Part shown: in pieces, positions 1 through 43,913 of the stretch
How positions within the stretch are numbered: position 1 is the stretch's first letter
Layout: each line of letters starts with the position of its first letter
NCBI RefSeq assembly: GCF_014224355.1
Contig: NZ_VNWP01000018.1
Coordinates: 1-43,913 of the forward strand
Direction: 5' to 3'
Source: Synechococcus sp. BSA11S
GTDB lineage: Bacteria > Cyanobacteriota > Cyanobacteriia > PCC-6307 > Cyanobiaceae
DNA: 43,913 bases
Notes under the pieces: model-generated
Seen by the model: only the letters and a program-made list of their open reading frames with translations
Told to the model about the DNA's origin: nothing
Databases searched by the model: none
Position numbers and translations under genes: made by a program

Positions 1-2
1 CT

Positions 3-143
3 GAGGACCCCGAATTCGAGACCTTCTACACGAAGAACATTCTTCTGAACGAAGGTCTGCGTGCCTGGATGGCACCGGCCGACCAGCCGCATGAAAACTT
101 CGTCTTCCCTGAAGAGGTTCTGCCCCGGGGCAACGCTCTCTGA
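3..143 (+). CDS. psbD: Photosystem II D2 protein, C-terminal end (partial)
   Basis: The frame open from base 3 to the TGA at 141-143 encodes the last 46 residues of the D2 reaction-centre protein. It ends in the characteristic tail with [14 protein letters not shown], then [12 protein letters not shown], and finally VLPRGNAL. D2 pairs with D1 in the thylakoid membrane to hold the primary charge-separation cofactors. The rest of the gene lies upstream of the window. In cyanobacteria the psbD copy cotranscribed with psbC overlaps the psbC start. Here a strong terminator follows about 70 bases after the stop and no psbC is present, so this is probably the separate second psbD copy. Identity is certain; the second-copy status is inference. 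Confidence 0.96.
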
Positions 144-210
144 TCCCTGGATGGGCCCACTGGCCCGTTGTGGCCTCTGGATCCCCTTGGCAGTCCTCAG
201 ATTGCTCAGC

Positions 211-236
211 AAGGTGCCCTTCGGGGCGCCTTTTTT
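211..236 (+). terminator. Intrinsic terminator after psbD
   Basis: A 7-bp stem (GGTGCCC pairing with GGGCGCC, one G-T wobble) closes a TTCG tetraloop and runs straight into six T. This is a textbook rho-independent terminator 68 bases after the psbD stop. Confidence 0.9.
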
Positions 237-332
237 GTGGCCGGCCCACGTCCTTCAGCCGCCGCCTCCACAGCCAGAGGCGATCGCTGTGCTTTCGAGC
301 TGACAGGCTCTCACTGCCCTCTGCAATTCCCC

Positions 333-448
333 TAGATTCGTCCTGTTCCGTCAGCAGTGCCGTGGAGCAGCCCGGAAGGACTTGTGCCGGAAGAGCTCGC
401 TCCGAAGACGACACCGGCTGGCCTTATCCCCCCAAGGAGGAGGTGCCC
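333..448 (+). promoter_or_regulatory. Structured leader-like region, possibly glutamine-type (glnA/downstream-peptide) RNA
   Basis: This fills the gene-free stretch between psbD and the minus-strand gene ending at 615. A -10-like TAGATT lies at 333-338. A 7-bp helix pairs 343-349 with 364-370, and a 5-bp outer helix can pair 338-342 with 407-411. CCGGAAG occurs at 372-378 and 387-393, and CCGAAG at 402-407. A strong purine-rich ribosome binding site (AAGGAGGAGG, 434-443) and a tiny frame follow. A three-way junction with GGAAG and GAAG joiners before a short peptide resembles the cyanobacterial glnA/downstream-peptide RNAs. However, the expected CGUUC/GAACG outer stem is not present, and if TAGATT is the -10 the outer stem would not be fully transcribed. 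Tentative. Confidence 0.25.
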
Positions 449-502
449 GTGAGCCACAGTTCCATGACCCAGGGTCTGCTGATCGCGGAGAACGCCGGCT
501 GA
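449..502 (+). CDS. Possible 17-residue peptide after structured leader
   Basis: A GTG at 449 sits six bases after AAGGAGGAGG, one of the strongest ribosome binding sites in the window, and opens a 17-codon frame (VSHSSMTQGLLIAENAG) ending at TGA 500-502. An internal ATG at 464 would give 12 residues. No family is recognised. The case rests only on the binding site and on the structured RNA upstream; it could equally be chance in a high-GC region. Confidence 0.2.
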   Translation: MSHSSMTQGLLIAENAG

Positions 503-614
503 TTTCGGCGCCAGTTTCCTGATCAATCGGTTCCGCGCCAGAGCGGACCCGGCGAACGCCCCCGTGGCCGCGCTCTCCAGAGCCGGCGACGGGGGCATCG
601 TTCTTTCAACCGGC

Positions 615-2201
615 TCAGCGCTCGAGCTGGCGCCGGATCGAGTTGATCAGCTCCTGCAGCTGCCGCCGTGCCGGCTCCACATCGGGCTGGTTCCGTTGCA
701 GGAGCACCACTCCATCGTCGAAGGCCTGCACGCCATAGTCCTCAGGCAAGGAGGCCAGTGCCTCGAGGCTGCTCTCCAGAGCTCTGCGATCGCTGAAAAA
801 AGCCACTCCGTAGCGACGCAGCCAATCAAGATCCACGGCGATCCAGTCGACGACTCTGTTGCCGCCCTGGCGATCCCTGTAGATCACACCGTTCGGAAAG
901 CGGATCAGCACCGGTCGCTGGGCCAGATGGGGAATCAGGGGGGTGTTGGCGGCCACACTGGCACCCTCGGGAATCAGGCTCACAAGCTCTCGGGCACTGA
1001 CCCCGTGGCTCCACTGGCGCGCTGGGGAGCTGTAAACCCAGGGCTCGACGCTGTCGGGAATCAGAAATGAGAGGCTGCGGTTGGGGTTGGCCAGCAGGGT
1101 GAACAGCAGGGAGAGTCCGATGCAACCGATCCAGAGCCGCCGCAGCCGCCGCCTCGCGAAGGCCTGGGGGTGGCGTCGCCACCATTCGATGGCCCCTGCG
1201 AACAGTCCGGGCACCACAAGCAGCGCGTAGCGGAGGTTGATCGAGAGGGGGTTGTTCGACCCCTGCGCCAGCAACAGGCCCAGAAGGGGCACGCCCATCA
1301 GCAGCCAACTGTCGAGGCTGATCAGCGGCACCAGCATCAGGGGCAGTCCCTGGGCCAGCAGGTAGCGCAAGGTCTCTGAAGGGGGCCAGATCAGTTCGCG
1401 CAGAACCACCAGGGGCTGGCGCAGGGCCTTGAGCAGCACCTCAAGGCTGCTGGCCTGCTCGGCGTCACCGATGTACTGGCCGAAGTTCTCCACCATGAAA
1501 CGGCGGGAGTTGTCGTCGCTGAACAGCGGCATCAACACGTTGGTCACCAGCAGCACCCAGCCCAGGCCGAGCGTGGCCAGTCCCAGGGCCAGGGCCCACT
1601 GCCGGCGCTGGCGCACCAGGATCCAGAGGCTGACCCCCAGCAGCAGCACACCGGTGTCCTCCCGGATCATCGGCACCGCCAGGGCAGCCACGGCCACCAG
1701 CCACCAGCGGCGCCGCTGCAGCCCGAACCAGAGCGCCAGGAAGGCCAGCGGCAGCTGGCAGAGGTCGGTGAAGTTCCCCCAGGTGGGGCCAATCACCGCA
1801 TTGGCGCCGTAGAAGCTGCAGGCCAGGAAGGCGGCCAGCCAGGGATCCTCCAGCCGTTCCCGGGCGATCCGGTGCAGCACCAGCCCCGCGGCCGTCATCA
1901 GACCCACCTGCACCAGCGGCAGCGCCCAGATCCCCAGCAGCCCCACCAGGGGCACCCACAGCAGCAGGGCCGGCGTGAAGTGTTGCCCCAGACGGTGATA
2001 TCCCAGGGAGGGAGGTTCCCCGGCGTGGATCACGTTGGTGGAGAGCTGGGAGGAGAGGGTGCTCTCGAAGGGATGGCCGTGCAGTCCGCTCCAGATCGTC
2101 TGCAGGAAAATTCCCTGGTCGTAGGAAGCGGTGAGCACCTGCAGCCGCCACCACTGCAGCAGCAGCCCCACCAGCGCGAACAGGGCAGCCGCCAACAGCA
2201 C
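615..2201 (-). CDS. DUF2079 family polytopic membrane protein
   Basis: The product is about 528 residues with many hydrophobic segments, typical of DUF2079 membrane proteins, a family of unknown function related in layout to GT39/GT83 lipid-linked sugar transferases. Early residues include LTASYDQGIFLQTIW, with the acidic position before the first extracytoplasmic loop that such transferases use. The C-terminal 120 residues are less hydrophobic and probably extracytoplasmic. The frame is open far upstream (to 2576), but that part overlaps the preceding gene. The first canonical start after that gene's stop is GTG 2201, placed just before the first membrane segment. It is the last gene of a three-gene unit with two GT39-like proteins. 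Substrate unknown. Confidence 0.8.
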   Translation of the reverse strand: MLLAAALFALVGLLLQWWRLQVLTASYDQGIFLQTIWSGLHGHPFESTLSSQLSTNVIHAGEPPSLGYHRLGQHFTPALLLWVPLVGLLGIWALPLVQVGLMTAAGLVLHRIARERLEDPWLAAFLACSFYGANAVIGPTWGNFTDLCQLPLAFLALWFGLQRRRWWLVAVAALAVPMIREDTGVLLLGVSLWILVRQRRQWALALGLATLGLGWVLLVTNVLMPLFSDDNSRRFMVENFGQYIGDAEQASSLEVLLKALRQPLVVLRELIWPPSETLRYLLAQGLPLMLVPLISLDSWLLMGVPLLGLLLAQGSNNPLSINLRYALLVVPGLFAGAIEWWRRHPQAFARRRLRRLWIGCIGLSLLFTLLANPNRSLSFLIPDSVEPWVYSSPARQWSHGVSARELVSLIPEGASVAANTPLIPHLAQRPVLIRFPNGVIYRDRQGGNRVVDWIAVDLDWLRRYGVAFFSDRRALESSLEALASLPEDYGVQAFDDGVVLLQRNQPDVEPARRQLQELINSIRRQLER

Positions 2202-2223
2202 GGCCCGCTCGGCCTGCTTCTGC

Positions 2224-3918
2224 TCAGCGGGCCGGGTTGGCAGGGTCCTTGGCTGGTCCTTCGCAGAGCCAGCGTTGCCAGTTGTCGTCACCGAGAGCCT
2301 CCAGGTCACAGGTGGAATCCTGAAGCCGCAGGCGTCCGGGGTTGCCAGGTTCCACTGTCCCGTGGCCGTCGCCACGGCGCAGCAGCACCCTGAAGCGGCT
2401 GGGCCAGTGGTCCCCAGGGCTGTCGGGAAGATTGAAGATCTCCTGCTCGGCGTACCAGCGAAGGCTGGGCCGCTGACCCTGGCGCTCAGGCATGTGGATC
2501 GGCAGGTCGCCGGCGGCGCCGGGCTTTCCGGCCTGTCGGGCCAGCTCCGCCGGCGGCAGCACCGATGACGTTTCATTCAATTCCCAGTTCCAGAACGGGC
2601 TCAGGAAGAACAGCAGCAACGAGGTGCACCACCCGAGCAGCAGCAGCCCCAGCCCCAGCCGACGCCGTGCCGGGGACTGCCGCACCAGGTTGATCCCCCC
2701 CAGCAGCAACCCAAGCCCTGCGGGCAGGGGCAACCAGCGGGCGCTGCTGAGCCAAGGGTCCTGCCCGACGAGCCAGGGGATCGGCAGCGAGGCCAGCAGG
2801 AAGGCCAGCAGCAACACTCCCCCCAGCAGAGCCCAGAACCAGGGCAGCCGCCCCAGCAACCCCCTTGGCCTTGGGCCGCTGTCCACCAGCCGTGCCAGCA
2901 CCGGCCCGCAGATCAGACAGAAGGGCGGCCAGAGCAGGAGGCTGTACCAGGGCAGCTGGGTCTTCATCGGCAGCACCGTGAGGCTGGCGGCCAGGGTGAG
3001 GCCCAGGCTCCAGCGCCCGGCCTGATGGCGCCTCTCACCCCAGGCCAGGCCCAGGCCGATGGGCCAGAGGGGGAGCCAGGGCCAACCGCCTTCCAGCACC
3101 TCCAGCAGGGGCTCAAGCGGACTGCCATGGTGCTCCTCCACCGTGGAGGTGAAGCGCAGCAGCCCCTGGCCGCCCCACATCAGCAGGGCCTCCTCTCCCC
3201 GCTGCAGGCCATGCCAGCCGTGCCAGGCCAGACCCACCGAGAGCCCAAGGGCCAGCCCCAGCGCCAACCGCATCCAGGCCTGCCGATCCAGATCGCGATC
3301 GAGCCAACGCAGCACCAGACCCGTGGCCAGCACCGGAAGCACCACAGGTGCCTTGAGCAGCAACAGTGCGCTGCCCGCGGCTCCCGCGATCAGACCGCCA
3401 GCCAGGGCTCTGCGAGGCCTGGGCGTGGCCAGCAGCAGACCCAGCCAGAGCAGGGCCATGGCACTCAGCTGGGCTCCATCGAGCATGGCCAACCGGCCGT
3501 GGCGAGCCAGGGGCATCAGGGTCAGGGCGATCGCCGCCGCACCAACGGCCGCCAGGGGTTGCCTGGGCCGCAGCCGCAGCTGAATCGCCCCGATCAACGG
3601 CACCAGCAGACTGGAGACCAGCGCCGGCGCGAGCCGGATCACCCAGTCGGGAGGGCGTGCGCTGGCCCCGCCCCCGAGGCCCTGCCAGAGCTGGATCACG
3701 CCGGCGATCAGCCAGTGCAGTCCCGGAGGCTTGTTGAGATAGGTGGATCCCCAAAACGTCGGCAGAAGAGTGTCTGGCCACGACGCCTGGCTGATCTCGA
3801 AGGCCACCCGGGCCACGATCCCTTCATCCCAGTCGCGCAGGGGCAGATTGCCCAGCCCGGCCAGGGCCAGCAGCAGGGCCACGGCCCAGAGCCCGAGCAG
3901 GGCGCGGCTGACTCTCAT
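2224..3918 (-). CDS. ArnT/GT39-like membrane glycosyltransferase
   Basis: The 564-residue protein starts with a membrane segment followed by LPLRDWDEGIVARVA, the acidic DxE-type motif of PMT/ArnT-like transferases that take sugars from polyprenyl phosphate carriers on the outer face of the membrane. At least ten more hydrophobic segments follow, then a soluble C-terminal part. The start ATG overlaps the upstream stop by one base (TGATG), so translation is probably coupled. The context of two related membrane proteins suggests stepwise glycosylation of an envelope component. Donor and acceptor cannot be read from the sequence. Confidence 0.82.
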   Translation of the reverse strand: MRVSRALLGLWAVALLLALAGLGNLPLRDWDEGIVARVAFEISQASWPDTLLPTFWGSTYLNKPPGLHWLIAGVIQLWQGLGGGASARPPDWVIRLAPALVSSLLVPLIGAIQLRLRPRQPLAAVGAAAIALTLMPLARHGRLAMLDGAQLSAMALLWLGLLLATPRPRRALAGGLIAGAAGSALLLLKAPVVLPVLATGLVLRWLDRDLDRQAWMRLALGLALGLSVGLAWHGWHGLQRGEEALLMWGGQGLLRFTSTVEEHHGSPLEPLLEVLEGGWPWLPLWPIGLGLAWGERRHQAGRWSLGLTLAASLTVLPMKTQLPWYSLLLWPPFCLICGPVLARLVDSGPRPRGLLGRLPWFWALLGGVLLLAFLLASLPIPWLVGQDPWLSSARWLPLPAGLGLLLGGINLVRQSPARRRLGLGLLLLGWCTSLLLFFLSPFWNWELNETSSVLPPAELARQAGKPGAAGDLPIHMPERQGQRPSLRWYAEQEIFNLPDSPGDHWPSRFRVLLRRGDGHGTVEPGNPGRLRLQDSTCDLEALGDDNWQRWLCEGPAKDPANPAR

Positions 3919-5831
3919 CAGCGCTCCTTCTTCAGCAGACTGGTCACGCGGCGGGTGGCATCGGGAACCGAACCGATGGCCCGCTGCAGGCTGAAGGGAT
4001 TGGCCATCAGGGCGCCGCTCACGTCGGAGAGGGCGTCCAGCACCGGCTCACGATGGCGCGGGGCCGCAGCGCTGGCCACGGCGTGGGCTCCCCAGGGGTT
4101 CCAGCCGGCCAGCAGCACCACGCTGCGGTAGGCCACCGGCCAGGGGTTCGCCGGCTCCAGGGTCTGGAGGCGGGCGAACCAACGCTCCGCCTGGTGTGGT
4201 CGGTTGCGGAGCACCGCCAGCAGTGCAAGGGTCCAGAGTGACTCACGATCGTCTGGATCCGCGCGCAGGCGCTGCTCGGCCCAGCTTTTCACCCGTTGCT
4301 GGTACTGCCAGTGACCGTCGAGCTGGTGCTGGGGCCCGATGGCCTCGAACACCGGAGCGAGACCTGCCGGACCTCGCCTCAGGCCCGAGGCCAGCGCGAT
4401 GAACCGGCGATCGAAGCGGGCCGAGTCCGCCACGGGCTGGCGGCGGGTCCAGAGCTCCACCGGCTCTCCGTCGCTCCAGGGCCAGCGGCCCACCAGCCGG
4501 AAGCGGGGGTCCTGGCGGATCGCGCCGGCCAACTCCCGGGAGGCCTCCCGCCGCATGCCGGCCTCACCGGTGGTGAGCAGAACCCACTCCGCCTGATCCA
4601 GCACCAGCTGACGCTCCCTGGACTTCCGCCCGAGCTGCCGCGCCACGATCTGACCTCCACGGGCCCGTCCAAGCACCGTAGCGGTGTGCTCATTGAGCTC
4701 CGCGGCATTGGGGAGCATCACCAGGGTGTGGGCCTGATCCCCCACCTGCTGGCGCATGGCATCCACCGCCTCAGGCAGGGGGGACCGGGGCTGCCAGCGG
4801 ATTTCCCTGGCCTGGGCCGCCATCGCGCCGCCGGCGCTGGCCACCAGGGCCAGGCCCAGAGCGCCGCCACAGGCGTGCCCCCAGCCACGCCTTTGCAGGG
4901 CCAGCCCCAGTTGCCACCAGCCCCGGCTCAGGATCAGCACCAGCAGGGGCAGCACCGGCGTGATGTAGCGGGGGTCCTTGTTGGGGCTGAGGGTCGTGAG
5001 CAGCCAGCCACTGAGGCTGCAACCGATCAACCAGCCCCAGCCCCGGCCGCCCGAGCCCTTGTCCCAGCGGGATTCCCAGGCGTTGATGATCGCCAACAGC
5101 CCGCCCACCAGGGCCGGCAGGCCATTGACCAGCCCCAGCTGCTGGGGCAAGAGCCTCGGATACCAGAGCAGGCCGGCCAGGCTGAACGGCGGCGGGTCAC
5201 CCTCCTGGGCCGCTGATTCCACCACCGCTCGATTGGTGCCTCCGATCGTGGTGATCCAGTTGTGCTGCAGCCAGGGGAGTACCAGGCTCAGCACCACCAC
5301 CAGGGCGGAGAGGGCCTGCCAGCGCCGTTGCCGCCGCCCCATCGCCCGGGCTGCCACCCAGAGGGCCGGCAGCAGCACGACAAGCAGGGCGCTCTGCTTC
5401 ACGAGAACGGCCGCCGCCAACGCCAGCGCGGCGGCGGTGGCCTGACTCCAGCGTCCGCCCCTGGGGTCTGGTGCAGCCCAGCGCCCCAGCAGCCAGAGGG
5501 CCAGCACACTGGTGGAGGCCAGGGGCAGATCCAGGGTGAAATCGGTCCGCAGGCTCAGCAAGGCCGGAGTGGTGCTGGTGAGAGCTGCCGCCAGCAGGCC
5601 GAACCCCGGTGACACCAGCTGGCGACCCCAGCAGGCGACGCTGACCAGAAGCAACCCCTGCCAGAGCGCCAGGGCGGCACTCGCCTGATCGGGGCTGTCG
5701 CCTGCCAGGGCGATCACCGTGCCATTCACCAGGCTCGCCAGTGGCGGCACCTTGGGGGAGAGGTCGAGCAGGGCCTGCCAGCCCCGCCAGCCCCCGCCGG
5801 GAATCAGTCCCAGGGCACGGCCGTGGTCCAC
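3918..5831 (-). CDS. GT39-like membrane glycosyltransferase with unclear start
   Basis: This is a polytopic protein related to the PMT/GT39 group, 637 residues from GTG 5831. The C-terminal third is soluble, with TPR-like helices (around DDRESLWTLALLAVLRN and HQAERWFARLQTLEP). The frame is open up to a TGA at 5991-5993. The upstream codons encode a convincing first membrane segment and the motif LPAWDQADYLNSA, which matches the catalytic acidic motif of the family. The true protein therefore very likely starts near 5975, but no ATG, GTG or TTG exists there; only CTG (5975) or ATC (5969) are available. The given 5' end is the first canonical start and probably truncates the N-terminus by about 45 residues. 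First gene of the three-gene unit. Confidence 0.75.
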   Translation of the reverse strand: MDHGRALGLIPGGGWRGWQALLDLSPKVPPLASLVNGTVIALAGDSPDQASAALALWQGLLLVSVACWGRQLVSPGFGLLAAALTSTTPALLSLRTDFTLDLPLASTSVLALWLLGRWAAPDPRGGRWSQATAAALALAAAVLVKQSALLVVLLPALWVAARAMGRRQRRWQALSALVVVLSLVLPWLQHNWITTIGGTNRAVVESAAQEGDPPPFSLAGLLWYPRLLPQQLGLVNGLPALVGGLLAIINAWESRWDKGSGGRGWGWLIGCSLSGWLLTTLSPNKDPRYITPVLPLLVLILSRGWWQLGLALQRRGWGHACGGALGLALVASAGGAMAAQAREIRWQPRSPLPEAVDAMRQQVGDQAHTLVMLPNAAELNEHTATVLGRARGGQIVARQLGRKSRERQLVLDQAEWVLLTTGEAGMRREASRELAGAIRQDPRFRLVGRWPWSDGEPVELWTRRQPVADSARFDRRFIALASGLRRGPAGLAPVFEAIGPQHQLDGHWQYQQRVKSWAEQRLRADPDDRESLWTLALLAVLRNRPHQAERWFARLQTLEPANPWPVAYRSVVLLAGWNPWGAHAVASAAAPRHREPVLDALSDVSGALMANPFSLQRAIGSVPDATRRVTSLLKKER

Positions 5832-6104
5832 GGCACTGTTGAGGTAGTCGGCTTGATCCCAGGCCGGCAGCCGCTGGTCGAGATGAAGCCAGAGCCTGTC
5901 GGCCAGTGTGCCCGCCAGCCAAAGGGCCGCCAGGGCCAGCCACCACAGCCAGGGGCGTTGGGACCGGATGTTCAGGGCCTTGGCGGCGGTTCAGGCCAGT
6001 GTGGACCAGCTGCCCTCCCCGTAGCCGTTGTGCGTTCTGTCACACCTGCACGGGCTGCCCGCAGGGCTGGGGGTGATTCTTCATGCAGGCGCATCGCGCC
6101 AACT

Positions 6105-6114
6105 TGTGTGAGGA
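6105..6114 (+). promoter_or_regulatory. Yfr1 target site over the ribosome binding site of porin 1
   Basis: TGTGTGAGGA is perfectly complementary (10 bases) to the core of the Yfr1-like RNA at 7836-7849. It includes the AGGA ribosome binding site and ends four bases before the ATG at 6119. In Prochlorococcus MED4, Yfr1 is known to repress two porin mRNAs through exactly this kind of pairing. Pairing here would block initiation. Confidence 0.75.
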
Positions 6115-6118
6115 CCCA

Positions 6119-7786
6119 ATGAAATTCTTCCGGCAACTCCTGCTGGCACCTGTCGCCCTCGGACTGATGGCCCCCGTGGCCGCCACCGCAGGCGAAATGA
6201 ACCTCGACGGCATCAACCAGTACGCCGCCTCCGAGGACCAGGTCACCAGCATCACCCAGTTCTCCGACGTGCAGCCCACCGAGTGGGCCTACCAGGCGCT
6301 CTCGAACCTGATCGAGCGCTATGGCTGCGTCGCTGGCTACCCCGATGGCACCTTCCGCGGCAAGAAGCCGCTGAGCCGCTGGGAAGCCGCTGCTCTGCTC
6401 AACGCCTGTCTCGATCGGATCACCGAGGTGACCGACGAACTGCGCCGGCTGATGAAGGAGTTCGAGAAGGAACTCGCCATCCTGCGCGGCCGGGTCGACA
6501 ACCTCGAGGCCAAGGTCGGTGAGCTGGAGGCCAACCAGTTCTCCACCACCACCAAGCTGCGTGGTGTGGCCACCTTCACCATCGGCGCCAACAGCTACAA
6601 CGGTGACGCTCGCGCCAGCATCGCCGAGTCCCTCGCTCTTGGAAGCACAGACCGTGGAGAGCGTGGCAGCTTCCTGGATCGCAAAGTGTTCCCTGGTGAG
6701 AAGTTCGCTGATGCCGCTGCGTTTCAGCAGGGTGCCACTGCCTTCAACTACAACCTCGACCTCTACCTCGACACCAGCTTCACCGGCAAGGACCTGCTGC
6801 GCACCCGTCTGCGTGCCGGCAACTACGGGGGTAGCCCCTGGGGTGCCGCCAATCCCGACAACCTGGTGGGCCTGAACGCCTTCGAGGTGGCCTTCGAGGG
6901 TGGCAGCGGTGCTGATTCCGTCGAAGTCAACCGTCTCTTCTACCAGTTCCCCCTGGGCAAGAGCTTCACCGCCACCATCGGCGGCAAGGTCCGTCAGGAC
7001 GACATGCTGGCCTTCTGGCCCAGCGTGTACCCCTCTGACACCGTCCTCGACATCTTCACCTACGGCGGTGCTCCCGGCACCTATCCCCTGACCCTTGGCT
7101 CAGGTGGTGGTATCTGGTGGAAGAGCGGCGGCTTCAGCGTCAGCGCCAACTACGTGGCCGCCAACGGCAACCTGGGTAACCCCAATGACGGTGGCATCGG
7201 CACCGATGGATCCGCCCAGAGCGGCACCGCTCAGATCGCCTGGAACAACGACAACTTCGGCATCGCCGCCGCCTACACCTACCTCACTCCCGAGGGCGGT
7301 CAGGCCGGTCTCTATGGCGGTAACGGCACCCCCCTGGCCAACCTCGGGTATGCCCTCTCCGATAGCGTGAATTCCGTTGGCATCAGCGGCTACTGGCAGC
7401 CCTCCAACTCCGGCTGGCTCCCCTCGATCAGCACCGGCTGGGGCCTCAACGCCCACAGCTCCGACAATTTCGATGAGATTGACGGTGCACAGACCCAGTC
7501 CTGGTACGTGGGTCTCCAGTGGTCTGATGTCTTCATCAAGGGCAACGACTTCGGCATGGCCGTGGGTCAGCCCACCTTCTTCACCAAGTCGGGTGACGAC
7601 GACATCCTCGAGGCCAACGACGGCAACTATGCCTGGGAGTGGTGGTACAAGTTCCAGGTGACCGATAACATTTCCGTCACCCCGGCTCTCTTCTACCTGA
7701 GCGTCCCCCTGGGTCAGCTCCAGAAAAACGACAGCGACTCCTTCGACAACTTCGGTGGCCTGGTCAAGACCACCTTCAAGTTCTGA
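6119..7786 (+). CDS. Outer-membrane porin with SLH domain (Som/OprB-type), copy 1
   Basis: The 555-residue precursor has an N-terminal signal peptide ending near ATAG (residue 25). An S-layer homology domain follows at about residues 48-105 (FSDVQPTEWAYQALSNLIE, GYPDGTFRGKKPLSRWEAAA), then a coiled-coil linker (105-137), and a beta-barrel of the carbohydrate-selective/iron-uptake porin type, ending in a terminal F (TTFKF) as expected for Bam-dependent insertion. It forms a channel in the outer membrane, with the SLH part binding the cell wall. ATG 6119 is chosen because the signal peptide starts there and AGGA precedes it. Its SLH-encoding DNA is almost identical to copy 2, while the barrels differ. 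Regulation by Yfr1 is likely. Confidence 0.92.
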   Translation: MKFFRQLLLAPVALGLMAPVAATAGEMNLDGINQYAASEDQVTSITQFSDVQPTEWAYQALSNLIERYGCVAGYPDGTFRGKKPLSRWEAAALLNACLDRITEVTDELRRLMKEFEKELAILRGRVDNLEAKVGELEANQFSTTTKLRGVATFTIGANSYNGDARASIAESLALGSTDRGERGSFLDRKVFPGEKFADAAAFQQGATAFNYNLDLYLDTSFTGKDLLRTRLRAGNYGGSPWGAANPDNLVGLNAFEVAFEGGSGADSVEVNRLFYQFPLGKSFTATIGGKVRQDDMLAFWPSVYPSDTVLDIFTYGGAPGTYPLTLGSGGGIWWKSGGFSVSANYVAANGNLGNPNDGGIGTDGSAQSGTAQIAWNNDNFGIAAAYTYLTPEGGQAGLYGGNGTPLANLGYALSDSVNSVGISGYWQPSNSGWLPSISTGWGLNAHSSDNFDEIDGAQTQSWYVGLQWSDVFIKGNDFGMAVGQPTFFTKSGDDDILEANDGNYAWEWWYKFQVTDNISVTPALFYLSVPLGQLQKNDSDSFDNFGGLVKTTFKF

Positions 7787-7814
7787 CCGAGGCTGATCAC
7801 TTGATCAGCCTCGG
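7787..7814 (+). terminator. Perfect 13-bp hairpin directly after porin 1 stop
   Basis: CCGAGGCTGATCA at 7787-7799 and its exact complement at 7802-7814 flank a 2-base spacer, beginning at the base after the stop codon. There is no T tract, so it is more a 3'-end stabiliser or attenuator than an intrinsic terminator. It separates porin 1 from the Yfr1-like RNA. Confidence 0.65.
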
Positions 7815-7823
7815 CTGATCTCT

Positions 7824-7900
7824 CCAACCAGATCAACTCCTCACACACCTTGATCTGGCTGGACTAGCTCAAAAGCCGTGGCGCCAGCCACGGCTTTTTT
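7824..7900 (+). ncRNA. yfr1: Yfr1-like small regulatory RNA
   Basis: ACTCCTCACACACC at 7836-7849 is the ultraconserved core of Yfr1, a cyanobacterial sRNA. It is mostly displayed as a 13-base loop on a long stem (7824-7836 with 7850-7862, one mismatch). A perfect 12-bp terminator hairpin follows (AAAAGCCGTGGC 7871-7882, GCCACGGCTTTT 7887-7898, then T). Total size about 77 bases, slightly longer than published Yfr1 RNAs as I recall them. The core pairs perfectly with the ribosome binding sites of both neighbouring porin genes. No convincing -10 box was seen just upstream, so it may start inside the hairpin at 7787-7814 or be processed from the porin 1 transcript. Confidence 0.88.
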
Positions 7901-7993
7901 GTTTTGAGCTGGTCGTTCTGAAGAGCCATTGGGATGTGATCGTCGACACCCAGCCATGTGCTCTTGGCTGGAGGGCTTGATCCTCAACGTCGA

Positions 7994-7999
7994 TAAAAT
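7994..7999 (+). promoter_or_regulatory. Possible -10 box of porin 2
   Basis: TAAAAT within an unusually AT-rich patch, 46 bases before the porin 2 ATG. No good -35 hexamer at 16-18 bases spacing. It would give a leader of roughly 40 bases containing the Yfr1 site. Confidence 0.4.
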
Positions 8000-8032
8000 C
8001 TTTAGGCGTCCTTCGGGGCCATCCCTCAATCG

Positions 8033-8041
8033 GTGTGAGGA
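8033..8041 (+). promoter_or_regulatory. Yfr1 target site over the ribosome binding site of porin 2
   Basis: GTGTGAGGA, perfectly complementary (9 bases) to the Yfr1 core, covers the AGGA ribosome binding site and lies four bases before ATG 8046. It is the same element, at the same distance, as in porin 1. Confidence 0.75.
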
Positions 8042-8045
8042 TCGA

Positions 8046-9734
8046 ATGAAAGTGTTTCAGCGTCTGCTGCTGGCGCCAGCCGTCCTAGGGCTGGTAGCCC
8101 CCATGGCCGCTTCGGCCGGGGATCTCAACCTTGACGACATCAAGAAGTATTCGGGCAACACGAAGAACCAGGTGACAAGCATCACCCAGTTCTCCGATGT
8201 GCAGCCCACCGAGTGGGCCTATCAGGCGCTCTCGAACCTGATCGAGCGCTATGGCTGCGTCGCCGGCTACCCCGATGGCACCTTCCGCGGCAAGAAGCCG
8301 CTGAGCCGCTGGGAAGCCGCTGCTCTGCTCAACGCCTGTCTCGATCGGATCACCGAGGTGACCGACGAACTGCGCCGTCTGCTCAAGGAGTTCGAGAAGG
8401 AACTCGCCATCCTGCGCGGCCGGGTCGACAACCTCGAGGCCAAGGTGGGTGAACTGGAGGCGACCCAGTTCTCCACCACCACCAAACTCAAGGGTAAGGC
8501 CACCTTTGTGGTGGGAGCTGTCAATGCCAGTGGTGATCGTCCCGGTGCCGGCGTCTTCGGTTCGTCGCCCACCTTTGGCAGCCGTGATGCTGCTGAAAAG
8601 TACAATGCTCAGTACGGTGCCACCACATTCAACTACGATTTAAGGCTGGAGCTTCTAACCAGCTTCACCGGCAAGGACCTCCTCTTCACCCGTCTGCGTT
8701 CCGGCAACTTCGATAATGCCTTCAGTGGTGATGGAGTCAATCTCACCGCCCTTGATGTCGCGAGTGGCGGCATTGGTGGAACCGATTCCATCGGTGTCGA
8801 CCGTCTCTACTACCGCTTCCCTGTAGGCCGCGATTTCACGTTCATCCTTGGCCCCAAGGCCCGTAATACGGAGTCCGTGGCCGTTACCCCTTCCTTGTAC
8901 GGCACCGGGGGAGGCGACAAGATTCTGGATGTCTTCCAGCTCTGGGGTGCTCCGGGCGTCTACAACAAGGCCACCGGGGCACTGGGGGCTGTGATCTGGA
9001 AGCAGAATGTTGAGAAAGGCCGTGGTCGGTTCAGCGCCTCCGCCAGCTACGTCGCTCAGCAGGGAAGCTCCGGTCAGGCCTTCGATGGCAACGAGAACGT
9101 CTGCTCCAGCAGCGAAGGCGGCATCGGCACCGACTGTGCCCGTGGCAACTTCCTGGCCCAGCTGAACTACACAGCCCCCCAGTGGAACGTGTCGCTGGCC
9201 TACCGCTATGGCCAGAAGGCCACCAACTTCCGCCGGGGCACGAATTTCGTGGCCAGCAACAGCTGGTTCCTGGTGGATGGTGAGTCGAACAACTTCGCCG
9301 CCAACGCCTACTGGCAGCCCAAGGAAAGTGGTTGGATCCCCTCGATCAGCCTCGGCTGGGGGATCAACAGTCTCTCCGGGAACAGCAACAATGCCCTGGG
9401 GGTGGAGTTCGTTGAGCCCTATGTGACCACGAGCCAGAGCTGGTTCGTGGGCCTGCAGTGGAGTGATCTGTTCGCCAAGGGCAATGCCGCCGGCATGGCG
9501 GTCGGTCAGCCTGTCTTCGCCACGGCCCTCTCCCGCGGCAGCAGTGACTCCGGCAGCACCACCCCCGCCGATGGCAACTACGTCTGGGAGTGGTGGTACA
9601 AGTTCCAGGTCACCGACAACATCGCCGTCACCCCCGCGATCTTCTACCTGAGCCGTCCGCTGGGACAGCTCACCGGCGACGACAACAGCTTCAGCAACTT
9701 CGGTGGTCTCGTGCAGACCAGCTTCAAGTTCTGA
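8046..9734 (+). CDS. Outer-membrane porin with SLH domain (Som/OprB-type), copy 2
   Basis: The 562-residue precursor has a signal peptide ending near ASAG, an SLH domain, a coiled-coil linker and a porin barrel ending in QTSFKF. The first ~150 residues match copy 1 closely and the DNA at 8178-8485 differs from 6248-6555 at only about ten positions. The barrel is clearly divergent, with different loops and two cysteines in a short loop (about residues 357-367). Different barrels behind the same wall anchor suggest different solutes. ATG 8046 is chosen by signal peptide and binding site. The early barrel part (about 8500-8650) uses some codons rare for this GC-rich DNA, such as TTA and CTA. Confidence 0.92.
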   Translation: MKVFQRLLLAPAVLGLVAPMAASAGDLNLDDIKKYSGNTKNQVTSITQFSDVQPTEWAYQALSNLIERYGCVAGYPDGTFRGKKPLSRWEAAALLNACLDRITEVTDELRRLLKEFEKELAILRGRVDNLEAKVGELEATQFSTTTKLKGKATFVVGAVNASGDRPGAGVFGSSPTFGSRDAAEKYNAQYGATTFNYDLRLELLTSFTGKDLLFTRLRSGNFDNAFSGDGVNLTALDVASGGIGGTDSIGVDRLYYRFPVGRDFTFILGPKARNTESVAVTPSLYGTGGGDKILDVFQLWGAPGVYNKATGALGAVIWKQNVEKGRGRFSASASYVAQQGSSGQAFDGNENVCSSSEGGIGTDCARGNFLAQLNYTAPQWNVSLAYRYGQKATNFRRGTNFVASNSWFLVDGESNNFAANAYWQPKESGWIPSISLGWGINSLSGNSNNALGVEFVEPYVTTSQSWFVGLQWSDLFAKGNAAGMAVGQPVFATALSRGSSDSGSTTPADGNYVWEWWYKFQVTDNIAVTPAIFYLSRPLGQLTGDDNSFSNFGGLVQTSFKF

Positions 9735-9773
9735 TTCTCTGCTTCACTGCAAGCACCCCTCACACCCCTCCTT

Positions 9774-9794
9774 GCCCCCGTCAGGGGGCTTTTT
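9774..9794 (+). terminator. Intrinsic terminator after porin 2
   Basis: GCCCCC and GGGGGC pair around a GTCA loop and are followed by five T, 40 bases after the porin 2 stop. Confidence 0.88.
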
Positions 9795-9841
9795 CATGGC
9801 TGCTCTCCTTGCCATGATGGCGTCAGCCACCACTTCCGGCC

Positions 9842-10516
9842 TTGAAGGCAGCCCTGGCCAGCAGCGATTTCTATGCCGTGCTGGGGGTGGCCTCCACGGC
9901 CGGAGCCGAGGAGATCAAGGCGGCTTATCGCGCCCTGGTCAAGCGTCACCATCCCGATGCCGGCGGTGACGACGCGGCGATTCTGGCCATCAATGCCGCC
10001 TGGGCGGTGCTGGGCGACGGCGACAGTCGCCGCCGCTATGACCTCAGCAGACGTCCCAGGGCCCACCGCCAGTCACCCAGCGCCAGCCCGGTGCCGGTCA
10101 GGCGAGGCCAGGAGCTTGATGGGGTCCTGCTGGGCTGGCTGCAGCGGGTCTATGCCCCGATCGATCGCCAGCTGGCTCAGGTGATCAACCCGTTCCCCGG
10201 TCAGTGGCGGGCCCTTGCCGCCGACCCCTACGACGACACCCTGATGGAGGAATTCTGTTCCTATCTGGAGCAGAGCAAGAGCCGGATGGACAAGGCGGAG
10301 ACCCTGTATCGCTCGATCCCCTGCCCAAGTGAGGCGGGTGGATTCAGCCTCAGCCTCTACCACTGCCTCAGCCAGGTGCAGGACGCCCTGCAGGAGCTGG
10401 AGCGCTACACCATGGGCTATGTGGACAGCTATCTCCACGATGGCCGCGAAATGCTCAGGGAAGCCAAACAACGGCGCAGCCGCCTCAAGGAGGAGCGCCG
10501 CCGGCTCGACCTCTGA
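9842..10516 (+). CDS. J-domain (DnaJ-like) protein
   Basis: The 224-residue protein has an N-terminal J domain (about residues 8-68) with the HPD triad at 37-39 (KRHHPDAGG), which stimulates the Hsp70 ATPase. The remaining ~150 residues carry no zinc-finger or G/F repeats, so it is a class III J protein with a private C-terminal region, partly charged and helical, ending in a basic stretch. No in-frame ATG precedes the domain; TTG 9842 is the only start that gives a complete J domain. The partner and client are unknown. Confidence 0.85.
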   Translation: MKAALASSDFYAVLGVASTAGAEEIKAAYRALVKRHHPDAGGDDAAILAINAAWAVLGDGDSRRRYDLSRRPRAHRQSPSASPVPVRRGQELDGVLLGWLQRVYAPIDRQLAQVINPFPGQWRALAADPYDDTLMEEFCSYLEQSKSRMDKAETLYRSIPCPSEAGGFSLSLYHCLSQVQDALQELERYTMGYVDSYLHDGREMLREAKQRRSRLKEERRRLDL

Positions 10517-10533
10517 CCGAAGACGAGCAGAAT

Positions 10534-10782
10534 TCAGCAGGCTTCGAGCTGATCGAGCCGCAGCCACACATCGGGCACCGGCCGGCGCCAGCGCAACTGG
10601 GCGAAGTCGCCGTTGAGGGCCAGCACTTCACCGGGCCCCTCGAACAGGTAGTCGGGGGGGGTGGGATCGCTGGCGGTCGCTTCGAGACTGCCCACGTAGG
10701 CAGCTCTGCTGACCTTCACCAAGGTGCCTTTCTTGATCGGAGTCGTCCTGGGAGGGGCGGCTTCCGCGCTGGTCTCGGCCAT
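10534..10782 (-). CDS. ndhO: NAD(P)H-quinone oxidoreductase subunit O
   Basis: The 82-residue product matches NdhO, a small stromal-side subunit of the photosynthetic NDH-1 complex found in cyanobacteria and chloroplasts. Typical elements are KKGTLVKVSRAAYVGSLEA and the C-terminal PVPDVWLRLDQLE. The ATG at 10782 is preferred to one 12 bases upstream because the product then begins MAETS, as in relatives. It stands alone and divergent from the next gene, behind a -10-like TTAGCC box. NDH-1 drives cyclic electron flow and respiration in the thylakoid. Crr7, an NDH-related factor, is encoded at 22752. Confidence 0.93.
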   Translation of the reverse strand: MAETSAEAAPPRTTPIKKGTLVKVSRAAYVGSLEATASDPTPPDYLFEGPGEVLALNGDFAQLRWRRPVPDVWLRLDQLEAC

Positions 10783-10806
10783 GACAGTCAGCACTGCGCT
10801 GGAGCA

Positions 10807-10847
10807 AGGCTAAGCCCTGCCGGCTGGGGTGGGGGGCCCCTTAGCCT
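10807..10847. promoter_or_regulatory. Mirrored -10-like boxes between ndhO and the epimerase-like gene
   Basis: AGGCTAAG (10807-10814) and CTTAGCCT (10840-10847) form a perfect 8-bp inverted repeat. Each arm reads TTAGCC(T) in the direction of the gene it faces, 24-28 bases before its start codon, which fits a pair of divergent -10 elements. No clear -35 boxes. Confidence 0.4.
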
Positions 10848-10875
10848 CGGCCTGAATTCAGTGCTGGGTGGGCCC

Positions 10876-11811
10876 GTGAGACTGCTGCTGCTGGGATGTA
10901 CGGGGTTCGTGGGGCGCGAGCTGGTGCCCCAGCTCCTGGCGCGCGGTCACCAGCTGGTGGTGGTGAGCCGCCAGAGTCACTCCCTGGCGGGGCTGGAGCA
11001 CCCGGCCCTGCGCCGCCACCAGGCCGATCCGGCCCTCGCGGCCACCTGGCAGGATCCTGATCTTCTTGCGGTCCTGGCCGAGGCGGAGGGGGTGGTGAAT
11101 CTGGCCGGGGAGCCGATAGCGGAGAAGCGCTGGAGTGAGGAGCAGCGCCGCCGGCTGTTCGACAGCCGCCTCGGCACCACCAGGCATCTGGTGGAGGCAC
11201 TGCAGGCCCATCCGAGGCCGGGCCGGGTGCTGGTGAGTGGCTCGGCCGTGGGTTACTACGGCAGCAGCGAAGAGACCTGCTTCAGCGAATCCAGCCCCTC
11301 AGCTGCCGATCTGCTCGCCCGGCTCTGCCGCGACTGGGAGGCCGCAGCCGATCGCACCCCAGCCGACTGCCGGGTGGTGAAGCTGCGGATCGGGATCGTG
11401 CTCGGTCCTGATGGGGGCGCCCTCGGCAAAATGCTGCCGGTCTTCCGCTCAGGACTGGGTGGTCCGATCGGCTCCGGCCGCCAGTGGATGAGCTGGATTC
11501 ACCGCAGCGACCTCTGTGCGCTGATCGTCACCGCCCTCGAGACCCCAGCCTATGAGGGGGTTTACAACGCCGTGGCCCCCCATCCCGTTCGCATGCGGAC
11601 GTTCTCGGCAGCCCTTGGCCGGGTGTTGCAACGTCCCAGCCTGCTGCCTGTGCCGGCGCCGGTGCTGCAGTTGATGCTCGGGGACGGAGCCGCGGTGGTG
11701 CTCGAAGGCCAGCAGGTGATCTCCCAGCGCCTGGCGGCCCAGGGGTTCAGTTTTCGCTACCCCGATCTCGATGCAGCCCTTGCCGCTGCCACCAACCCAG
11801 CAGCCCACTGA
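10876..11811 (+). CDS. TIGR01777 family NAD(P)-dependent epimerase-like protein
   Basis: A protein of about 311 residues with an N-terminal nucleotide-binding loop (LLLGCTGFVGREL, GxxGxxG type). Typical family elements follow: VVNLAGEPIAEKRW, RVLVSGSAVGYYG, LRIGIVLGPDGGAL, WMSWIHRSDL. This extended short-chain dehydrogenase family includes YfcH and the plant SulA/GC1 proteins linked to plastid division; its reaction is not established. GTG 10876 gives the compact N-terminus usual for the family; a GTG at 10861 is also in frame. The last 65 bases overlap the convergent small membrane protein gene. Confidence 0.85.
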   Translation: MRLLLLGCTGFVGRELVPQLLARGHQLVVVSRQSHSLAGLEHPALRRHQADPALAATWQDPDLLAVLAEAEGVVNLAGEPIAEKRWSEEQRRRLFDSRLGTTRHLVEALQAHPRPGRVLVSGSAVGYYGSSEETCFSESSPSAADLLARLCRDWEAAADRTPADCRVVKLRIGIVLGPDGGALGKMLPVFRSGLGGPIGSGRQWMSWIHRSDLCALIVTALETPAYEGVYNAVAPHPVRMRTFSAALGRVLQRPSLLPVPAPVLQLMLGDGAAVVLEGQQVISQRLAAQGFSFRYPDLDAALAAATNPAAH

Positions 11812-12052
11812 CCAGGGCTGCCGCCATCAGCAGGCCGATCGCCGGGGTGAACAGGGGATCCCAGAGCCGCTGCAGCAACTGCAGTGGTGCCTCCACGTGC
11901 TGGCTGTGCAGGGCCACCGCCAGGCCGAACCACACCGCCCCAGCGATCACCAGGAACACATCCATCACCAGCACGGTGTCGATCCAGCGCTTCAGCCGCG
12001 GCGCCAGGGCTTCAGCGCTGCCGGAATCACTGGAGCGGGTCTGAGGGTTCAT
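11747..12052 (-). CDS. Small membrane protein, two predicted helices
   Basis: A 101-residue protein with two hydrophobic segments (about VLVMDVFLVIAGAVWFGLAVAL and LFTPAIGLLMAAALVSGLLGWW) separated by a short soluble loop. I recognise no characterised family. The ATG at 12052 lies inside the last codons of the LpxB-like gene (26-base overlap), indicating coupled expression with it. Its 3' part overlaps the convergent TIGR01777 gene by 65 bases, so one of the two ends is constrained in two frames. Confidence 0.65.
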   Translation of the reverse strand: MNPQTRSSDSGSAEALAPRLKRWIDTVLVMDVFLVIAGAVWFGLAVALHSQHVEAPLQLLQRLWDPLFTPAIGLLMAAALVSGLLGWWQRQGLHRDRGSEN

Positions 12053-13274
12053 CAAGGGCCTGCAGGATCTGCCCGGCCATCCTGGCGGCACCGCCGGGAC
12101 CACCGATGCGCTCCATGCCATTGCGACGGCAGCGCTCCCCCAGGTCGGTGTGCCGGAGCTGGCGCAGCACGTCATCCACCAGCTCGGCGCTGCCGCTAAG
12201 GCTTCGCTCCGAGCCTGGCTCCCCCTCGGCACTGAACAGGGAGGGCCCCAGCAGGCGCCGTTGGGCCTCGGCGAAATTGGGGCTGAACTGGGGGCCACCC
12301 CCCGCCAGCTGAACCACGGGTTTGCCCAGGCCCACGGCCTGTTCGGTGGCGGTGCCGGTCATCGCCAGCAGCAGGTCGGCCTGCTGGACGACCGCCGGGA
12401 ACTGCCCCCAGTGCAGGTTCAGCTCCAGCCCTTCGCGGCGCAGCCGCCCCCCAGGCTCAGGCCGCCAGCCCAGGGGCCGGCTGATCCTGGCCACCGTCTC
12501 GGCGTCGATCGCGCCAACCAGGGCGGCGTGAAGCTGGAGGCCGCCTCTGGCTTGCAGGGCGTCCGGGAGGCGAGCGAGCACCTGCAGCATCAGCTCGAAG
12601 TTGCGCAGGGCCTCCGGCAGCCGGCTGCCCGGCAGCAGCCCGAGTCGGGGGCAGGCTGTGCCGTCAGCGGAGTCGTCGAGGGGGCGCGCGTTCTCCAGGA
12701 CTCGATCCAGGAAGGGGTTGCCAAGGAAATCCACCGGCCGCCCCAGCTGGTGGCTCAGGTCGATGGCGGTGAAGGCGTCGCGGCTGAACACCCGCCGGAA
12801 GCGGCGGCTGCGCAGGCAGCTTCCACAGGGCCAGGGCAGGCGGAGGCGGCCTTCGTAGTGGCTGGAGTAGGCCACCAGATAGGTGACCACCGGCCGGCGG
12901 CTGCACCAGGCCGCCAGCACGGGGATCACATCGCCGACCACCACCACCGCCGCGCAGCGCCGGGCCTCCCTCAGGAACAGCACCAGCTGGCTGAGCAGGT
13001 AGGTGGCCTGGCCCTGCATCAGTTCGGTCAGGCGCCCGCCGAGGCTGGTGTAGCCCAGGCCACCGGTGCTGAATTCCCGGGTGCGTCCGAGCACGGGCAG
13101 TCCGGCCTGGTGGTAAGCGTCGCCATGGCCCACCAGGGGCAGGGCCACCACCTCCTGCCCTCGCTGCCGTAATTCCTGCCCGATCAGGCTGCCGCTGAGG
13201 TCTTCCCCGTGGCCGTTGCTGAGCAGCAGCAGGCGCCGCGGGCGATCCGACCGCGTGGGAGCACCAGGGGTCAA
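12027..13274 (-). CDS. LpxB-like glycosyltransferase (TIGR03492-type)
   Basis: The 415-residue protein resembles lipid-A-disaccharide synthase in fold: N-terminal LLLLSNGHGEDLSGSLIG, then VVVGDVIPVLAAWC, and a C-terminal donor-binding region with LLAMTGTATEQAVGLGKPVVQLAGGG. It belongs to a cyanobacterial LpxB-related family rather than to LpxB itself, and the sugar-lipid substrate is unknown. The TTG start (13274) overlaps the TGA of the TPR gene (TTGA), implying coupling. A small membrane protein follows. Confidence 0.82.
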   Translation of the reverse strand: MTPGAPTRSDRPRRLLLLSNGHGEDLSGSLIGQELRQRGQEVVALPLVGHGDAYHQAGLPVLGRTREFSTGGLGYTSLGGRLTELMQGQATYLLSQLVLFLREARRCAAVVVVGDVIPVLAAWCSRRPVVTYLVAYSSHYEGRLRLPWPCGSCLRSRRFRRVFSRDAFTAIDLSHQLGRPVDFLGNPFLDRVLENARPLDDSADGTACPRLGLLPGSRLPEALRNFELMLQVLARLPDALQARGGLQLHAALVGAIDAETVARISRPLGWRPEPGGRLRREGLELNLHWGQFPAVVQQADLLLAMTGTATEQAVGLGKPVVQLAGGGPQFSPNFAEAQRRLLGPSLFSAEGEPGSERSLSGSAELVDDVLRQLRHTDLGERCRRNGMERIGGPGGAARMAGQILQALDEPSDPLQ

Positions 13275-13699
13275 CCCTGCAGCCAGGCCTTGACCTTCTC
13301 CAGGGCCTGCCAGCCCGGACGACGCCTGAGCCCATCGGCCATGGCGTCGTTCAGTTCGCTGGCCAGCTCAGGCGAGACGGCCGTGATGCGCAGCACCAGA
13401 TCGATGTGCTCACGCACCCCTTTGGCGCCCGATTCGAGCATGGCCAGGCAGAGGTTGACCCTCGCCTGGGGGTCCTGGGGGTTGAGCTTGACGGCCATCC
13501 GGGCCGAGCGGAGCGCCGCTTCGGGTTGCTGCTCCAGCAGTTGCAGCCAGGCCAGGCAGGTCCAGGCGGCCGAGAGGCGGGGGGCCTGGGCCGTGATCGT
13601 CAGGAAGTCGTCGAGCACGTCGGCGGCCGCTGCGCCCTCCTGGTAGCGGCCAATGGCCTGATCGAAGAGGGCTTCAGCGGACTTGGTGGTGGCCGTCAT
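13271..13699 (-). CDS. TPR-containing protein
   Basis: A protein of about 142 residues made of helical repeats, including a recognisable TPR pair (LSAAWTCLAWLQLLEQQPEA, then ALRSARMAVKLNPQDPQARV). It is acidic, soluble and without a signal sequence, so probably a cytoplasmic adaptor. The ATG at 13699 is preferred; a GTG at 13723 is in frame. It is the first gene of a unit with the LpxB-like transferase and the small membrane protein. Partner unknown. Confidence 0.7.
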   Translation of the reverse strand: MTATTKSAEALFDQAIGRYQEGAAAADVLDDFLTITAQAPRLSAAWTCLAWLQLLEQQPEAALRSARMAVKLNPQDPQARVNLCLAMLESGAKGVREHIDLVLRITAVSPELASELNDAMADGLRRRPGWQALEKVKAWLQG

Positions 13700-13759
13700 C
13701 GGCTGCGGCTGCACAAGGGACACTCAGATTCCCACGCTGGAGGTCCGCCTGAGAGGGCC

Positions 13760-14188
13760 TCAGACGGCGAAGGAGCTGCCGCAGCCGCAGGTCTGGCTGG
13801 CATTCGGGTTGGTGAAGTTGAAGCCACCGCCGATCAGAGCCGAACTGAAATCCAGCTGCATGCCGTAGATGTAGATCAGGCTCTTGGGATCGCTCACCAC
13901 CCGGAAGCTGCAGGTGCCATCGGGCTCATAGACGTAGAGCTCGTCGTCGTCGCGGATCCCGGAGCTGTCGATGAAATCCATCGTGTAACTCATGCCGCTG
14001 CAGCCGCCGGAGCGCACGCCCACCCGCAGCAGCTTGTCGTTGCCCTGCTGCTGCATCAGGGCGGCCAGCTGCTTCATGGCCGGCTCGGTGATCCGGATGC
14101 CTTTGCCGTCCTTGCCGGTGTGTGTGGCCACCGGGGAAGTGGCGATCTCCTGGACGGGGGCTGGGGCATCGGTGGTGGGGCTGCTCAT
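13760..14188 (-). CDS. sufA: Iron-sulfur cluster assembly protein, SufA/IscA family
   Basis: A 142-residue A-type carrier that delivers Fe-S clusters to apoproteins. The three family cysteines are present: C63 in SGGCSGM and C134/C136 in the C-terminal CGCGSSF. The first ~25 residues are a variable extension. ATG 14188 is chosen because conservation begins after it, although the frame is open further upstream. The gene is divergent from zds across about 120 bases with a striking inverted repeat. The name sufA is by family; HesB/IscA would be equally acceptable. Confidence 0.88.
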   Translation of the reverse strand: MSSPTTDAPAPVQEIATSPVATHTGKDGKGIRITEPAMKQLAALMQQQGNDKLLRVGVRSGGCSGMSYTMDFIDSSGIRDDDELYVYEPDGTCSFRVVSDPKSLIYIYGMQLDFSSALIGGGFNFTNPNASQTCGCGSSFAV

Positions 14189-14226
14189 GGGCGATGCCTG
14201 GCTGAGGTGGGACGGAATGTGGGGCC

Positions 14227-14287
14227 ACTCTATGGAGGAGTTCGAATCTCCGGCGCATCGCCGCCGCAGGAGATGGATCCATAGAGT
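14227..14287. promoter_or_regulatory. Divergent promoter region of sufA and zds with a perfect 10-bp inverted repeat
   Basis: ACTCTATGGA (14227-14236) and TCCATAGAGT (14278-14287) are exact inverted copies, 41 bases apart. Each arm reads TCCATAGAGT toward its gene and contains the -10-like TAGAGT. The right arm ends 23 bases before the zds start, the left one 38 bases before that of sufA. A second 8-bp inverted repeat (14190-14197 with 14255-14262) interleaves with it and lies across the sufA start region. Confidence 0.45.
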
Positions 14288-14310
14288 CGACGGATCTTCA
14301 GGAGTCAAGG

Positions 14311-15795
14311 GTGCGCATCGCGATTGTGGGAGCCGGTCTGGCCGGTCTGGCCGCCGCGGTCGATCTCTGTGAAGCCGGCCACCGGGTCGACCTCTACGAA
14401 TCCCGCCCGTTCGTGGGCGGCAAGGTGGGCAGCTGGGTCGACGACGGCGGCAACCACATCGAGATGGGACTGCACGTCTTCTTCTTCAATTACGCCAACC
14501 TCTTCGCGCTGATGCGCAAGGTGGGGGCCTTCGGCAACCTGCTCCCCAAACAGCACACCCATCTGTTCGTGAACAAGGGTGGGGATCTGCGCGAGCTGGA
14601 TTTCCGCTTCCCGATCGGTGCCCCCTTCAATGGCCTCAAGGCCTTCTTCACCACGCCCCAGCTCCACTGGATCGACAAGCTGCGCAATGCCCTGGCCCTG
14701 GGCACCAGTCCGATCGTGCGTGGGCTGGTGGACTACGAGGGGGCGATGCGGGTGATCCGAGCCCTCGACCGGATCAGCTTCCGCGACTGGTTTCTCAGTC
14801 ATGGCGGCAGCGCCCGCAGTGTGGAGCGGATGTGGGATCCGATCGCCTATGCCCTGGGTTTCATCGATTGCGAGGCCATTTCGGCACGCTGCATGCTCAC
14901 CATCTTCATGATGTTCGCCTCCAAGACGGAGGCATCCAAGCTCAACCTGCTCAAGGGCTCACCGCACCGCTGGTTGCATCAGCCCATCCTTGACTACATC
15001 GAAGCCCGCGGCGCCAGGATCCACCTGCGCCACCGGGTCAGTGAGGTCTGCTTTGACGAGGGGGAGGGGCCGGAGAGTGCTCCCCAGGTCACGGGTCTGC
15101 GCCTGGGCACCCCCGATGGCGAGATCAGCGTGGAGGCCGATGCCTACCTTGCGGCCTGCGACGTGCCCGGCATTCAGCGTCTGTTGCCCCCCTCCTGGCG
15201 CCGCTATGCCCAGTTCGAGAACATCTACCGGCTTGAGGCGGTTCCCGTGGCCACAGTGCAGCTCCGCTACGACGGCTGGGTGACCGAGCTGGGGGAGGGC
15301 GAGGCTCAGGCTGCCTCGCGCCGTGATCTCAGCCGGGCGAGGGGGCTTGACAACCTGCTTTACACCGCTGACGCCGATTTCAGCTGCTTCGCCGACCTGG
15401 CCCTGGCCAGCCCTGCCGATTACCGCCGCGAGGGTCAGGGCTCCCTGCTGCAGTGCGTGCTCACGCCGGGCGATCCCTGGATCACGCGCAAGACCGACGA
15501 GATCGCCGCCCTGGTGGACGCCCAGGTGCGTGAGCTGTTTCCCTCGTCCCGCGACCTCCGACTGATCTGGAGCAACGTGGTCAAACTGGCCCAGTCGCTT
15601 TACCGCGAAGCGCCGGGCATGGAGCCCTTCCGCCCTGAGCAGCGCACGCCGGTGGCTAACTTCTTCCTGGCGGGCAGCTACACCCGGCAGGATTACATCG
15701 ATTCAATGGAGGGAGCCACCATGAGCGGACGTCTGGCGGCCGCCGCCATTCTGGATCAACCGGTGCGGCTCGCCACTGTTGCCGCCGTGGCCTGA
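14311..15795 (+). CDS. zds: 9,9'-di-cis-zeta-carotene desaturase
   Basis: A 494-residue FAD-dependent amine-oxidase-fold enzyme. The N-terminal dinucleotide-binding loop is [15 protein letters not shown], then [13 protein letters not shown] and [17 protein letters not shown], and the C-terminal FAD motif is [20 protein letters not shown]. It converts zeta-carotene to lycopene in the plant-type carotenoid pathway, at the thylakoid membrane. GTG 14311 has CAGGAG nine bases upstream. The SRPBCC gene starts five bases after the stop, so the two are probably cotranscribed. Cyanobacterial literature also uses crtQ for this gene. Confidence 0.95.
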
Positions 15796-15800
15796 TCAGC

Positions 15801-16247
15801 ATGGGACGTTGGCTTGAGCACAGTGTGACCACGGAGATCCATGCTCCGGTGGACCGTGTCTGGGAGGTCTGGAGCGACCTCGAGGCCATGCCGCGCTGGA
15901 TGCGCTGGATCGAGTCGGTGGTCACCCTCGATGACCCGGATCTCACCGACTGGACCCTGGCCGCCCAGGGGTTTCGCTTCCACTGGAAGGCCCGCATCTC
16001 CCATCGCGTCGAAGCCCAGCAGTTGCACTGGGAATCGGTGGGAGGGCTGCCCACCAAGGGAGCCGTTCGCTTTTACCCGCAGTCCGAGCGCCTCACCGTG
16101 GTCAGGCTGACCGTGAGCTACGAGCTGCCCGGTGCCCTTGCACCCCTGATGGAACCGAGCATCCTTGGAGGTATCGTCACTCGCGAACTCCAGGCCAACC
16201 TGGATCGCTTCCGGGACCTCGTGGAGCAGGAGCATGGCCAGTCCTGA
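15801..16247 (+). CDS. SRPBCC (START-like) family protein
   Basis: A 148-residue protein of the polyketide cyclase/START-like fold, with the typical opening VTTEIHAPVDRVWEVWSDLEAMPRWM. Members bind hydrophobic ligands in a deep pocket. Placement directly behind zds suggests a role with carotenoids, but that is inference. Its last bases overlap the start of the lipoprotein gene by 14 bases. Confidence 0.82.
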   Translation: MGRWLEHSVTTEIHAPVDRVWEVWSDLEAMPRWMRWIESVVTLDDPDLTDWTLAAQGFRFHWKARISHRVEAQQLHWESVGGLPTKGAVRFYPQSERLTVVRLTVSYELPGALAPLMEPSILGGIVTRELQANLDRFRDLVEQEHGQS

Positions 16248-16818
16248 GCGGCACCTCACCGTCAAGGCTCTGGTGCAAAGCAGCACCCAACTCGCGCTGA
16301 TTCCCCTTCTCCTCGCCGGCCTGGCGGGCTGTGGAGGAACTCCCACTACCGACACCGGGGCGGTTCCAGCCCCGCCTGTCCCCGGGGCCGCCCCCAGTCC
16401 CGAGAGCGAACCTGCCCAGGCGGCAGCAGCCGTTGAGAAGGCGGGATTCACCCCCTTGCCCAGCCCCGAGCAGGTGGAGGCAGCGATGCCCCCTGGCCGG
16501 CTCGACCCGTTTGCGCCCCTGGCGGTCACCCGTGTGACCACTCCAGTCTCCCGGAAGCCGGTGCTGGTTCAGCCTCCCCTCAACCTGCCCGATGGCTTTC
16601 GCTTCCAGGGGGTGATCAGCAGCAGTGGACGCCCCATGGCCCTGGTGCAGTTCGGCGAGCAGAGCGGCTCGCTGGCGGTCGGTGATGCCGGTGGCCGCAC
16701 CACCGATCTCCTGCCCGAGGCCTGGCGGGTGGTGGCGATCGATGTGCTGCGGGGCCGCCTGACCCTGGCCAGCCGCCAGGGTCAGGCCAGGGGCCAGGTG
16801 GTGATCGCCGAGCTCTAG
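16234..16818 (+). CDS. Putative lipoprotein
   Basis: A 194-residue product with a basic N-terminus, a hydrophobic stretch and a lipobox (LAGLAGCGG, Cys about residue 33), followed by a Pro/Ala-rich linker. The globular C-terminal domain (DGFRFQGVISSSGRPMALVQFGEQSG..., DVLRGRLTL) resembles the PilP-like or pilus/secretion accessory domains in pattern only. No family is assigned with confidence. ATG 16234 lies in the end of the SRPBCC gene. Probably anchored to a membrane facing the periplasm. Confidence 0.7.
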   Translation: MASPERHLTVKALVQSSTQLALIPLLLAGLAGCGGTPTTDTGAVPAPPVPGAAPSPESEPAQAAAAVEKAGFTPLPSPEQVEAAMPPGRLDPFAPLAVTRVTTPVSRKPVLVQPPLNLPDGFRFQGVISSSGRPMALVQFGEQSGSLAVGDAGGRTTDLLPEAWRVVAIDVLRGRLTLASRQGQARGQVVIAEL

Positions 16819-16838
16819 AAGCGCTGACGCCCAGGTGC

Positions 16839-17636
16839 TCAGGCTGCTCCCAGGGCACGGGCGCAGGCCTCAATCAATCCCTCCAGGTCATGGGGGTCGG
16901 CTTCGGCATCCACCCGACCCAGCAGCTCCCGGCAGGTGGCGCTGGTCTGGGGGCCGATCGACACCCGGGCCACGGGCTCCAACCGGTCCCGCCAGTCCTC
17001 CCCCAGGTCCTGCTGCAGCAGGTGCACGGTGTGGCGCACGGTCTTGCCGCTGGTGAAGGTGATGGCCTCCACCTGACCCTGACGCAGGGCAGCGGCGGTG
17101 GCCAGGGGCAAGTGGGGAGGACAGCGGGACTCATAGGCGGCCGCTTCCACCACCCTGGTGCCGGCTTCCGCGAAGGCTTCCGCCAGCAGAGTGCGCCCCC
17201 CGCTCTGGACCCTTGGCAGCAGCAGGCGCTGGCCCCAGCCCGAGACAGGGAAATGCTCGATCAGGCTGTCGGCCACGAAACTGGGGGGCACGAAATCGGC
17301 CGGGGCTCCCAGCTGCTCCAGCCTGGTGGCAGTCTTGCGGCCGACCGCTGCGATCTTGAGGCCCCGGGGGCGATCACCGAGGTTGCGTCCGATCCGCTGC
17401 AGCCGCTGCTCCACCGCCTCCACCCCGTTGACGCTGGAGAACACCAGCCAGTGGAAGGACTCCAGGTCTTCGAGGGCGTCATCGAGGGGGCCCCATTCAT
17501 CGGGGGGGCCGATCACCAGGGCCGGGAGGTCGAGCACACGGGCACCGGCGCGCTCGAGCAGCCCCCGGGCCTCGCCCAGCTGCTGCTCGGCCCGGGTCAC
17601 CGCCACCACACGACCTGAGAGCACGGCTTTCTCCAT
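16839..17636 (-). CDS. hemD: Uroporphyrinogen-III synthase
   Basis: A 265-residue HemD-family protein. Recognisable parts are VVAVTRAEQQLGEARGLLERAGA at the start, FHWLVFSSVNGVEAV, LKIAAVGRKTATRLEQLG, ITFTSGKTVRHTV and VARVSIGPQTSATCREL. It closes and inverts ring D of hydroxymethylbilane to give uroporphyrinogen III, the precursor of chlorophyll, haem, bilins and cobalamin. Its ATG overlaps the stop of the preceding GT2 gene by one base (TGATG). It ends the minus-strand unit DUF751-rbfA-GH3-GT2-hemD. Confidence 0.92.
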   Translation of the reverse strand: MEKAVLSGRVVAVTRAEQQLGEARGLLERAGARVLDLPALVIGPPDEWGPLDDALEDLESFHWLVFSSVNGVEAVEQRLQRIGRNLGDRPRGLKIAAVGRKTATRLEQLGAPADFVPPSFVADSLIEHFPVSGWGQRLLLPRVQSGGRTLLAEAFAEAGTRVVEAAAYESRCPPHLPLATAAALRQGQVEAITFTSGKTVRHTVHLLQQDLGEDWRDRLEPVARVSIGPQTSATCRELLGRVDAEADPHDLEGLIEACARALGAA

Positions 17637-18829
17637 CAGTCGTCCAGTCTCACCATGGCCCCCGCCTGCTGCTGCAGTCGCTCCGCTGCCAACGGCTGGC
17701 CCTGTTGCCGCAGCAGGGCGATGGCCAGCCGAAAACTGGCCCGGGCGGCGGCGATGTCGCCCGACAGCAGCTGGGCCACCGCTCGGTTCTGGTGGGTTTC
17801 GGCGTGATCGGGGGCCAGGCTCACGGCGGTGTCATAGGCCTGGAGGGAGCCGCGGATGTCGCCGAGCCGGCGGCGGATCAGGCCGAGGTTGTACCAGCCC
17901 AGGGCCAGCTCGGGAGCGTCGCGGGTCACGGCATTCGCCAGCAGGTCGGCGTCTGTCGTGGCGCCCTCCTGCAGCAGCAGGGCCGCCAGGTTCAGCCGTG
18001 CCGCCGCCTGCAGGCGTGGATCGAGCGGCAGGTCCAGGGCCTCCCGGTACAGGGCAGAGGCCCGGGCTGGATGGCGGCTGGCCTCGGCCATCGCCAGATG
18101 CAGCAGTAACTCATAGCGCTCGGGGTGGGCCTCGGGCGGGCATGTTCTCAGCCCTGCCCTGAGCAGGCTGATCCCGCGCTTCACGTTCCCCTCGCTGATC
18201 TCCAGGCCCCCCAGCTTGGCGCTGGCGTAGGCATTGCCGGGATGGTCCCGCAGCTCCTGCTGCATGGCCCGCCGCAGCTGCCTTGCCTTGCGGCCATCCG
18301 AGAGCAGCTCGGGCCGGTAGCCCTCATGGCGGATCGCCGGCTGGGGACAGTCCACCACCCGCCAGCGGGGCTCGCTGGCCATCAGCTCTGCCACGCTGTC
18401 ATCGACCATGGCGTGGTACGGCCGGCTCCAGCGGATCTTTGGCTGCCGCCTGAACAGCCGACTGACACTGGAGTAGGGCGATTGCCGCGCTCCAACTTCC
18501 TGGCGCAGCAGATTGATCAGCAGGGTGTCTGGATCGGCCATCAGCGCCCGCAACGGGGCTCGGGCCTCCTCCAGCAGCTGCTCGTCGGCATCGAGCACCA
18601 GCACCCAGGTGCCCCGCACCCAACCCAGGGCCTGGTTGCGGGCTGGCCCGAAATCCCCGGGCCAGGGGATCTGCTCCACCCGGGCGCCGTAGCCCCTGGC
18701 CACCGCCACCGTGTCGTCACTCGAGCCGGTGTCAACCACCACCATCTCATCGACAAAACCGGCCACCGATTCGAGGCAGCGGCCGAGGCGCCCGGCTTCG
18801 TTGCGCACGATCATCGACAGGCTGAGCAT
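17636..18829 (-). CDS. Family 2 glycosyltransferase with C-terminal TPR repeats
   Basis: About 397 residues. The N-terminal GT-A domain begins LSLSMIVRNEAGRLGRCLESV and has MVVVDTGSSDDT and the metal-binding VLVLDADEQL. From about residue 190 on there are TPR-type helix pairs (for example LALGWYNLGLIRRRLGDIRGSLQAYDTAVS, described here by its pattern). Such SunS-like or TPR-linked GT2 enzymes glycosylate proteins or lipids in the cytoplasm. ATG 18829 matches the usual start. TAACCT upstream (about 18855) may be a -10 box. Coupled to hemD. Confidence 0.85.
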   Translation of the reverse strand: MLSLSMIVRNEAGRLGRCLESVAGFVDEMVVVDTGSSDDTVAVARGYGARVEQIPWPGDFGPARNQALGWVRGTWVLVLDADEQLLEEARAPLRALMADPDTLLINLLRQEVGARQSPYSSVSRLFRRQPKIRWSRPYHAMVDDSVAELMASEPRWRVVDCPQPAIRHEGYRPELLSDGRKARQLRRAMQQELRDHPGNAYASAKLGGLEISEGNVKRGISLLRAGLRTCPPEAHPERYELLLHLAMAEASRHPARASALYREALDLPLDPRLQAAARLNLAALLLQEGATTDADLLANAVTRDAPELALGWYNLGLIRRRLGDIRGSLQAYDTAVSLAPDHAETHQNRAVAQLLSGDIAAARASFRLAIALLRQQGQPLAAERLQQQAGAMVRLDD

Positions 18830-18880
18830 GGCTGCGGCCCGCATCCATGGGCGAGGTTAGGGCTTGAGCCGCGGGCAGGC

Positions 18881-20533
18881 TCAGTCGGTGAAGCCGCCCT
18901 CCGAGGCCTGGCTGGATGCAAGGCCGAGACAGGTGAGCAGGGCGGCCTGGGCCAGGGGCATCTGCGCGGGGCTGTAGCCCGCTGGGAGGCTCCGTGGCAG
19001 CAGAGGCTCCAGGGCCTCCCACAGGTACGGACTGCCCAGCACGGTCAGGCCCGCCAGCCGGCCAGTCCGCAGCAACTGCCGGATCACCGCTGGCCAGGGC
19101 TCATCTCCTCCGGCGCTGCCCCGAAAGGGGTTGCCCCGCACGAACAACTGCAGCAGCAGCGGACCTGCCGGCAGCCGCTCGAGGGCAAGCGGTGCTTCAG
19201 GGTCTCCACTCCAGGGGCTGGGGGCACTGGCTTCGATCAGGCAGCTCTGGTAGCCGGCCGCCGCCGGTAGCCGCAGGGCCGGGGCCATCGCCGGCAGGAA
19301 GGGACAGGCCAGGCTGTTGTCCAGGCGGATCAGGTTGACCCCCGGGCCCGCCGGCAGGCCCGGGGTCCCCCGGGTCTGCCGGCTGAGCTCCACCAGCTCC
19401 AGCGCAAGGGCCTGATCCTGGGGCGTCTCCAGCTCGCCCAGCCCCTCCAGGGGCACCAGGGCGGCTCCAGGGGCTCGGACGTCCAGGGCCGCCAGGGCCT
19501 CCTCGCGGCGCTGCAGGCTCTGCCGCAGCTGCTCCATCGCCAGGCGCCCGCTCTGGAACCCCTCCACCAGGCCGTCGATGGCGGCATCGGCGTCGGCGGG
19601 CATCAGGATCAGGTCCGAACCCGCCTCGAAGGCGAGCACGGCGGCCTCCTCCGCCCCCCAGCGGGAGGCGATCGCCTCCATCACCAGGGCGTCGGTGATC
19701 ACCAGTCCGGCAAACCCCAGCTCCTGCCGCAGCAGCCCCGTCAGCACGGGCCGCGAGAGGGTTGCCGGCAGCAGCGGGTCCAGCGCGTCCAGCTGCAGGT
19801 GGGCGGTCATGACTGCCGCGCAGCCCGCGGCGATGGCCGCCTGGAAGGGGGGCAGCTCGATGGCCTCCAGCCGGTCCCGCCCATGGGCCAGCCGGGGCAG
19901 CTCCAGGTGGGAGTCATCGCTGGTGTCCCCGTGGCCGGGGAAGTGCTTGGCACAGCAGAGCACCCCTTCGGCCTGAGCCCCCTCCAGGAAGGCCGTTGCC
20001 AGCGCTCCCGCGGCGGAGGTGGTCTCCCCCCAGGCGCGCACATTGATCACCGGATTGTCGGGATTGTTGTTGACATCGCAGACCGGAGCGAGGACACCGT
20101 TCAGCCCCAGCTGCCTCGCCTGACGGCCCGTGCAATGGCCGTAGCGGCGTGCAAGGGAGAGGGCGCGCTCCGGATCACTGCCGTGCAGGCGTCCCAGGGC
20201 CAGGGGCGGCACCAGCCAGCTGGCACCCTCGAAGCGTTGTCCCACGCCCTCCTCCACGTCGGCGCAGATCAGCAGCGGGTGCCCTGCCCAGCTGCGCAAC
20301 TGCTCGCTGCGCAGGCGCAGTTCGGCTGCACTGCCTCCCAGCAGGATCACCCCACCCACCCCTTCGGCCAGCAGCCTCCTGAGGGCGTCGTTCTCCAGTT
20401 CCCAGCGGGGATAACGCCGTTGTCGGTCGGCGAGGTGGCCGCTCCCGCGGATCACCAGCAACCGGGCCACCTGTCGGCGCAGCTCAGCGGCCGGCGGGAG
20501 CGACTCAACGGCGTGCTGCCGGCGCGTGCTCAT
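18881..20533 (-). CDS. Glycoside hydrolase family 3 protein (NagZ-like)
   Basis: 550 residues. The N-terminal (beta/alpha)8 domain has the NagZ-type catalytic loop [14 protein letters not shown] (196-209) and the nucleophile Asp in VITDAL (D281), which fit beta-N-acetylhexosaminidases that act on cell-wall GlcNAc-anhydroMurNAc. A second ~200-residue domain at the C-terminus makes it longer than the single-domain NagZ of E. coli (~340). No signal peptide was seen, so the protein is probably cytoplasmic. The ATG overlaps the rbfA stop (ATGA). Confidence 0.88.
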
Positions 20534-20943
20534 GCCGGGCCGACGTCGCCGTCATCGCCTGCTTCAGGTGTGACGGCCTCGCGCTGCTTGCGTTCCTCGC
20601 CGAGTTGGCTGAGCAGCCCCAGCACCGAACTGCCCTTCTCCAGCCCGCGATCGAGCACAAACTGCAGTTCGGGCGTGCGACGCAGATTCAGCCGTCGTGC
20701 CAACTCGCCTTTCACGAAGGGAGCTGCCGATTTCAGGCCTGCCAGAGCCGCCTGGCGGTCCTGGTCGCTGCCGAAAATGCTGACGAAAACCTTGCAGTGC
20801 TGCAGATCACCGGCCACCTCCACCTGGGTGACGCTCACCATGCCGAGCGAAACCCTCTGATCCTTGATGCCATGGACCAGGAGTTCACTGATCTCACGGC
20901 GGATCAGGGAGGCCATGCGCTCCACCCGTCGGCCCTGTGCCAT
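20530..20943 (-). CDS. rbfA: Ribosome-binding factor A
   Basis: 137 residues with the RbfA signature: [18 protein letters not shown], then [21 protein letters not shown], and [17 protein letters not shown]. It binds the free 30S subunit and helps mature the 5' end of 16S rRNA. ATG 20943 is the start of homology; the frame is open further up but runs through the DUF751 gene. It lies two bases after the DUF751 stop and overlaps the GH3 start. Confidence 0.94.
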
Positions 20944-20945
20944 CC

Positions 20946-21152
20946 CTACGCCAGTGGTGCTGGATTCACCATGGCACGCAGCACCAGGGTCAGGCTGATC
21001 ATGCCGCTCACCAGGGCCCCGACAAGGGCCACGGCGGTGACGGGGTTGCTGCGCCGTTTGAGCAGGGGCTGGAGCACGGAGTTGAACACACCGAGGCTGA
21101 AGGCCACCAGGTAGCGCGGGTAGCGCGTCACGTTGAGGAAGAAGTCCTTCAT
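20946..21152 (-). CDS. DUF751 (Ycf33-like) small membrane protein
   Basis: 68 residues, [20 protein letters not shown] at the start and two hydrophobic segments. It matches the DUF751/Ycf33 family found in cyanobacteria and plastids, function unknown. First gene of the unit with rbfA, two bases upstream of it. Confidence 0.85.
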
Positions 21153-21304
21153 GGCGCAGGCAGGCGGGGCGGGGGAAGCGAGATGGTGGCGTGGACGGGC
21201 GTTGAGGCTGCCCGCAGGGGTGACCCGGCGGTGAGCTGGGCAGAGAGCCGCCCACGCCGGTGGAGCGTGAGGGCTACTCTGCCGCCCAAAGGACCGTGCC
21301 GCCG

Positions 21305-22048
21305 ATGCTCGAGCTCCACCAGTTCCGCCACTCCTCGTTCTGCGAGAAAGTGCGGCTGATCCTGGCCGCCAAAGGGCTGGAGTACCGCACCATCGAAGTC
21401 ACCCCGGGCCTGGGGCAACTGGAACTGTTCCGTCTCTCCGGCCAGCGCCAGGTGCCGGTGCTGGTGAATGGCGGTGAGGTGATCGCCGACTCCAGCGCCA
21501 TCGCCCAGCACCTGGAGAGCCTGGTGCCGACCCCTCCCCTGGTCCCCGAGGATCCGGCCGATCGGGCCCGGGTGCTGCTGCTGGAAGACTGGGCCGACAC
21601 GGCCCTGGCCACCGGAGTCCGTCAGGCGCTGCTGCAGGCTGCCGGCTCAGATTCCGTGCTGCGCGGTGCCCTGCTGCCGGAGGCCACCCCCGCTGTGCTG
21701 CGCTCGCTGGTGGGGGCTCTGCCCACCGATCTGCTCACCTCCCTGGGCGACACCATAGGCCAGGCTGAGCGCCGCCAACTTCAGGCGAACCTCGAGCAGC
21801 TGGCGGTGCTTCTGGCCCCCGGCCGTTTTCTTGTGGGAGATCGGCTCTCCCTGGCCGATCTGGCGGTGGCCGCCCAGCTGTCCCTGCTGCTCTTTCCGGC
21901 CAGCGCCGGTGCCCCCCTGGCCGGTCGAGGCATTCCCGGCCTGGCTGACCACCCCCTGCTGACCAGCCTGTTCGCCTGGAGAGATGGGCTCTATCTTTCC
22001 CTGGGCCGAGGCGCCGTCAGCGAGCCGGCCTACCCGCCCACCCATTGA
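21305..22048 (+). CDS. Glutathione S-transferase family protein
   Basis: 247 residues with a thioredoxin-fold N-terminal domain (FRHSSFCEKVRLILAAKGLEY, then GQRQVPVLVNGGEVIADSSAI) and a helical C-terminal domain (VGDRLSLADLAVAAQLSLL). Substrate unknown. ATG 21305 fits the fold start. Its stop (TGA 22046-22048) abuts the stop of the convergent gene with no bases between, so there is no room for a separate terminator. Confidence 0.85.
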   Translation: MLELHQFRHSSFCEKVRLILAAKGLEYRTIEVTPGLGQLELFRLSGQRQVPVLVNGGEVIADSSAIAQHLESLVPTPPLVPEDPADRARVLLLEDWADTALATGVRQALLQAAGSDSVLRGALLPEATPAVLRSLVGALPTDLLTSLGDTIGQAERRQLQANLEQLAVLLAPGRFLVGDRLSLADLAVAAQLSLLLFPASAGAPLAGRGIPGLADHPLLTSLFAWRDGLYLSLGRGAVSEPAYPPTH

Positions 22049-22753
22049 TCAGGGCGCGGATGGGTTGCGGCTGAGCAGGAGCCAGAGGTGATGACTGCCG
22101 TTGGCACGGGCCACCAGCCCCTGCTCCGGTGACGGGTAGCTGGCCTGCCACTGCTCCGCCCTGATCAGCTCGTGGCCTGGGGTGCGGCTCACGAGCTGGT
22201 ATCGGCTGAGGGTCTCCACACGGCTGATCCTGGCTCCCCCGGGACCGTGCATCACCTGCAGGGCCAGCTCGTCGGCGAGGAACTCCTCCTCCCGGCTCAG
22301 GGCCGGCGAGGAGGACTGGCTGCGGCGCCCGATCACGGTGGATTCCAGCTCCAGATCACCCCGCAGAAGAGCCAGCTGGCGGTTGGGGTTGGCGGGGTCG
22401 TTGGCCACCGAGATCAGCTGACCCCCCAGCAGCGCATCACCCACCTGGGTGGCGTTGAAGGCGCGATCGCCCACCACTGCGCCGCGGCCATCGCGCAGAA
22501 AGCGCACGGCATAGGGCGGGATCGGCTCGTGGCACCCTTCTTCCAGGCTGAGCACCCACCAGGCCCCGTCGAACCAGTCCGGATAGCGCAGGTCGCTGCG
22601 ACCGGGGCGGCTGAGGGGAGCCGGCAGGGACCAGGCCGGCCAGGCTTCCAGCCGCCGCTTCAGGGGGCTGTCGAGTGGGCTGACCGCCGGGGCCTGCCCC
22701 GGCCAGAGGGTGAGCAGGGCGACCAGGATGAACGCGATCCGAGAGCTGAGCAT
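22049..22753 (-). CDS. Exported cyanobacterial protein, possibly DUF6816
   Basis: 234 residues with a signal peptide (hydrophobic stretch to about residue 24, APA). The mature part begins with SPLDSPLKRRLEAWPAWSLPAPLSRP, a pattern I associate with a family limited to cyanobacteria and plastids (possibly DUF6816). Function unknown, probably lumenal or periplasmic. Its ATG shares bases with the ATG of crr7 on the other strand within a CATG palindrome. Confidence 0.72.
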   Translation of the reverse strand: MLSSRIAFILVALLTLWPGQAPAVSPLDSPLKRRLEAWPAWSLPAPLSRPGRSDLRYPDWFDGAWWVLSLEEGCHEPIPPYAVRFLRDGRGAVVGDRAFNATQVGDALLGGQLISVANDPANPNRQLALLRGDLELESTVIGRRSQSSSPALSREEEFLADELALQVMHGPGGARISRVETLSRYQLVSRTPGHELIRAEQWQASYPSPEQGLVARANGSHHLWLLLSRNPSAP

Positions 22754-23015
22754 GTCCGATCCCCTGCTGCGGGAACTCGATCATTACGTGGTGCTGGAGC
22801 CCTCCCGGGGTGAGCGCATCCTCACGGCGGCCGAAACCCTCGCCTGGCTCACCGCGCAGCTCGCTGAACTGGAGGAGCCCCCCGCCGACCTGCGGACCCT
22901 CTCCAGCGACCGCGAACGAGCCGAACGGCTGCTGGAAACGGCCTGTGAGCTGGAGCTGGAGCCCGGACTGGCGATTCAGTGGTATGCCGTGCGCCTGGAG
23001 CCACCAGCGGGTTGA
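22752..23015 (+). CDS. crr7: Chlororespiratory reduction 7 family protein
   Basis: 87 residues matching CRR7: DPLLRELDHYVVLEPS, ILTAAETLAWL, then AERLLETACELELEPG and QWYAVRLEPP. In chloroplasts CRR7 is needed for assembly or stability of the NDH-1 complex; the cyanobacterial role is assumed to be related. ATG 22752 is supported by the conserved first residues. Converges on aroK with 25 bases between. Confidence 0.82.
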   Translation: MSDPLLRELDHYVVLEPSRGERILTAAETLAWLTAQLAELEEPPADLRTLSSDRERAERLLETACELELEPGLAIQWYAVRLEPPAG

Positions 23016-23040
23016 TGGACGAACCTTCGCTGGACTCAGG

Positions 23041-23754
23041 TCAGGCCTGGGATCCGTTCAGATCTGAACAGGTGTTCAGGTTGGCTGTGCTGGAGCCGCT
23101 GCCATCGACCAGCTGCGCCAGAGCTTCCGGCGGCTCCTCCCGCTGGCGCAGCACCGTGGGGATCGCTTCCAGCACCTGGCGGGCCACGGCCACGGCAGCT
23201 CGCCCGTCCTGGAGCACCCGCAGGTCGGCCTGGCTGTAGAGGTGCCGGCGTTCGCGCAGCAACTGCCGCAGCCGCCCCTCGGGATCTGCGTTGGCCAGCA
23301 GGGGCCGCTGACCTGGATCGTTCCGCAGGCGCTCCAGCAGCAGCTGCTCGGGGGCATCCAGCCAGACCACCAGCCCCTGCCGCATCTGGCCCCAGTTGCC
23401 GGGGCGGCTGACCACGCCACCCCCTGTGGCCACCACCAGGGAATGCCAGCAGGCGATTCGGTTGAGGACGGCTGACTCCAGCTCGCGGAAGCCGGCCTCC
23501 CCCTGTTGCTCGAACAGCTCGGGGATGGAGTGGCCCGCATGTTGCTCCAGCACGCTGTCGGCGTCGATGAAGCGGTACCCCAGAGCTTCAGCGAGGGGGC
23601 GCCCGACGCTGCTCTTGCCTGCCCCCATCATCCCGACCAGATAGATGTTCAGCCCCTGCAGGCGTAGGGCCAGCTCCAGAGAGTCCTCCGCGGCTTTGGC
23701 GGTCTGCCCGGCTTCTGGGGAGAGGCTCGTGGCGGAGGGCGGTTCGGAGGCCAT
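23041..23754 (-). CDS. aroK: Shikimate kinase
   Basis: 237 residues. Walker A GMMGAGKSS (41-49), the shikimate-binding FIDAD (63-67), GFREL and VVATGGGVV, and the lid region NDPGQRPLL are all present. It phosphorylates shikimate at O-3 with ATP in aromatic amino-acid synthesis. The first ~30 residues are a variable extension, and about 40 extra residues follow at the C-terminus. ATG 23754 is chosen because upstream frame content is low-complexity. Confidence 0.94.
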   Translation of the reverse strand: MASEPPSATSLSPEAGQTAKAAEDSLELALRLQGLNIYLVGMMGAGKSSVGRPLAEALGYRFIDADSVLEQHAGHSIPELFEQQGEAGFRELESAVLNRIACWHSLVVATGGGVVSRPGNWGQMRQGLVVWLDAPEQLLLERLRNDPGQRPLLANADPEGRLRQLLRERRHLYSQADLRVLQDGRAAVAVARQVLEAIPTVLRQREEPPEALAQLVDGSGSSTANLNTCSDLNGSQA

Positions 23755-23800
23755 GGGGTCTGGGCGGTGCAGCGGTGGATCAGGCGCTGGCAGGGGCGGG

Positions 23801-23811
23801 ATACCTAGGAT
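23801..23811. promoter_or_regulatory. Overlapping divergent -10-like boxes at a CCTAGG palindrome
   Basis: ATACCTAGGAT contains TAGGAT reading toward the PTPS gene and TAGGTA reading toward aroK, sharing the palindrome CCTAGG. It would give leaders of about 40 bases for aroK and about 100 for the PTPS gene. Confidence 0.35.
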
Positions 23812-23923
23812 GCCCCAGCAGGACGCCGCCTCGTCGATGGCCACCGGGACTCTGGCGATGCCCACCACCCCCATCCCTGGCAGTTCAGCCGGCTCCCTTC
23901 GCCATGGCCGAGGCCGTGGCTGT

Positions 23924-24796
23924 GTGATCACCCGCCGGGCCCTGTTCAGCGCCAGTCATCTCTACCGGTTGCCCGAGCTGACCGACGAGGAGAACGCCAG
24001 CCGCTTCGGCCGTTGCAGCCTTCCTCCGGGTCACGGCCACAACTACGAACTCATCGTGGCGATGGCCGGTCCGCTCGATGGCGATGGCATGGTGCTGAAC
24101 CTCTCGGATGTGAAGCACGCCATCCGTCGGGAGGTCACCGATCCCCTCGATTTCCGTTTCCTCAACGACTGCTGGCCGGAGTTCGACCTCAGCCGGCCCC
24201 AGGGGCGGTTGCCCACCACGGAAGCCCTGACCCAGGCGATCTGGACACGCCTTGCTCCGCACCTGCCGCTCGTCGGTCTCCGCCTTTACGAGCAACCCAC
24301 CCTCTGGGCCGATGTCATCGGCAACCCCATGGAAGCCTTCCTTTCGATCCGCACCCACTTTTCAGCCGCCCACCGCCTGGCCCGCGAGGAGCTATCGCAG
24401 GGCGAGAACGAAACGATCTACGGCAAGTGTGCCCGCCCCCACGGCCACGGCCACAACTACCTGCTCGATGTCACGGTGCGCGGAGCGATCGATCCCCGCA
24501 CCGGCATGGTCTGCGACCTCGGTGAGCTGCAGGGCCTGGTGAACGAGCTCGTGGTGGAGCCCTTCGATCACACGTTCCTCAACAAGGACGTGGCCCATTT
24601 CGCCACCTGCGTGCCCACCGCCGAGAACATCGCCCTGCACATCGCTGATCTGCTCAGCGGACCGATTGCCGCCACCGGTGCCGCTCTGCACAAGGTGCGC
24701 CTGCAGGAGAGCCCCAACAACGCCGCCGAGGTGTTCGCCGAAACCCCTCTGCTCGAGTCACGCCCTGCCGTGCTGGAGGCGCTGGCCAGAACTTGA
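23924..24796 (+). CDS. Tandem 6-pyruvoyl-tetrahydropterin synthase-domain protein
   Basis: 290 residues holding two PTPS/QueD-type domains. Both keep the zinc histidines (H12, H37, H39; and H150, H175, H177), the catalytic-type cysteine six residues before the HGH pair (C31, C169) and the late glutamate (E123, E262). The Asp-His pair is complete in the second domain (D215-H216, FDHTFLN) but is Asp-Phe in the first (D76-F77, LDFRFLN), so the first half may be inactive or altered. These enzymes act on dihydroneopterin triphosphate toward pterins or 7-deazaguanines. GTG 23924 sits right before the conserved start; ATGs at 23837 and 23858 are in frame and possible. Confidence 0.86.
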   Translation: MITRRALFSASHLYRLPELTDEENASRFGRCSLPPGHGHNYELIVAMAGPLDGDGMVLNLSDVKHAIRREVTDPLDFRFLNDCWPEFDLSRPQGRLPTTEALTQAIWTRLAPHLPLVGLRLYEQPTLWADVIGNPMEAFLSIRTHFSAAHRLAREELSQGENETIYGKCARPHGHGHNYLLDVTVRGAIDPRTGMVCDLGELQGLVNELVVEPFDHTFLNKDVAHFATCVPTAENIALHIADLLSGPIAATGAALHKVRLQESPNNAAEVFAETPLLESRPAVLEALART

Positions 24797-25452
24797 GTCT
24801 GCCGCGGCTGCGGCTTGTGCTGGCCGTCAGCCTCGATGGCAGACTCGCTCCAGCCAAGGGAGGCGCCGCCAAGCTCGGTGGTGCCGGTGACCGCGCGTCG
24901 CTGGAGGAGGCCCTGGCCTGGGCCGATGGCTGCCTCGTGGGCGCGGCCACGCTGCGGCTGCACCGCCGCACCTGCCTGATCCATTGCCCCGAGCTGCTGG
25001 AGCGTCGCCGACTCGAGCAGCGCCCCCCCCAACCCCTCGCGCTGGTGGTCAGCCGTGGCCGCGGACTCGAGCCGGGTCTGCCCTTCTTCTCCCAGCCCCT
25101 TGAGCGATGGCTGCTCTCGCCGGGTCAGTTGCAGCAGGGATTCGATGCCCACGTGCCCCTGGGTGATTGGCGCGACTGCCTGGCTGAGCTGGCGGCACGC
25201 GGGCTTCACCGGCTGGTGGTGCTCGGAGGCACTGGGCTGGCCTCGGCCCTCCTGGCGGAGGGGCTGGTGCAGGAGCTGCAGCTCACCGTCTGCCCCCTGC
25301 TGCTGGGGGGCAGCCATGGCTGGGTGAGCCCCCTGGCGCCTGATCTCAGTGGCCGCAGCTGGGAGTTGCTGGAACATCGGCCCCTCGGGGGCGGCGAACT
25401 GCTGCTGCGCTATTCCTGCTGCACTACTCCCGAGGGGAGATGGGCAGCTTGA
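24793..25452 (+). CDS. RibD C-terminal domain (dihydrofolate reductase-like) protein
   Basis: 219 residues, a stand-alone RibD_C reductase domain: LVLAVSLDGRLAPAKGGAAK at the start, VGAATLRLHRR, and GLHRLVVLGGTGLASALLAEGLV. In RibD this domain reduces the ribosyl chain in riboflavin synthesis with NADPH; there is no deaminase domain here, so the substrate may be a different pyrimidine or a pterin. Its TTG start overlaps the stop of the PTPS gene (TTGA), and this pairing with a pterin-type enzyme is suggestive. The 3' end overlaps the convergent gene by 29 bases. Confidence 0.82.
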   Translation: MSLPRLRLVLAVSLDGRLAPAKGGAAKLGGAGDRASLEEALAWADGCLVGAATLRLHRRTCLIHCPELLERRRLEQRPPQPLALVVSRGRGLEPGLPFFSQPLERWLLSPGQLQQGFDAHVPLGDWRDCLAELAARGLHRLVVLGGTGLASALLAEGLVQELQLTVCPLLLGGSHGWVSPLAPDLSGRSWELLEHRPLGGGELLLRYSCCTTPEGRWAA

Positions 25453-25879
25453 AGCGGCGTTGAAGATCATCCAGGGACACCTCCCTGAGGCTGTCGGCCG
25501 GCAGCCCCAGCAGTTTGGCGACGCAGCGCTTGACCACCACTTCGCTGTCGTTGCCGAAGCGGCCCCGGGCGAGTTCGCTGATCACGCCGAAGCTGCGCCC
25601 GCTGCTCTCGGCCTCCTCGATCAGGCAGGTGCTGGCCGGTGCCGCCAGGCGCCGGCAGGGTTCCTTGAGGCTGCGTTCCAGTCCGGCCTGGCCGCCGGCG
25701 GCGGCACTCAGGCACACCTCACTCAGCTTCCTCTCCAGCTGGGGCCGCATCAGACGCAGCACCGGCCCCAGCAGGCTGGCCGAGGCCGCTGGGGGGGCTC
25801 CCAGCCCGGCCGTCCCGACCGCCACCATCGTCAGGAGCGCCGTCGCCAGAGCCCGTAAGTGGTGCAGTCGTTGCCCCAT
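25424..25879 (-). CDS. Exported protein of unknown function
   Basis: 151 residues with a signal peptide ending near APPAASA (about residue 34), then a helical, cysteine-containing mature part (four Cys: CLSAA, CRRLA, CLIEE, CVAKL) that could form two disulfides outside the cytoplasm. No family recognised. ATG 25879 fits the signal peptide. It overlaps the RibD_C gene tail by 29 bases. Confidence 0.65.
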   Translation of the reverse strand: MGQRLHHLRALATALLTMVAVGTAGLGAPPAASASLLGPVLRLMRPQLERKLSEVCLSAAAGGQAGLERSLKEPCRRLAAPASTCLIEEAESSGRSFGVISELARGRFGNDSEVVVKRCVAKLLGLPADSLREVSLDDLQRRFKLPISPRE

Positions 25880-25925
25880 GCGGTTAGTTTTGCGCCTCGC
25901 CGTCCCGCCAACGTGTTCCTCCGCC

Positions 25926-27104
25926 ATGGCTGAGCTTCTGGCCCGCTGGCACCGGGCCATCGCGGAGATTCCTCCCATGACCTGGCAGGAACTCGTGGGG
26001 CCAGCCGCTCTTCCCTTCTATGGCTGGCCCTGGTTGCACGCCCTTGAGCGCTCGGGCAGCATCGTGCCGCGCCAGGGCTGGCAGCCCTGCCACCTGAGCC
26101 TGTGGCGCCAGGGGCGGCTGATTGCCGTAGCGCCGCTTTACCTCAAGGGTCACAGCTACGGGGAATTCGTCTTCGATCAATCCTTCGCCCAGCTCGCCGG
26201 CCAGCTCGGCCTGCGCTACTACCCGAAGCTGGTGGGCATGAGTCCGCTCAGCCCTGTGCAGGGGTATCGCTTTCACATTGACTCCGGCGAAGACGGCGCA
26301 GCGATCACGGCACTGATGCTGGAGTTGATCGATCAGTTCTGCCGAGAGCAGAAGATCCTCAGCAGCAACTTCCTCTACGTGAATCCCCTCTGGCAGCCCT
26401 GGGCGGAAGCGGCAGGCTGTGCCACCTGGCTGAATCAGCAGAGCCTCTGGAGCAATGACGGCTTCAACAGTTTTGAGGATTATCTGGCGGGTTTCAATGC
26501 CAATCAACGGCGCAACATCCGGCGGGAGCGGCGATCGATCGCCTCGGCCGGCTTGCAGGTGACGCCCGTGGCGGGTGCTGCGATTTCAGCCGCCATGCTG
26601 AAGCGGATGCACCATTTCTACGCGCAGCATTGCAGCCGCTGGGGCCCCTGGGGCAGCAAGTATCTCAGCGAGGAGTTCTTCCACGTGGATGCTCTCGAGC
26701 TGCGGGAGCATCTGGTGCTCTTCAGTGCCCATGGGGGCGATCCGAGCGAGCCGGTGGCCATGTCGCTGTGCGTGCGCGCCGGTGATGCCCTCTGGGGCCG
26801 CTACTGGGGCAGTGATCGGGAGATCGAGAACCTGCACTTTGAGGTCTGCTACTACGCCCCGATCGAGTGGGCGATCGAACAGGGCATCCGTGGTTTTGAT
26901 CCGGGGGCCGGCGGGCGCCACAAGCGGCGTCGGGGTTTTCTGGCCGAGCCCAGGGCCAGCCTGCACCGCTGGCACGACCCTGGTTTCGAGCGGTTGCTGC
27001 GCCGCTGGCTGCCTGAGGCCAATGCCCAGATGCTCGAGGAGATCAAGGCGGAGAATGCCGAGCTTCCCTTCAGCCGCCGGGAACTTCCGCTGGGCGCCTG
27101 CTGA
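25926..27104 (+). CDS. GNAT-fold protein, DUF482/peptidogalycan type
   Basis: 392 residues of the family described as peptidogalycan biosynthesis/recognition (DUF482), built on two FemX/GNAT-like halves. Recognisable parts are FYGWPWLHALERSG near the start, RLIAVAPLYLKGHSYGEFVFD, FNANQRRNIRRERRSI, and FDPGAGGRHKRRRGF near the end. Members are thought to transfer aminoacyl or acyl groups in cell-envelope synthesis, but no reaction is proven. ATG 25926; divergent from the exported protein gene. Confidence 0.85.
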   Translation: MAELLARWHRAIAEIPPMTWQELVGPAALPFYGWPWLHALERSGSIVPRQGWQPCHLSLWRQGRLIAVAPLYLKGHSYGEFVFDQSFAQLAGQLGLRYYPKLVGMSPLSPVQGYRFHIDSGEDGAAITALMLELIDQFCREQKILSSNFLYVNPLWQPWAEAAGCATWLNQQSLWSNDGFNSFEDYLAGFNANQRRNIRRERRSIASAGLQVTPVAGAAISAAMLKRMHHFYAQHCSRWGPWGSKYLSEEFFHVDALELREHLVLFSAHGGDPSEPVAMSLCVRAGDALWGRYWGSDREIENLHFEVCYYAPIEWAIEQGIRGFDPGAGGRHKRRRGFLAEPRASLHRWHDPGFERLLRRWLPEANAQMLEEIKAENAELPFSRRELPLGAC

Positions 27105-27126
27105 ATCGGCTGTTTACGATCAGAGG

Positions 27127-27579
27127 ATGAACAACCGCGTCGCCACGACTCCTTCCTCCAGCCCTTCTGCTGCCTCGATCACCCCGGGATCCGTAAACGC
27201 TTCGCGTCTGCATGAGCTGCGTCAGCTCGATGAACGTCTGTCGCAGCGCCCGATTGATCTCGACCCCTCGGGGTATGTGCTGATCAGCCTGGACCGCGAG
27301 CGCACAGAGTTGGTGGCCGAGCTTTACAGCAACGGCATCAACGCCAGAGGGCTGGCCACCGACCCGGAGACCGGTGAGGTGCTCAGTTGCCGGGGGGGGG
27401 CTCCCCGCCAGCCCCTGGTCGTCTTCCGTGGTCGCACGGCAAAGGAGCTGGGTATCCAGCTCACTGAGGGGGACACCCCCGCACCGATCAGTCGGTTGGA
27501 TCACGCCCTCTACCTCGGACGGGAGCTGCAGAAGGCCGAGTCGGCCCTGCGCTCGGGCGAGTCGTACATCCAGGACTGA
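27127..27579 (+). CDS. DUF4346 domain protein
   Basis: 150 residues. The conserved part begins at DLDPSGYVLISLDRE and includes GLATDPETGEVLSCRG, VFRGRTAKELGI and LDHALYLGRELQKAE, matching DUF4346, a family known from cyanobacteria and archaeal pterin-related proteins, function unknown. ATG 27127 follows the GNAT gene by 22 bases, likely the same transcript. Six bases separate its stop from that of the convergent radical SAM gene. Confidence 0.83.
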   Translation: MNNRVATTPSSSPSAASITPGSVNASRLHELRQLDERLSQRPIDLDPSGYVLISLDRERTELVAELYSNGINARGLATDPETGEVLSCRGGAPRQPLVVFRGRTAKELGIQLTEGDTPAPISRLDHALYLGRELQKAESALRSGESYIQD

Positions 27580-27585
27580 TGGGCG

Positions 27586-29190
27586 TCAGGCGGGCTGAAG
27601 CTCCTTGACCTCGGAAGGGGCCGTAGGGGGTTCCGGGGGCAGTGACTGGAGCTGCACCTCGATCTCCTCGGTGACGATGCTCCGATACTCCATGAAGTGT
27701 TCGTTGTGGGCGAGCACCACCAGGAACTGCTCCAGCTGGTCGGGATTCGTCCTGGCCATGGAGAGGAGATAGCGCCAGAAGCGGCCACGGGTGTCGCGGA
27801 TCAGACCCTGGCGCCAGATCACGATCAGAAGGGCGCGAACATCGGTCCAGGCGGGGATCTTGAAGGTGGAATGCTCGGGCTTGAGGAAGGGCTGCCAGCG
27901 GGGCTTGCCCACTTTGTGGTAGTAGCTGAAGACCCGATCCATGTAGGCGTTGGGCTCGTAGAGGTTGCAGAAGGCCTCGACGTATTCGTTGGCGATGTCG
28001 CGGATCGGTCGGGTGGGCACGAAGTTGAGCAGGTTCGTCTGGTTCACCCCCTTGGCGTCGGCCTTGTCCTGAATCAGGCGACCTTCCTTCTCGAGTCGGT
28101 ACCAGAGCCCTGTGTTGGGGAGAGCCTGCAGCATGCCCATCATGGCGGCGGGGATGCCTGTGCGGGTCACGAACTCGACGATGCGCTTGCCGGCACCGGT
28201 CTTTTCTCCGTCGAAGCCGATGATGAATCCGGCCATCACCCGGATGCCGTAGGAGGTGATCCGGTCAACGGACTCCTCCAGGGAGCTGCGGGTGTTCTGA
28301 AGCTTGCGGGCCGTTTCCAGGCTGGCTTCATCTGGGGTCTCGATGCCGAGGAAAACGCTGTCGAAGCGGCTCTCGGCCATCATCAGCATCATTTCCTCGT
28401 CGGAGGCCAGATCCACGGACGCTTCGGTGGCGAAGCTGAAGGGATAGCCATGATCGATCTGCCACTGCTTCAGAGCCGGCAGCAGCAACTTGGCGTTGCG
28501 CTTGTTGCCGATGAAGTTGTCATCGACCAGGAAGATTGAGCGCCGCCAGCCCAGGTCATAGAGATACTGCAACTCGGCGATCAGTTGCTCTGGGGTCTTG
28601 GTGCGGGGCTTGCGGCCGTAAAGCACGATGATGTCGCAGAACTCGCATTGGAAAGGACAGCCCCGGGAGAACTGAACCGACATCGAGTCGTAGGCGTCGA
28701 GCTCCAGCAGATCGAAGCGGGGAATCGGGGTGCCGGTCACGTCCGGCTTCTCCCCTTCAGAACTGAAGCGTCCCTGCTGCTCGCCCCGCTCCAGGGCCTC
28801 AATGAACATCGGCAGGGTGATCTCACCTTCGTCGAGCACCTTGAAGTCGGCCAGAGCGATCTCAGGAGCATCGGGGGTGGAACTGGCGAAGGGGCCGCCC
28901 ACGGCCACGGGCAGACCCCGCTGCTTGGCCTTGGCGATCTGGGCCGCCATGTCGGACTTCTGAACGATCATCCCGGAGATGATCACCAGCTCCGCCCAGT
29001 TCCACTCGGCCTCGGTGACCTCCCGCACGTTGCGATCAACCAGCTTGAAGTCCCATTCCTGGGGCAGGAGGGCCGCCACTGTGACCATCCCGAGCGGGGG
29101 CAACAGCACCTTGCGGTTCACGAGCTCGAGAATTTTCTCGTAGCTCCAGAAGGTCTTGGGAAATTCCGGGTAGACGAGCAGGGCACGCAT
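27586..29190 (-). CDS. B12-binding-type radical SAM protein (DUF4070)
   Basis: 534 residues. An N-terminal Rossmann-like B12-binding-type domain (to about residue 140) lacks the DxHxxG motif, so cobalamin, if bound, would not use a protein histidine. A radical SAM domain has C178, C182, C185 (RGCPFQCEFCD). A C-terminal DUF4070 region follows (FVPTRPIRDIANEYVEAF). The architecture is that of HpnP/HpnR/BchE-like enzymes, some of which methylate hopanoids. No hopanoid gene is in the window, so the substrate is open. The enzyme presumably uses SAM and a 4Fe-4S cluster. Confidence 0.88.
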   Translation of the reverse strand: MRALLVYPEFPKTFWSYEKILELVNRKVLLPPLGMVTVAALLPQEWDFKLVDRNVREVTEAEWNWAELVIISGMIVQKSDMAAQIAKAKQRGLPVAVGGPFASSTPDAPEIALADFKVLDEGEITLPMFIEALERGEQQGRFSSEGEKPDVTGTPIPRFDLLELDAYDSMSVQFSRGCPFQCEFCDIIVLYGRKPRTKTPEQLIAELQYLYDLGWRRSIFLVDDNFIGNKRNAKLLLPALKQWQIDHGYPFSFATEASVDLASDEEMMLMMAESRFDSVFLGIETPDEASLETARKLQNTRSSLEESVDRITSYGIRVMAGFIIGFDGEKTGAGKRIVEFVTRTGIPAAMMGMLQALPNTGLWYRLEKEGRLIQDKADAKGVNQTNLLNFVPTRPIRDIANEYVEAFCNLYEPNAYMDRVFSYYHKVGKPRWQPFLKPEHSTFKIPAWTDVRALLIVIWRQGLIRDTRGRFWRYLLSMARTNPDQLEQFLVVLAHNEHFMEYRSIVTEEIEVQLQSLPPEPPTAPSEVKELQPA

Positions 29191-29331
29191 TCTGATCCGG
29201 TTCGTAAGGCGGGGGCACAGGACTGGCCGGCCAGGAGCCTGCCCCCGCGTGGGTTGGGCGCCAGCCTAAGGGCAACCCACGGCAACAGGGCCGCTCTGCT
29301 CTAATGAGGATGTTGTATTTCCGTGCTGGTC

Positions 29332-29424
29332 ATGGCGGCAGCTCTGTACCTGGTTCTGGTGGCTGCTGGGTTGGCAACGGCCTTCCTCCTCTCCACGGTT
29401 CTACGCGGCATCAAACTGATCTGA
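29332..29424 (+). CDS. petL: Cytochrome b6f complex subunit PetL (30 residues)
   Basis: A 30-codon frame, ATG 29332 to TGA 29424, encoding one membrane helix and ending in [10 protein letters not shown]. PetL proteins of cyanobacteria are 29-32 residues with a single helix and a C-terminal (L/F)R-x-(I/V)KLI, which fits well. PetL stabilises the b6f complex of the thylakoid. TCTAAT at 29300-29305 may be its -10 box. The last 24 bases overlap the convergent MFS gene. It is easily missed because of its size. Confidence 0.78.
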   Translation: MAAALYLVLVAAGLATAFLLSTVLRGIKLI

Positions 29425-30639
29425 GTCCACGGGATTCAGGCGCAGCCCCCAGCGGCTGGTGAGCTCCAGCAGCCCCAGCGCCAGGCCCACGCTGCCCATC
29501 AGGGCGAAGGTGGCCGGTAATCCCACCCTCATCACCAAACCGGCGGCGATCAGGCCACTGAAGCCACCGCCGCCCAGAAAGGCAATCTGCCCAAGCCCAG
29601 CCATCCTCCCGCGCAGCACCAGCGGCGATCCCACCTGCAGGATCAGATTGCTCCCCGCCAGCAGCCCGGCGGTGCCCGCTCCGATCAGAAAGGTCATGCC
29701 CAGCCGGAAGGCTGTGGGTGCCGTCAGCGCCATGCCCAGCTGGGCCACGCTGGTGAGAACGGCACAACCCCCCAGCAGCAGGGAAGGCCGCTCACTCAGC
29801 CAGTGGCTGCGTCGTTGCAGCAACAGCCCGGCGCTGATGCTTCCAGCCGCCAGCATGCTCGTGAACCAGCCCAGGGACTGGGGGGAAGGGCCCAGCACCT
29901 GCGCGGCGATCAGCGGGGCCAGGCCGGGATGAAAGAAAAGGGCCAGGCAGGCCAGGCCGGTGAACACCAGCACGTGGCGCAGGCTGGCGCCGCAGCCCCT
30001 CCAGGCGCTGCCAAGGCTGGAACCGGAGCCGCTGCCGCTCGTCCGCTCGGCGCTGCGCTCGGGCTGCAGCAGCCACAGCACCGTGGCGATCGGCAGCAGA
30101 TAGGTGGCCGCATCGATCGTCAAGGCCATGGCGGGTCCCGTCAGGGCGAGCAGCAACCCGCCGATGGGCGGTCCCACCAGCTTGCCCACGTTGAACACCA
30201 CTGAGAAGGAGGTGAGATAAGGGGCCAGCTGTGCAGGCTTGTCCACCAGCAGGGCGCAGTATTTGTTGCGGGCGGTGAGCTCGAAGGCGCTGGCCAGGCC
30301 CACCAGCAGGGTGCTGAGCAGCAGCAGGCTCACCTGGGCGGCCCCCGTCAGCCAGGGGATGGCCACTGCCCCCAGGGCGGCACCGGCCGCCAGGCCCCAT
30401 TGCGAGCGGATCAGCACCTGTTCGCAGCCGATCCGGTCGGTGAGCACCCCGGCCCTGCCGCTGGCCAGCAGGCTGGGCATCGCCAGGGCGCCGAAATGCA
30501 GGGCCAGCAGCAGGGGATTGCTGGTCTGGTCCATCAGGATCCAGCCCTTGGCGGTGAGACCGGCAAAGGAGCCGGCAGTGCTCAGACCTGACGCGATCAG
30601 GAAGGTGGTGCGCTGATTGCGGCGGATCCAGAGCCTCAA
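29401..30639 (-). CDS. MFS transporter (EntS-like, MFS_3)
   Basis: 412 residues with about 12 hydrophobic segments and MFS features such as [20 protein letters not shown] between helices 2 and 3 and a [14 protein letters not shown] segment. It belongs to the exporter group containing the enterobactin exporter EntS; the substrate here is unknown. Its ATG overlaps the rimO stop by four bases (ATGA), and it overlaps petL at the 3' end. Confidence 0.85.
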
Positions 30640-32069
30640 CCGCGGCCCCCGCGGGCGGAGAGAGCCTCCTCCACCATGGCCCGGGCGCCGACCACTTCAC
30701 CCTGGAGGTCGTAGGGGGTGGAGGCCGTGAGGCGCACGGGCACCATCGTTCCTGGGGAGGCGCAGAGCCCGCCTGGGCCCTGGCTCACCCTCACTTCCCC
30801 ATCAACCTCGGGTGCGAAGCGGGCGCAGCGGCCGAGCATCTCGCCGCTGCTGGGGTTCTCCTGCTCGATCAGCACATCGACGATCCGCCCCACCCAGCTG
30901 GCGTTCCGTTCCGCCGCGATCGGTTGCTGCGCCGCCATCAGCCGGTTGCGGCGCTCGATCACCACCTCAGCCGGCACGGGATCGGGCAGCTTCACCGCTG
31001 CGGTGCCGTCTTCCGGTGAGAACGTGAACACCCCCACATGGTCGAAGCGCTGCTCCTCCACAAAACGAAGCAGGTGCTCGAAGTGCTCCTCGGTTTCACC
31101 GGGAAAGCCGACGATGAAGGTGGTGCGCAGCACCGCATCGGGCAGCTGGTCGCGGATGCGTCCCAGCAGCTCGGTGGTCAGGCCGGTCTGCCAGGGGCGA
31201 TTCATGGCCCGCAGCACCTCGGGATGGCTGTGCTGCAGCGGCAGATCCAGATACGGGAGCACATTCGGCACCTCCCGGTAGGCGTGCAGCACCTCAGGCG
31301 TGAGGCCCGTGGGATAGGCGTAGTGCACCCGGATCCAGGGGATCTCCACCTCGCCAAGGGCCCGCAGCAGCTCAGCGAGCCGGGGCTTGCCGTAGAGGTC
31401 CAGGCCGTAGTTGGTGGTGATCTGGCTGATCAGGATCAGCTCCTGCACCCCCTGGCTGGCGAGTTGATGGGCTTCGGCCACGATCGACTCGATCGTGCGG
31501 GAGCGTTGGTCGCCCCGGAGCCTGGGGATGATGCAGAAGGCGCAGCGGTAGTCGCAGCCCTCGGCCACCTTGAGGTAGGCCACGGCCTCGGAGGTGGTGC
31601 GGTAGCGGGGCAGATGCTCATCCCCCACGAAGGTGGGCACCGCGCTGACCCGGTTCACCCGTTCACCTGCCTCCACCCGCTCCAGCACCTCCACGATGTG
31701 CTGGTAGTCGCCGGTGCCCACGATCGCCCGCGCTTCCGGCAGCGACTCCAGCAGCTCCTCGCGGAAATGCTGGGCCAGGCAGCCGGCGATGATCAGCTCC
31801 TTTCCCTGTTCGGCCAGTTCCACCAGGGTGCGCACCGATTCCTGCCGGGCGTCCTGGATGAAGCTGCAGGTGTTGACCACCACCACCGCCGCATCCCGTT
31901 CATCGGCGCTGATCCCGTACCCCGCCTGGGCGAGCAACCCCAGCATGTGCTCGGTGTCCACCCGATTCTTTTCGCAGCCGAGGTGGGCGAAGGCCACCGT
32001 GGGGCGGTCGGCTCCGGGTTCACCGGTACGGACCGATCCTGCGGGGAATGCGGCGCTGGCAGAAGGCAT
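30636..32069 (-). CDS. rimO: Ribosomal protein S12 methylthiotransferase
   Basis: 477 residues. The N-terminal UPF0004 domain has three cluster cysteines ([24 protein letters not shown]). The radical SAM triad is in GCDYRCAFC (about 174-181), and a TRAM domain closes the protein. RimO methylthiolates the conserved aspartate of ribosomal protein S12 using two 4Fe-4S clusters and SAM. The motif [16 protein letters not shown] distinguishes it from MiaB. It requires Fe-S assembly, for which a SufA-like carrier is encoded at 13760. Confidence 0.95.
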
Positions 32070-32183
32070 GGGTTGCGATGGTCGAAAACCGTGACCGTGG
32101 GTTGAACCCTTCAGGCCGATCCATCACCCTATGGGATGTTCGGGTGCTATGGCCTGGCCTTCCACCATCGTGCCGCCCCTGCC

Positions 32184-33020
32184 ATGCACACCCCCGGCGC
32201 CCGCTGGCGCGAGCTGTTCCCCCAGCCCTGCGCTCTGATCGGTGTCGTTCACCTGGGCCCCCTGCCCGGTTCGCCCAGCTGGTCTGGGGATCTGGGGGCT
32301 GTGGAGGCAGCGGCCCTTGCCGATGTCGAGGCCTACGTCGCCGGTGGCGCCGATGGCCTGATCGTCGAGAACTTCGGGGATGTGCCCTTCTGGCGGGGAT
32401 CGGTGCCTCCCGAAACGGTGGCGGCCATGACCCGGATGGCCCTGGCGGTCGTGCGGGCCACGGCGCTTCCGGTGGGCATCAATGTGCTGCGCAACGACGC
32501 CCTGGCTGCCCTGGCGATCGCCCAGGCCAGTGGCGCCCGTTTCCTGAGGGTGAATGTTCTCAGTGGTGCCGCGGTCACCGATCAGGGGCTGATCGAGGGG
32601 GTGGCTGCCGAGCTGCTGCGCCGGCGACGGCTGCTGGGGGCTGACTCGGTGCGGATCCTGGCCGATGTGCTGGTCAAGCACGGCGCCCCTCTGGCTCCAC
32701 TGTCGATGGCCGAGGCGGTGAGCGATGTGCTCGAGCGGGGCGGGGCCGATGGGGTGATCGTCTCGGGCACGGGCACCGGCAGGCCCACGGATCCCGCCGA
32801 TGTCGAGCAGGCCAGGGCGGCCGCGGCCGGCGCTCCGGTGTTGATCGGCAGCGGGGCCACTCCTTTGTCGCTGCAAAGGCTCACAGCCGGCTGTGATGGT
32901 GTGATCGTCGGCACGGCCCTCAAGCGCCATGGTCAGATCGCCCAGCCCGTCGACCCGGAGCGGGTGCGAAACCTGCAACGGATGCTGCCACAATCGGCCC
33001 AGCTTCAGCCCCTGCCGTGA
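32184..33020 (+). CDS. btpA: BtpA/SgcQ family protein, photosystem I biogenesis factor
   Basis: About 278 residues with a TIM-barrel layout: LIGVVHLGPLPGSP at the start, GGADGLIVENFGDVPF, VGINVLRND, ILADVLVKHG, and GVIVSGTGTGRPTD. In Synechocystis, BtpA is a thylakoid-associated protein needed for stable accumulation of photosystem I reaction-centre proteins. ATG 32184 starts at the conserved region; an upstream in-frame ATG at 32136 is possible. Its stop overlaps the start of the VKOR gene (GTGA). Confidence 0.88.
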   Translation: MHTPGARWRELFPQPCALIGVVHLGPLPGSPSWSGDLGAVEAAALADVEAYVAGGADGLIVENFGDVPFWRGSVPPETVAAMTRMALAVVRATALPVGINVLRNDALAALAIAQASGARFLRVNVLSGAAVTDQGLIEGVAAELLRRRRLLGADSVRILADVLVKHGAPLAPLSMAEAVSDVLERGGADGVIVSGTGTGRPTDPADVEQARAAAAGAPVLIGSGATPLSLQRLTAGCDGVIVGTALKRHGQIAQPVDPERVRNLQRMLPQSAQLQPLP

Positions 33021-33937
33021 CCACCACCCGATTGAGCAGTCGTCTGAGCAGCCGTCGACGTTCCGACCCCGGTTTGCGCTGGGTTCGGGTGGTGATGGCT
33101 GTTCTGGCCACGATCGGTGCGATCGACACCGGCGCGATCACCCTCAAGCGCTGGGGGCTGATCGGTCCACTCAGCTGCCCCGGAGGCGCTGAAGGCTGTG
33201 ACAAGGTGCTCAACAGCGTCTGGGGCAGTCTGTTCGGCCAGCCGCTCTCGCTGTTTGGCTTCCTCGCCTACACCACGGTGCTGGTGCTGGCCGTGCTGCC
33301 ACTGGTTCTCAAGGGCGAGGCCCGCACGGCCATCGCGGAGCGCAGCTGGTGGGGGCTGTTCCTGCTCAGCGGCGGAATGGCGGTGTTCAGCCTGCTCCTG
33401 ATGGGGCTGCTGGTGTTCAAGATCAAGGCCTTCTGTTTCTTCTGTGTGCTCTCGGCTGTGCTCAGCCTGAGCCTGTTCGTGCTCAGCCTGATCGGAGGCC
33501 AGTGGGACGACCGCGGCCAGCTGGTCTTCCGCGGCGTGCTGGTGGCCTTGCTGGTAGGTCTGGTGGGGCTCGGCTGGGCCGCCTCCGTCGATCGTCCTGC
33601 CGCCCTGAACACTCCCGGCATGCCCCCCCCCGTCACCTCCGTCAGCACCCCGTCCACCCTGGCCCTTGCTGAGCACCTCACCCAGTCCGGTGCGGTGATG
33701 TACAGCGCCTACTGGTGCCCCCACTGCCATGAGCAGAAGGAACTCTTCGGCAAGGAGGCCTCGGCGAATCTGAAGGTGATCGAGTGTGCCGCCGATGGGG
33801 TGAACAACCAGAAAGCGCTCTGCGACCGCAAGAACCTGGAGGGTTTCCCCACATGGGACATCAATGGCAAGCTCGATTCCGGGGTCAAATCCCTGGCCAG
33901 CCTGGCCGAGCTGAGCGGGTTCAAGGGCAAGCTCTGA
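33017..33937 (+). CDS. VKOR-thioredoxin fusion, disulfide bond-forming protein
   Basis: 306 residues: a vitamin K epoxide reductase domain with four to five membrane helices and the loop pair C54/C61 plus the active-site pair C140-F-F-C143, then a lumenal thioredoxin-like domain with C234-P-H-C237. Such fusions reoxidise protein thiols with quinone as acceptor; in Synechocystis and chloroplasts the homologue (LTO1) supports photosystem II and I assembly. The GTG start overlaps the btpA stop, so the two photosystem-related proteins are translated together. Confidence 0.92.
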   Translation: MTTTRLSSRLSSRRRSDPGLRWVRVVMAVLATIGAIDTGAITLKRWGLIGPLSCPGGAEGCDKVLNSVWGSLFGQPLSLFGFLAYTTVLVLAVLPLVLKGEARTAIAERSWWGLFLLSGGMAVFSLLLMGLLVFKIKAFCFFCVLSAVLSLSLFVLSLIGGQWDDRGQLVFRGVLVALLVGLVGLGWAASVDRPAALNTPGMPPPVTSVSTPSTLALAEHLTQSGAVMYSAYWCPHCHEQKELFGKEASANLKVIECAADGVNNQKALCDRKNLEGFPTWDINGKLDSGVKSLASLAELSGFKGKL

Positions 33938-33976
33938 GGCCAGGAGCTTGCGCCGTGGCCGGGGAGAAATCTGCCC

Positions 33977-35665
33977 TCAGCCTGAGCCTCCCTCGCGCAG
34001 CGGGCTGGTGTGGGTCGCCTCCCCTCGCCGCTGCAGCGAGTGCCGCCGCCAGAAGGGCTGCGGGGCTGGCCTGTCGGTGCGGTAGTGGCCACCGCGGCTC
34101 TCGCGCCGGAACAAAGCCGCCTCCACCAGCAGATCCGCCAGGGTGAGCAGCTGGCGCAGGTCGTGCAGGGGGCGCAGGAGTCCTCCGCCTCCCGACCCCA
34201 GGCTGAGTTGATCCCCCGGCTCGAGCTGCTCCAGCGCCTGGATCCAGGCCTGCCCTTCCAGCTCCTGCCGCTGGTGACGGATCACCTGCTGGGCCTCATG
34301 CAGCTCCCGCTCCCGGCGTTCGACCCCCGCCACCCGCCAGCAGAGCTGGCGCAGCTGCTCGCACTGCGCCAGCGGCCCGCTCCCCGGGGGGTGGTTCTGA
34401 ACAAGAGGCTGCAGCTCTCCAGCGGTGTTGGTCGACCTGGGAGATCTGCGGGTGGGGGTTTCCTGCGCTGGGATGGACATCTGCCGCAGTTGTCCGGCGA
34501 AGACGAGGCATTCCATCAATGAATTGCTGGCCAGGCGATTGGCGCCATGCACGCCCGTGCAGGCCACTTCACCCACGGCGTACAGACCTGGAACGGTGGT
34601 GGCGGCCCTGAGGTCGGTGCTCACACCCCCCATCCAGTAATGGGCGGCCGGCGCCACCGGGATCGGAGCAGCGCTGGGCTCCAGACCCAGCTCGCGGCAG
34701 CGGCGCAGGATGGTTGGAAACTGATGGTTCAGCCGCTCCTGTCCCACCGGGCGGAGGTCGAGCCAGAGGTGGTCCACGCCCTGGGCCTGCATCGTTCGTA
34801 CCAGGGCTCGGCTGACCTGGTCGCGTGGGGCGAGATCCCCGTTGGCCAGGCTGAGCACCGGACTGCGGCCATGGGCGTCGATCAGGCGGGCCCCTTCCCC
34901 CCGCACCGCTTCCGAGATCAGGAAGTGGGGGGCCCCCGGCAGCATCAGGGCCGTGGGGTGGAACTGGACGAATTCCAGGTCGCGGATGGCAGCTCCGGCT
35001 CTCCAGGCCATGGCCACCCCATCGCCGGTGGCCTGGGAGGGATTGGTGGTTTTCTCGAACAGGTGGCCACCGCCGCCGCTGGCCAGCACCACGGCTCCGG
35101 CGCGCAACCAGCGCACCTGGTCGTTCTCCAGCACCTGGAGGCCGAGGCAACGCCCCCGCTCGACCCAGATCTGAAGCGCCATCAGCCCCTTGCGCTGCTC
35201 AAGGCCCGGGCGACGCAACACCTCCCGCTCCAGCGCATCGACCAGAGCCCCTCCGGTGCGGTCCTGGGCGTGGAGGACCCGCCGATGGCTGTGGGCCGCC
35301 TCCAGGGTGGTGCTCAGTCCGCTGCCGTCACGGTCGAAGGCCATGCCCAGCCCCAGCAACCGTTCAACGCAGGCCGGAGCCTGCTGAACGAGCAGAGCGA
35401 CGGCGTCGGGGTCGCAGAGTCCTGCTCCCGCCCGCAGGGTGTCGTCCCGATGGCTTTCCAGACTGTCTTCCGCCCGGGTCACCGCAGCGATGCCCCCCTG
35501 AGCCCAGCGGCTGGCTGTGCGGGGTCCCCGCTCCTTGCTGAGCAGCAGCACCGACAGTTCGGCGGGCAGCTCCAGACAGGCCATCAGCCCGGCGGCCCCA
35601 CCCCCGACCACCACCACATCCCAGCGCGAAGCCAGGGGTGGGTGTGGGCGGGGCGTCGAGGGCAT
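33977..35665 (-). CDS. nadB: L-aspartate oxidase
   Basis: 562 residues. FAD-binding VVVVGGGAAGLMA (17-29), TASRWAQGGIAAV, the substrate-binding HSHRRVLHAQDRTGGAL, QFHPTAL, and the conserved AHYWMGGVSTDLRAAT and CTGVHGANRLASNSLMECLVF (given as key motif names). It oxidises L-aspartate to iminoaspartate, the first step of bacterial NAD synthesis. ATG 35665 lies only nine bases downstream of the T tract of the psbU terminator and has no clear ribosome binding site. Confidence 0.94.
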   Translation of the reverse strand: MPSTPRPHPPLASRWDVVVVGGGAAGLMACLELPAELSVLLLSKERGPRTASRWAQGGIAAVTRAEDSLESHRDDTLRAGAGLCDPDAVALLVQQAPACVERLLGLGMAFDRDGSGLSTTLEAAHSHRRVLHAQDRTGGALVDALEREVLRRPGLEQRKGLMALQIWVERGRCLGLQVLENDQVRWLRAGAVVLASGGGGHLFEKTTNPSQATGDGVAMAWRAGAAIRDLEFVQFHPTALMLPGAPHFLISEAVRGEGARLIDAHGRSPVLSLANGDLAPRDQVSRALVRTMQAQGVDHLWLDLRPVGQERLNHQFPTILRRCRELGLEPSAAPIPVAPAAHYWMGGVSTDLRAATTVPGLYAVGEVACTGVHGANRLASNSLMECLVFAGQLRQMSIPAQETPTRRSPRSTNTAGELQPLVQNHPPGSGPLAQCEQLRQLCWRVAGVERRERELHEAQQVIRHQRQELEGQAWIQALEQLEPGDQLSLGSGGGGLLRPLHDLRQLLTLADLLVEAALFRRESRGGHYRTDRPAPQPFWRRHSLQRRGEATHTSPLREGGSG

Positions 35666-35673
35666 GGGGCCAC

Positions 35674-35705
35674 AAAAAAAGCCGCCGGAGACCGACGGCT
35701 TTCGG
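35674..35705 (-). terminator. Intrinsic terminator of psbU
   Basis: On the minus strand, AAAGCCGTCGG and CCGGCGGCTTT pair (one mismatch) around TCT and are followed by seven T. It ends about 20-50 bases after the psbU stop and just before the nadB start codon. Confidence 0.88.
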
Positions 35706-35725
35706 AGGTTCGAGACTTTAGGGGG

Positions 35726-36103
35726 TCAGCGGTAGACGCCTGGATTGATGCGGTCATCTCCCTCGTTCAGGGCGATCGAGGGTGGGGTCACTGTGAAGTT
35801 GTCTTTGTACTTGTCAAAGAGTTCCTTCTGCCGATCGGTCAGATCAAGGCCGAGTACGTCGTCGATCTCCTCGTAGGGACCACCGAGAACGATCTTGCCG
35901 GCCAGAGTGGGATACATCCCGGGAAACTGCTGGAAGCTGCGCACCGGGGAATTGTTCAGATCCACTTTCCCCTGGCGGGCCGCGATCTTCTCATCGGCCA
36001 CATTGCGGAGTTCCTCCGCGTGGACAGCCGGAGGCAGGAGCAGGGACATCAGCAGGCCGGCCAGCAGCAAGCCGCTCATCATCCAGGCAACCAGCCGTTT
36101 CAT
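35726..36103 (-). CDS. psbU: Photosystem II 12 kDa extrinsic protein PsbU
   Basis: 125 residues: a signal peptide (to about residue 29, AVHA) for thylakoid-lumen export, then EELRNVADEKIAARQGKVDLNNSPVR (start of the mature protein) and a helix-hairpin-helix-like fold ending in DDRINPGVYR. PsbU stabilises the oxygen-evolving complex on the lumenal side of PSII. GGAG lies ten bases before the ATG. It forms a single-gene unit with its own terminator; 176 bases upstream are non-coding with a CTCGGA/TCCGAG hairpin. Confidence 0.95.
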   Translation of the reverse strand: MKRLVAWMMSGLLLAGLLMSLLLPPAVHAEELRNVADEKIAARQGKVDLNNSPVRSFQQFPGMYPTLAGKIVLGGPYEEIDDVLGLDLTDRQKELFDKYKDNFTVTPPSIALNEGDDRINPGVYR

Positions 36104-36279
36104 TGCAGTTCTCCGAGGTGTGGATCCGTGAGGATCGCCGGTGGATGGAGGCCTTGACTCGGACGCGATCCGAGCAGGGTCAGGGGCAACGCTACAGGTG
36201 AGTCAGCCGATCATCCCCAACCGCGCCAAGGCTTTTGCAGTTCTTCAATTCCGGCTTTGCCGCTCCTGGCCAGGCCTGC

Positions 36280-37107
36280 TCAGACCAGTCCGCTGAGCTG
36301 GGGGCTGAACAGTGCGCAGATCAGGAACAGGCCATCCACCACCAGGGTGGTGAGCAGGGTGGCCGCGGCCAGGCGACCGCCAGGACCTACACGGCTGATG
36401 CGGCGAGCGAGCAGCGTCAGGCCCGTTGCCATGACCAGGATCAGAGCCAGGGGGGCTGGCCGAAGCACCTCAAGGGCGGCCTGGTGAAGCAGGGCCGGAG
36501 CCTCCAGCAGTGGAGCGCTCAACACCTGCGGCCAGAGCGTCATCACCCCGGTGAGGGCCATGGCCCCATCGGTGCAGGCGGTCCCCATCAGAGAAGCCAG
36601 GTAGAACAGGGCCGCGCTGCGCCAGCGGCCTTGCAGGCCGGCCAGGGCCAGTGGAAGGGCGAAGGCCTCGATCGGAAGATGCCAGGCCGGATGCAGACGG
36701 CACCAGCCCCAGAACAGACAGCCGGCCAACCAGCTGCCACTGAAGCCCACCAGCAGCGGGCCGAAACAACGCCAGCGCTCGTTGCCCCGCAGCTCCAGCA
36801 GCAGCCCGGAGGCCAGGAGCACGGCTGTGAACAGCACGGCGCTCGAGGGGTGCAGACGGACCCAGGGCGCTTGCAGAAAGACCGGAACCACCACCAGGGC
36901 TGAGGCCACCCGTTGCAACAAGGCCTCCGCAGCTCCTGCTCGAGGACCCTCCAGGGCCGAGCTCGACGGAGGCCAGGACAGCACAAGAGTCCCGGTGACC
37001 AGGGCAGCTGTGGAAGGTCTGGCGTGAGCCCCGATCACCAGGTTCTGTGAAGAAAGGTATGCAACCTTAAGGGACGCTGGTGGCGGAGCCGCCGGGCGGG
37101 CGGACAT
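36280..37107 (-). CDS. DUF3120 family membrane protein
   Basis: 275 residues with about seven hydrophobic segments, matching the cyanobacterial DUF3120 family: VVVPVFLQAPWVRLHPSSAVLF near residues 72-93, and WHLPIEAFALPLALAGL further on. Function unknown. The ATG at 37107 is used, but the first ~50 residues look non-conserved, so the real start may be an internal GTG (for example near LVLSW). Divergent from uppP with 32 bases between the start codons. Confidence 0.75.
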   Translation of the reverse strand: MSARPAAPPPASLKVAYLSSQNLVIGAHARPSTAALVTGTLVLSWPPSSSALEGPRAGAAEALLQRVASALVVVPVFLQAPWVRLHPSSAVLFTAVLLASGLLLELRGNERWRCFGPLLVGFSGSWLAGCLFWGWCRLHPAWHLPIEAFALPLALAGLQGRWRSAALFYLASLMGTACTDGAMALTGVMTLWPQVLSAPLLEAPALLHQAALEVLRPAPLALILVMATGLTLLARRISRVGPGGRLAAATLLTTLVVDGLFLICALFSPQLSGLV

Positions 37108-37139
37108 AGGGTCACAGATTCCGCCGCGCCACCACGCGC

Positions 37140-38012
37140 ATGGGCCCTGCCCTGTCCACCCCGGTTCCAGGTTTTCTGGAGGCCTGCTGGCATGCCCTGG
37201 TGCTCGGCATCGTGCAGGGCCTCACTGAATTCCTGCCGATCAGCAGCACAGCGCATCTCAAGGTGGTGCCGGTGCTGCTCGGCTGGGGCGATCCGGGGGT
37301 GGCTGTCACGGCGGTGATCCAGCTGGGCAGCATCGCGGCGGTGCTCGTCTACTTCCGCCAAGACCTGGCGGAGGTGCTGGCGGGCGTCAGCCGCGCTTTC
37401 CGGCAGGGCCAGTGGGGCGATCCCTCCGCCCGGCTGGGGCTGGCCATGGCCATCGGCACCCTGCCGATCGTGCTGGCGGGCCTGGCGATCAAAACCCTCT
37501 GGCCGGACTACGAGCAGTCAGCCCTGCGCGGAATCGTCTCGATCGCCTTGGTCTCGATCGTGATGGCCCTGCTCCTGGCTGCGGCTGAGCGGGTGGGTCG
37601 CCGCCGCAGGGATCTGCCCCAGGTGCGCCCGATCGACGGCCTGCTGGTGGGGATCGCCCAGGCCCTGGCGGTGATCCCTGGCGTGTCGCGCTCCGGGAGC
37701 ACCCTCACCGCTTCACTCTTCGACGGCTGGCAGCGGGCGGCGGCGGCACGGTTCTCCTTTCTGCTCGGGATTCCGGCGATCACCCTGGCCGGACTGGTGG
37801 AACTGAAGTCGGCCTTCACCGAAGGCGCCAGCCTGGGTCCGGTTCCCCTGCTGATCGGCATTGCCTCGGCCGCCCTGGTCTCCTGGCTGGCGATCGCCTG
37901 GCTGCTGCGCTTCCTGCAGACGCACAGCACCTGGATCTTCGTGATCTACCGGTTGGTGTTCGGCCTTGTGCTGCTGCTCTGGGTCTGGCGGATGGGTCCG
38001 GCCGCCACCTGA
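37140..38012 (+). CDS. uppP: Undecaprenyl-diphosphatase
   Basis: 290 residues, BacA/UppP family. The two phosphate-binding motifs are present: GLTEFLPISSTAHL (about 27-40) and VIPGVSRSGSTLTASL (about 178-193), and about eight hydrophobic segments. It dephosphorylates C55-PP to recycle the carrier lipid for peptidoglycan and O-antigen synthesis, and would also supply the carrier used by GT39-like transferases such as those at 2224-5831. Confidence 0.95.
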   Translation: MGPALSTPVPGFLEACWHALVLGIVQGLTEFLPISSTAHLKVVPVLLGWGDPGVAVTAVIQLGSIAAVLVYFRQDLAEVLAGVSRAFRQGQWGDPSARLGLAMAIGTLPIVLAGLAIKTLWPDYEQSALRGIVSIALVSIVMALLLAAAERVGRRRRDLPQVRPIDGLLVGIAQALAVIPGVSRSGSTLTASLFDGWQRAAAARFSFLLGIPAITLAGLVELKSAFTEGASLGPVPLLIGIASAALVSWLAIAWLLRFLQTHSTWIFVIYRLVFGLVLLLWVWRMGPAAT

Positions 38013-38058
38013 GGCCTGCTGCCGCCCACACTGAGGGTCACTGCTTCCAGTCTCTTCC

Positions 38059-39450
38059 GTGTGGAACGAACCCTCCGCAGGCCTGCCTCTGGCCCCTGTG
38101 GATTCAGCCCGCCCGCCCCAGCCCGCCGTGGTGGCCACGGTGGAGCCTGGATCCATCGGGGAGGAGCTGGGGTTCCAGCCTGGTGACCGGCTGATCAGCA
38201 TCAACGGTAAACGGCCCCGCGATCTGATCGATCTTCAGGTGCTGGTGGGAGAGGAGGAACTGAGCCTGGAGGTGGAGGATCCCGATGGCACCCGCCACCA
38301 CCTCGAGTTGGAGAAGGATCCCGATGACGGACTGGGGCTTGCCTTCACCGAGGCCCTCTTTGATGGGCTGCGCCAGTGCAACAACCACTGCGCCTTCTGT
38401 TTCATCGATCAGCAGCCCCCCGGGCGGCGCCAGAGCCTCTATGTCAAAGACGACGACTACCGCCTGAGCTTCCTTTACGGCTCCTACCTGACCCTCACCA
38501 ACCTCACCCCCGCGGACTGGCAGCGGATCGAGCAGCAGCGGCTCTCCCCCCTGTTCGTCTCGGTTCATGCCACCGATCCCGAGCTGCGCCGGCGGCTGCT
38601 GGTGAACCCCCGTGCCGGCCTGTTGCTCGAGCAGCTGGGCTGGTTCGCCGAGCGCCGGCTGCAGATTCATGCCCAGGTGGTGGTCTGCCCGGGGGTGAAT
38701 GACGGACCGGCTCTGGAGCGAACGCTTCTGGATCTGGCCCGCTTCGCCGCCGGCGACTGGCCGGCGGTCCTCTCCGCCGCCGTGGTGCCCGTGGGGCTGA
38801 CCCGCTTTCGTCCCCCGGGGGATGGGCTGGTGCCGGTCGACCGCGCCTGCGCCCGGAGGGTGATCGCGCAGGTGGAGCCCCTGCAGGAGCGCTTCCATGC
38901 GGCCTTCAGCAGCCGTTTCGCCTGGCTCTCCGATGAGTGGTACCTGATGGCTGGTCAGCCTCTGCCGGAGCGCGAGAGCTATGAGGATCTGCCCCAGCAG
39001 GAGAATGGCGTCGGCAGCATTCGCGCTTTTCTCGAGGCTCTGGATGAGGCCACCAGCCGCCTGCCTCGCCGCCTTCCACGAGGGCCCCGAAGACTCAGCT
39101 GGGTCGTCGGGGCCCTCGTCGCCGAGGCTCTCCAGCCGGTGGTCGATCGCCTCAATGCCGTTGAAGGCCTGAGCCTGAGGCTGTATGGGCTGCCCAGTCC
39201 CTACTGGGGGCAGGAGCAGGTGGTCACCGGCCTGCTTACAGGCTCCGATCTGCTGACCGGTCTGGAGGGTCATGACCTGGGGGAGCAGCTGCTGCTCCCC
39301 TCGGTGATGCTGCGGCAAGGCGAGCCGGTCTTTCTCGACGACCTCAGCCTGGAGGATCTCCAGCAGCGGTTGCCCGCTTCGATTCGCCTGGTGGAGGGGG
39401 CGGATGATTTCGTGGCCGCCTGCCTCGGCAGGCCGTCCACGGATCTTTAA
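38059..39450 (+). CDS. TIGR03279-family radical SAM-like iron-sulfur protein
   Basis: 463 residues. An N-terminal PDZ-like domain (VATVEPGSIGEELGFQPGDRLISINGK by pattern) is followed by a C107-C111-C114 cluster motif (CNNHCAFCF) and a DUF512 C-terminal domain. This family is found mainly in cyanobacteria and Firmicutes-type relatives and is described as a putative FeS-containing oxidoreductase; the reaction is unknown. GTG 38059 starts the frame; the conserved region begins near residue 22. Confidence 0.86.
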   Translation: MWNEPSAGLPLAPVDSARPPQPAVVATVEPGSIGEELGFQPGDRLISINGKRPRDLIDLQVLVGEEELSLEVEDPDGTRHHLELEKDPDDGLGLAFTEALFDGLRQCNNHCAFCFIDQQPPGRRQSLYVKDDDYRLSFLYGSYLTLTNLTPADWQRIEQQRLSPLFVSVHATDPELRRRLLVNPRAGLLLEQLGWFAERRLQIHAQVVVCPGVNDGPALERTLLDLARFAAGDWPAVLSAAVVPVGLTRFRPPGDGLVPVDRACARRVIAQVEPLQERFHAAFSSRFAWLSDEWYLMAGQPLPERESYEDLPQQENGVGSIRAFLEALDEATSRLPRRLPRGPRRLSWVVGALVAEALQPVVDRLNAVEGLSLRLYGLPSPYWGQEQVVTGLLTGSDLLTGLEGHDLGEQLLLPSVMLRQGEPVFLDDLSLEDLQQRLPASIRLVEGADDFVAACLGRPSTDL

Positions 39451-39464
39451 GCTCGTCACTATTC

Positions 39465-41213
39465 ATGAGTTCCGGTGTGCGTCGCTCCTTCCTTGCTTCT
39501 GCAGCCCTCGCGGGGATGGTGCTCGTCCCCGGCCTTCAGGGGGTGAGCCGGGCCCAGGAGTCCGCACCAGCGCCTGCCCCGGCCGAGCCTGCTGAGATCC
39601 CTTCGGCGTCTTCGGTGCCGATTCCGCTGGCCCCGGAAGTCAAGGGAAACCGGCCCAAGTCGGATCCCACCGTTCTGCCACCGGCGGCCACGGAACTCGA
39701 GCCTGATCTGCAGCCCCTGGCTTCTCCACCCTCCCTGGCCCTGCCCATCAGGCCGGCCCAGGTGAAGATCCAGCAACTGCGCCCTCTGGGTCTGCAGGAG
39801 GTGGAGACCCTGGCCGAGACCAACAACCCCAACCTCAAGGCGGTGGCCTCACAGGTGGAACAGGCGAAATCCAATCTGCGGGCCCAGATTGCCTCCTGGT
39901 ATCCCAACATCAACCTGTCCACCGGCAGCGCCTTCCCGGCCCTGACCAACAGCTATCGGTTTCGTTACAACGCCGATGCCACGGGCCCTTTCGCCACGCC
40001 CGAGTCGCGCACCAGGGGCCAGATCCTCGGGGCCAACATGAACATCGGGATCAACTGGGATCTGATCAACCCCCAGCGGGTCCCTCAGATCTCAGCGGCT
40101 CGTGATCAGTTCGAGCAGGCCCAGAACCAATACCTGATCGCCCTGCGCGATCTGCGCCTTCAGGCGGCCCAGCAGTACTTCAACCTTCAGTTTGCCGATG
40201 AAGGGGTGCGGATCGGTCAGGAATCCGTGCGCGCGTCACTGGTCAGCCTCAAGGATGCCAGGGCCCGTTTCCAGGCCGGGGTGTCCACCAAACTGGAGGT
40301 TCTCCAGGCGGAAACCCAGCTGGCCCGCGACCAGCAGTTGCTCACCAACTCCCTGGCCGAGCAGTCGGTGTCCCGTCGCGCTCTGGCCTCCCTGCTCGAT
40401 CTTCCCCAGAACGTCACCCCCACCGCCAAGGAACCGGCGCGGGTGCTGGGCACCTGGATGCCTTCGCTGCAGGAGAGCATCGTGGCGGCCTATGCCTTCC
40501 GAGAGGAACTCGATCAGGTCATCCTGCAGATCTCGATTGCCAACAGCAATGCCAATGCGGCGATCGGCGCGGTGCAGCCCTTCCTGAGCATCGTCAACAA
40601 CTTCGGCTGGGATCGCAGCAACGGGCAGACGGGTGTCCCGGTGGATCTGCCGATCAACATGGGCAGCTACACCTACGGGGTCGACAACACCGTGGGCCTC
40701 AACCTCAGCTGGAACCTCTTCGACGGCGGCCGGGCCGCCGCCCAGTACCGCCAGCAGAAGCAGGCGGCCGAACAGCAGCGCTTCAACTTCGCCGACCGTC
40801 GCGATCAGATTCGCCTGGAGGTGGAATCCAGCTTCTACCAGTTGCTTCAGAACAACCGCGACATCACCACCACCTCCCGGGCGGTGATCTCGTCGCGGGA
40901 AGCCCTGCGGCTGGCTCGGCTGCGCTTCCAGGCGGGGGTCACCACCCAGCGGGAGGTGGTCGACAGCCAGAGGGACCTCACCCAGGCGGAGGTCAGCTAC
41001 GCCCGCGCCGTGACCGACTACAACCGACGGCTGGCTGAGCTGAGGCGCCGCACCGGGATGGATCAGGTGGCCTTCTGCCAGCCCCCCAGCCTCCCTTCCA
41101 GCAAGCCCCAGCTCGATCCCACCACCCAGATTCCGATCGAGCCCCAACCTCTCTCCCCGGCCTGTCAATCTGAGGTGCGTGCGCCTGATGGGGCCGCGCC
41201 CCTCTCCCCTTAG
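39465..41213 (+). CDS. TolC-family outer-membrane channel
   Basis: 582 residues with a signal peptide (to about residue 31, SRAQ), a Pro/Ala-rich spacer, then two OEP repeats with the long helical hairpins typical of TolC (LAETNNPNLKAVASQVEQAKSN and, in the second, LARLRFQAGVTTQREVVDSQRDL, by pattern). It forms a trimeric duct for efflux pumps or type I secretion. No inner-membrane pump or adaptor is nearby, so it is an orphan that likely serves several systems, as in other cyanobacteria. ATG 39465 follows the TIGR03279 gene by 14 bases. Confidence 0.92.
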   Translation: MSSGVRRSFLASAALAGMVLVPGLQGVSRAQESAPAPAPAEPAEIPSASSVPIPLAPEVKGNRPKSDPTVLPPAATELEPDLQPLASPPSLALPIRPAQVKIQQLRPLGLQEVETLAETNNPNLKAVASQVEQAKSNLRAQIASWYPNINLSTGSAFPALTNSYRFRYNADATGPFATPESRTRGQILGANMNIGINWDLINPQRVPQISAARDQFEQAQNQYLIALRDLRLQAAQQYFNLQFADEGVRIGQESVRASLVSLKDARARFQAGVSTKLEVLQAETQLARDQQLLTNSLAEQSVSRRALASLLDLPQNVTPTAKEPARVLGTWMPSLQESIVAAYAFREELDQVILQISIANSNANAAIGAVQPFLSIVNNFGWDRSNGQTGVPVDLPINMGSYTYGVDNTVGLNLSWNLFDGGRAAAQYRQQKQAAEQQRFNFADRRDQIRLEVESSFYQLLQNNRDITTTSRAVISSREALRLARLRFQAGVTTQREVVDSQRDLTQAEVSYARAVTDYNRRLAELRRRTGMDQVAFCQPPSLPSSKPQLDPTTQIPIEPQPLSPACQSEVRAPDGAAPLSP

Positions 41214-41272
41214 GCCACTCCAGCGAGCAGGTCGACCGGTTCGAAGGTCCGGATGGTGTCGTTGCCTGAATC

Positions 41273-42694
41273 ATGCCCAGGACCATGGCCCTTCCCTCCT
41301 CCTCCCCCAGCCTCTCGATCGCCAGCACCGTGCGTTTGGGGCTGTTTCAGGGGAGCCTTGGTTTTCTGGCGGTGATCTTCGCCGGGATGCTCAATCGGGT
41401 GATGATCAGTGAACTGGGCTTTCCCGGTCTGCTGGTGGGTGGAGCCCTGGCCTTCGAGCAGTTCGTGGCGCCATCAAGGATTCTCTTCGGTCAGCTCTCG
41501 GATACCCGCCCCCTGGCGGGGCGCCATCGCACCCCCTACATCTGGCTGGGAGCCGCGCTGTTCTGCGGGCTGGCGGTCCTGGTGGTTCCGGTGATCTTCC
41601 GGCTCGCAGCCGCCAGGGAGCTGGGTGACGCAGGCTCCATCGCCCTGGGCACGGCCCTGATGTGCGCCCTGTTCGCCGCCTATGGCCTGGCGGTTTCGAT
41701 GGCCACCACCCCATACCTGGCTCTGGTGATCGATCGCACCCAGGAGCGTGAGCGCCCCCGGGCCGTGGGGATCATCTGGTGCATGCTCACCGTGGGCATT
41801 GTCGTGGGAGCGCTGGTGATCTCCCGCAGCCTTCAGGTACTGGATGGCGTCAACGACCCGCAGGTGCTCGAAGCGGTGCTCTTCCGGTTCATGGTCAGGG
41901 CCGCCCTGGCGGTGATGGGCCTCACCCTGTTGGCAACCTGGGGCCTCGAACCTGCCGCACCGGCCGGGGCCAGGGCCGTCGGCGGATCCGCCAGCCCGGC
42001 GCGGGACGATGCGGTCACCCTGCCCCAGGCCTGGCGACTGATCACCTCCAGCCGCCAGGTGGCCGTTTTCTTCCTGTTCCTGGTGCTCTTCACCCTGGCC
42101 CTGTTCATCCAGGACCCGATCCTGGAGAGCTATGGCGCCGATGTGTTCGCCATGCCGATTGCCGCCACAGCCTCCCTGAATGCCTTCTGGGGGGTCGGCA
42201 CACTGCTCGGACTGGTGCTGGCAGGCTGGTGGATCGTGCCCAGGCTGGGGAAGTACGCCACCGCCCGTCTCGGTTGCCAGCTGATCCTGGCCTCGATGCT
42301 GCTGCTGATTCTCTGCGGCCTGGTCGGCCAGGTCGCCCTCCTGCAGGCCGTGCTTCTGCTGTTCGGCCTGGCCTCCGGCATCGGCACCAACAGCACCTTG
42401 TGCCTGATGCTGGATCTCACCCTGCCGGAAGCGGCGGGCACCTTCGTGGGCGTCTGGGGCCTGGCGCAGGCCTTCTCCCGTGCCACGGCGAAACTGATGG
42501 GAGGAGGATTGCTTGATCTGGGTCGTGCCATCATCCCCGGCCAGGGCCCCTACCTCCCCTATGCCCTGGTGCTGGGAATGGCCGCCTTGATTGCCCTGGC
42601 AGCCCTGCGGGTGCTGGACGCTGTCAACGTCCACCGCTTCCGGGACGATACGTCCAGGCAGCTGACCCAGGTCCTGACCACCGAACTCGGATGA
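41273..42694 (+). CDS. PucC/LhaA-like MFS protein (BCH family)
   Basis: 473 residues, about 12 membrane segments. LGLFQGSLGFLAVIFAGMLNRVMISELG at the start and SRILFGQLSDTRPLAGRHRTPYIWLG fit the BCH (bacteriochlorophyll delivery) family, related to PucC and LhaA, which help insert pigment into antenna complexes. In cyanobacteria the role is not settled; chlorophyll-protein assembly is a fair guess. ATG 41273 or the ATG at 41285, which has AGGA just upstream, could be used. Its stop overlaps the next start (ATGA). Confidence 0.88.
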   Translation: MPRTMALPSSSPSLSIASTVRLGLFQGSLGFLAVIFAGMLNRVMISELGFPGLLVGGALAFEQFVAPSRILFGQLSDTRPLAGRHRTPYIWLGAALFCGLAVLVVPVIFRLAAARELGDAGSIALGTALMCALFAAYGLAVSMATTPYLALVIDRTQERERPRAVGIIWCMLTVGIVVGALVISRSLQVLDGVNDPQVLEAVLFRFMVRAALAVMGLTLLATWGLEPAAPAGARAVGGSASPARDDAVTLPQAWRLITSSRQVAVFFLFLVLFTLALFIQDPILESYGADVFAMPIAATASLNAFWGVGTLLGLVLAGWWIVPRLGKYATARLGCQLILASMLLLILCGLVGQVALLQAVLLLFGLASGIGTNSTLCLMLDLTLPEAAGTFVGVWGLAQAFSRATAKLMGGGLLDLGRAIIPGQGPYLPYALVLGMAALIALAALRVLDAVNVHRFRDDTSRQLTQVLTTELG

Positions 42695-43497
42695 CCGCCA
42701 CCTTCACCGCCATTCCATCCGAGGCACTGAGGCTCACGGAGCTGGTGGATGCCGTTGCCGAGCGTCAGCGCCGCGATTTCGGACACATGGCCTCGGAGGC
42801 CAAAGCCGATGGGAGCCTGATCACGGCCTGTGATCGCTGGAGTGACGAGACGCTTGTGCGGGGTCTCGAGCGGCTCTATCCCGGCGAGGGGGTCCTCAGT
42901 GAGGAGGGGCGCAAGCTGGTGCCCTCCACCTCCGCCTACTGGGTGGTGGACCCGCTTGATGGCACCACCAACTTCGCCGCCGGGATTCCCTACTGGGCGA
43001 TTTCTCTGGCCCGCTTCGAGGCTGGTGTCCCTGTGCTGGCTGTACTCGACGTTCCACCCTTGCGGCAGCGGATCGTCGCGGTGCGAGGGAAGGGGGCCTG
43101 GCGCAATGGCAAGCCTCTCAGGCCACCGGCGAACGAGGCCCAGGCGGCGGGTTGCGCCTCCCTCTGCAGTCGCTCGATCGGCGTGCTGCAGAAGCTGCCC
43201 GATCGGCGCTTCCCCGGCAAGATCCGCCTGCTGGGGGTGGCCAGCCTCAACTTGGTGAGTGTGGCCATGGGGCAGACCGTGATGGCCCTGGAGGCCACGC
43301 CCAAGATCTGGGATCTGGCCGCGGCCTGGCTGGTCTTGAGCGAATTGCACTGTCCCCTGCGCTGGCTGGTGCGCAGCCCCGAGCACCTCCATCCCGGAGA
43401 AGACCATGGCAGTACCGATTTCCCTGTGCTCGCCGCCAGCAACTCCAAGGCCCTGGAGCGGTTCATGCCCTGGGCTGAGGCTCTGCTGAGCGACTGA
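42691..43497 (+). CDS. Inositol monophosphatase family phosphatase
   Basis: 268 residues. The metal-binding motifs are E71-E72 in VLSEEG, the D87-P-L-D90-G-T-T loop (WVVDPLDGTTNFAAG), and the second IWDLAAAWL. Family members remove phosphate from inositol phosphates, PAP or histidinol phosphate using Mg; which one applies here cannot be told. Its ATG overlaps the stop of the PucC-like gene, indicating coupling. It is the last gene before the non-coding end of the window. Confidence 0.9.
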   Translation: MTATFTAIPSEALRLTELVDAVAERQRRDFGHMASEAKADGSLITACDRWSDETLVRGLERLYPGEGVLSEEGRKLVPSTSAYWVVDPLDGTTNFAAGIPYWAISLARFEAGVPVLAVLDVPPLRQRIVAVRGKGAWRNGKPLRPPANEAQAAGCASLCSRSIGVLQKLPDRRFPGKIRLLGVASLNLVSVAMGQTVMALEATPKIWDLAAAWLVLSELHCPLRWLVRSPEHLHPGEDHGSTDFPVLAASNSKALERFMPWAEALLSD

Positions 43498-43913
43498 CCG
43501 CTGAGCCGGGCGGAAGTGTGGTATGTTTTTGGACTGCGCGTGAGCCGGAAGGTGAGCGCTGCAGGGCTTGCAACAGAGGAGGAGGCGAGAGCCGACGGCC
43601 GGTGTTGTAAGTTTCCAAAGCGGATGGGAGACCACCCGCGAGCCACCCCGAGAGCCGAGAGGCTTTTGAGGAGGCGCACCTGGACAACTCAAAAGTTTAG
43701 GAACTGACGCTTTTGCTGCGTCGGATGCCGATGAGCTTGATGCGCGAGATGGGCTCCTGCAAGGGAGGCGTTAGCGGGTTGAGATGAGAGGTGTCAGACG
43801 AGATAGCAGCAAAGGTGTGAGGTCCCGTCAAAAGAAACAAGCATCAGGAGCTTGCCTGAGTTTTGAGCGGAGCACTTTCACGGGTGATCAGCTCAATGGA
43901 TGTTCAGGTGAGT
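43498..43913 (+). promoter_or_regulatory. Non-coding, structured region, probable 16S rRNA operon leader
   Basis: No reading frame of interest in 416 bases. Near its start, TATGTT (43522-43527) may be a -10 box, with no clear -35. GCACCTGGACAACTC at 43676-43690 resembles the boxA antitermination element of cyanobacterial rRNA leaders and spacers (GCACCTTGACAACT). A 7-bp hairpin (43704-43710 with 43718-43724) follows. The base composition is purine-rich and unlike the neighbouring coding DNA. The 16S gene itself would have to begin beyond the window; its AGAGTTTGATC start is not seen. Alternatives are another structured RNA. Confidence 0.42.

Follow-up and report, generated by a model that had tools for sequence, protein, structure and literature searches.

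A hairpin carrying the Yfr1 motif lies in the 3′ untranslated region (3′ UTR) of a porin gene, porin 1, of Synechococcus sp. BSA11S, and its loop is complementary to the ribosome-binding sites (RBS) of both this gene and the paralogous porin 2 gene downstream. Within the 43,913-nt stretch of DNA analyzed here (the window), this arrangement points, with somewhat better than even confidence, to a Yfr10-like anti-RBS RNA in the porin 1 3′ UTR, most likely released, that would repress both the porin of its parent gene and the paralogue. Porin transcription would yield a 3′ end that is most likely cut off as an ~75-nt Yfr10-like small RNA (sRNA), release by an RNase being assumed. The sRNA would pair over 9 to 10 nt with the RBSs of porin 1 and porin 2 and block translation. 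In this manner the porin mRNA would supply the RNA that represses it, and the resulting negative feedback would also couple the two paralogues. The element would add to the global repression exerted by the separate Yfr1 RNA and might be titratable by a Cyano-1/Yfr2-like RNA of the same genome.

The two porins share 53 to 54% identity, and the features of their locus are collected in Table 1. The start of porin 1, which we take to be SomA-like, was chosen from its conserved leader and N terminus. The sequence GTGTGAGGA occupies 6106-6114 and 8033-8041 and is followed in each case by 4 nt and then an ATG (6119 and 8046). The window holds three copies, one of which is simply the motif's own complement, against 0.44 expected, and three were reached in 2 of 100 shuffles; it is the placement before an ATG that makes GTGTGAGGA nonrandom. 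In the 2.88-Mb genome, GTGTGAGGA-N2-9-ATG occurs three times and the looser GTGTGAGG-N3-9-ATG 14 times, and porin 1 and porin 2 account for two of the occurrences in each set. A third porin (contig C34) has neither a GTGTGAGG leader nor a CCTCACA within 180 nt after its stop. Six genomes show strong conservation in the region upstream of porin 1 (window 5980-6118), with GCCGTTGTGC, TTCTGTCACA, and GATTCTTCAT as examples; no -10-like TANNNT box was noticed in it, and it is perhaps a regulator site. Adjoining the porins at 618-5831 (-) are a DUF2079 membrane protein and two PMT-like glycosyltransferases in a row, one of the latter scoring above and one just below the Pfam cutoff.

Table 1. Features of the porin locus in window coordinates
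Feature	Position (strand)	Evidence and remarks
Porin 1 ribosome-binding region TGTGTGAGGA	6105..6114 (+)	10 nt complementary to the 3′ UTR loop; invariant in 6/6 aligned genomes
Porin 1	6119..7786 (+)	SLH + OprB family; Pfam OprB 1.7e-14, SLH 9.7e-9
Stop-proximal hairpin CCGAGGCTGATCA/TGATCAGCCTCGG	7787..7814 (+)	Without T run; CTGATC-type hairpin kept in relatives
Yfr10-like hairpin	7824..7862 (+)	13-bp stem, arms 7824-7836 and 7850-7862
13-nt hairpin loop CTCCTCACACACC	7837-7849 (+)	Carries the anti-RBS motif; motif unpaired probability 1.0
Intrinsic terminator	7871..7901 (+)	Sequence and terminator scan; kept in five aligned relatives
TAAAAT, likely -10 box of porin 2	7994..7999 (+)	TANNNT here in 6/6 aligned genomes
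Porin 2 ribosome-binding region GTGTGAGGA	8033..8041 (+)	Complementary to the hairpin loop and to Yfr1
Porin 2	8046..9734 (+)	SLH + OprB family; Pfam OprB 1.4e-17, SLH 9.5e-9
Second anti-RBS element ACCCCTCACAC, porin 2 3′ UTR	9755..9765 (+)	One mismatch to the motif; mean unpaired probability 0.74
Porin 2 terminator GCCCCC-GTCA-GGGGGC-TTTTT	9774..9794 (+)	Sequence and terminator scan

The motif ACTCCTCACACACC at 7836-7849 (+), of which positions 7836-7846 are the 11-nt Yfr1 motif ACUCCUCACAC, is the single copy in the window, and 0 of 100 shuffles contain one. Folding of 7816-7902 gives -39.3 kcal/mol (z = -7.35; matched by 0 of 200 shuffles). In this fold the loop atop a long stem is occupied by the motif alone, and the terminator comes behind. 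The hairpin begins 37 nt past the porin 1 stop and lies in the porin 1 3′ UTR, and the terminator would be the common end of the porin 1 mRNA and the hairpin RNA. Porin 2 is followed by a simpler version, a largely unpaired motif plus a terminator. Read from the sequence, either porin's 3′ UTR can pair over 8 to 10 consecutive Watson-Crick base pairs with both leaders.

The initial annotation had called this RNA Yfr1. The positions that it gave for the motif and for the leader complements are exact, the complements standing 4 nt before both porin ATGs, and its core observation, an element with the Yfr1 motif between two porin genes whose RBSs it complements, holds; the identification as Yfr1 does not, and is ruled out by the fold of the element, by its Rfam score, and by a true Yfr1 encoded on another contig. 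In Yfr1 the motif is single stranded between two stem-loops, at a locus that is usually, though not always, guaB-trxA (PMC2190773), whereas in Yfr10 it sits in a loop atop a stem (PMC6778093). Here the motif is apical in a 13-bp stem, not unpaired between a 5′ stem-loop and a terminator, and the neighbors are porins, not guaB and trxA. At Rfam gathering scores nothing matches in the window, Yfr1 (RF01116) included, and at an E value of ≤10 the region 7700-8100 gives no RF01116 match; Yfr10 (RF02362) appears there at 18.0 bits, where the gathering score is 43, alongside other matches at chance level. The genuine Yfr1 (G000:C8:18329-18339(-); L003:1475-1531 (-)) scores 61.1 bits with RF01116 (gathering score, 38) and is flanked by guaB (TIGR01302, 1.4e-29, below the curated cutoff) and by a trxA open reading frame (ORF) recognized by its WCGPC site. 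The loop fold, the Rfam result, and the separate true Yfr1 therefore identify the window element as a second, Yfr10-like carrier of the Yfr1 motif in this genome. The 11-mer also occurs at C1:130091, as the complement of a Cyano-1 RNA, and at C40:132180, where it overlaps predicted ORFs on both strands. Separately, an identical string, GTGTGAGGTCTTGGGATG, is found four times in the genome (contigs C4, C13, C33, and C42) and may belong to a repeat or a mobile element.

Yfr1 provides the known case of this motif acting on porins. Yfr1 is almost universal in cyanobacteria, with porins as verified targets; it targets two porin leaders in Prochlorococcus MED4 and represses a PMM1121 porin leader fusion 4.7-fold in Escherichia coli (PMC6778093). 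The window element resembles Yfr1 in its 11-nt motif and in having two porin leaders as complements, and resembles Yfr10 of Prochlorococcus and marine Synechococcus in the placement of the motif atop a stem and in the terminator-like hairpin that follows in the Rfam alignment. Yfr10 homologues share little besides the motif, and Yfr10-type copies are described as lacking conserved synteny (PMC6778093). Yfr10 is adjacent to yfr2 in high-light Prochlorococcus, whereas the window element, a predicted RNA, is in a porin 3′ UTR.

Five same-genus genomes (G001, G002, G005, G006, and G008) retain the order porin-hairpin-porin, which the initial annotation had described as porin-Yfr1-porin. Across these five and the window, GTGTGAGGA precedes porin 1 in 6/6, GTGTGAGG precedes porin 2 in 6/6, the loop CTCCTCACACAC is kept in 6/6, and CCTCACAC follows porin 2 in 5/6. 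In the remaining same-genus genomes (G003, G004, and G007) the exact 13-mer was not found behind a porin, but CCTCACA occurs in all three, at most 69 nt from a porin-type end. At the 13-mer-bearing loci of other genera, tblastn detected no adjoining porin except at L029 (G044); there the motif and a porin are ~190 nt apart on opposite strands.

To place the element in its family, GTDB genomes were scanned with porin 1, and the best 80 of 141 relatives gave 75 distinct named loci; among the relatives listed, the nearest are Synechococcus J7-Johnson, Cruz-7E5, WH 5701, CS-1329, 1G10, and RedBA-s and Cyanobium CZS48M. These loci and the window hold 130 porin ORFs, of which 14 were left out as cut or short of flank; of the 116 usable porins, 86 have a GTGTGAGG leader (leader positive) and 30 do not (leader negative). 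Exact CCTCACA is present within 100 nt past the stop in 48/86 leader-positive and 0/30 leader-negative porins and in 2/356 other long ORFs, the 7-mer having been settled on after the 3′ UTR listing was viewed and variants such as CCTCACG being excluded; these simple counts are inflated by relatedness, as 24 of the 30 leader-negative porins fall in one clade of 27. In the same interval, CCTCACAC is found in 34/86, 0/30, and 0/356, respectively, and the shorter CCTCAC in 53/86, 2/30, and 9/356. Dinucleotide shuffles of the 86 leader-positive sequences contain CCTCACA in a mean of 1.8 (maximum, 7) and CCTCACAC in a mean of 0.6 (maximum, 4), and the reversed 8-mer CACACTCC occurs in 1/86 leader-positive 3′ UTRs. 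Of the 48 loci that have a leader-positive porin, 33 contribute a motif-bearing one; 38 of the 86 leader-positive porins lack CCTCACA.

The initial annotation had also remarked that dosage, transcription, and possibly readthrough would be linked in such a locus, which points in the right direction, as the element is in the porin 1 3′ UTR and is likewise found behind porins across the family. A motif serving solely for readthrough into a following porin is ruled out: 17/34 leader-positive porins that are last or single carry it, compared with 28/45 that have a porin next downstream (3/7 where too little sequence is available).

Chance, or shared ancestry without function, might produce such an association. 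The clade that holds most leader-negative porins inflates the contingency, and the two groups differ in 3′ UTR base composition, since CACTCC, a fragment of the reversed motif, is also commoner behind leader-positive porins (13/86 versus 0/30; P = 0.02). Against this stand the shuffle, other-gene, and reversed-motif controls as well as the retention of the loop structure while stems change, and we regard the explanation as disfavored already and extremely improbable. On the porin tree, seven independent contrasts have the motif going the same way as the leader in two to four and never the opposite way, a result that with so few contrasts is not significant by sign test.

Structure was compared over 51 copies of the motif, whose mean unpaired probability is 0.90. 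In 20/51 copies a stem of ≥7 bp displays the motif in its apical loop, as against 28/1,530 with shuffled flanks. These 20 copies have 12 different inner 7-bp stems, and stems differ between clades; within the window's clade, four of these inner stems are shifted or near-identical forms, and some of the rest look unrelated to the window's stem. At the seven inner stem positions, four pair types are seen at six and three at one. Many other copies lie between stop and terminator with no enclosing stem. In a simple scan of the 48 motif-bearing leader-positive porins, the first terminator-like hairpin comes after the motif in 37 and before it in 7, with none found in 4. At three loci (L077, L084, and L087) a single porin is followed by two tandem anti-RBS copies; a hairpin loop displays the first, and the second is largely unpaired.

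Perfect complementarity of at least 8 nt to the leader of a leader-positive porin is found in that porin's own 3′ UTR in 42/86, in the 3′ UTR of one random other leader-positive porin in 40/86, and in that of either a random leader-negative porin or a random other gene in 0/86. Matches of this length are shared among leader-positive porins and are consistent with a trans-acting, porin-wide repressor in porin 3′ UTRs, and hence with negative feedback, although on their own they do not set release from the mRNA apart from independent transcription or from pairing in cis. Raw RNAduplex energies of leader versus 3′ UTR are alike for self (-29.07), other leader-positive (-28.81), and leader-negative (-29.77) pairs and are probably dominated by GC-rich stretches. 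In 26 dereplicated 3′ UTRs, flanks are little conserved and the match extends past the 7-mer, the next base being C in 21/26. A C after CCTCACAC is seen in 6/21 copies behind G-leaders and 0/13 behind T-leaders (P = 0.06), so that base-by-base covariation of leader and 3′ UTR at the motif edges is suggestive only.

The comparison of own and other leader-positive porins bears on pairing in cis, in which the 3′ UTR would fold back on its own 5′ leader, as in icaR of Staphylococcus, and block initiation or create a double-strand cut site. Both icaR of Staphylococcus aureus and the porins have an anti-Shine-Dalgarno motif in the 3′ UTR of the gene that it matches (PMC3868564), a precedent and a placement that speak for this mechanism. 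However, no preference for self was found (own versus other leader-positive porin, P = 0.46), and display in a hairpin loop resembles, by our inference, the seed of a trans-acting RNA. Moreover, icaR pairs in cis through a long 3′ UTR, whereas the porin elements are short, often loop displayed, and complementary to paralogues too. Pairing in cis is in our judgment improbable.

A further possibility, though a rather unlikely one, is an independently transcribed Yfr10-type sRNA gene that has its own promoter, stands behind a porin by chance, and represses porins in trans. The loop architecture is that of Yfr10 (PMC6778093), the MED4 Yfr10 has been mapped as an RNA of 78 nt (PMC2518516), and some sRNAs from 3′ ends, ApcZ among them, are transcribed from their own promoters (PMC9438474). 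The gap from stop to hairpin leaves little space for one: it spans 15 to 45 nt across the 20 loci with a loop-borne motif, and many motifs lie 10 to 25 nt past the stop, with scant promoter room outside coding sequence. A TANNNT is missing from the 60 nt upstream at 19/20 loci, but this is uninformative, as dinucleotide shuffles expect 1.55/20. The absent -10 box was accordingly dropped as proof of processing: the deficit against mononucleotide shuffles (1/20 observed versus 13.06; 0/28 versus 14.99) shrinks to nothing much under dinucleotide shuffles, which expect just 1.55/20 and 1.21/28. TANNNT is present in 31/356 other ORF ends, and in porin leaders it shows no excess (40/86 versus 46.9 shuffled).

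The genome also encodes a Cyano-1 RNA (RF01701; L002:1446-1515 (-), contig C1 near 130091; 48.3 bits, gathering score 41), which carries GUGUGAGGAG, the complement of the Yfr1 motif, and which we take to correspond to the Yfr2 family. This RNA might antagonize Yfr1 as well as the porin 3′ UTR element. Yfr2 is described to bind Yfr1 and Yfr10 (PMC6778093). The same two facts would fit a decoy, in which the 3′ UTR motif soaks up Yfr2/Cyano-1-type RNAs with GUGUGAGGAG or similar sequences, frees or spares Yfr1, and matches the leader as a side effect. A decoy gives no reason for the motif to stand behind porins with a GTGTGAGG leader and not behind leader-negative ones, and we consider it very unlikely.

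Porin genes with a 3′ element matching their own RBS suggest that these outer membrane channels may limit their own production. Extended to the family, the preferred reading is that porin mRNAs of Cyanobium-like and freshwater Synechococcus would each release an sRNA repressing itself and its paralogues, with the Yfr1/Yfr10-type element repeatedly gained, lost, or rebuilt on new stems; we put this forward tentatively, at somewhat less than even confidence. The nearest parallels are OppZ and CarZ, autoregulatory sRNAs derived from 3′ UTRs in Vibrio cholerae, in which an mRNA 3′ element is complementary to the translation start of its own transcript (PMC7398697). Location in a 3′ UTR and complementarity to the gene's own translation start are both found here. 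Processing and repression are shown for the Vibrio RNAs (PMC7398697), whereas we infer them for the window element, and the porin elements differ further in being one shared motif behind many genes. ApcZ of Synechocystis likewise derives from an mRNA 3′ end in a cyanobacterium but regulates another gene (energy dissipation), and the passages cited report no action on its parent (PMC9438474).

Among the matches listed for open-licence PMC papers, judged by titles and the starts of abstracts, there is no report of a link between the motif and porin 3′ UTRs. If true, the proposed feedback would, as far as our searches show, represent the first cyanobacterial class of 3′ UTR autoregulatory sRNAs. 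Yfr10-like sRNA genes might have arisen from such elements, and a mode of autoregulation demonstrated in Vibrio would be extended to a phylum only distantly related. The reproducible association of motif and porin 3′ UTR offers a direct, cheap test of RNA feedback on outer membrane channels of freshwater and brackish picocyanobacteria.

The wider distribution was surveyed in 300 genomes drawn evenly from the family, with TTCAAGTTCTGA, a common porin end, as the anchor and matches not individually confirmed as porins. CCTCACA follows TTCAAGTTCTGA at 8 to 38 nt in 64/300 genomes and at 39 to 69 nt in 41/300, for a combined 91/300 (14 in both); the reversed 7-mer is found at 8 to 38 nt in 5/300, one of these overlapping a real motif. 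Genomes of group g18 had no match in either distance range, the exact GC-type ending being required, so that AT-rich genomes could be missed; the Yfr1 of this group (L032) is similar to the Prochlorococcus MED4 sequence given in PMC2190773.

In the loci recovered from 12 further family genomes, 16 non-own porin ORFs were recognized, 4 of which have CCTCACA within 180 nt (L128, L148, L149, and L150). Leaders with GTGTGAGG or TGTGAGG are present in 11/16, and 3 of these 11 have the motif; at L150 the motif is present with a variant leader, GTGTGAGA. Three 1.8-Mb genomes (G011, G018, and G029) have five porins with a leader (four GTGTGAGG and one TGTGAGG) and none with the motif, which implies that feedback is not essential. 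Because porins of the further genomes often have the leader without the motif, the leader looks older than the 3′ element, which would be a later addition, gained or lost repeatedly; motif gain and loss amount to 18 changes on the porin tree.
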